From Trueperaceae bacterium (lineage in GTDB: Bacteria; Deinococcota; Deinococci; Deinococcales; Trueperaceae): a stretch of 34,015 nt of DNA. Made by a program: the position numbers and the translations under genes. Within the stretch, counting starts at the first letter, position 1. Each line of letters starts with the position of its first letter. Where the stretch lies: assembly GCA_019454765.1 (NCBI GenBank), contig JACFNR010000031.1, positions 1 through 34,015 on the forward strand, read 5' to 3'. A model generated the notes under the pieces. That model was not told the origin of the DNA and ran no database searches. It saw nothing but the letters and a program-made list of their open reading frames with translations. Positions 1-34,015 of the stretch are shown here, piece by piece.

Positions 1-269
1 TGTCGTTCCACGATCTGCGGCACACGTTCGCTAGCATGATGATCGCCGCCGGTATGGACGCGCCGACGTTAGCGCGTGTACTAGGGCATTCCGACGCAGC
101 GTTCACCATGCGGACGTACGTGCATTTCTTCGAACGCGCGAAGCGGAAGCCGATGCCGCGGATAGCCGCCTTAGTGCCGAGCTTCACAGAGATAGGGGGT
201 CAAGATAGGGGGTCAAGCCCGGAACCTGACGCAAGCAAAGAAGAAGCCCGTTCAGAAACATCGTCCTGA
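1..269 (+). CDS. Tyrosine recombinase/phage-type integrase, C-terminal part (5' end outside window)
   Basis: The frame is open from the left edge (first full codon at base 3) to a TGA at 267-269. The visible residues hold the C-terminal catalytic signature of tyrosine recombinases: HDLRHTFAS (box II H-x-x-R), LGHSD (second His) and TYVHFF with the nucleophilic Tyr. These enzymes cut and rejoin att sites to integrate or excise mobile elements. The gene reads toward a tRNA-Thr gene whose 3' end lies 13 bp beyond the stop, and its last codons lie inside the tRNA operon's terminator hairpin. This is the usual arrangement of an element inserted at a tRNA 3' end, so the element body should lie to the left. 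The tail after the Tyr (about 45 residues, rich in R, S and E) contains a 13-bp tandem repeat. Family assignment is firm; whether it is an active integrase cannot be judged from a fragment. Confidence 0.85.
   Translation, partial: SFHDLRHTFASMMIAAGMDAPTLARVLGHSDAAFTMRTYVHFFERAKRKPMPRIAALVPSFTEIGGQDRGSSPEPDASKEEARSETSS
190..215. repeat. Tandem duplication of a 13-bp unit inside the integrase tail
   Basis: AGATAGGGGGTCA occurs twice head to tail (190-202, 203-215). It lies within the integrase reading frame, downstream of the catalytic Tyr. Thirteen is not a multiple of three, so each copy is read in a different frame. Confidence 0.8.
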
Positions 270-274
270 ACGGG
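247..274 (-). terminator. Rho-independent terminator of the tRNA operon
   Basis: The arms CCCGTTCAG (247-255) and CTGAACGGG (266-274) form a 9-bp stem with a 10-nt loop. On the minus strand the hairpin is followed by CTTCTTCTTTGC, a pyrimidine-rich tract. It starts 9 nt past the tRNA-Thr 3' end, so it most likely ends the Asp-Phe-Thr transcript. It also covers the end of the integrase gene on the other strand. Confidence 0.75.
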
Positions 275-282
275 GTTCTCGT

Positions 283-357
283 TGGAGCCAATGGTCGGAT
301 TTGAACCGACGACCTGCCGATTACGAATCGGCTGCTCTACCGCTGAGCTACATTGGC
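283..357 (-). tRNA. tRNA-Thr (anticodon CGT)
   Basis: A complete cloverleaf can be drawn on the minus strand. The acceptor arm GCCAATG pairs with CATTGGC, followed by T and an encoded CCA. The D-arm is GCTCAGCGGTAGAGC. The anticodon stem GCCGA/TCGGC encloses loop TTCGTAA with anticodon CGT, and the T-arm carries GGTTCAAATCC. It is the last gene of the tRNA operon and the probable integration site of the element on the left. Confidence 0.96.
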
Positions 358-431
358 GCGCGGCTGCGCGGCGTGCGCGGGCCGTAGACCGAGCGCCGCC
401 CGCCCATTGCCGGGATGGCGGCGCCCGCGCG

Positions 432-507
432 TGGTGGCCAGGGGCAGAATCGAACTGCCGACACTGCGATTTTCAGTCGCATGCTCTACCGACTGAGCTA
501 CCTGGCC
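432..507 (-). tRNA. tRNA-Phe (anticodon GAA)
   Basis: Minus-strand cloverleaf with acceptor GGCCAGG/CCTGGCC, discriminator A and encoded CCA. The D-arm is GCTCAGTCGGTAGAGC, the anticodon loop CTGAAAA sits in stem TGCGA/TCGCA, and the T-loop is GTTCGATTC. It is the middle gene of the Asp-Phe-Thr cluster. Confidence 0.96.
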
Positions 508-569
508 AGGGCCTCGGCCGTGGGGGCGCGACTCGGTCGGTCGTGCCCCCGTCATAGGCTCGAGGGTCT

Positions 570-645
570 TGGCGGAGCCGACGGGATTTGAACCCGCGAC
601 CTTCTGCGTGACAGGCAGATATGCTAACCGCTACACTACGGCTCC
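570..645 (-). tRNA. tRNA-Asp (anticodon GTC)
   Basis: Minus-strand cloverleaf with acceptor GGAGCCG/CGGCTCC, discriminator G and encoded CCA. The anticodon loop CTGTCAC sits in stem TCTGC/GCAGA and the T-loop is GTTCAAATC. It is the first gene of the cluster, about 80 nt downstream of the predicted transcription start. Confidence 0.96.
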
Positions 646-730
646 GCGCACCGCTCAGGTCCGGTCTCGCGCCGTCTTTGCACCACAGGGTGCCGTTCTG
701 GTCGGCGTTCCCGGCCCTAGAGCGAAGCGT

Positions 731-760
731 AGGATACCCGGCCGGCGCGCGGCGTGTCAA
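731..760 (-). promoter_or_regulatory. Sigma70-type promoter of the tRNA operon
   Basis: On the minus strand a consensus -35 TTGACA (755-760) is separated by 18 bp from -10 TATCCT (731-736). It faces the tRNA-Asp/Phe/Thr cluster. It is the best-matching two-box promoter in the window, as expected for stable RNA genes. Confidence 0.8.
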
Positions 761-776
761 CGCGAGACCGCCGGCC

Positions 777-1403
777 TCAGACCCCCTCGAGGTGCGCGTG
801 GTCGTTGACGCGCGCCACCACCGCCCGGCCCGCCACGAAGCGCAGTTCAGTGATGGACGTGTTGGCGATCATGACGCGCGGGGCCGTCGGCCAGCCGGCC
901 GGGTCGGTCTGACCGAACGCCAGGCGCAGGACGGCCTGGATGAAGCCGCCATGCGTGATGCAGGCCACGACCCCGTCGCCGCGCAGTCCGGCCAACCAGG
1001 CGCGGGCGCGCTCCAGCAGGTCGGGGTACGGCTCCGCTCCCGCGGGCCCCCCGCCCGCTCGCGCCGCGGTCAGCCCCCGCAGGCCCTCCAACTCGGCCGG
1101 GGTGAGCTCGCTGACGCGTCTACCCTCGAGGCTGCCTGCGGACTGCTCCCTCAGCCTCGGCTCCAGTTCGGGCTCGCGGCCCGGGAACGCCAGCCTGGCG
1201 GTCTCCACCGCCCGGCCGAGGTCCGACGAGAGCACGCGGTCGAACCTGGTCGTGGCGAGGCGCGCGCCGAGTCCGCGGGCCTGGCGCCGCCCCGACTCGC
1301 TCAGGGGGCTCTCGCTCTGGCCCTGGATCCGCCCCTCCAGGTTCCAGGTGGTCTCGCCGTGCCTGATGAGCCATAGCGTGCAGTCCGTCGCGGTGAGGTT
1401 CAC
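777..1403 (-). CDS. Histidine phosphatase superfamily protein (phosphoglycerate mutase-like)
   Basis: The N-terminus carries LIRHGETTWN, the RHG motif whose His is phosphorylated in this superfamily. The second catalytic His is in THGGFIQAV near residue 160. SDLGRAVETA is the conserved Arg-bearing segment between them. These cytosolic enzymes remove phosphate from small metabolites or act as cofactor-dependent mutases; the substrate cannot be told from sequence, though GpmB/CobC-like phosphatases of about 200 residues fit best. I chose the GTG at 1401-1403 (208 aa). Upstream codons give an Arg/Pro-rich extension with no homology, and a TAGGCT -10 box ends 7 nt before this GTG. The gene stands alone, divergent from the solute-binding protein gene at 1579. 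Confidence 0.85.
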   Translation of the reverse strand: MNLTATDCTLWLIRHGETTWNLEGRIQGQSESPLSESGRRQARGLGARLATTRFDRVLSSDLGRAVETARLAFPGREPELEPRLREQSAGSLEGRRVSELTPAELEGLRGLTAARAGGGPAGAEPYPDLLERARAWLAGLRGDGVVACITHGGFIQAVLRLAFGQTDPAGWPTAPRVMIANTSITELRFVAGRAVVARVNDHAHLEGV

Positions 1404-1410
1404 GTGGTGC

Positions 1411-1416
1411 AGCCTA
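1411..1416 (-). promoter_or_regulatory. -10 box (TAGGCT) for a leaderless transcript
   Basis: TAGGCT on the minus strand ends 7 nt before the GTG of the histidine phosphatase gene, leaving no room for a ribosome binding site. This matches the TANNNT leaderless pattern seen at several other genes here. Confidence 0.5.
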
Positions 1417-1457
1417 TCGCGCCGCGGGGGGCGGGTCGGCCGGCCTCCCTTCCGTGA

Positions 1458-1463
1458 TAGACT
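1458..1463 (+). promoter_or_regulatory. Possible -10 box (TAGACT) for the solute-binding protein gene
   Basis: TAGACT lies about 115 bp before the ATG at 1579 on the plus strand. No convincing -35 was seen 16-18 bp upstream, so this is tentative. It implies a leader of about 110 nt. Confidence 0.3.
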
Positions 1464-1578
1464 CTGTCCACGAGCGCAGTTCGCGGGGTGCATGGCACCG
1501 TCTCCTCGTCGCCCGGGCGGTCCGGGCGGGGCCAGGGGTCACCGTGAGCCGCGACTCGCAACCACCACCGGAGGATAG

Positions 1579-3147
1579 ATGAGAAGAGTAGTACTGTTGG
1601 CCGCGCTCCTGCTTGTTCCCTGCCTTGCGGGCGCCCAGACCCTGATCTACGGCGCGTCGGGCTACCCGACGTCGCTGGACGCCGTCGACACCACCGACGG
1701 CAACTCGCTGGTGGTCAGCTCGCAGATCGGCGAGCGACTCATCGACTTCGCGCCCGGCTCGACCGACCTGGTGCCGGCCCTCGCGACCGCCTGGAGCTCT
1801 AACGCCGACGCCACGGAGTGGACGTTCGAGCTGCGCCAGGGCGTGAAGTTCCACGACGGCACGCCCTTCGACGCCGAGGCCGTCAAGTTCAACATCGACC
1901 GCCTGAACGTGGCCGACAACCCTTACGGGAACCGGGCCGAGGGCAAGACCTTCGTCATGTGGGACGACACCTTCGGCGGCACCATCGCGGGCGGCGGCAA
2001 CCTGATAGCCGACGTCGAGGTGGTCGACCAGTACACCGTGCGCATGACGCTCACCCGGCCGGCGCCGTTCCTGCCCGCCCTGTGGGCCGCCGTCTACTTC
2101 CAGTTCGGTAGCCCCACCGCCATCAAGGCGGCGGGCGTCAACTACGGCACGCCCAACGCGGGCGCCGTCGGCACCGGCCCCTTCAAGTTCGTCGAGTGGA
2201 TCGAGGGCGAGCGGGTGGTGCTCGAGCGCAACGACGATTACTGGGGTGGCCCGGCCGGCGTGGAGGGCATCGTCTTCCGCGGCATCCAGGAGCCCACGGC
2301 GCGCCTCGCCGAGTTGCAGGCGGGCACCATCGACGTGGCCGTCCTCCTCACCTCCGACGACTACGCCACGGTGAAGGCCGACCCCAACCTGACCGTGCAG
2401 GTCGCCGACTCCGAGCTGAACATCGGTTACGTTGCCATCCACCTCGACCACGCTCCGCTCGACAACGTGCTCGTGCGCCGCGCCATCATGCACGCGGTCG
2501 ACCGCGACGCCATCGTCGACGCCTTCTACGAGGGCCTGGGCGTCACGGCGTCCGACCTCCTCCCGCCCGTCATGTTCGGTCACGGCGAGCCGTGGCCGTA
2601 CGAGTACAACCCGGAGAAGGCCAAGGAGCTCCTGGCCGAGGCGGGCTTCCCGAACGGCTTCGACGTCGAGTTCTGGTACATGCCGGTCAGCCGGCCGTAC
2701 TTCCCCGCCCCGCAGCCTATCGCCGAGACGATCGCCACCTACCTCGCCGACGTCGGCATCAACGCGCAACTGAAGACGGAGGACTGGACGACCTACGGCG
2801 CCGATTACCGCGCCGGCAAGTTCGCCATGTACATGATCGGCTGGAACGCCGACTACGCGGATCCAGACAACTTCCTCATGACGTTCTTCGGCCCGTCCGC
2901 CGTCGGGCGCAGCGGTTGGGACAACCCCGAGCTGCACGCCCTCCTGCTGGAGGCGCGCCAGATCGGCGACCCGGCCAAGCGCGCTCAGCTGTACGCGCAG
3001 GCGAACGACATCATCGCCGACCAGGCCATGGCCATGCCGGTGGCGCACAACCGCTCGCTGAGCGCCACGCGCGCCAACATCCACGGCTGGGTGTCGAGCC
3101 CGCTCGGCTTCAGCTCGGTGCCGCTCCACCCCATCACCAAGGAGTGA
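1579..3147 (+). CDS. ABC transporter solute-binding protein, family 5 (peptide/nickel/opine type)
   Basis: This 522-residue protein starts with a clear signal peptide (MRR, then a Leu/Ala-rich core, ending near AGAQ), so it is exported. The mature part has family 5 (DppA/OppA-like) landmarks: WTFELRQGVKFHDGTPFDAEAVKF near residue 85, GTGPFKFVEW and ERNDDYWGG near 200-220, and VRRAIMHAVDRDAIV near 305. Such proteins capture peptides or other small solutes outside the membrane and pass them to an ABC permease. The ATG follows a good ribosome site (CCGGAGGATAG). No permease or ATPase gene is next to it; it is monocistronic, between the divergent phosphatase and a strong terminator. It is about 30% of the way toward being a paralogue pair with the binding protein at 26393 in motif order, but their substrates may differ. 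The ligand is unknown. Confidence 0.9.
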   Translation: MRRVVLLAALLLVPCLAGAQTLIYGASGYPTSLDAVDTTDGNSLVVSSQIGERLIDFAPGSTDLVPALATAWSSNADATEWTFELRQGVKFHDGTPFDAEAVKFNIDRLNVADNPYGNRAEGKTFVMWDDTFGGTIAGGGNLIADVEVVDQYTVRMTLTRPAPFLPALWAAVYFQFGSPTAIKAAGVNYGTPNAGAVGTGPFKFVEWIEGERVVLERNDDYWGGPAGVEGIVFRGIQEPTARLAELQAGTIDVAVLLTSDDYATVKADPNLTVQVADSELNIGYVAIHLDHAPLDNVLVRRAIMHAVDRDAIVDAFYEGLGVTASDLLPPVMFGHGEPWPYEYNPEKAKELLAEAGFPNGFDVEFWYMPVSRPYFPAPQPIAETIATYLADVGINAQLKTEDWTTYGADYRAGKFAMYMIGWNADYADPDNFLMTFFGPSAVGRSGWDNPELHALLLEARQIGDPAKRAQLYAQANDIIADQAMAMPVAHNRSLSATRANIHGWVSSPLGFSSVPLHPITKE

Positions 3148-3168
3148 CGCCCGGCGCGTGACGCCGAT

Positions 3169-3200
3169 AGGGGGAGCGCCCGAGACCGGGCGCTCCCCCT
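3169..3200. terminator. Strong bidirectional terminator between convergent genes
   Basis: The arms 3169-3181 (AGGGGGAGCGCCC) and 3188-3200 (GGGCGCTCCCCCT) form a perfect 13-bp stem with a 6-nt loop. On the plus strand it is followed by TCCCTTACCCC. It lies between the solute-binding protein gene and the end of dxs. Confidence 0.8.
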
Positions 3201-3239
3201 TCCCTTACCCCGTGTGTGACCCGGGCGCGCGCCTGGGGC

Positions 3240-5144
3240 TCAGGCGATGTTGCGCGAAGCCGCCCCGGCGCCGACGCCTCCGATGAGTTCGCCGATGGCG
3301 CGCCTTATGGCCTTGGGGCCGTAGCCGAGCTCCTCGTGCTGCTTGGCCGGGTCGCCGTGCGGCACGATCACGTCGTGGATGCCGAGGCGCACGACGGGCA
3401 GGGCGCTGCCGAGATCGGAGAGGGCCTCCAAGACGGCGCTGCCGAGCCCACCCACCACCGTGTGGTCCTCCACCGTCACGAGGGCCTTGGCCGTGGTCGC
3501 TAGCCGCGCCAACAGCTTGGAGTCGAGGGGCTTCACGAAGCGGGCGTTGACGACCCCGACGCGCGGGTCGCCGGCGGCGGCCTCCAGGGCGTAGCCGACG
3601 GTGGGGCCCAGCCCCAGCACGTGGACCTCGCTGCCCTCCTTGACGACCTCCCAGGTGCCCCACTCGACCTCCGGCCACTCGGCCACGGGGAGGTCCGGGG
3701 CGGGCCTAACGGCGCCGCGCGGCCACCTGATGACCTTGGGGCCGCCCAAGCGCAACGCCGCCTTGAGCATGCCGCGCATCTCGAGGGCGTCGCGCGGCAT
3801 GGCGACGCTCACGTTGGGCACGCTTCTAAGGTAGGCGATGTCGTAGACGCCCTGGTGGGTGGCGCCGTCGCCGCCCACCAGGCCGGCCCGGTCGACGGCG
3901 AACAGCACGTCGAGGCCCTCGAGCGCCACGTCGTGGACGACCTGGTCGAAGCCGCGCTGCAGGAAGGTCGAGTAGATGGCCACGACGGGCTTCTCGCCTC
4001 GCAGCGCGAGGCCGGCGCCGACAGTGACGGCCACGTCCTCGGCTATCCCCACGTCGAGGAAGCGGTCCGGGTGGACCTTGCTGTACTCGACGAGGCCGCT
4101 CCCCTCCCGCATGGCCGGCGTGATGACCCACACGCGGTCGTCGGCGCTGGCCAGCGCCGTGACGGCGTCGCCGAAGGCGCGCGCCCAGGTGCCGCCGCCC
4201 GCCTTGGCCACCGGGTGGTCGGGGTCGAAGGCCGAGGCGCCGTGCCAGGTGATGGGGTCGCTCTCCGCCACCTTGTAGCCCTTGCCCTTGCGCGTGACGA
4301 TGTGCAGCATGGTGGGCCCGTCGAGCTCCCTTATCTTGGCGAGGTAGTAGAGGAGCTGCGGGATGTCGTGACCGTCGATGGGGCCGACGTAGCGCAGGCC
4401 CATGGCGTGGAACGGGTTGTTGCTGGCCGGGTCGAAGAAGCGCCTGGCCGCCTTCTTCGCGCGGCTGCCAAGCTCCGCCAGCGGCTCGGAGAAGCGCACG
4501 AGGCGGGCCTTGGCGCGGTCCTCCGCCCGTTGGAACCAGGGTTGGACCTGGAGGGTGCGCATGTAGTGGTTGATGCCGCCCACGTTCTCGCTGATCGACA
4601 TCTCGTTGTCGTTGAGCACGATGAGCATGCGCGGCTTGAGGTGCCCGATCTGGTTGAGGGCCGCCAGCGCCATGCCGCCCGTGAGGGCGCCGTCGCCGAT
4701 CACGGCCGCCACCTCGTGGTCTGCGCGGCGCGCGTCGCGCGCCAACGCCATGCCGAGCGCCGCCGCCAGGCTGGTGGACGCGTGGCCGACGGTGAGGGCG
4801 TCGTGCTCCGACTCACTGGTGGAGGTGAAGCCCGCGAGCCCCCCTGGCTGCCGGATGGAGCCGATGCGGTCCTTGCGGCCCGTGAGGATCTTGTGCCCGT
4901 AGGTCTGGTGGCCGACGTCCCACACGATGCGGTCGCGACGGGTGTCGTAGAGGTAGTGGAGCGCCACCGTCAGCTCGACGGCCCCCAGGCTGGAGGCGAG
5001 GTGCCCCCCGGCCAGCGAGCAGACGCGGATGATCTCGCTGCGGAGCTCCTCGGCGAGTTCCGGCAGCTCCCCCGGCTTGAGGCGCTTGAGGTCGGCGGGT
5101 TGGTCGATGCCGGCCAGCAGTCCCCGGGGTCCCTCGCCGTTCAC
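3240..5144 (-). CDS. dxs: 1-deoxy-D-xylulose-5-phosphate synthase
   Basis: Dxs condenses pyruvate and glyceraldehyde 3-phosphate to DXP using thiamine diphosphate and Mg2+. This is the first step of the MEP isoprenoid pathway and also feeds thiamine and pyridoxal synthesis. The protein is 634 aa, normal for the family. Visible landmarks are AGGHLASSLGAVELTVALHY (catalytic-region His48), WDVGHQTYGHK, the ThDP/metal motif GDGALTGGMALAALN (residues 150-164), LNDNEMSISENVGG, and the transketolase C-terminal half with VGIAEDVAVTVGAGLA and DRAGLVGGDGATHQGVYDI. The start is GTG at 5142-5144, overlapping the TGA of the lipoprotein gene by four bases (GTGA), so translation is probably coupled. The end faces the bidirectional terminator at 3169-3200. 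Confidence 0.97.
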   Translation of the reverse strand: MNGEGPRGLLAGIDQPADLKRLKPGELPELAEELRSEIIRVCSLAGGHLASSLGAVELTVALHYLYDTRRDRIVWDVGHQTYGHKILTGRKDRIGSIRQPGGLAGFTSTSESEHDALTVGHASTSLAAALGMALARDARRADHEVAAVIGDGALTGGMALAALNQIGHLKPRMLIVLNDNEMSISENVGGINHYMRTLQVQPWFQRAEDRAKARLVRFSEPLAELGSRAKKAARRFFDPASNNPFHAMGLRYVGPIDGHDIPQLLYYLAKIRELDGPTMLHIVTRKGKGYKVAESDPITWHGASAFDPDHPVAKAGGGTWARAFGDAVTALASADDRVWVITPAMREGSGLVEYSKVHPDRFLDVGIAEDVAVTVGAGLALRGEKPVVAIYSTFLQRGFDQVVHDVALEGLDVLFAVDRAGLVGGDGATHQGVYDIAYLRSVPNVSVAMPRDALEMRGMLKAALRLGGPKVIRWPRGAVRPAPDLPVAEWPEVEWGTWEVVKEGSEVHVLGLGPTVGYALEAAAGDPRVGVVNARFVKPLDSKLLARLATTAKALVTVEDHTVVGGLGSAVLEALSDLGSALPVVRLGIHDVIVPHGDPAKQHEELGYGPKAIRRAIGELIGGVGAGAASRNIA

Positions 5145-5839
5145 GGCGCCTTCGCCTCCGGCAGGGTCACGTTCGTGCCGACGAGCACCTGGCCGCTGCG
5201 CAGCCGCACCTCGCCCAGGTGGGGCGCGAACCAGGTGGTCTGCGTGAGCTCCTCCGCGACGTTGCCGCTATCGTCCATCGTGCGGCTCGTGAAGTCGATC
5301 ACGTAGACGTCGATGACGCCCGCCGGCACGGTGACCTGGCGCTTGTCGACCACGATGTAGGTGTAGTCGACCTTCATGTCGAGTTGCTGCTTGCCGTCCT
5401 GCGCGCTGATGTGCACGTTGGTGGTGCCCGTCCATAGGGCGCCGACCCGCAGCTCGCCCTGCGCGGGGTACTCGTGGAGGGGCGGGTCGAAGTCGTAACT
5501 GGTGCCGAGGCGTTCCTGCCGCTTGAGCCACACGCCGTCGCTTCGCACCTGACGGTAGCTCGTCTCGTCGAGGCCGCGCCCGCGCGCGTGCCACGCCGTC
5601 CAGACCTCGCCGCCCACGACGGTGGGGCCTAGGACCTGCACGCGCGTGGTCGGGTCGGTCAGGCGCGCCCCGTCCGGGAGGTACTCCCAGGTCGCGCCCG
5701 TCTGGTTGGGGTAGAAGGTGACCGCTTCGGTGAGCTGCTCGACGCCCACGCGCTTGCCGTCGTCGCTGGCGGGCGCGCAGGCGGCGAGCGCCACGATGAG
5801 CATGAGGAGCGTGGCGCCGAGCCGGGGAGTGGTGCGCAT
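5141..5839 (-). CDS. Putative lipoprotein of unknown function
   Basis: The 232-residue protein begins MRTTPRLGATLLMLIVALAA and then Cys, a type II signal peptide with lipobox LAAC, so it should be a lipid-anchored surface protein. After a short linker (APASDDGKR) there is a single soluble domain rich in beta-type segments (TWEYLPDG, GTSYDFDPPLHEYP, YTYIVVDKRQVTVPAG, TTWFAPHLGEVRL). The WFAPHLGEVR segment resembles the end of secreted beta-sandwich proteins in this phylum, but I do not recognise a named family. I chose the ATG at 5837-5839 because the longer reading frame is Arg/Ser-rich shadow of purD. A TACACT -10 box sits 6 nt before it. The stop overlaps the GTG of dxs, linking the two genes in one unit; a functional link to isoprenoid synthesis is not shown. 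Confidence 0.75.
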   Translation of the reverse strand: MRTTPRLGATLLMLIVALAACAPASDDGKRVGVEQLTEAVTFYPNQTGATWEYLPDGARLTDPTTRVQVLGPTVVGGEVWTAWHARGRGLDETSYRQVRSDGVWLKRQERLGTSYDFDPPLHEYPAQGELRVGALWTGTTNVHISAQDGKQQLDMKVDYTYIVVDKRQVTVPAGVIDVYVIDFTSRTMDDSGNVAEELTQTTWFAPHLGEVRLRSGQVLVGTNVTLPEAKAP

Positions 5840-5845
5840 GCGGCG

Positions 5846-5851
5846 AGTGTA
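5846..5851 (-). promoter_or_regulatory. -10 box (TACACT) in the purD-lipoprotein gap
   Basis: TACACT on the minus strand ends 6 nt before the lipoprotein ATG and lies within the 19-bp gap after the purD stop. It would start a leaderless lipoprotein-dxs transcript separate from the upstream pur cluster. Confidence 0.5.
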
Positions 5852-5858
5852 CCGCGCC

Positions 5859-7070
5859 TCACGCGCCGACGTCGGTCCGGTACTGCGCTCCCGGGAAGTG
5901 CACCTCGGCCACGACCCCGTAGGCGAGGCGCCGCGCCGCGGCGACGCTCTCCGCCACCGCCACGACGCTGAGGACGCGCCCACCGGTGGTGAGGTACTCG
6001 CCGGGGGCGCCGCCGGGCACCATGCCTCCCGCGAAGAGGCTCACTCCGGCGGGGAGGGTGGTGGGCGGCCGCACCGGCACGCCCCGCCGCGGCGCCTCGG
6101 GGTAGCCGGGCGCGGCCATGACCACGCAGACGCTGGCGCCGCCGTGCCAGGCGACGTCCGCGCCCGCCAGGCGCCCCTCGGCCACGGCCAGGAGGAGCTC
6201 CGGCGCGTTGCCGGCGAGGAGGGGGAGCACGGCCTGCGCCTCGGGGTCGCCGAAGCGCACGTTGTACTCGAGCACCTTGGGCCCCTCGGGCGTGAGCATG
6301 AGGCCCAGGTACAGGACGCCGCGGTAGAGCATCCCCTCCGCCGCGATGCCGGCGAGGGTGGGCGCCACGATGGTGCGTTCGATGACGTCGCGCAACCCCG
6401 GGTCGGCGAGGGCCACGGGCGCCACGGCGCCCATGCCGCCCGTCATGGCGCCCCGGTCGCCGTCCTCCAGCCGCTTGTGGTCGCGGGCGAGGGGCAGGGC
6501 GACGTGGACGCCGTCCGACACCAGGAGCATGACGGTGAGCTCGGGGCCGGTGAGGCGCTCCTCGATGACCACCTCGGCGCCGTCCCGCCCGCCCTCGAAC
6601 ACGGCGCGCACGGCCGCCTCGGCCTCCTCGCGGCTCAGGGCGACGGTCACGCCCTTGCCCGCCGCCAGCCCGGAGTCCTTGACGACGACGGGAACGGGCG
6701 CCCTGGCCAGGTGGTCGAGCGCCGCCGCCTCGTCGTCGAACGCGGCGAACGCCGCCGTTGGCACGCCGTGGCGCCGCATGAACGCCTTGGCGTAGGCCTT
6801 CGAGCCCTCGAGCCGCGCCGCCAGGCGCGACGGGCCGAACACCGCCACCCCGTGCGCCCGCAGCTCATCCGCCAGGCCGGCCACGAGGGGCGCCTCCGGC
6901 CCGATCACGACCAGTCGCGGCGCCTGCGCCAGCACGGCGCGCGCCAGTGCCGCCACGCTCCCGCCCGGCGCGAGCGTGGGCGCGTGCGTCACCTCGGCGC
7001 CGCCGGCGCGTAGCGCCCAGGCCAGCGCCTGCTCGCGACCGCCCTCGCCGACCACGACGACCTTCGTCAC
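5859..7070 (-). CDS. purD: Phosphoribosylamine-glycine ligase (GAR synthetase)
   Basis: PurD joins glycine to 5-phosphoribosylamine using ATP, the second step of purine synthesis. The 403-residue protein has the expected order: N-terminal nucleotide-fold segment VVVVGEGGREQALAWAL, ATP-grasp domain with GSKAYAKAFMRRHGVPTA, VVVKDSGLAAGKGVTVA and EVVIEERLTGPELTVM, then ARDHKRLEDGDRGAMTGGMG and EYNVRFGDPEAQAVLP, and the C-terminal domain with GGRVLSVVAVAES. The start is GTG at 7068-7070, overlapping the purN stop as GTGA. It follows purN directly, which puts steps 2 and 3 of the pathway next to each other. The reading frame extends far upstream without a stop, but that part is shadow of purN. Confidence 0.96.
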   Translation of the reverse strand: MTKVVVVGEGGREQALAWALRAGGAEVTHAPTLAPGGSVAALARAVLAQAPRLVVIGPEAPLVAGLADELRAHGVAVFGPSRLAARLEGSKAYAKAFMRRHGVPTAAFAAFDDEAAALDHLARAPVPVVVKDSGLAAGKGVTVALSREEAEAAVRAVFEGGRDGAEVVIEERLTGPELTVMLLVSDGVHVALPLARDHKRLEDGDRGAMTGGMGAVAPVALADPGLRDVIERTIVAPTLAGIAAEGMLYRGVLYLGLMLTPEGPKVLEYNVRFGDPEAQAVLPLLAGNAPELLLAVAEGRLAGADVAWHGGASVCVVMAAPGYPEAPRRGVPVRPPTTLPAGVSLFAGGMVPGGAPGEYLTTGGRVLSVVAVAESVAAARRLAYGVVAEVHFPGAQYRTDVGA

Positions 7071-7690
7071 GCCCGCCCTCCGTCCCACTCGCCGCGCAGC
7101 ACGAGCCGCACGGCCTCCGGGTAGGCGACGTGCTCGGCCGCCAGCACCCGCGCCGCCAGGCTCGCGGCGTCGTCGCCCTCGACCACCTTCACGCGGCGCT
7201 GCAGGACGACGGGGCCGGTGTCGACCCCCTCGTCCACCATGTGGACCGTGCAGCCCGTCTCCGCCACGCCCGCCCGCAGCGCCTGGCCGTGCGCGTCGAG
7301 GCCGGGGAAGGCCGGCAGGAGGCTCGGGTGGACGTTGAGTAGCCGCCCGGTCCAGGCGGCGGTGAAGGCCGGCGACAGCAGGCGCATGAACCCGGCGAGG
7401 CACACGAGGTCGACCTCGGCCTCGCGCAGGAGCTCGCCGAGCGCGGCCTCGAAGGTGGCCCGGTCGGGCCACGCCACGTGATGCGCGGCCACGCCGGCGG
7501 CGCGGGCGCGCTCGAGCGCCTGGGCGCCGGCCTTGTTGCTCACCACGAGCACCACGCTCGCCAGCTCGTGTCCGGGCGGGAAGGCGGTCAGCAGCGCCTG
7601 GAGGTTGGAGCCGCGCCCCGACGCGAGGACCGCCAGGCGGGCGGGGCGACCGAGCGGGAAGCGCCCGGCGGTTGGCGCGGCGGTCGTCAC
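7067..7690 (-). CDS. purN: Phosphoribosylglycinamide formyltransferase (GART)
   Basis: PurN transfers a formyl group from 10-formyltetrahydrofolate to GAR, the third step of purine synthesis. The 207-residue length is typical. Landmarks are LAVLASGRGSNLQALL (phosphate-binding loop), VSNKAGAQALERA, VCLAGFMRLLSPAF, the catalytic stretch NVHPSLLPAFPGLDAHGQAL (Asn and His of the active site) and HMVDEGVDTGPV with the catalytic Asp. The start is GTG at 7688-7690, overlapping the stop of the metallo-hydrolase gene as GTGA; an Arg-rich upstream extension is shadow. The neighbour purD supports the assignment. Confidence 0.95.
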   Translation of the reverse strand: MTTAAPTAGRFPLGRPARLAVLASGRGSNLQALLTAFPPGHELASVVLVVSNKAGAQALERARAAGVAAHHVAWPDRATFEAALGELLREAEVDLVCLAGFMRLLSPAFTAAWTGRLLNVHPSLLPAFPGLDAHGQALRAGVAETGCTVHMVDEGVDTGPVVLQRRVKVVEGDDAASLAARVLAAEHVAYPEAVRLVLRGEWDGGRA

Positions 7691-8712
7691 CTCGGCGTCA
7701 ACCGCTCCGGGTGGAGCTTGGCGAAGTAGCGCGTGACCCCGCCGACCGTCATGGCCGCGTCGGAGGTGACCTTGTAGCGCAGGCGGATGCCGGGCAGCAC
7801 GCCAGCCTCCGCCAGCTCGGCGTCCTCCAGGCGCCTGACGCCCGCCACGAGGGCGGCCTCGTCCTCGCCCGCGTTCATGCCGGCCAGCACGTGCTCGCTC
7901 CACAGGCGGTTGCGGACCGGCACGAGCCGGAGGTGGCGCGCGGCCGCCTCCCGCCCCGTGACGGGCCCGAAGTGCGTGAGGACGAGCCGCTCGGGAGTCA
8001 GCGCCAGCATGCGCTCAACGCTCGCCTCCCACGCCTCCAGGTCGAGGTCCGGGGGCGGCAGGGCGGGCCGCAACAACTCGGCGCCGCCAAGCCGCACGCC
8101 GGCGCTGTCGCCGGTGAACAGGGTGCCGTCGTCGAGGAGGTAGCTGACGTGGTGGGAGGCGTGGCCGGGGGTGGCCACGACCCGCACGCGCAGGCCGCCG
8201 ACGTCGAGGACCTCGCCGCCGCTCACCGCCCTGACGCGCTCGGCCGGCACGGGCAGCATGTGACCCCACAGCGTGGTGAGGGCGTCGCCGTAGACGCGGA
8301 GGGCGCTGGCCATCAGGCGCGCCGGGTCGATCACGTGCCTGGCACCCACCTCGTGGACGACGACCTCCGCCCCCGTCCCGGCCACGAGCGCGCCGGTGGC
8401 CCCGGCGTGATCCAGGTGGATGTGGGTCAGCAGCACGTAGCGCAGCTCGGCCGGGTCGAGACCGGCCTCGCGCAGGCCCGCCAGCACGGGGGCCCGCGTG
8501 CTGCCCGGTCCGCTCTCGACGAGGGCGAAGCCGCCCGTCGGGAGCGGCAGCGCGAACACGCCGATGGTGCCCGGGTTGCCGAGGTGACCCGTGTCGAGTT
8601 GCAGCACCCCGCCGCCGAGGTCGCGCACGCGGGGGTAATCTGGCGGCACGGTGTCTGGCGGGACCTCGCCCCGCCTTAGCGCCGCGCTATCCAGGTCCTG
8701 CAGCACGCTCAC
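7687..8712 (-). CDS. Metallo-beta-lactamase-fold hydrolase
   Basis: The 341-residue protein has the metal-binding signature THIHLDHAGA (HxHxDH) near residue 85, then TPGHASHHVSY (third His), FTGDSAGV (bridging Asp) and VLTHFGPV (last His). It therefore should be a binuclear zinc or iron hydrolase. Family members include glyoxalase II, lactonases and phosphodiesterases; the substrate here is unknown. After the fold come about 80 residues, including NAGEDEAALVAGVRRLEDA, of mainly helical character. The start is GTG at 8710-8712, overlapping the FAH-gene stop as GTGA, with a second in-frame GTG two codons later. It sits between FAH and purN in a tight operon, which does not by itself tell its role. 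Confidence 0.88.
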   Translation of the reverse strand: MSVLQDLDSAALRRGEVPPDTVPPDYPRVRDLGGGVLQLDTGHLGNPGTIGVFALPLPTGGFALVESGPGSTRAPVLAGLREAGLDPAELRYVLLTHIHLDHAGATGALVAGTGAEVVVHEVGARHVIDPARLMASALRVYGDALTTLWGHMLPVPAERVRAVSGGEVLDVGGLRVRVVATPGHASHHVSYLLDDGTLFTGDSAGVRLGGAELLRPALPPPDLDLEAWEASVERMLALTPERLVLTHFGPVTGREAAARHLRLVPVRNRLWSEHVLAGMNAGEDEAALVAGVRRLEDAELAEAGVLPGIRLRYKVTSDAAMTVGGVTRYFAKLHPERLTPR

Positions 8713-9512
8713 GCGCCGCGTTCGGCCGGCTCGCCCGGGCCGGCGGCCGCGGCCGCCACCTGGTTGGTCAGCGTGCCGATCCCCTCGACGGTCACCTCGA
8801 CCGTGTCGCCCGGGTGGAGCCGGCCGACCCCCTCCGGGGTGCCGGTGAGGACCACGTCGCCCGGGCCCAGCGTCATGAAGGTGCTGATGTAGGCCAGCAC
8901 CCGCGCCACGGGGAAGATCATGTCGGCGGTGGTGCCCGCCTGCTTGACGACGCCGTTCACCTTCGTCGTCAGCCGCAGGTTGGCGGGGTCCAGGTCGGTC
9001 TCGAGCCACGGCCCGACCGGGCAGAAGCCGTCGGCCGACTTGCCCCGGACCCACTGCAGGTCGGAGCGTTGCTTGTCGCGGGCCGTCACGTCGAGAGCGC
9101 AGGTGTAGCCAAGCACGTACTCGAGGGCGTCGGCCTCGCTCACGTCCCGCATCTCGCGCGATATCACGACCGCCAGCTCGCCCTCGTACTGCAGGTCGCT
9201 CGTCCAGCTCGGGTAGGGCACGTCGTCGCCGGCGCCGCTCAGGGCGTTGAGGCCCTTGAGGAACAGGCCAGGTTCCTGCGGCAGGCCGCTGCGGTCGTTG
9301 CCCATCTCGCGGATGTGTTCGGCGTAGTTGCGGCCCACGCAGACGATGACGTTCGGGTCGCAGGGGGGCAGAAGCGAGACGTCCGAGAGGGGGACCCTGT
9401 GGCCGCTGGGGCCGCCGAGCATGCCGGTCAGCTGGTGGATCATGCCGCCCTCGAGCTCGCCCCAGTGGACGCCGTCGAAGCTCCGGTACCTAACGCGCTG
9501 CATCGTGGTCAC
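8709..9512 (-). CDS. Fumarylacetoacetate hydrolase (FAH) family protein
   Basis: The 267-residue protein has the FAH-fold core: CVGRNYAEHIREMGN near residue 58, EPGLFLKGLNALSGAGDDV, the metal ligands in YEGELAVVISREMRDVSEADA (Glu-x-Glu), GYTCALDVTARDKQ, and the C-terminal LGPGDVVLTGTPEGVG. The family covers fumarylpyruvate and acylpyruvate hydrolases, HHDD isomerases and oxaloacetate decarboxylases, all acting on 2-oxo acids with a divalent metal; the length and motifs suit the acylpyruvase/HpcE-like group but do not fix the substrate. The start is GTG at 9510-9512, overlapping the ABC-F stop as GTGA, with an ATG three codons later as an alternative. Confidence 0.9.
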   Translation of the reverse strand: MTTMQRVRYRSFDGVHWGELEGGMIHQLTGMLGGPSGHRVPLSDVSLLPPCDPNVIVCVGRNYAEHIREMGNDRSGLPQEPGLFLKGLNALSGAGDDVPYPSWTSDLQYEGELAVVISREMRDVSEADALEYVLGYTCALDVTARDKQRSDLQWVRGKSADGFCPVGPWLETDLDPANLRLTTKVNGVVKQAGTTADMIFPVARVLAYISTFMTLGPGDVVLTGTPEGVGRLHPGDTVEVTVEGIGTLTNQVAAAAAGPGEPAERGA

Positions 9513-11488
9513 GCCTCCTTGGCGGTCAGCCTATCCGTCAGCCTATCCGCTATGTCGTCCCATTCGGCCATGAGCCGCCCCAGCTCGGCGTCGAGGTCGG
9601 CGTGGCGCGCGCCGAGGGCCGCCAGCATCTCGCCCTGGCCGGGCGGGGGCCCGGGCTCCTCGGCCAGGCTCACGCCGAGCTCCAGCAGCTGCCCGGGCGC
9701 GAGGTCGGCGGGGCGCCCCAGCAGGTCCGCGACCGCGGCCAGCCTCTCCTCCACCGCCGCCACCTCCCCCTCCAGCTCGGCCAGGCGCCGCTCGAGCCGC
9801 CACCGCGACGGGGCGCCGCCTCCCGCCGGCTCGGCGCGGCGCGGGGGCTCGGCGAGGCGCTCCTCGTCGGCGGCGACCCGCGCGGCGGCGGCGCGGCCGC
9901 GCATGCGCAGGTAGTAGTCCCAGTCGCCGCGGTGGTCGGTGAAGCGACCGTCAGCCACCTCCCAGACGCGCGTGGCGAGCTTGGCGAGGAAGCGCCTGTC
10001 GTGCGACACGAGCAGCAGCGTGCCCTCGTACGCCGCGAGGGCGGCCTCGAGCGCCTCGATCATCTCGACGTCCAGGTGGTTGGTGGGTTCGTCGAGGACG
10101 AGCAGGTTGCAGCGCGCGAGCGTGAGTTCCAGGAGCGCCAGCCGCGCCCGCTCCCCGCCAGACAGGTCGGAGACGCGCTTGAACTGCGCCTCGTACGGGA
10201 ACAGGAAGCGCCCGAGGGCGTTATGCGCCTCGGCGTCGCCCATGCGGCGCAGCAGCTCCTCGAACAGGGTGGCGTCGCCGTCGACGCTCCTCAGCTCCTG
10301 GTCGTAGTACCCGAGCCGCACGCGCGCGCCGGTCCTCACGGCACCGAGCGGGTGGTCCGAGGTCAGCTCGCCGAGGAGGAGACGGAGCAGGGTAGTCTTG
10401 CCCGCCCCGTTGGGCCCCACCAGCGCGACGCGCTCCCCCTGGCGCAGCTCGAGCGTGAGGTCATCGAAGAGGCGCCTCCCCCCGAAGCCCTTGCTCAGGT
10501 GTTCGGCGGTGAGGACGATGGCGCCGCTCGGGTCGGAGTCGAAGGTGAAGCGCGTGGTGCGTTCCGGGGAGGCGAGCTCGTCCACCATGGCGTCCTCGTA
10601 GCGGTCCGCGCGTCGCTCCATGGCCTTGGCGCGGCGGTGCAGCTTGGCGCTCTGCCCGGCCCAGCGCTTCATCTGCGCGGCGGCGGCGTCGAGCCGCTGG
10701 AGCTCGCGCTCCTGGTTGGCGCGCGTGAGGGCCTGGATCCGTTCCGCCTCGGCGCGCGCCGCCCGGTAGGCGCTCGGGTTGCCCGGGCCGAGGCGGAGCT
10801 CGCCCCTGCTCACCTCGGCGGTGCGCGAGCAGGCGCCGTCGAGGAAGGCGCGGTCGTGCGAGACGACGAGGGCCGCGCCGGGGTAGCGCGACAGGTGGCC
10901 CTCCAGCCAGGTGCGCATCTCGATGTCCAGGTGGTTGGTGGGCTCGTCGAGGAGGAGCACGTCGGGTTGCGCCATGAGGAGGCGGGCGAGGCCGAGGCGC
11001 GTGCGTTCGCCGCCCGACAGGCGCGCGACGCTCTCGTCGTGGCGGCCGGCGAAGCCGAGGGCGGTGAGGACGGCGTCGCGGCGCGCGCGCCGAGCGTAGC
11101 CGCCGCGTCGTTCGAAGGTGGCGTGCACGGTCTCCCAGCGGTGGTAGACGTCCGGGTCGTCGAGCCCGGCGGCCTCGAGGGCGCGTAGTCGCTCCTCGAG
11201 CTCGTCAAGCTCGGCGAAGGCGCGCTCCGAGACGCTAACGACCGTCTCGGCCGCGTCGAAGCGCGGGTCCTGGTCGAGGAGCGCGAGGCGCACGTCGGCG
11301 CCGTGGAAGACGGTGCCGCGGTCGGGCTCCTCGCTGCGCATGAGGAGGCGCAGGAGCGTCGACTTGCCCGAGCCGTTGCGGCCGACGAGCGCCACGCGCT
11401 CGCCGTCACGCAGTTCGAGGGTGGCGGCGGCGAGCACGACCTGCTCGCCGTAGGCCTTCTCGACGGATTGGAGCGCGGCCAGGAGCAT
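9509..11488 (-). CDS. ABC-F family ATPase (Uup/Ettp-like ribosome-associated type)
   Basis: The 659-residue protein has two ABC ATPase domains and no membrane segments. Domain 1 has Walker A GRNGSGKST, signature LSGGERTRLGLARLL and Walker B LLLDEPTNHLD. An Arg/Lys-rich linker (KRWAGQSAKLHRRAKAMERRADRYE) follows. Domain 2 has GPNGAGKTT, LSGGERARLALLELTLA and LVLDEPTNHLD. ABC-F proteins bind the ribosomal E site and relieve stalled translation. The C-terminal tail (from about residue 540) is a charged Ala/Glu/Leu-rich stretch that looks like the coiled coil of Uup/EttA relatives, so I call it Uup-like rather than a resistance determinant. A TAGACT -10 box lies 9 nt upstream of the ATG. It heads the operon that runs through purD. 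Confidence 0.9.
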   Translation of the reverse strand: MLLAALQSVEKAYGEQVVLAAATLELRDGERVALVGRNGSGKSTLLRLLMRSEEPDRGTVFHGADVRLALLDQDPRFDAAETVVSVSERAFAELDELEERLRALEAAGLDDPDVYHRWETVHATFERRGGYARRARRDAVLTALGFAGRHDESVARLSGGERTRLGLARLLMAQPDVLLLDEPTNHLDIEMRTWLEGHLSRYPGAALVVSHDRAFLDGACSRTAEVSRGELRLGPGNPSAYRAARAEAERIQALTRANQERELQRLDAAAAQMKRWAGQSAKLHRRAKAMERRADRYEDAMVDELASPERTTRFTFDSDPSGAIVLTAEHLSKGFGGRRLFDDLTLELRQGERVALVGPNGAGKTTLLRLLLGELTSDHPLGAVRTGARVRLGYYDQELRSVDGDATLFEELLRRMGDAEAHNALGRFLFPYEAQFKRVSDLSGGERARLALLELTLARCNLLVLDEPTNHLDVEMIEALEAALAAYEGTLLLVSHDRRFLAKLATRVWEVADGRFTDHRGDWDYYLRMRGRAAAARVAADEERLAEPPRRAEPAGGGAPSRWRLERRLAELEGEVAAVEERLAAVADLLGRPADLAPGQLLELGVSLAEEPGPPPGQGEMLAALGARHADLDAELGRLMAEWDDIADRLTDRLTAKEA

Positions 11489-11497
11489 GCGGTAGGT

Positions 11498-11503
11498 AGT
11501 CTA
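11498..11503 (-). promoter_or_regulatory. -10 box (TAGACT) for the ABC-F operon
   Basis: On the minus strand TAGACT lies within the palindrome GGTAGACTACC and ends 9 nt before the ATG. This predicts a leaderless or near-leaderless mRNA. The palindrome might also be an operator. Confidence 0.45.
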
Positions 11504-11547
11504 CCGCCCTTCCCGGCCGCGCTCGTACCGCGGCGCCGCGGCGCAGT

Positions 11548-12645
<1,098 letters not shown>

Positions 12646-12692
12646 TGTTAAGGCCCTCCTAGCCCAAGGGTAAGGGTCGTCAGACTGGGGCG

Positions 12693-12698
12693 AGGATA
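12693..12698 (-). promoter_or_regulatory. Possible -10 box (TATCCT) for the MalK-type ATPase gene
   Basis: TATCCT on the minus strand lies about 48 bp before the GTG. The leader would be about 40 nt and includes the AGGAGG ribosome site. No good -35 was found. Confidence 0.35.
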
Positions 12699-12776
12699 GC
12701 ACGGTGGTGCTTCCGTCACGTTGCCTGCGGCCGTCGCCGCCGCGGCGCGTGGCCCCGCCGAGTGGCCGTGACGAGG

Positions 12777-12811
12777 CTCGCCGCCCGGGGGCGGACCCCG
12801 CGGGCGGCGAG
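12777..12811 (-). terminator. GC-rich hairpin downstream of tmRNA
   Basis: The arms CTCGCCGCCCG (12777-12787) and CGGGCGGCGAG (12801-12811) form a perfect 11-bp stem starting 5 nt past the tmRNA CCA end. No T-run follows on the minus strand, so it may act as a processing barrier or a weak terminator. Confidence 0.6.
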
Positions 12812-12816
12812 CGGCT

Positions 12817-13173
12817 TGGTGGAGGCGGCGGGAGTCGAACCCGCGTCCGGAACCTCCTACGGTGGGCGTCTACGCGTGTAGCCGTCGATCGGTTGTCGGC
12901 GCGCGGCTGGCTCGTCGGCCGGCGCTGCCGCGCGCTTAGGCGTCATAGTTCTCGCCGCTTCGGTCAACGCCCGAACCTCGCGGCCAGCCCACTTCAGGAC
13001 GTTCGCACCGGCGAGCCATGGGCGGGGCTTCCGGGGAACGCTAACTGCGGTTAAGCAGCCAGAGCGTAGTTATTGTTGCCAGTTGATGGCGTGGCAGCTT
13101 GTTGACGCGGCCAGCTGCCTCCGCGACGCGCAACCTCACCTTCGGCAGACCCCGTCGAGACCGTGTCGCCCCC
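12817..13173 (-). ncRNA. ssrA: Transfer-messenger RNA (tmRNA)
   Basis: tmRNA rescues stalled ribosomes and tags the unfinished protein for degradation. The 5' end reads GGGGGCGACACGGTCTCGAC, the near-universal tmRNA start, and the 3' end reads GGTTCGACTCCCGCCGCCTCC-A-CCA. The ends pair as an acceptor stem (GGGGGCG with CGCCTCC, one G-U). Length is 357 nt. In between is a short frame ending GNNNYALAA and TAA (stop at 13051-13053); counting from a GCC at 13093-13095 the tag would be [14 protein letters not shown], though the exact resume codon is uncertain by a codon or so. The NYALAA ending is close to tags I recall from Thermus/Deinococcus relatives. CCA is encoded. Confidence 0.96.
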
Positions 13174-13258
13174 TCGGTGACGTCCTCGCCGTTCGCGGGC
13201 GCCCTAGCCCGCTGCGGCGCTTGCTCGTGGCCGACGCTACGCCCGCCGACCACGCCGC

Positions 13259-13266
13259 ATTATACT
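13259..13266. promoter_or_regulatory. Overlapping divergent -10 boxes (ssrA and ABC ATPase)
   Basis: On the minus strand 13259-13264 reads TATAAT, a perfect -10 facing ssrA, with a predicted start about 80 nt before the mature tmRNA 5' end. On the plus strand 13261-13266 reads TATACT, ending 5 nt before the ATG at 13272, a leaderless arrangement. The boxes share four base pairs, so polymerase can occupy only one at a time. No clear -35 was found for either. Confidence 0.6.
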
Positions 13267-13271
13267 GCCTC

Positions 13272-14816
13272 ATGCCTCATGCAGTCCGTATGCGGGGGAT
13301 CACCAAGACCTTCCCGCTGGTGGTCGCCAACCAGGACGTCGACCTCACCGTCGACTGGGGCGAGGTTCACGCCCTCATCGGTGAGAACGGCGCCGGCAAG
13401 AGCACCCTCATGAAGATCCTCTACGGCATCCAGCCGGCCGACAGCGGCACCACCGAGGTCGACGGCCACGAGGTCGCGATCCGCTCCGCACGCGACGCCA
13501 TCGCGCGCGGCATCGGCATGGTGCACCAGCACTTCATGCTGGTGGAACCCCTGACGGTGACGGAGAACATCGTGTTGGGAGCGGAGCCGCGCCTTGGGCC
13601 GGCGCTGGACATGCGGGCCGCCACGCGCCGCACCGAGGCGCTCATCGAGGAGTTCGGTTTCGACATCGAGGCCGACACGCGCATCGAGGACCTGCCCGTC
13701 GGCCTGCAGCAGCAGGTCGAGATCCTCAAGGCCCTCTACCGCCAGGCGCGCATCCTCATCCTCGACGAGCCGACGGCGGTGCTCACCCCGCAGGAGACCC
13801 GCGGCCTGTTCCGCTTCCTGCGCGACTTCGCCGCCAAGGGCAACGCCACCATCTTCATCAGCCACAAGCTCGACGAGGTCATGGAGATCTGCGACCGCAT
13901 GAGCGTGATGCGCGACGGCCGCATGGTGGGCACGGTCGCTCGCGCGCACACGGACCAGCGCCGCCTGGCCAACATGATGGTGGGCCGCGACGTGCTGCTG
14001 CGCGTGCAGAAGAAGCCGGCCGAGCCGGGCGCGGTGGCGCTGGAGGTCCGCAACCTGGTCCTCAAGCACCCGGTGAAGCCGCGCAACGTCCTCGACGAGG
14101 TGAGCTTCCAGGTGCGCCGCGGCGAGATCCTCGGCGTGGCGGGCGTGGAGGGGAACGGCCAGTCGGAGCTGGTCGAGGTCATCACGGGCCTGCGCCGCGC
14201 CGACTCGGGCGCGGTGTTGGTGGAGACGACAGCGGACGCCCACCTGACGGACATCACCGAGCACGACGTGAGGCAGCGTCACGAGGAGGGCCTGAGCCAC
14301 GTGCCGGAGGACCGCAACGGCCGCGGCCTGGTGACGGAGTTCTCGGCCGCGCTCAACTCGGTACTGGGCGATCACTACCGCCCGCCCTACACGGGCCCGT
14401 TCGGGCTCCTGCAGGAGGACGCCATCGTCACGCACGCGCGCCGCCTCATCAAGGACTACGACGTGCGGCCGACCGACCCGGAGATCACCGTGAGCCACTA
14501 CTCCGGCGGCAACGCCCAGAAGCTGATCGTGGCGCGCGAGCTCGAGCGCGGCCCGAGCGTCCTGGTGATGGCGCAGCCAACGCGCGGCGTCGACATCGGC
14601 GCCATCGAGTTCATCCACCGCCGCATCGTGGCGGCGCGCGATTCCGGCCTGCCGGTGCTGCTCGTCTCCGCCGACCTGAACGAGGTCATGAGCCTCTCGG
14701 ACCGGATCATCGTGATGTACGAGGGGCGCGTGATGGGCGAGCTGACGGCCGACGCGGCCACGCCCGAGCGCCTGGGCCTGCTGATGGCCGGTTCCGTCGA
14801 GCAGCCCAGCGCGTGA
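13272..14816 (+). CDS. ABC transporter ATP-binding protein, nucleoside/simple sugar type (two ATPase domains)
   Basis: The 514-residue protein is a fused double ATPase of the kind that drives BmpA-linked nucleoside importers (YufO/NupA-like) or simple sugar importers (RbsA-like). Domain 1 is complete: [50 protein letters not shown] and [15 protein letters not shown]. Domain 2 has the family's degenerate Walker A ([14 protein letters not shown]), then [11 protein letters not shown], signature [16 protein letters not shown] and the nucleoside-type Walker region [15 protein letters not shown]. The [17 protein letters not shown] and [14 protein letters not shown] segments favour the nucleoside branch. 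I chose the ATG at 13272 because the upstream frame overlaps ssrA and a -10 box ends 5 nt before it. Its permeases are not in the window; metX follows on the opposite strand. Confidence 0.9.
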
Positions 14817-14817
14817 G

Positions 14818-14853
14818 GCGGGGCGGTCCGGCCTAGCGCCCAGGCCGCCCCGC
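14818..14853. terminator. GC-rich terminator hairpin between convergent genes
   Basis: The arms GCGGGGCGG (14818-14826) and CCGCCCCGC (14845-14853) form a 9-bp stem immediately after the plus-strand ATPase stop and before the metX stop. It lacks a T-run in either direction. Confidence 0.55.
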
Positions 14854-14862
14854 GGCGCGAGG

Positions 14863-16053
14863 TCAGTCGTCGGCCAGGAAGCGCCTGAGCTGGACCGCCA
14901 CCTGCGGGTACTCGATGAGGAAGGCGTCGTGCCCGTGGGGCGAGGAGATGGTGGCGTAGCGGGCGTTGGGCAGCCGCTCCACCAGGGCCTTGGCCTCCGC
15001 CGCCGGGTAGAGGACGTCGGAGTCGATCCCCATCACGAGCGCCGGCATGGTCATGGCGCCGAGCACGGCGGTGGGGCTGCCGCGCCCCTCGGCGACGTCG
15101 TAGTCGTCCATGGCGCGGGTGAGGCTCAGGTAGGTGTTGGCGTCGAAGCGCTTCACGAGCTTCACGCCCTGGTACGCGAGGTAGGAGGCTATCTGGAACG
15201 ACGCCTCCAGCGCGTCGTTGGCGCCGCGCACGTGCCCGTCGACGCGCTCGCGGCCGAACTTCTGCTCGAGCGAGTCGTACGACCGGTAGGTGAGCATGGC
15301 GATGGCGCGCGCCAGGCCGAGGCCCGTCTCGGGTTGCCGCTCCAGCGGGTAGCGGCCCCCCTGCCAGGCGGGGTCGGAGGTGATGGCGCGGCGCGCCACC
15401 TCGTTGAGGCCGATGGCCCAGGCCGAGTGCCGCGCCCCGATGGCGATGGGCACGATGCCCCTCACCATCTCCGGGTGGGTGGCGGCCCACTCGAGCACCT
15501 GCATGCCGCCCATGCTGCCGCCGATCACGGCCCTGAGGCTCTTGACGCCAAGCTCGGTGAGTAGGCGGTGCTGGACGGCGACCATGTCGCGCACCGTGTA
15601 GCTCGGGAAGTCGGGGCCGTAGGGGTGGCCGGTGGCGGGGTCGAGGCTGCTGGGGCCGGTGGTGCCGTAGCAGCCGCCGAGGACGTTGCTGCACACGACG
15701 AAGTAGCGGTTGGTGTCGATGGGCTTGCCGGGGCCGATGAGGGGGTCCCACCAGCCGGGGACCTCCTCGCGGTCGGCCACCCCGGCGGCGTGAGCGGAGC
15801 CCGTCAGCGCGTGCGCCACCAGGACGGCGTTGGTGCCGGCCGCGTTCAGCTCGCCGTACGTCTCGTAGGCGACGGCGACTCGCGCAAGGCGGCCGCCGCG
15901 CTGGAGCTCGAGCGGGCGTTGGGGGGTCGCCACGTCGAGGACGTGTTGGCTCACCTGCCCGACGCTCCCCTGCCGGCCCGCGCTGTCGCGGGCCAGCAGG
16001 GCGGCGTGGTCGCCCCACGTCTCGTGGACTAGGACGCGGCTGTCCTGGCTCAA
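14863..16053 (-). CDS. metX: Homoserine O-acetyltransferase
   Basis: MetX activates homoserine with an acyl group from acyl-CoA, opening methionine synthesis by direct sulfhydrylation. It is an alpha/beta-hydrolase protein: [29 protein letters not shown] near residue 62, [34 protein letters not shown] in two adjoining motifs, the nucleophile elbow GGSMGG (Ser180), the acid Asp in GIDSDVLYP and the base His in PHGHDAF. Length is 396 aa with the TTG start at 16051-16053. No ATG lies in a plausible place and the first 45 residues are poorly conserved, so the true start may be further in. It sits 22 bp after metY and is probably cotranscribed with it under the SAM riboswitch. Some family members use succinyl-CoA; that cannot be excluded. 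Confidence 0.93.
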
Positions 16054-16075
16054 GGCGTTCCCGCCGGGCCGGGGC

Positions 16076-17407
16076 TCAGTCGGCCGCGGCGGCCGAGGGC
16101 TGGTACGCGCGGGCGGCGGCCAGGGCCTGGGAGAAGTCCTCGATGAGGTCATCGATGTGCTCCAGTCCGGGGGTCACGCGGATGCGTCCGGTGGCGACGC
16201 CCGCCTCGATGAGGCCGGCCTCGTCGAGCTGGGAGTGGGTGGTGCTGGCGGGGTGCGTGACGGAGGTCTTGGCGTCGCCAAGGTTGACGAGGCGCGAGGC
16301 GAGCTTGACCGCGTCGATGAACGCCTGGCCCGCCTTGAGGCCGCCCTTGATGTCGAAGGTGAAGAAGGCGCCGGCGCCCTTCGGGAAGTTGGCGCGGGCG
16401 TACTCGTAGCTGGGGTGGCCTGGGAGCTCGGGGTAGTTGACGCTCTCGACCTCGGGCTGTTGCGAGAACCACTCCACCAGCTTGCGGGTGTTCTCGACGT
16501 GACGGTCGGCGCGCAGGCTGAGCGTCTCGAGGCCCTGGAGGAACAGGAACGAGTTCTGGGGGGCGAGCGTCTGGCCCTGGTCGCGCAGGCCCTCGACGCG
16601 GGCGCGGATGGCGAAGGCGATGTTGCCGAAGGGCGAGCCCTTGCCGAACACCTCGGAGAAGACGAGGCCGTGGTAGCTGGGGCTCGGTTCGGAGAAGCCT
16701 GGGTAGCGGCCGTTGCCCCAGTCGAAGGAGCCGATGTCGACGATCACGCCGCCGAGCGCGGTGCCGTGGCCGTTTATCCACTTGGTGGCGGAGTGGACCA
16801 CGATGTCGGCGCCGTGGTCGCCGGGCCTGAAGAGGTAGCCGCCTATGCCGGAGGTGTTGTCGACGATCACGGCCACGCCGCGCTCGTGGGCCACGTCGGC
16901 GATGGCCCTCACGTTCGGGAGGTGCAGGCTGGGGTTGGGGACGGTCTCGATGTAGACGGCCTTGGTCTTGTCGTCGATCAGGCGCGCGAACTCGGCGGGG
17001 TCGTCGGAGCCGCTCACGAAGCGCCCCTCGATCCCGAGGCGCGGGAGGGTGACGCTCAGCATGTTGTGCGTGCCGCCGTAGACGTTGGGCGAGGCCACGA
17101 TGTTGTCGCCCGCCTCGGCCACCATGGTGAAGGCGAGGAACTCGGCGGCGTGCCCGCTGGCGGTGGAGACGGCGGCGAGGCCGCCCTCGAGGGCGGCGAT
17201 GCGGCGCTCGAAGACGTCGTTGGTGGGGTTCATGATGCGCGTGTAGATGTTGCCGAACTCCTCCAGGCGGAAGAGGCGACCGGCGTGTTCGGCGCTATCG
17301 AAGTTGTAGGCGGTGGTCTGGTAGATGGGGACGGCGCGCGACTTGGTGGTCGCCTCGACGGTCTCCTGGCCGGCGTGGATTTGTAGCGTCTCGAAGCGGT
17401 ATGCCAT
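16076..17407 (-). CDS. metY: O-acetylhomoserine sulfhydrylase (aminocarboxypropyltransferase)
   Basis: MetY is a PLP enzyme that makes homocysteine from O-acetylhomoserine and sulfide. The 443-residue protein has [10 protein letters not shown] at the N-terminus, [43 protein letters not shown], and the PLP lysine in [13 protein letters not shown] (Lys209). The later part has [10 protein letters not shown] and [21 protein letters not shown]. Length and the [10 protein letters not shown] form fit the Cys/Met metabolism PLP family, OAH sulfhydrylase branch. The ATG follows AGGAGA at 8 nt. The gene is followed by metX 22 bp later, so the pair carries out both committed steps. A SAM-I riboswitch lies 344 nt upstream, with a small ORF and tandem hairpins in between. 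Confidence 0.96.
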
Positions 17408-17435
17408 CTTGGGTCTCTCCTGGTATCGGAAGGAT

Positions 17436-17481
17436 GCTAGTGCGGTCGCGCACGAGCGCGCACGCTAGTGCGTCAACGCAC
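17436..17481. repeat. Two direct repeats, each a short inverted repeat, before metY
   Basis: GCTAGTGCGGTCGCGCAC (17436-17453) and GCTAGTGCGTCAACGCAC (17464-17481) are 28 bp apart start to start. Each holds GTGCG and CGCAC separated by 4 nt. They lie 29-74 bp before the metY ATG. They could be operator half-pairs for a repressor or small RNA hairpins in the leader; the minus strand of the second copy also reads TTGACG. Confidence 0.7.
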
Positions 17482-17562
17482 ATGGTGGTCGGGCGATGAG
17501 CAGCCGCTGCGTCCGCTCGCCGCCGGCGAGGGCGCGGGGTGCGGCTTCGCGGCCAGGGCCGC

Positions 17563-17637
17563 CTAGGACATTCGTTGCGTGAAGGGGTCGCTCCACAGGC
17601 GCCGCGAGCGGCGCGCGTCAGGTTCGGTGTTCGTCAT
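17563..17637 (-). CDS. 24-residue leader ORF between SAM riboswitch and metY
   Basis: An ATG at 17635-17637 is followed by 24 sense codons and a TAG. A very strong ribosome site, GGAGGAGGG, lies 5 nt upstream. The peptide begins MTNTEPDARRSRR and ends LWSDPFTQRMS. It is basic in the middle, has a penultimate Met codon, and has no Cys or run of Met codons. I recognise no family. It lies 115 nt past the riboswitch and 155 nt before metY. The GGAG of its ribosome site is part of a potential hairpin (CTCCGGC pairing with GCCGGAG), so its translation could be controlled by the leader fold. Whether it is a functional small protein or a regulatory uORF is unknown. Confidence 0.5.
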   Translation of the reverse strand: MTNTEPDARRSRRLWSDPFTQRMS

Positions 17638-17751
17638 GCCGGCCCTCCTCCGGCCCCTTCGGGTGGCGGCGGCGCCGGAGATCGTCTCGTGCGCGCCCGG
17701 CCGCGGCCCTCGTGGCCATGTTGCGAGGCTCTTCGCCCCTATCTTCCCGGC

Positions 17752-17859
17752 GGCTCACCATCGTGGCTGCGCCTCCGGCTGGAGTTAGCACCCGCCTGAA
17801 TGAAGGCTGGTTGCTGCGGCGTCTAGGGGCCAGGTCCCTCGGCCGCTCTCGATAAGGCC
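17752..17859 (-). promoter_or_regulatory. SAM-I (S-box) riboswitch upstream of metYX
   Basis: The minus strand carries the SAM-I consensus in order: CTTATCGAGAG, GAGGGACCTGGCCC, GCAGCAACC, GGTGCTAACTCC and GATGGTGAG. The conserved GAGGGAC...TGGCCC, GCAACC and GGTGCTAA blocks form the SAM-binding core and kink-turn region. The P1 arms are GGCCTTATC at the 5' end and GATGGTGAGCC at the 3' end, imperfectly paired. The 108-nt length is typical. It should turn off metYX when S-adenosylmethionine is plentiful. No classical hairpin with a T-run follows at once; the leader continues for 344 nt to metY, so the switch may act on translation, on the small ORF, or through Rho. Confidence 0.92.
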
Positions 17860-17937
17860 ACGCGGTCCGCGCGAGGCGCGCTCGCCGGTGGCGGCACCGT
17901 CCGCGAGAACGCGAACGATTGGGCAGTTAAACACACG

Positions 17938-17971
17938 GAGCGTCGGCCGTGCAAGCACACGGCCGACGCTC
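17938..17971 (-). terminator. Terminator of the exported-protein gene at 18017
   Basis: The arms GAGCGTCGGCCGTG (17938-17951) and CACGGCCGACGCTC (17958-17971) form a perfect 14-bp stem with a 6-nt loop. On the minus strand CGTGTGTTTAAC follows. It separates this gene from the metYX leader. Confidence 0.75.
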
Positions 17972-18016
17972 ATGCCGCTGGCCGCCCCCGCCCCGCCGGC
18001 GGCGGCGCCTCGGGCG

Positions 18017-18679
18017 TCACCTGACCGACGACACCCAACCGACCTGCGGCGGGAACTCCCTCACGGTCGCGATCTTCCCCACCACGCCGCCGTCCACGAC
18101 GTCGAAGGTGTAGGCGAGGCGGCTCCAGCCGGCGCCCGCCCTCACGTCGTACTCGACGTTCACCCCGTCTGGGCTCACGCAGCTCCCCTGGAGGGTCAAG
18201 CCGCGCTCGACGTACAGGTAGTAGCCGAGGGCGTCGCCGGGAAGCAGGTCGCGCTTGTCGGCCGCCAGGCGCGCCAGGAACTCGGGCGAGCTGGCGAGCA
18301 CCGCCGTGACGGGCGTGGCCGTCAGGTCGAACGCCATGAGGGTGTTGACGAACACGTGCGTGGTGCCAGCCGGCTGCACCGTGAGGCCCTGCCCGCCCGA
18401 CTGGCAGATGTTCTTGGCCTCCACCGGGTGGAGCACGTCGCCGTGCACCGCGCGGGGGAGCTCGAAGGCGAAGTCGCCGGCCGCGGTCACCTCGCCGAAG
18501 GCGATGACCCCGGTGGGGCTCATGTCGAAGTAGCCCGCCCACGCCACGACGGTGCCGCTCTTCTCCGTCGGGTTCGTCATGTTGCCGCTCAGCACCACGG
18601 GGCGCTGGGCCAACGCCACGCCGAGGAGGCAGACCGCCGCCACCGCCGACCACCTGCCGCACGCCATGCTCCTGTTCAC
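18017..18679 (-). CDS. Exported protein of unknown function
   Basis: This 220-residue protein has a signal peptide (MNRSMACGRW, hydrophobic AVAAVCLLGVALA, cleavage near ALAQ). The mature part reads as beta-strands: GTVVAWAGYFDMSPTGVIAFG, DFAFELPRAV, FVNTLMAFDLTATPV, GYYLYVERGLTLQGSC, VNVEYDVRAGAGWSRLAYTFDVV. Two Cys (in KNICQSG and GSCVSP) could form a disulfide. I recognise no named family, although short exported sandwich proteins opening ALA-x-SG are common in Deinococcota. I chose the GTG at 18677-18679, preceded by GGGAGGAG at 4 nt; an ATG four codons on (with AGGAGC before it) is the alternative. It is monocistronic, with its own -10 box and terminator, and divergent from the DegT gene. 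Confidence 0.7.
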   Translation of the reverse strand: MNRSMACGRWSAVAAVCLLGVALAQRPVVLSGNMTNPTEKSGTVVAWAGYFDMSPTGVIAFGEVTAAGDFAFELPRAVHGDVLHPVEAKNICQSGGQGLTVQPAGTTHVFVNTLMAFDLTATPVTAVLASSPEFLARLAADKRDLLPGDALGYYLYVERGLTLQGSCVSPDGVNVEYDVRAGAGWSRLAYTFDVVDGGVVGKIATVREFPPQVGWVSSVR

Positions 18680-18723
18680 GCTTCTCCTCCCGGCGCAGCG
18701 CCATTCGCGGCCTGCGTCGTCCA

Positions 18724-18729
18724 AGTATA
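18724..18729 (-). promoter_or_regulatory. -10 box (TATACT) for the exported-protein gene
   Basis: TATACT on the minus strand lies 44 bp before the GTG, giving a leader of about 38 nt that contains the ribosome site. No -35 of standard form was seen. Confidence 0.5.
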
Positions 18730-18755
18730 GGGAGGGGCGCCTCGCACCCACCGGG

Positions 18756-18771
18756 GCATAGGTCCTATGCT
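18756..18771 (+). promoter_or_regulatory. Operator-like palindrome overlapping the -10 box of the DegT gene
   Basis: GCATAGG-T-CCTATGC (18756-18770) is a perfect 7-bp inverted repeat with a 1-nt centre. TATGCT (18766-18771) fits a -10 box and ends 8 nt before the ATG at 18780. A protein bound to the palindrome would block the promoter. Confidence 0.5.
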
Positions 18772-18779
18772 TGACGCCT

Positions 18780-19922
18780 ATGCTGACCGCCGCGGCGCAA
18801 GGCCCCACCCACCCCATGTTGGACCTGAAGAGCGAGGTGGCCGAGCTCTGGGACGAGCTCGCGCCCGCGTTGGAACGCGTCGTCAGGAGCGGCGTCTTCG
18901 TGGGCGGCGAGGAGGTGGAGGGCTTCGAGGCGGAGGCCGCCGCCTACCTCGGCGTCCGGCACGCCGTGGGCCTCAACTCGGGCACCGACGCGCTCATCCT
19001 CGGCCTCGAGGCGCTCGGGGTCGGCCCAGGCGACGAGGTGATCACCACCCCGTTCAGCTTCTTCGCGACCAGCGAGGCGGTGCTGCGCGTGGGCGCCACG
19101 CCCGTCTTCGTCGACATCGACCCCGCCACGCTCAACCTCGACCCCGCCCTCCTCGAGGCCGCCGTCACGCCGCGCAGCAAGGCCGTGCTGCCCGTCCACG
19201 TCTTCGGACTAGCGGCCGACATGACGAGCGTCATGGCCACGGCGGCGCGACACGGCCTCGCCGTGTTGGAGGACTGCGCGCAGGCGTTCGGGGGCGAGCA
19301 CGCCGGTCGGCGGGTGGGGAGCTTCGGCGCGGCCGGGGCGTTCAGCTTCTACCCAACCAAGAACCTCGGCGCCTACGGCGACGGGGGGATGATCGTCACG
19401 AACGACGCCGCCGCCGCGGCGCGGCTGCGCGGCCTCCGCAACCACGGCTCGCGCCCGACCGACAAGTACCTGCACGACGGCCTGGGGCACAACTCGCGGC
19501 TCGACGCGGTGCAGGCCGCGGTGCTGCGCGTCAAGCTGCCACGGCTCGACGCCTGGGACGCCCGGCGCCGCGAGCGCGCCGCCGCCTACCGGGCGGCCCT
19601 TGCCGGGCTGCCGGCCGGCGAGGACGGGCTCACCCTCCCGCCCGACGTGCCGGAGCACCGCTACCACCAGTTCACGCTCCGCCTGCCGCCGCAGCGGCGC
19701 CAGGCGTTCGAGGCCGGCCTCCGCGAGCGCGGCGTGGCGTTCAGCCGCTTCTACCCCACCCCGCTCACGCGCCAGCCAGTCGGCGCCGATTTCGGGTCGG
19801 CACCTATGGCAGAGCGTGCCTGCGAGCGGGTGGTGTCGGTGCCTATCCACCCCTGGCTGCCCGACGAGGTCATCGCCCTGGTGGCGGCGGCGGCCGGCGC
19901 CGCCCTGAAGGGGCCGCCCTGA
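18780..19922 (+). CDS. DegT/DnrJ/EryC1/StrS family aminotransferase
   Basis: This 380-residue PLP protein belongs to the sugar-aminotransferase family, which adds amino groups to nucleotide-linked keto sugars or similar compounds. Landmarks are FVGGEEVEGFEAEAAAYLG, GLNSGTDALILGLEALGVG, DEVITTPFSFFATSEAV, VHVFGLAADM, EDCAQAFGG and the PLP lysine in FYPTKNLGAYGDGGMI (Lys194). The C-terminal part has GHNSRLDAVQAAVLRVKL and RYHQFTLRLP. I prefer the ATG at 18780 because a TATGCT box ends 8 nt before it and no ribosome site precedes the upstream TTG. No other sugar or surface-polysaccharide gene is nearby, so the substrate is open. Confidence 0.92.
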   Translation: MLTAAAQGPTHPMLDLKSEVAELWDELAPALERVVRSGVFVGGEEVEGFEAEAAAYLGVRHAVGLNSGTDALILGLEALGVGPGDEVITTPFSFFATSEAVLRVGATPVFVDIDPATLNLDPALLEAAVTPRSKAVLPVHVFGLAADMTSVMATAARHGLAVLEDCAQAFGGEHAGRRVGSFGAAGAFSFYPTKNLGAYGDGGMIVTNDAAAAARLRGLRNHGSRPTDKYLHDGLGHNSRLDAVQAAVLRVKLPRLDAWDARRRERAAAYRAALAGLPAGEDGLTLPPDVPEHRYHQFTLRLPPQRRQAFEAGLRERGVAFSRFYPTPLTRQPVGADFGSAPMAERACERVVSVPIHPWLPDEVIALVAAAAGAALKGPP

Positions 19923-19934
19923 AGGCGCCGTCCT

Positions 19935-19966
19935 GAGGGGCGCGCCCTGATGGGAGCGCGCCCCTC
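19935..19966. terminator. Terminator hairpin between convergent genes
   Basis: The arms GAGGGGCGCGC (19935-19945) and GCGCGCCCCTC (19956-19966) form a perfect 11-bp stem with a 10-nt loop. It lies between the DegT stop and the stop of the Ig/IPT-like protein and has no clear T-run. Confidence 0.6.
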
Positions 19967-19978
19967 GGGGCGTTCGGC

Positions 19979-21433
19979 CTAACGCACCTCGAAGGCCAGC
20001 TGGAAGGCGGGGATCTCCTCGCCAGGGTGGTCGCGCCAGTTGAGCATGGGCACCTGCAGGTAGGTGGCGTTGGCGGTGGCGGTGTCGGGCGGCGAGCCCG
20101 GCCCGAGCAGGTCGCCCTGATAGATGGCCGGGTAGAGGCTCAGGAAGTGCACGCCGCGCGCACCCGGCGCCTTGAGGTGGATGGTCACGTCGCCCCTGCT
20201 GTTGAAGCCGCAGCCGTAACCCACGTAGCCGTTGTCGATGAGGAGCGTGTAGATGTTGGCCGTCTCGGTCCAGCCCACGCCCTTGATGGTCACCACGATG
20301 TCGGCGCCGGGCGCCACCGGCCCCGTCGGGGCCGCGGCGATGCTGGCCGTCACCACGTAGTCGAGGTCGGCGCTCACGCCGCCGCTGGTGGCGCTGAAGC
20401 GGTGCGTGCCGCCCAGGTCGTCAGGGGTGGCGAGGCGGAAGGTGAACGTGCCGTCGGCGCCAACGGTGGCGGTGCCGAGCGGCTCCACGACCTCCTCCCA
20501 ACCCTTGCCGCTCAGCCGGTTGCCGCGCACGGCGGTCCAGGCGATGTCGACGCCGGCGCCGGCAGGGAAGCCCACCCCCGTGAGGGTGATCGGGCTGCCG
20601 ACGGGGCCGCTCAGGTAGTCGGCGGTGAGGGCCGCGCCCGTGTCGCGCGCCTGCCCGCCGGGCACGCGCGGCAGTTGCTGCTCGGCCGGGCCGGGCCAGG
20701 TGGCGGCGGGGCCGTCGGTCACCTCGAACACGGCGCCGAGGACGGTGGGCACCTGCGGGTTGTAGATGGGGGCCTGCTGCTGGTTCAGGTACGGCACCGG
20801 ATGCGTGCCCGACAGCACCTGCAGCGTGTGCGCCCCTACGCCGCCGGTGGCGGGGATGACGGCCGTGGCCGTGCCGTTCGTGGTCACGGCCGAGAGCCAG
20901 CCGGTGTGGGCGCCGTCGTAGAGGAGGTGCCAGACGGACTCCCAGAAGCGGTAGCCGACCCCGGTCAGCGTCACGGTGATGGGCGTGCCGGGCGGCCCCG
21001 CCGCGGGCGAGATCGTCAGGGCGGGCGCGACCACGAACCCCTGCCGCGCCACCTGCTCGCCCGCGCGCTCGACGAAGACGTTGTGGACGTAGCCGTAGTC
21101 CTCCGGCACGGTGAAGCCGACGGTGGCGGCGCCAGCAGCGTCGGCCGTCAGCCGGCCCAGCACGGTGCGCGTGTCCTCGGAGGTGATGCCGTAGAACTCG
21201 CCGTCGGCCACGTTCCAGGCGGCCGCCGCGCTGGTCCACACCAGGTCGTAGGTCGCGCCCGGCTCGAGGCCGACGGCGCGGGCTGTCACCGCCTGACCCA
21301 CGACGCCGCCGACCGGTTCGAAGTTCAGCTTGGTGTCCTGCGCGCTCGCTGCGCCCAGCAGGGCCGCGGCCGCCACGAGCGCGAGGGCGGCGCGGCCGAA
21401 GTGCCTAGTGCGGGTACTTGGCGTAGTTGTCAT
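19979..21433 (-). CDS. Secreted protein with duplicated Ig/IPT-like repeats
   Basis: This 484-residue protein has a signal peptide (MTTTPSTRTRHFGRAALALV..., cleavage near ASAQ). The rest seems to be four beta-sandwich modules in an A-B-A'-B' order. Module A (about 40-130) has VGQAVTARAVGLEPGATYDL; A' (about 265-360) has VGSPITLTGVGFPAGAGVDI and TATVGADGTFTF. Module B (about 135-235) has GTPITVTLTGVGYRFWESVW and LLYDGAHTGW; B' (about 370-484) has GADIVVTIKGVGWTETANIY and LLIDNGYVGYGCG. Both B modules end in ...VFEV or ...AFEV after a Pro/Tyr-rich stretch. The GxPxTxVTLTGxGF pattern is IPT/TIG-like. It starts inside the end of the cytochrome gene (29-bp overlap), so coupling is likely. It may be an extracytoplasmic binding or scaffold protein; no enzyme motif was seen. 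Confidence 0.75.
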   Translation of the reverse strand: MTTTPSTRTRHFGRAALALVAAAALLGAASAQDTKLNFEPVGGVVGQAVTARAVGLEPGATYDLVWTSAAAAWNVADGEFYGITSEDTRTVLGRLTADAAGAATVGFTVPEDYGYVHNVFVERAGEQVARQGFVVAPALTISPAAGPPGTPITVTLTGVGYRFWESVWHLLYDGAHTGWLSAVTTNGTATAVIPATGGVGAHTLQVLSGTHPVPYLNQQQAPIYNPQVPTVLGAVFEVTDGPAATWPGPAEQQLPRVPGGQARDTGAALTADYLSGPVGSPITLTGVGFPAGAGVDIAWTAVRGNRLSGKGWEEVVEPLGTATVGADGTFTFRLATPDDLGGTHRFSATSGGVSADLDYVVTASIAAAPTGPVAPGADIVVTIKGVGWTETANIYTLLIDNGYVGYGCGFNSRGDVTIHLKAPGARGVHFLSLYPAIYQGDLLGPGSPPDTATANATYLQVPMLNWRDHPGEEIPAFQLAFEVR

Positions 21434-22316
21434 CGGCGCTGCCCGGCACCGCGCGCTGGGCGGCGACCGCGGCGGCGTCGACAGCTGCAGCGGAGTTGCC
21501 CCAGGTGCTGCGGACGTAACTCAGGATGGCGGCGATCTGGGCGTCGTCGAACACGTTCTGCCACGGCGGCATGACGCCGTCGTAGTCGGTGCCGGCCACG
21601 GTGATCTTGCCCTGCAACCCGTAGAGCACGACGCGGGTGATGAAGGTGGGGTCGTCGGCGGTGATGATCGGGTTGCCGGCGAGGGGCGGGAAGGTGCCCG
21701 AGATGCCCACGCCGTTGGCCTGGTGACAGGCCGAGCAGTTGGTCACGAACAGCTGTTCGCCGTCCGGCGCCGTGTCGGCGACGGTGGCGAGGGCCGGGCC
21801 GCCGCCGCCCGCGGCGGCGGCCGGCGGCGCGACGATGTTGATGGCTCCGAGGCCCACGCTGTGGCCCATAGGCATGTAGGTTGCCGTGTTGCCGGCGGCG
21901 TCCTCAACGACCACCGACCACTGGTAGGTGCCCGTGGCGTAGTCGCGGGGGATCTGCCAACCGGCGGCCCAGAAGAGCTCGGTGTTGGGCGATTCGGGCG
22001 GGTGCGGGATGTAGTTGAGCGCCACCTTGACGCCGCTGTCGAGCTCGCCGTAGACCTTGATGCCCTTGGCGTCGATCTGCTCCTGCGTCAGGAGGTCGCC
22101 GCTGTCGGAATCGTAGACGTAGGCGCGCCACACCATCTGCTCGCCCGGGATGAAAACGGCGTTGGCGACGCACACGGCGCCCATGGCGCCGACCGCGCCC
22201 CTCACGACGTCCGCCTGGATGAAGTACGCGGCCTTCGCCCAGGCGCCCGAGGCGGCAAGCAGCAGCGCCAGCAGGACCAGCGTCCTCGTGAACCATCTAC
22301 TCGAGTTGGCTTGCAT
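21405..22316 (-). CDS. Exported c-type cytochrome with N-terminal Ig-like domain
   Basis: The 303-residue protein has a signal peptide (RTLVLLALLLAASGAWAKAA). The first domain (about 30-160) is of beta-sandwich character (MVWRAYVYDSDSGDLLT, GVKVALNYIPHPP, YQWSVVVEDAAGNTATYMPMG). A Pro/Ala/Gly linker follows. The C-terminal domain is a class I cytochrome c with one heme motif, CSACH at 194-198, the FPPLAGNPII loop and a probable axial Met in YDGVMPPW (Met249). It would carry electrons in the periplasm or on the cell surface. The ATG at 22314-22316 follows GGAAGGAG at 6 nt. The gene overlaps the Ig-repeat protein downstream. The N-terminal fusion has no partner I recognise; a substrate- or oxidase-docking role is a guess. 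Confidence 0.85.
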   Translation of the reverse strand: MQANSSRWFTRTLVLLALLLAASGAWAKAAYFIQADVVRGAVGAMGAVCVANAVFIPGEQMVWRAYVYDSDSGDLLTQEQIDAKGIKVYGELDSGVKVALNYIPHPPESPNTELFWAAGWQIPRDYATGTYQWSVVVEDAAGNTATYMPMGHSVGLGAINIVAPPAAAAGGGGPALATVADTAPDGEQLFVTNCSACHQANGVGISGTFPPLAGNPIITADDPTFITRVVLYGLQGKITVAGTDYDGVMPPWQNVFDDAQIAAILSYVRSTWGNSAAAVDAAAVAAQRAVPGSADDNYAKYPH

Positions 22317-22525
22317 CGCCACTCCTTCCGGGGTGCCCCGCGCGGAGCAGCGCCCAGCGCCCGCGGGCGGCCAAGCGCGGCTCCGTTGCAGAGGTGCTCG
22401 TCCCCCCAAGCCGGGCGGAACCTGCAGGCTGCACGTGGCTGCACGCGAACGGCACTCCTGGGCAGAACGATACGCACGACGCGCCCGCGCGGGCTGTGAC
22501 GCGTGAGCAGTGTGCGTGGCCGGTT

Positions 22526-22531
22526 TATCCT
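22526..22531 (+). promoter_or_regulatory. -10 box (TATCCT) for the methyltransferase gene
   Basis: TATCCT ends 7 nt before the ATG at 22539, with no ribosome site in between. This fits the leaderless pattern. Confidence 0.5.
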
Positions 22532-22538
22532 CTCGGGG

Positions 22539-23339
22539 ATGACCAGCGCCGACACCGCCGCCTACCGCACCCCCGACCGCCTCAGGGCGCGCATCGGCTT
22601 CCACGAGCGCTACCCGAGCGGCGCCGGGGACTTCCACGACTGGCTCCTCGCTCACGTGGACGCGCCGCCCGACGCGGCCGTGCTGGAGGTCGGCGCCGGC
22701 ACGGCGCGCATGTGGACGAGGGACCCGGGGCGCGTGCCGCCCGGCTGGCGCCTGACCCTCACCGACCTCTCGGCCGGCATGGTGGAGGCCGCCGCCGAGG
22801 CGGTGGCTGACGCGGGCATAAGCGCCCGGGTGCTGCAGGCGGACGTGACGGCGCTGCCGTTCGAGCCGGCGAGCTTCGACCTTGCCTTCGCGAACCACAT
22901 GCTCTACCACGTCAGCGACCTGGACCGCGCCGTGGCCGAGCTGCGGCGCGTGCTGGCACCGGGTGGCGCGCTGATCGCGGCAACCAACGGCGAGGCGCAC
23001 CTGGCGGGGCTGCGCGAGCTGGCAGCCGAGCCGGGGCGGTGGGAGGGCGCGGGGGTGGTCGCCGAGGGGGTGGCGCCGCTCCCGTTCACGCTCGAGAGCG
23101 GCGGCGAGGCGCTGGCTCGCAGCTTCTCGCACGTTTCGGTGCACCGGCGCGACGACGTCGTCTTCGCAGACGACGCCGAGGTGGTGCTCGCCTACCTGCG
23201 CTCCATGCTCTACCTCCCGCCGGAGCCGAGCGACGAGTTGCTCGCCGAGCTGGCCGGCTGGGAGGAGCGGGTGCGCTTGCGCCTGGCCGCCCGGCCGCTC
23301 GAGGTGCGGCGCAGCAGCGGCTTCTTCGTGGCGCGCTAG
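22539..23339 (+). CDS. Class I SAM-dependent methyltransferase
   Basis: The 266-residue protein has the class I methyltransferase fold in order: SAM-binding motif I VLEVGAGTARMW near residue 48, motif II LTLTDLSAGMVEAA, motif III VLQADVTALPFEPASFDLAFANHMLYHV, and the post-motif LRRVLAPGGALIAATNGEAH. Such a protein (Methyltransf_11 type, like UbiE or CmoA relatives) transfers a methyl group from SAM to a small molecule; the acceptor is not determinable. The rest (from about residue 165) is a substrate-specific helical/beta region. I chose the ATG at 22539 because a TATCCT box ends 7 nt upstream. It stands alone, 50 bp before the inositol-phosphatase gene, which has its own -10 box. Confidence 0.88.
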   Translation: MTSADTAAYRTPDRLRARIGFHERYPSGAGDFHDWLLAHVDAPPDAAVLEVGAGTARMWTRDPGRVPPGWRLTLTDLSAGMVEAAAEAVADAGISARVLQADVTALPFEPASFDLAFANHMLYHVSDLDRAVAELRRVLAPGGALIAATNGEAHLAGLRELAAEPGRWEGAGVVAEGVAPLPFTLESGGEALARSFSHVSVHRRDDVVFADDAEVVLAYLRSMLYLPPEPSDELLAELAGWEERVRLRLAARPLEVRRSSGFFVAR

Positions 23340-23373
23340 CCAGGGCGGGCACGCCCCGCACCGCCGCCGGGGG

Positions 23374-23379
23374 TAGCAT
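23374..23379 (+). promoter_or_regulatory. -10 box (TAGCAT) for the inositol-phosphatase-family gene
   Basis: TAGCAT ends 7 nt before the ATG at 23387, within the 47-bp gap after the methyltransferase. It has no ribosome site and fits the leaderless pattern. Confidence 0.5.
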
Positions 23380-23386
23380 CGGCGCC

Positions 23387-24247
23387 ATGAGCGGCTCCAC
23401 CAGTCCACTCACCGGCGCCCAGCTGGGCGCCATCAAGGACCTCGTCGTGCCCCTCGCCCAGGAGGTCGGGCGCTGGGCGCGCGGCCGCCAGCTCGACCAC
23501 CACGCCGGGCGGGTCGACTTCGGGGTGAGCACCAAGACCTCGCCGGGCGACGTCGTCACGCTCGTGGACGTCGAGGCGCAGAGCCGCCTGGCCAGCGCGC
23601 TGCGCGCTGCCCACCCGGGCTTCGGGCTCCTGGGCGAGGAGGGGCTGAGCGACCTGGGCGCGCACGCGCCCGTCTGGGTGATCGACCCGATCGACGGCAC
23701 TCACAACTTCGTGCGCGACTACCCGGGCTTCTGCGTCTCGGTCGGGCTCGTGGTCGAGGGCGCGAGCGTGCTGGGGGTCATCTACGACTCCGCCTCCGAT
23801 TCGGTCTACTGGGCGTACGCCGGCGGGGGCGCCTGGCGCGGCGACGAGCGCCTCCGGGTGAGCCAGGATCGCCCGCTGTCGCACGCGCTGTTGAGCACCA
23901 ACTTCACCGAGCCGATGCGGGACGACGCCCGCCTGGCGCGCTTCTTCGCCGGCGTGTCCGGAGCGTCCGCCGGGGTGCGCGCGAGCGGCTCGGCCGCGCG
24001 CGACCTCTGCTTCGTGGCGGACGGTCGGTTGGACCTCTTCTGGCAGTTCGGGCTGGCGCCATGGGACGTGGCGGCCGGCGCCGTGATCGTGCGGGAGGCG
24101 GGCGCCGCCTTCGAGTTCTGGACGGGGGGCGCCGACTGGCTACGCGCGAAGCGCCTCCACGTGGCGGCCGGCACGCCGCGGGTGCTGGCCGAGGCGCGCG
24201 GGGTGGCGCGCGAGCTGGGCATCGTGGAGGGGTCCGCGGCCGGCTGA
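23387..24247 (+). CDS. Inositol monophosphatase family protein
   Basis: The 286-residue protein has the Mg2+/Li+-sensitive phosphatase signature. The N-terminal part has TSPGDVVTLVDVEAQ, the first metal motif is GLLGEEG, the second is VWVIDPIDGTHNFVRDYPGF (DPIDGT), and the third is LAPWDVAAGAVIVREAGA (WD). This family hydrolyses inositol phosphates, PAP/PAPS (CysQ) or sugar phosphates. Length and motifs suit a SuhB/CysQ-like member but do not choose between them. The start is the ATG at 23387-23389, with a TAGCAT box ending 7 nt before; the longer frame is shadow of the methyltransferase. Confidence 0.9.
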   Translation: MSGSTSPLTGAQLGAIKDLVVPLAQEVGRWARGRQLDHHAGRVDFGVSTKTSPGDVVTLVDVEAQSRLASALRAAHPGFGLLGEEGLSDLGAHAPVWVIDPIDGTHNFVRDYPGFCVSVGLVVEGASVLGVIYDSASDSVYWAYAGGGAWRGDERLRVSQDRPLSHALLSTNFTEPMRDDARLARFFAGVSGASAGVRASGSAARDLCFVADGRLDLFWQFGLAPWDVAAGAVIVREAGAAFEFWTGGADWLRAKRLHVAAGTPRVLAEARGVARELGIVEGSAAG

Positions 24248-24289
24248 CCCCGCCCACCGCTTGGCCGCGTAGCGCCTACCGAGACGCGT

Positions 24290-24318
24290 TTGCGGTCGCG
24301 CAGGGCCGCGGATAGAAT
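24290..24318 (+). promoter_or_regulatory. Promoter of the dipeptide-type ABC operon
   Basis: -35 TTGCGG (24290-24295), a 17-bp spacer and -10 TAGAAT (24313-24318). It gives a leader of about 125 nt before the GTG at 24452. Confidence 0.6.
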
Positions 24319-24451
24319 CGTGGCACCGAGCATCCTCGCCGCGGCGCGAGGGGCACCACGGACGGGCGCGAGGCGCGGCCGCCCGGGTGCTCACGCCTGC
24401 GCCCGAGCGGACTGCTTGCGCGGGGGAAGGGGGCATAGGAGGGCGGTCGGG

Positions 24452-25357
24452 GTGGCGATTGGCGTGGACGGCCCGGTCTCCGGGCGGGCCGGTGGCGGCG
24501 CGGGGCGCGCGCGCCCCAAGTGGCTGAGGCGCTTCGCGGCCAACCGGGCGGCGGTGGTCGGCACGGTGGGCGTCCTCGTCGTGGTCGTGGTGAGCCTGCT
24601 GGCGCCGCTGCTGGCGCCGCACGACCCCGCCAAGCAGTACTTCGACGGCCTCACCCTCGAGGGGTTCCCGCTGCCGCCCGGCGCGCCGTACTGGTTCGGC
24701 ACCGACCTGCTCGGCCGCGACCTCCTCTCCCGTGTCATCTACGGCGCCCGCGTGAGCCTGCTCGTGGGCGTCGTCGCCAACGGCGCAGCCGTCCTCATCG
24801 GGCTCCTGGTTGGCGTGGCCGCCGGCTACTTCCGCGGCGCAACGGAGACGGTGCTCATGCGCCTCACCGACGTCATGACGGCGTTCCCGGCCCTCATCCT
24901 CGCCATCGCCCTCGCCGCCATCCTGCGGCCCAGCCTCTGGATCGTGGCGCTCGTCATCGCGCTCGTCAACTGGGTGTGGATCGCGCGCGCCATCTACGCC
25001 CAGGTGCTGTCGATCGGCCAGCGCGAGTTCGTCGAGGCGGCCGGCGCCCTCGGCGTGGGCACGTTGCGCACGCTGGCCAAGCACATCCTCCCCCACCTCG
25101 TCAGCACCCTGATGGTGTTCGGCACGCTCGGGATCAGCACGACGGTGCTGCTCGAGGCCAGCCTGTCGTTCCTCGGCGTGGGGGTGCAGCCCCCAACGCC
25201 GTCGTGGGGCGGGATCATCAACGAGAGCCAGTCATACTTCCTGAACGCGCCGTGGTTGGTCGTCTTCCCGGGCGTGGCCATCTTGGTCACCAGCCTCTCG
25301 TTCAACCTGATGGGCGAGGGCCTGCGCGACGCCCTCGACCTGGCGGAGCGCCGGTGA
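24452..25357 (+). CDS. ABC transporter permease, DppC/OppC type
   Basis: This 301-residue inner-membrane protein has the DppC pattern. A Lys/Arg-rich cytosolic start (RARPKWLRRFAANRAAVVG) precedes the first membrane helix, then HDPAKQYF and WFGTDLLGRDLLSRVIYGARVSLLVG. The permease EAA loop is EFVEAAGALGVGTLRTLAKHILPHL, and the end has LEASLSFLGVGVQPPTPSWGG. Together with DppB it forms the channel for peptides or similar solutes. I chose the GTG at 24452-24454, preceded by GGAGGG at about 9 nt; an upstream Arg/Ala-rich extension lacks support. The gene order C-B-A is reversed from the common A-B-C-D-F, and no ATPase genes are in the operon. Confidence 0.9.
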   Translation: MAIGVDGPVSGRAGGGAGRARPKWLRRFAANRAAVVGTVGVLVVVVVSLLAPLLAPHDPAKQYFDGLTLEGFPLPPGAPYWFGTDLLGRDLLSRVIYGARVSLLVGVVANGAAVLIGLLVGVAAGYFRGATETVLMRLTDVMTAFPALILAIALAAILRPSLWIVALVIALVNWVWIARAIYAQVLSIGQREFVEAAGALGVGTLRTLAKHILPHLVSTLMVFGTLGISTTVLLEASLSFLGVGVQPPTPSWGGIINESQSYFLNAPWLVVFPGVAILVTSLSFNLMGEGLRDALDLAERR

Positions 25358-25397
25358 GGCGCGCTCCCCGCGCGGGCGGCGGCCTCGGAGGGGCGCC

Positions 25398-26318
25398 GTG
25401 ATCCGCTACCTCGGGCAGCGGCTGCTGCAGGCGGTCGGCGTCATGTTGGGCGTCACCATCGTCACCTTCCTGCTCGTGTTCCTGCTGCCGGCCGACCCGG
25501 CGCGCATGATCGCAGGGCGCAGCGCCACCGCCGCCACCGTGGCGAGCATCCGCACCGAGCTGGGCCTCGACCGGCCCCTGCCGCAGCAGTACGTGAGCTA
25601 CGTGACGGGCCTGTTGCGCGGCAACATGGGGCGCTCCTACGCGCAGAAGGCGGAGGTCACGCGCCTCATCCGCGCCCGCCTCGGACCCACCATGCAACTG
25701 GCGCTGGCCGGCATCCTGTTCGAGCTCCTCATCGGCCTGCCGGCCGGGGTGGTGGCGGCGCTGCGGCGCGGCACGGGCGTCGACCAGGCGGTCATGGCCC
25801 TCGCGTTCGTTGGCGTGTCGGCCCCGCAGTTCGTGGTGGGGCTGCTGCTCATCTACTTCCTGAGTTACCTCGTGCCGCTCTTCCCGCTGGGCGGGTACGG
25901 CACGCCGCTCCACATCGTCCTGCCGGCCGTCACGGTTGGGTTGGCGGGGGGCGGCTGGTACGCGCGCGTCACGCGCAGCGCCATGATTGACGTGCTGCGC
26001 CAGGACTACGTGCGCACCGCCCGCGCCAAGGGGGTCTTCCCCACCAAGGTGGTGTTCAAGCACGTGCTCAAGAACGCCGTCCTGCCGGTCGTCGCCCTGG
26101 TTGGCCTCGACATCGGCGTGTTCATGGGCGGCATCGTCATAGTGGAGAGCGTGTTCGGTTGGCCCGGCATCGGGCAGATGATCTGGCAGGCCATCCAGCT
26201 CGTCGACATCCCCGTCATCATGGGCGGCGTCATCGTCACCGCCCTGTTCGTGGTGGTCGGCAACCTCCTCGCCGACCTCGTCTACCCGGCCCTGGATCCC
26301 AGGATCCGGTACTCGTGA
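25398..26318 (+). CDS. ABC transporter permease, DppB/OppB type
   Basis: The 306-residue protein has the DppB start YLGQRLLQAVGVMLGVTIVTF, then LLPADPARMIAG, LGLDRPLPQQYVSYVTGLLRGNMGRSY in adjoining parts, several membrane helices, the EAA loop YVRTARAKGVFPTKVVFKHVLKNAV, and the end VESVFGWPGIGQMIWQAIQ. It pairs with the DppC-type protein encoded 40 bp upstream. The start is GTG at 25398, preceded by GGAGGGG at 5 nt. The binding-protein gene follows 74 bp later. Confidence 0.92.
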   Translation: MIRYLGQRLLQAVGVMLGVTIVTFLLVFLLPADPARMIAGRSATAATVASIRTELGLDRPLPQQYVSYVTGLLRGNMGRSYAQKAEVTRLIRARLGPTMQLALAGILFELLIGLPAGVVAALRRGTGVDQAVMALAFVGVSAPQFVVGLLLIYFLSYLVPLFPLGGYGTPLHIVLPAVTVGLAGGGWYARVTRSAMIDVLRQDYVRTARAKGVFPTKVVFKHVLKNAVLPVVALVGLDIGVFMGGIVIVESVFGWPGIGQMIWQAIQLVDIPVIMGGVIVTALFVVVGNLLADLVYPALDPRIRYS

Positions 26319-26392
26319 GGCGGACACCTCGCGCGGGGCGCACCCGCGCGAGTGCCGGCAGAATGCGCCCCCGGCGCGGAAGGAAGGCAACG

Positions 26393-28051
26393 ATGCACAC
26401 CCACACCAGCGAAGCGGCGGCGGGAGCTCCCGCCAGAACGCGTCACCGACGCTTTGACCACGCGCTGCGCGCCCTGGCGGCGCTGGCAGTGCTCGCCTGC
26501 GGCAGCGCCATCGCGCAGCAGGGCGGCAGCGCCGTCGTGTCGTTCCAGGACGACGTGGCCACCCTCGACCCGGCCATCGGCTACGACTGGCAGAACTGGT
26601 CGATCATCAAGTCGATCTTCGACGGCCTGATGGACTACACCCCGGGCACCACCGAGCTCGTGCCGCACCTCGCCGAGAGCTTCACCGTCAGCGAGGACGG
26701 TCGCACCTACGTGTTCACGCTGCGCCAGGGTGTCAAGTTCCATAACGGCCGCGAGCTCGTGGCCGACGACGTCAAGTACACGCTCGAGCGCACCCTGAAC
26801 CCGGCCACGCAGAGCCCGGGCCAGGGCTTCTACCTCACCATCGAGGGCGCGGAGGAGTTCGTCGACGGCGCCGCCACCGAGGTCAGCGGCATCGTGGTGC
26901 TCGACGACCGCACCGTGCAGTTCACCACCTCGGAGCCCGACGCCTCGTTCCTGCACAAGCTCGGCCTCAACTTCGCGCACATCGTCCCGCGCGAGGCGGT
27001 CGAGGCGGCCGCCGGCGACTTCGGCCACCAGCCCGTGGGCACGGGCGGCTTCAAGCTCAAGGAGTGGGTGCTCGGCCAGCGCATCGTGCTGGAGCGCAAC
27101 CCCGACTACTTCGAGGCGGGCCTGCCCTACCTCGACGAGCTCACCTTCCAGGTCGGCGTCGATCAGAACGTGGCGTTCCTGCGCCTGCAGCGCGGCGAGG
27201 TCGACATCCTGGGCGACGGTATCCCCAGCGCCCGCTACACGGAGGTCATGGCCGACCCCGAGTGGAGCAAGCAGGTCTCGACCGGCGAGCAGATGCAGAC
27301 GGGTTACGTGACCATCAACGTCGAGATGGAGCCCTTCACCGACGTGCGCGTGCGCCGCGCCCTCAACATGGCCGTCAACAAGGACCGCATCGTGCGCATC
27401 ATCAACAACCGCGCCGTGCCGGCCACCCAGATCCTGCCGCCGCTCTTCGAGAGCCACGACGACGCGTACGCCGGCTACCCCTACGACCCGGCGGCCGCCA
27501 AGGCGCTCCTCGCCGAGGCCGGCTTCCCGAACGGCTTCGACACGGTCCTGTACGCCTACAACGTGGCGCCCAACGACCGCATCGCCCAGGCCATCCAGGC
27601 CGACCTGGCCGAGATCGGCGTGCGCGCCGAGCTGCGCACGCAGGCGCAGAGCACCGTCATCGACGCGGGCGGCATGGGCGAGGCGCCGCTGCTGTGGTCG
27701 GGCGGCATGGCGTGGATCGCCGACTACCCAGACCCCAACAACTTCTACTGGCCCATCCTGGCCTGCGCCAGCAACATCCCCGGCGGCTGGAACTGGGCGC
27801 GGTACTGCAACGAGGGGATCGAGGAGCGCGCCGCGCACGCCGACACCCTCGCCCGCACCGACCAGCAGGCGGAGCGCGTCGAGGCGTACCGCTCGATCTT
27901 CGTCGACATCATGGCCGACGCGCCGTGGATCCCCATCTTCCACGAGCTGCAGGTCAGCATGCACTCCAAGAACGTGACGGGTCCGGACGAGATCTTCGTC
28001 GACCCCATGCACATCCCCGTGCACTACGAGATGGTGCGTAGGGCCGAGTAG
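26393..28051 (+). CDS. ABC transporter solute-binding protein, family 5
   Basis: The 552-residue protein is the periplasmic or lipid-anchored receptor of the adjacent permeases. The signal sequence (after a His/Thr- and Arg-rich start) reads LRALAALAVLACGSAIAQQ; VLAC could be a lipobox (Cys36), though a signal peptidase I cut near AIAQ is also possible. Mature landmarks are YVFTLRQGVKFHNGRELVADD near residue 105, VGTGGFKLKEWVLGQ, LERNPDYFEAG, and VRVRRALNMAVNKDRIV near 320, with ADYPDPNNFYWPI toward the end. The ATG follows AGGAAGG at 5 nt; the long upstream frame is shadow of dppB. It ends the operon before a terminator-like hairpin. Ligand class (peptide, opine or other) is unknown. Confidence 0.92.
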   Translation: MHTHTSEAAAGAPARTRHRRFDHALRALAALAVLACGSAIAQQGGSAVVSFQDDVATLDPAIGYDWQNWSIIKSIFDGLMDYTPGTTELVPHLAESFTVSEDGRTYVFTLRQGVKFHNGRELVADDVKYTLERTLNPATQSPGQGFYLTIEGAEEFVDGAATEVSGIVVLDDRTVQFTTSEPDASFLHKLGLNFAHIVPREAVEAAAGDFGHQPVGTGGFKLKEWVLGQRIVLERNPDYFEAGLPYLDELTFQVGVDQNVAFLRLQRGEVDILGDGIPSARYTEVMADPEWSKQVSTGEQMQTGYVTINVEMEPFTDVRVRRALNMAVNKDRIVRIINNRAVPATQILPPLFESHDDAYAGYPYDPAAAKALLAEAGFPNGFDTVLYAYNVAPNDRIAQAIQADLAEIGVRAELRTQAQSTVIDAGGMGEAPLLWSGGMAWIADYPDPNNFYWPILACASNIPGGWNWARYCNEGIEERAAHADTLARTDQQAERVEAYRSIFVDIMADAPWIPIFHELQVSMHSKNVTGPDEIFVDPMHIPVHYEMVRRAE

Positions 28052-28062
28052 GCGGCGAGGTT

Positions 28063-28094
28063 CCGGTGCCGGGTCCCGCGGGGCTCGGCACCGG
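28063..28094 (+). terminator. Hairpin after the ABC operon
   Basis: The arms CCGGTGCCG (28063-28071) and CGGCACCGG (28086-28094) form a 9-bp stem starting 11 bp after the stop. There is no T-run. The rest of the gap up to about 28240 shows only weak promoter-like words (TATCCT, GCATAAA). Confidence 0.5.
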
Positions 28095-28244
28095 TCCCTG
28101 GCGTTCGCATCCGCACGTCCGCTCATATCCTGCACCGTTCACCGGCCGCTGCCCAGCTCGGCCAGCCCGAGTCTGCGCAATCATGCATAAACCACCGCCG
28201 AAGCCGCCTTGGAGCGACTCGCTGGCGTGCGTTTCTGCACGGAC

Positions 28245-28526
28245 ATGCAAGAGGAGGCGAGGAATTTGGGCGGAGACCGTCGGCGCACCTCCGGTGACGG
28301 CGTTCCGCGGCTCAACGCCGCCCTCTTGGCGCGCCGCAAGGCCCTCGGACTGACCCAGCTCGAGCTGGCCGACCTGGCCGGCGTCTCCGCGCGCTTCATC
28401 CACGAGCTCGAGAACGGCAAGGAGACCGTGCGGCTCGACAGGGTGGTGGCGCTGGCCACCGCTCTCGGCCTCGAGCTCGGTTGGCGCCGCATCCCGCCCA
28501 GTTCGCCGCCCGGTGACCGACCTTGA
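28245..28526 (+). CDS. HipB-like XRE-family transcriptional regulator (antitoxin)
   Basis: The 93-residue protein (from the ATG at 28245) is mostly one XRE helix-turn-helix: LNAALLARRKALGLTQLELA, DLAGVSARFIHELENGKETV and RLDRVVALATALGLEL, in order. The GVSARFIHELENGKETVRLD form is typical of HipB/y4mF antitoxins, which bind HipA kinase and repress their own operon. A TTG at 28266 with GGAGGCGAGG ahead of it is an alternative, giving 86 aa, because residues before VPRLN are not conserved. The stop overlaps the start of a hipA-like remnant (TTGA), the usual hipBA junction. With hipA broken, HipB may be a free regulator or a relic. Confidence 0.8.
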   Translation: MQEEARNLGGDRRRTSGDGVPRLNAALLARRKALGLTQLELADLAGVSARFIHELENGKETVRLDRVVALATALGLELGWRRIPPSSPPGDRP

Positions 28527-28701
28527 TCGGTGGAGCGGCCGACGTCTACGAGGGCGGCACGCTGGCTGCAAGGCTCCAGCGCGCACGGCGGACCAGCTCG
28601 CGGGGGACCGGCTCGCCACGCTACCCTTCGGGCCGAGCACGGTCCGCAAGCTCGCGAGGGCGCTGGCGTACCGCCGCAAGCGACTGACCGAACCCACCTG
28701 A
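28523..28701 (+). pseudogene. hipA remnant (N-terminal stub of a HipA-type kinase toxin)
   Basis: From a TTG at 28523-28525, overlapping the HipB stop, the frame reads IGGAADVYEGGTLAARLQRA, which matches the N-terminus of HipA proteins (ADVYK-x-G-x-LAGRL). After about 22 codons the similarity fades. A different frame then gives RLATLPFGPSTVRKLARALA, resembling the later HipA N-terminal ...ATTLPLxP segment, and it stops at 28701. HipA is normally about 400 residues with a kinase core; none of that is present. I infer frameshift and truncation. The two matching fragments are short, so this is a moderate call. Confidence 0.55.
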
Positions 28702-28734
28702 CCGCCCCACTAGACCGACTGTGAGGTAAGCAAG

Positions 28735-29664
28735 ATGAGCCGCTTCAAGACCATCCACGACACCCACCACCACTTCGGGTGGGACAACGCCATCGAGCCC
28801 GTCCTGCGCGTGGCGCCGGGGGCCGAGCTCGAGCTCGAGACGGTCGACTCCTCCGGCGGGCAGCTCAGCCCCACCTCGACCACGGCCGACGTGGCCGCGC
28901 TCGACTTCGAGCGGGTCAACCCCGTCACCGGCCCGATCTTCGTGGAGGGCGCCGAGCCCGGCGACGTCCTCGCCATCGACCTGCTCGAGTTCGCCGAGGG
29001 CGGCTGGGGCTGGACGGGCATCATCCCCGGCTTCGGGCTGCTGGCCGACGAGTTCACGGAGCCGTTCCTCAACATCTCGCACTACGACGCCAGGCGCGTG
29101 GAGTTCCGCCCCGGCATCCACCTGAACACGCGGCCGTTCACGGGCACCATCGGCCTGGCGCTGGCCGAGCCCGGCTCCCACTCGGTGGTCCCGCCGCGCG
29201 CGCAGGGCGGCAACCTCGACGTGCGCGACCTCACCCGCGGCAGCCGCCTCTACCTGCCCGTTGCGGTGCCGGGCGCGCTCCTCTCGCTGGGCGACACGCA
29301 CGCGGCGCAGGGCGACGGCGAGGTGTGCGGCACCGCCGTGGAGACGGCCATGAAGGTCAGCGTGAGGGTGGACCTCATCAAGGGCGCCAACTTCGGCGCC
29401 CCGCGCTACGAACTGGGAGCCGCCGGCGCCACGGAGCTGCTGCCCAAGGGCTTCTACGCCACCACGGGCGTGGCGCCCGACCTGCTGGACGCCACCAAGG
29501 ACGCCATCCGCGCCATGATCGATCACCTCGGCAAGGAGTACGGGCTGGAGCCGCAGCTGGCGTACGCGCTGTGCAGCGTGGCCGTGAACCTGCGCATCAG
29601 CGAGGTGGTGGACGCTCCCAACTGGGTGGTGTCGGCCGTGCTGCCGCGGCACATCTTCGTCTGA
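28735..29664 (+). CDS. Acetamidase/formamidase family protein
   Basis: The 309-residue protein has acetamidase/formamidase (FmdA/AmdA) landmarks: HHHFGWDNAIEPVLRVAPG at the start, ELETVDSSGGQLSPTST near 35-50, VNPVTGPIFVEGAEPGDVLAI, IPGFGLLADEF, HLNTRPFTGTIGLAL, PPRAQGGNLDVRDLTRGSRL and LSLGDTHAAQGDGEVCGTAVE. Asp, His and Glu in the last two segments are the probable metal and catalytic residues. These enzymes hydrolyse short amides to ammonia and the acid. The ATG follows GTGAGGTAAGCAAG. It may be cotranscribed with nothing; the ERCC4 gene 32 bp on has its own -10-like word. Its 309 length suits the short bacterial form. Confidence 0.93.
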   Translation: MSRFKTIHDTHHHFGWDNAIEPVLRVAPGAELELETVDSSGGQLSPTSTTADVAALDFERVNPVTGPIFVEGAEPGDVLAIDLLEFAEGGWGWTGIIPGFGLLADEFTEPFLNISHYDARRVEFRPGIHLNTRPFTGTIGLALAEPGSHSVVPPRAQGGNLDVRDLTRGSRLYLPVAVPGALLSLGDTHAAQGDGEVCGTAVETAMKVSVRVDLIKGANFGAPRYELGAAGATELLPKGFYATTGVAPDLLDATKDAIRAMIDHLGKEYGLEPQLAYALCSVAVNLRISEVVDAPNWVVSAVLPRHIFV

Positions 29665-29696
29665 GCCGCGGACGAGGCGGTTAGGCTGGGGAGGTC

Positions 29697-31019
29697 ATGC
29701 CGCTCGAGTTCATCATCGCGAGGAGCCCGCTGGGCGGCTCGCGGTTGCCGTACGTGGTCAGCCTGCCGCTCTCGCCCGTGCCGGTCGTGCTCGCCACGCG
29801 CGGCGACTGGCCGGTCGACAAGGACCTGTACTGCCACGAGCTCCCCGCCTGGCCGGAGGGGGCCGAGGAGGTGGCGCGCGTCCCCGTCGTGTCGTGCCGG
29901 CGCCGCGGCAGCTCCGTGCAGCTCGTGCTCGACCGGGTCCAACGCCGCCGGTCCCTCTTCGTCTGGACGGTCTCCAAGCAGGGCAAGCCGCTCGTGTTCT
30001 GGCGCAGCGAGCGCTCGATGCGCTCCACGCGGCCGGGCGTGCGGGCGCCACACGCCCGCGGCCTCAACGGCCCGATGGTCGTCGTGATCGACACGCGCGA
30101 GCGTTACCCCTGGCGCTTCGCGACCAACCCCGTGGAGACGGAGCGCCGCCAGCTGCCGGTGGGCGACTACGGCGTGTTCGACGGCGACGCTCTCGCCGCG
30201 GTGGTGGAGCGCAAGAAGCTGAAGGAGTTCGTGGGGGCGGCCGTTTCCGGCAAGCTCCAGCTGGCGATGGCCGAGCTGGCGGCCATGCCGCGCGCGGCCG
30301 TGATCATCGAAGGCCGCATGGCGAAGCTGCTGGCGGGCGAGGAGACGCGGGTGCGCCCCGGGTGGCTCCTCAACCTCACGGCAGCGCTGCAGGCGGCCTA
30401 CCCCAACGTGCCGCTCCTCTTCGCGGAATCGGCGCCGCTGGCCGCCGACCTGGCCTACCGCTGGCTCTCGGCATGCCTTCACTTGAGGGAGGCGGCGCGC
30501 CGAGGGCAGTCCGCCGGCGACGCGCTCGCCGCCATCACGACGGGCGACGGGCCGGCGAGGACCCAAGAGGGGCCCGCCCCCGCCGGCCACCGGAGCACCG
30601 CCGCGGCCCGCCCCGAGCGGGGCGTGACCGACACCCCTCTGTTCGCGTCGTTGGCGGATCCGCCGACCGGCTCCCCCGGCGGCCGGTCCGGCGGCGCAGG
30701 TTCGACGACCTCGGTCGGCACGCGTCCGGCCGCCACCGGACTCTTCGGGGGCCACGCCGTGGACCGCTCGAAGGCGCCGCTCGACAGGGCGGGTCGTCAG
30801 GGCGCGGCCCTCGTGGCGGCGCTGGCGGGGCCGCTGACGGTCGCGAGTCACGCCGGAAGTTGTGGCGTGACGGCCGGCACGGCTTCCACGGACCTACACG
30901 ACCTCGTCGCTCGCGGGTTGCTGACGAGCACGGGTCGAGCCCGCAGCCTGCGGTTCGAGCTGACGCCCGCTGGCGCGACCGCCGCGCCGGCAGAGCCCGA
31001 CGGCGGGAGCGTGCGGTAA
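29697..31019 (+). CDS. ERCC4-type nuclease domain protein with C-terminal winged helix
   Basis: The 440-residue protein has an unrecognised N-terminal domain (1-125), then an ERCC4/XPF-type nuclease domain: MVVVIDTRERYPWRF (127-141), RRQLPVGDYGVFDGD (150-164) and VVERKKLKEFVG (169-180). The XPF catalytic motif is GDY...ERKxxxD; here the last Asp is replaced by Glu (ERKKLKE). A Pro/Gly/Ala/Ser-rich linker (about 280-355) joins it to a C-terminal winged helix (365-425) with AGTASTDLHDLVARGLLTSTG, like DNA-binding wings of Fic-associated or MarR-type domains. The ATG follows GGGGAGGTC, and TAGGCT sits 9 nt upstream. The product should cut structured DNA, but its pathway is not known. Its neighbours do not point to a repair operon. 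Confidence 0.8.
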   Translation: MPLEFIIARSPLGGSRLPYVVSLPLSPVPVVLATRGDWPVDKDLYCHELPAWPEGAEEVARVPVVSCRRRGSSVQLVLDRVQRRRSLFVWTVSKQGKPLVFWRSERSMRSTRPGVRAPHARGLNGPMVVVIDTRERYPWRFATNPVETERRQLPVGDYGVFDGDALAAVVERKKLKEFVGAAVSGKLQLAMAELAAMPRAAVIIEGRMAKLLAGEETRVRPGWLLNLTAALQAAYPNVPLLFAESAPLAADLAYRWLSACLHLREAARRGQSAGDALAAITTGDGPARTQEGPAPAGHRSTAAARPERGVTDTPLFASLADPPTGSPGGRSGGAGSTTSVGTRPAATGLFGGHAVDRSKAPLDRAGRQGAALVAALAGPLTVASHAGSCGVTAGTASTDLHDLVARGLLTSTGRARSLRFELTPAGATAAPAEPDGGSVR

Positions 31020-31045
31020 GCGCCAGCGCCGCCGGACCGTGGGCG

Positions 31046-31051
31046 TATACT
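31046..31051 (+). promoter_or_regulatory. -10 box (TATACT) for the TRAP binding-protein gene
   Basis: TATACT lies 64 bp before the ATG. The leader of about 58 nt holds a short GC hairpin (GCGGCC with GGCCGC) and the ribosome site GGGAGG. Confidence 0.5.
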
Positions 31052-31115
31052 GACCCCGAATCACAATCCGAGGCGGCCGCGTCAAGGGGCCGCGAAGCCA
31101 TGCTGGGAGGTTGAG

Positions 31116-32192
31116 ATGGACCGTCGGAGCTTCATCAAGAAGGCCGGGATCGCGGTCGCGGGGGCGAGCATCAGCCCGCTCATGTTCGCGAGCGCCCAGA
31201 AGGGCAAGTTCAACTTCGAGATGGTCACGTCGTGGCCCACCTCGCTCGACACCCTGTTCGGCACGGCCGAGAGCATCGCCAAGTACGTGACGGAGTCGTC
31301 GGACGGCGACATCACGGTCAAGGTCTACCCGGCCGGGGCCCAGATAGGCGCGCTCGAGGTGTACGACGCCGTCTCGACGGGCGCCTTCGCCATGGCGCAC
31401 ACGGCGCCCTACTACTTCATCAACAAGAACCCGGCGCACGGCTTCTTCACGGCCGTGCCGTTCGGGATGGACTCGCAGCAGTTCAACGCCTGGATGTACG
31501 CCGGCAACGGCAACGCCCTGGCGCAGGAGTTGCTCGCGCCCGACAACATGGTCTCGTTCCCGGCGGGCAACACGGGCGCGCAGACGGGCGGCTGGTTCAA
31601 GCGCGAGATCAACACCGTCGCCGACCTGCAGGGCCTCAGCATGCGCTTCCCCGGCTTCGGCGGGCAGGTGATGGGGCGCGTGGGCATGAACGTGCAGAAC
31701 ATCCCGGGCGGCGAGCTGTTCCTGGCGCTCGACACGGGCGTCATCGACGCCGCGGATTGGGTCGGCCCGTACGACGACCAGATCCTGGGCCTCAACAAGG
31801 CCGCCCCCTACTACTACTTCCCCAGCTGGGCCGAGCCGGGGCCGGGCGTCTGCCTCTACATGAACAAGGACGAGTTCGAGGGGCTCCCCGCCGACCTGCA
31901 GGGCGTGGTGGCCGACGCCTGCGCGCGCGCCAACGTGGAGATGCTCTCCAACTACGACACGAAGAACTACACGGCGCTGCAGGAGCTCATCGCCTCTGGC
32001 ACGCAGATCCGCCTCTTCTCCGACGAGATCCTCGCGGCCTTCGCCAAGGCGACCGACGAGATCCACGCCGAGAACGCCGCCAACAACGCCACCTACCAGC
32101 GCATCCACGACGATTACCGCGCCTTCATGGGCAACGTGCGCGCCTGGACGAAGGTCACGCAGCACGCGTACAACGACTTCGTCTTCAAGTGA
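31116..32192 (+). CDS. TRAP transporter solute-binding protein (DctP family), TAT-exported
   Basis: This 358-residue protein has a twin-arginine signal (DRRSFIKKAGIAVAGASI; RR at residues 3-4), so it is folded before export. The mature part has DctP family landmarks: FEMVTSWPTSLDTLFG, SDGDITVKVYPAGAQIGALEV near 75, VSTGAFAMAHTAPYYF, PFGMDSQQFNAWMYAGNG, LQGLSMRFPGFGGQVMGRVG and GGELFLALDTGVIDAADWVGP. The LALDTGVIDAADWVGPYDD segment is like TakP/2-oxoacid-type binding proteins. The ATG follows GGGAGG at 6 nt. TRAP systems need DctQ and DctM membrane subunits, and neither is within 1.8 kb downstream. A terminator hairpin comes 45 bp after the stop, so it is monocistronic. Confidence 0.93.
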   Translation: MDRRSFIKKAGIAVAGASISPLMFASAQKGKFNFEMVTSWPTSLDTLFGTAESIAKYVTESSDGDITVKVYPAGAQIGALEVYDAVSTGAFAMAHTAPYYFINKNPAHGFFTAVPFGMDSQQFNAWMYAGNGNALAQELLAPDNMVSFPAGNTGAQTGGWFKREINTVADLQGLSMRFPGFGGQVMGRVGMNVQNIPGGELFLALDTGVIDAADWVGPYDDQILGLNKAAPYYYFPSWAEPGPGVCLYMNKDEFEGLPADLQGVVADACARANVEMLSNYDTKNYTALQELIASGTQIRLFSDEILAAFAKATDEIHAENAANNATYQRIHDDYRAFMGNVRAWTKVTQHAYNDFVFK

Positions 32193-32237
32193 GGTCGGGG
32201 CAGGCGCTTCCGGCCAGCGTCTGACGCGTTCGCTAGT

Positions 32238-32273
32238 GCGGCGAGGTGGCCCCTTCGGGCGTCGCCTCGCCGC
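32238..32273 (+). terminator. Terminator hairpin after the TRAP gene
   Basis: The arms GCGGCGAGG (32238-32246) and CCTCGCCGC (32265-32273) with an inner GCCCC/GGGC stem and TTC loop. There is no T-run afterwards. Confidence 0.55.
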
Positions 32274-32314
32274 TACCGTCGGGCACGGTGGTGGCGATGC
32301 GGAAGGCGCACGAC

Positions 32315-32544
32315 CTACTCGTAGGCGGGCTCGAGCCCCTTGAACATCGGGAAGTGGCGGACGTTGGTGGTAAGCAGCGGGGCGCCCAACACGATAGACG
32401 TGGCTGCCACGAGGTAGTCGGCGGTGTCTATCCCGCCGAAACTGCCAGGTCCACACCGTCTGCCAGCAGTAGCGTGAGCAGTTCCACGGCCGCTTCGTGG
32501 CCGCGCAGATGGTCGATGGCGACCGAGGTATCCAGCACCCTCAC
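32315..32544 (-). pseudogene. vapC remnant (PIN-domain toxin with internal deletion)
   Basis: From GTG at 32542-32544 the minus strand reads VRVLDTSVAIDHLRGHEAAV and continues to LAVSAG, then TAG. This is the normal PIN-toxin N-terminus with the first catalytic Asp. In another frame, overlapping that stop, the sequence resumes with GGIDTADYLVAATSIVLGA and PLLTTNVRHFPMFKGL to a TAG ending at 32315, which is a normal VapC C-terminus with the late catalytic Asp. The middle of the protein, with the conserved Glu, is missing: about 230 bp remain of the usual 390. I infer an internal deletion plus frame change. The toxin should be dead. The start overlaps the antitoxin stop (GTGA). Confidence 0.8.
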
Positions 32545-32777
32545 TTCATGGCGAGGCGGCGAAGTCGGTCACTCAGATCGCCCCGCAGCGCCTCCAGGTA
32601 CTCGGAGCCGGTGCACTCCCTGCTGGTCCAACTGCCTGCACCGGCCTCGAGCGCCCTGAGTCGTCTGGCAGTGGACGGCCCTCCGTAGGCCCTTCTCACA
32701 GCGCGGCGGATGAGCTCTGACCTGGGAGCGTCTCGGTAGCCTTGGCCTGCGCCTTTCGCGACGCCATCGGCATACAC
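32541..32777 (-). CDS. Putative VapB-type antitoxin
   Basis: The 78-residue frame ends SDRLRRLAMK, with its TGA overlapping the vapC GTG, the normal vapBC layout. The segment RSELIRRAVRRAYGG resembles the second helix of a ribbon-helix-helix domain, and the C-terminal part (SGSEYLEALRG-like, SDRLRRLA) would be the toxin-binding tail. The GTG at 32777 is a guess. In the same frame upstream the sequence reads TARVDLQRCALARSVYADG, which would be the missing RHH beta strand, but it has no good start codon. An ATG at 32835 opens a different frame. The N-terminus may therefore be frameshifted, and the gene may be decaying with its toxin. Confidence 0.5.
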   Translation of the reverse strand: MYADGVAKGAGQGYRDAPRSELIRRAVRRAYGGPSTARRLRALEAGAGSWTSRECTGSEYLEALRGDLSDRLRRLAMK

Positions 32778-32898
32778 ACTGCGGGCGAGGGCGCACCGCT
32801 GAAGATCGACTCTGGCGGTAGGGCGCTGTGACCATCTAGCGAACCGAGGTCCCCGGTCACTACGAACCGAACGACATCACGGTGCTCCGGTACCCCTT

Positions 32899-32918
32899 GG
32901 GTGCGTGAGCCCGCACCC
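32899..32918 (-). terminator. Hairpin after the AAA/DUF4143 gene
   Basis: GGGTGCG (32899-32905) pairs with CGCACCC (32912-32918) around a 6-nt loop, 5 nt past the ATPase stop on the minus strand. No T-run follows. Confidence 0.45.
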
Positions 32919-32923
32919 GGCCT

Positions 32924-34015
32924 TCAGGGCGCTAGCATCGCCGCGGGGATCACCGCAATCATGTCTGGTGGCCGCCGATAGGCGAACTGCCCCGGGGTGA
33001 TAACAACGGCATCAAGGAGTTCCTCGCCGATCTCACGGCCGAGCCACCTCAGGTGCTTCACGTCCTCATCGGTAACGTTTGACGTCAACTTCACCTCCAT
33101 GGCAACCACTCGCCCATCACTTCTCTCAACGATGATGTCGACCTCGTGATCGCCACGGCTAGTACGCAGGAAGTAAACACGCGCCCGGTTCGCCTGGGCG
33201 TATACGCGCACGCTCTGCACGACCAACGACTCGAAGAGTCGGCCTAAGAGGTTGCCGTCACGCAAGGAGATGGGTCCAGCCTGCTGACCCCGCAGCAACG
33301 CCGCCTCAGAAAGGCCCAGAAGCCGCGCTGCCAAGGCCGGATCTGCCAGATGATGTGCCGGCGCCCGGCCTAAGCGTTGCAGGTGGCTTCCTGCAGGCGC
33401 CCAAGCACCGAGAGGATCGAGGACAAAGAGCTCAGTGAGGATGCTGCGGAAGGCCTCAGTGGTGCCCCGTGCGGGTTTCTCTCCCTCGCCTGGAGTTGCT
33501 GCGTCAAGAATGCTGGAATAGGAGGCCGTCGTAGCGGTCGCGGCCGCATAGGCCCGCAGCCACGCCTTGAGGGCGTCTGGGCGCCTCAACCTATGGCCCT
33601 GATCCGGGAAATCGCGTTGCGCGAGGCGCTCAAGGTAGCCGTCGAGCAGCTCATCTCTCACCCGAGCGGGCGCGTTTCGGATGGCCGGGAACCCCGAAGC
33701 CACGAGCTCTAGAAGATAATCGCCGAGCGTAGCTGCGCTCGAACCGGAGATACTCGGCTTGACGCCTGTTAGCAGATCCTCAAGCGAGATATGAGCGTTT
33801 GACATCTGACGTTCGAATAGGCTGAGTGGCCGCATCCTCAGCGTGATGATGCGACCCGCGCCCGAATGCACTGGCGCCTCGAGCGGCGCGGCGCTACCCG
33901 AAAGCAGGAACCGCGAGCCGCGAGGATCAGCGTCTACGTGCCTGCGAACCAAGTCCCACACCAGTGGTAGTCGCTGCCATTCGTCAAGTAGCACAGGTGG
34001 CGCGGCGTCTGCTAG
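32924..34015 (-). CDS. AAA-family ATP-binding protein with DUF4143 domain (start beyond right edge)
   Basis: The frame is open to the window edge, so the Walker A region and N-terminus are missing. At the visible start is a Walker B-like PVLLDEWQRL, followed by FLLSGSAAPL (sensor region), typical of AAA_14 ATPases. The middle, DYLLELVASGFPAIRNAPAR and YLERLAQRDFPDQG, and the later LGLSEAALLRG and NLLGRLFESLVVQSVRVYAQ are DUF4143 landmarks. The end, FLRTSRGDHEVDIIVERSDG then VVAMEVKLTSNV, has the D...ExK pattern of a PD-(D/E)xK nuclease fold. The role of these proteins is unknown; they are common, often in variable regions. Codon use seems less GC-biased than in neighbouring genes (more A/T in third positions), which hints at transfer. 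Confidence 0.88.
   Translation of the reverse strand, partial: LADAAPPVLLDEWQRLPLVWDLVRRHVDADPRGSRFLLSGSAAPLEAPVHSGAGRIITLRMRPLSLFERQMSNAHISLEDLLTGVKPSISGSSAATLGDYLLELVASGFPAIRNAPARVRDELLDGYLERLAQRDFPDQGHRLRRPDALKAWLRAYAAATATTASYSSILDAATPGEGEKPARGTTEAFRSILTELFVLDPLGAWAPAGSHLQRLGRAPAHHLADPALAARLLGLSEAALLRGQQAGPISLRDGNLLGRLFESLVVQSVRVYAQANRARVYFLRTSRGDHEVDIIVERSDGRVVAMEVKLTSNVTDEDVKHLRWLGREIGEELLDAVVITPGQFAYRRPPDMIAVIPAAMLAP

Follow-up and report, generated by a model that had tools for sequence, protein, structure and literature searches.

A conserved Arg-Met leader ORF accompanies the SAM-I riboswitch upstream of metY in Trueperaceae

Amino-acid leader peptides are a classical arrangement. 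In Rhodobacterales, a uORF with Cys codons (uORFC-8-2) is found ahead of cysS (PMC8632094). Riboswitches placed over small ORFs have been described in Mycobacterium tuberculosis. The uORF that follows a B12 riboswitch there, uPPE2, must be translated for PPE2 to be made (PMC11260477). It overlaps ppe2 at an AUGA sequence and acts by termination-reinitiation (PMC11260477). In the same species, a Mg2+ riboswitch (Mbox) controls the uORF Rv1805A before pe20, with Rho-dependent termination (PMC12810186). Riboswitch-uORF relays are thus already known from M. tuberculosis; the SAM-I riboswitch with an Arg-Met leader described here is, to judge by the literature searched, a new variation on them.

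The locus was studied in a 34,015-nucleotide stretch of a Trueperaceae contig (the window), and all features given below are on its minus strand. A SAM-I (S-box) riboswitch aptamer at 17736–17858 sits ahead of the methionine genes metY (O-acetylhomoserine sulfhydrylase, 16076–17407; TIGR01326, 605 bits, cut-off 495) and metX (homoserine O-acetyltransferase, 14863–16152; NF001209, 473 bits, cut-off 331). The aptamer scores 72.1 bits against Rfam RF00162 (gathering threshold 44.4), and a whole-genome search found no other copy of this family. A first-pass annotation, made from the sequence alone, had described a SAM-I riboswitch with a long leader in which a small ORF with a strong ribosome site precedes metYX. 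We confirm this layout: the ORF has 24 codons (MTNTEPDARRSRRLWSDPFTQRMS, 17563–17637), and its ribosome site is GGAGGAGGG at 17643–17651, with a strong site also present in nearly all relatives. The distance from the end of the aptamer to the metY start is 328 nt and not 344 nt as first given. The annotation was right that no terminator closely follows the riboswitch, since no intrinsic terminator was found in the window between the aptamer and metY. The sole one found lies upstream of the leader, at 17938–17971, where a 15-pair stem is followed by CGTGTGTTTA.

We compared the metY leaders of Trueperaceae, having first placed aptamer and metY start in every one. The small ORF is present in every metY leader of the family that was readable in full. 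An alignment of related leaders had been proposed as a check on the ORF, and it came out in the ORF's favor, with start, ribosome site, stop and frame conserved. The hexamer CGAATG is found in 30 leaders from 14 genera (17569–17574 in the window, plus homologous leader ORFs at 29 more loci), and in 30/30 it shares the reading frame of the leader ORF, where it encodes Arg-Met. When starts were called independently, as the first strong ribosome site with an ATG or GTG after the aptamer, CGA-ATG was open and in frame from the called start in 28/28 leaders. The remaining two leaders have an ACG or weak start, and CGA-ATG is in frame there too. The distance from start to CGA takes values of 6, 18, 21, 24, 27, 30, 36, 45, 48, 51, 57, 63, 69, 72, 78 and 135 nt and is always a multiple of three. 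Since this distance varies, the frame has been kept through many independent length changes. By our own estimate, which counts approximately 18 distinct genus-by-length cases and leaves stop codons uncounted, the frame would be kept by chance with a probability of about (1/3)^17. The comparison indicates that the small ORF is a genuine, conserved part of the leader, and that riboswitch and ORF together form a two-part unit shared by at least 14 genera.

In the body of the leader ORF, neither sequence nor length is conserved and no residue is fixed beyond Arg-Met. Between close relatives, the interior codons are under little purifying selection, and the signal at the peptide level is weak and mixed. 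Such interior codons are what a chance ORF in a GC-rich leader would have, with the riboswitch reaching metY directly by a long-range route. The comparative evidence speaks against this explanation, and leader ORFs are found in AT-rich relatives as well (L059, L062, L070 and L043), so that we regard it as barely credible. The first-pass annotation had also raised the idea that the peptide itself works in sulfur metabolism. This is unlikely, because the body is almost unconserved save for Arg-Met and because in one locus (L065) Arg-Met are residues 3 and 4 of the ORF. Searches with NCBIfam HMMs gave no match to leader-peptide families for six representatives (E up to 1).

The Arg codon of the Arg-Met pair is CGA in 30/30 loci, whereas in the metY genes at these loci CGA makes up 3.8% of the codons for Arg. 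A tRNA scan of the genome detected Arg tRNAs with anticodons ACG, CCG, TCT and CCT and gave eleven further lower-scoring matches, mostly of Leu/Ser length, that were typed in part only. Given the Arg tRNAs detected, CGA should rely on the ACG tRNA. Reading of CGA by this tRNA involves inosine-adenosine wobble, a slow pairing. Downstream of the pair, the first base of the codon after ATG is always C or T, and the sequence SCGG begins exactly 6 nt after ATG in 26/30 loci, compared to at most 3/30 at any other offset. In the shortest ORFs (ending in RMS, RMF, RMR or RMP before the stop) SCGG lies beyond the stop codon, and in longer ORFs (ending in AA before the stop) it is coded, showing that its position is tied to CGA-ATG rather than to the stop.

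In most loci SCGG is the foot of a hairpin. The window has a short hairpin, GCGGC-CCTG-GCCGC, at 17549–17562, with its foot exactly 6 nt past ATG. On average, the 60 nt past ATG fold better than shuffled sequences (mean z −1.57), with the strongest local folds in the AT-rich relatives L059 (z −5.2) and L062 (z −4.2) and in L039 (z −3.9); the window's own segment is not unusually stable (z 0.65). A stem 6 nt beyond an AUG in the A site stands at the mRNA entry of the ribosome, and this spacing is known from frameshift and pause stimulators. The sequence CGAATG-N6-GCGGC has one copy in the genome, and no consistent second location was seen in the family, where background numbers are close to those of a reversed-pattern control. 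We conclude that the main feature of the leader, absent from the first-pass annotation, is CGA-ATG, kept in frame and followed at a constant distance by a hairpin foot.

At the nucleotide level both the hexamer and SCGG are kept, and SCGG can fall past the stop codon, both of which would fit a non-coding RNA element or a protein-binding element for which the reading frame is incidental. We consider this very improbable because 28/28 leaders, of many lengths, have CGA-ATG open and in the frame set by the first strong-site start. Pairing of CGAATG elsewhere in the leader was considered and rejected, as its full complement is not enriched (2 loci versus 1.4 expected), and this also speaks against a non-coding element. 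A second explanation draws on arrest peptides, which often combine a variable body with a conserved dipeptide at the C terminus. Plant CGS1, a member of MetY's enzyme family, undergoes SAM-dependent arrest. By analogy, Arg-Met in the exit tunnel could arrest the ribosome with SAM or methionine as ligand, and both the conserved dipeptide with its variable body and the kinship of CGS1 and MetY fit. With Arg-Met at residues 3 and 4, however, the L065 ORF would place almost no chain in the tunnel. Furthermore, what is conserved is the codon (CGA only) together with its distance from an RNA hairpin, and no residue is fixed besides Arg-Met. Ligand-dependent arrest by the nascent peptide is therefore improbable in our judgment.

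The first-pass annotation had suggested that the riboswitch could act on the small ORF. The relatives support this, with an expression platform aimed at the ribosome site of the ORF family-wide. In five loci (L040, L052, L059, L062 and L070) the P1 3′ strand doubles as the ORF ribosome site, reading GATAAGGAGG...ATG and variants. In 20/20 other loci examined, P1 is followed by GGGGC-loop-GCCT(C/G), with GCCTC itself in 19/20, and GGAGGC is the usual ribosome site. L035–L037 are built in a third, compact way, in which the ribosome site lies right next to P1 on its 3′ side. In the window, the P1 5′ strand CCTTATC (17851–17857) pairs with 17743–17737, within the 3′ strand GATAGGGGC (17735–17743). 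The GGGGC part of this 3′ strand can serve as an alternative partner, or anti-sequestrator, of the adjoining GCCTC (17725–17729), which comparison with relatives marks as the candidate sequestrator of the small-ORF ribosome site. The inner P1 pairs hold in 19–20 of 20 loci, with compensatory types TA/GC/CG and CG/TA. Each of the five pairs of the GGGGC/GCCTC helix is likewise kept in 19–20 of 20 loci (as GAGGC/GCCTC in two), and this helix appears in the predicted SAM-free fold of the window. The GCCTC/GAGGC sequences hardly vary, so their pairing is consistent and covariation is no proof of it.

Folding of the leaders with P1 forced versus forbidden gave lower exposure of the ribosome site in 15/28 loci and higher exposure in 4/28, three of the four being close relatives. 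These constrained folds are only mildly supportive. Taken across the family, sequence comparison gives good support to a SAM-I aptamer that governs access to the ribosome site of the small ORF and not to that of metY. Platform control is less supported for the window sequence than for the family. Here, pairing of GCCTC with the ribosome site is limited to the four pairs of CCTC/GAGG, as in the two nearest relatives (L033 and L034), and ribosome-site exposure is unchanged whether P1 is forced or forbidden (0.14 and 0.14). The seven-pair helix that had been proposed to cover part of the site is also of limited reach: CTCCGGC and GCCGGAG are both present, at 17680–17674 and 17654–17648, but the helix is private to this genome, being conserved in 0/7 relatives checked.

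Within the family, the leader ORF is absent from SAM-I copies that precede metF-, metH- and adenosyltransferase-like genes and metY paralogues, where all these gene names were assigned by eye from translations. For example, in L041, L042 and L044 a metY paralogue with its own SAM-I begins right past the aptamer, with no leader ORF. In three genomes (G007, G021 and G025) the sole sulfhydrylase found is approximately 45% identical, and the leader with its ORF precedes that gene (L045, L052 and L160). No Arg-Met leader ORF was found at SAM-I loci of the other families examined.

Several other small ORFs near SAM-I elements were observed. In another Deinococcota family (L007, L010, L011 and L020) a different small ORF has Cys codons (...CSGRCCPG...) and a ribosome site that overlaps with the SAM-I P1 strand GATAAGGAGGT, and it lies ahead of an operon with an adenylylsulfate-kinase-like gene. 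Judged from sequence, this is a second combination of SAM-I with an amino-acid leader. In L218, an ORF of 22 codons has its ribosome site in overlap with the SAM-I P1 and itself overlaps the start of an adenylylsulfate-kinase-like gene. In a Bacteroidota metY locus (L082), a Met- and Cys-rich small ORF (MKNSIRHSAIFMICTMCMCMHSHI) lies upstream of a SAM-I-like element.

One Trueperaceae locus (L159, G015:C36) has the leader ORF MHAISTGVCHRLGASPRRMRRAAVTPA with its ribosome site ahead of metY, and no SAM-I was found in its genome. Retention of the ORF without a detected riboswitch suggests that the ORF has a role of its own and argues for sensing of its own. The obvious candidate for the sensed signal is methionine or Met-tRNA, given a fixed AUG as A-site codon ahead of a methionine gene.

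In most loci a stretch of 75–416 nt separates leader ORF from metY. The leader ORF of L065 continues for 46 codons and overlaps the metY start; this single case suggests that leader translation is positive for metY. Rho is encoded in the genome, and Rho-dependent loss of the transcript when the leader is untranslated would be the simplest route, one that has a precedent (PMC12810186). No C-rich Rho-site signature was found in the leaders, whose best C-over-G stretch is no better than metY coding windows (mean fraction 0.51), and Rho is therefore possible and unsupported by the leader sequences. No fold that blocks the metY site was seen in common among the leaders. A programmed frameshift extending the ORF toward metY was considered and rejected, as it is not conserved and, at many loci, stop codons shut the other frames after a few codons. 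On our reading, metY would probably depend on the leader ORF.

Repeats were also observed in this stretch. Copies of GCACTAGC lie at 17485–17430 in the window and in the same place in L033 and L035–L037, inverted in L035–L037; they are common to the window's genus. L059 and L062 have TACCTAGT/ACTAGGTA repeats between leader ORF and metY. It is possible that such repeats are an operator or a hairpin.

A rival explanation is a simple relay in which the ORF senses nothing. The riboswitch would toggle translation of the ORF, the ribosome would shield the leader from Rho or carry translation to metY, and CGA-AUG would tune speed only. The M. tuberculosis precedents (B12 riboswitch/PPE2, PMC11260477; Mg2+ riboswitch with Rho, PMC12810186), the presence of Rho in the genome and the L065 ORF that reads into metY are all in line with such a relay. 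However, it leaves the invariant rare codon and the fixed 6-nt spacing unexplained, the leaders lack C-rich enrichment, and L159 retains the ORF with no riboswitch detected. We therefore find the relay doubtful.

We favor, with a probability of roughly 0.6, a two-stage translational leader that governs metYX through a riboswitch-gated ORF and then a CGA-AUG pause. With SAM, P1 would form and hide the ORF ribosome site, which in some loci is the P1 strand itself and in others would be paired with the freed GCCTC. Without SAM, the P1 strand and GCCTC would pair, freeing the ribosome site. A ribosome translating the leader ORF would then pause at CGA-AUG, with the wobble-decoded Arg codon in the P site and the Met codon in the A site, and the hairpin 6 nt ahead would add to the pause. 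The pause would lengthen when Met-tRNA is short, perhaps serving to sense Met-tRNA. Either the pause or plain leader translation would permit metY expression, probably by preventing premature termination. Expression of metYX would in this way follow SAM and also, by means of the Met codon, the supply of methionine. The pause and its effect on metY are read from conserved sequence features and are the more conjectural stage. The conserved site holds a single Met codon, with no Met run and no repeated regulatory codons; a single Met codon is a weak starvation sensor, which we count against the two-stage proposal. It is conceivable, though we would not bet on it, that the leader is an AND gate in which ORF initiation reads SAM and elongation reads methionyl-tRNA, so that only low SAM together with low Met turns on metYX. 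The Met-tRNA sensor would be the more essential part of such a gate, as the ORF survives loss of the riboswitch. Under the two-stage proposal, as judged by conservation, the two-part leader probably decides whether MetY is made.

In the openly accessible literature searched, we found no description of SAM-I with a leader peptide or uORF, of an Arg-Met leader, or of Truepera riboswitches. If our reading is true, this is the first SAM-I riboswitch in that literature with a leader ORF as its direct target, and one pathway is placed under two serial sensors, one of a metabolite and one of translation. The rare codon, which never varies, and the hairpin at its fixed spacing would offer a clean codon-pair pause site that lends itself to testing. 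The leader also illustrates one way in which bacteria of high GC content, whose leaders of this kind lack terminators, may deal with the coupling problem.

The closest parallels each share part of this arrangement. As in the B12 riboswitch–uPPE2–ppe2 system, a riboswitch stands over a small ORF, which in that system is translated and is needed by the downstream gene. Unlike uPPE2, which overlaps its gene, the Trueperaceae ORF usually ends well short of metY, the aptamer is SAM-I, and an Arg-Met pair and hairpin are conserved. The Mbox–Rv1805A–pe20 system has a similar translational platform, with an anti-ribosome-site sequence aimed at a conserved small ORF before an operon (PMC12810186). Its peptide is conserved, whereas Trueperaceae keep the Arg-Met codons only, and ligand and phylum differ. 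Amino-acid attenuators such as uORFC-8-2 (PMC8632094) also have a short ORF with a codon for the pathway amino acid beside an RNA hairpin. In contrast to these, the Trueperaceae leader has a single Met codon after an invariant CGA, lacks a terminator hairpin with a T-run, and has initiation that is probably gated by a riboswitch. Finally, terminator-type SAM-I riboswitches precede metY-like genes in related families, with the same aptamer and genes of the same pathway; the Trueperaceae platform differs in dispensing with a terminator and in taking a leader ORF as its probable target.
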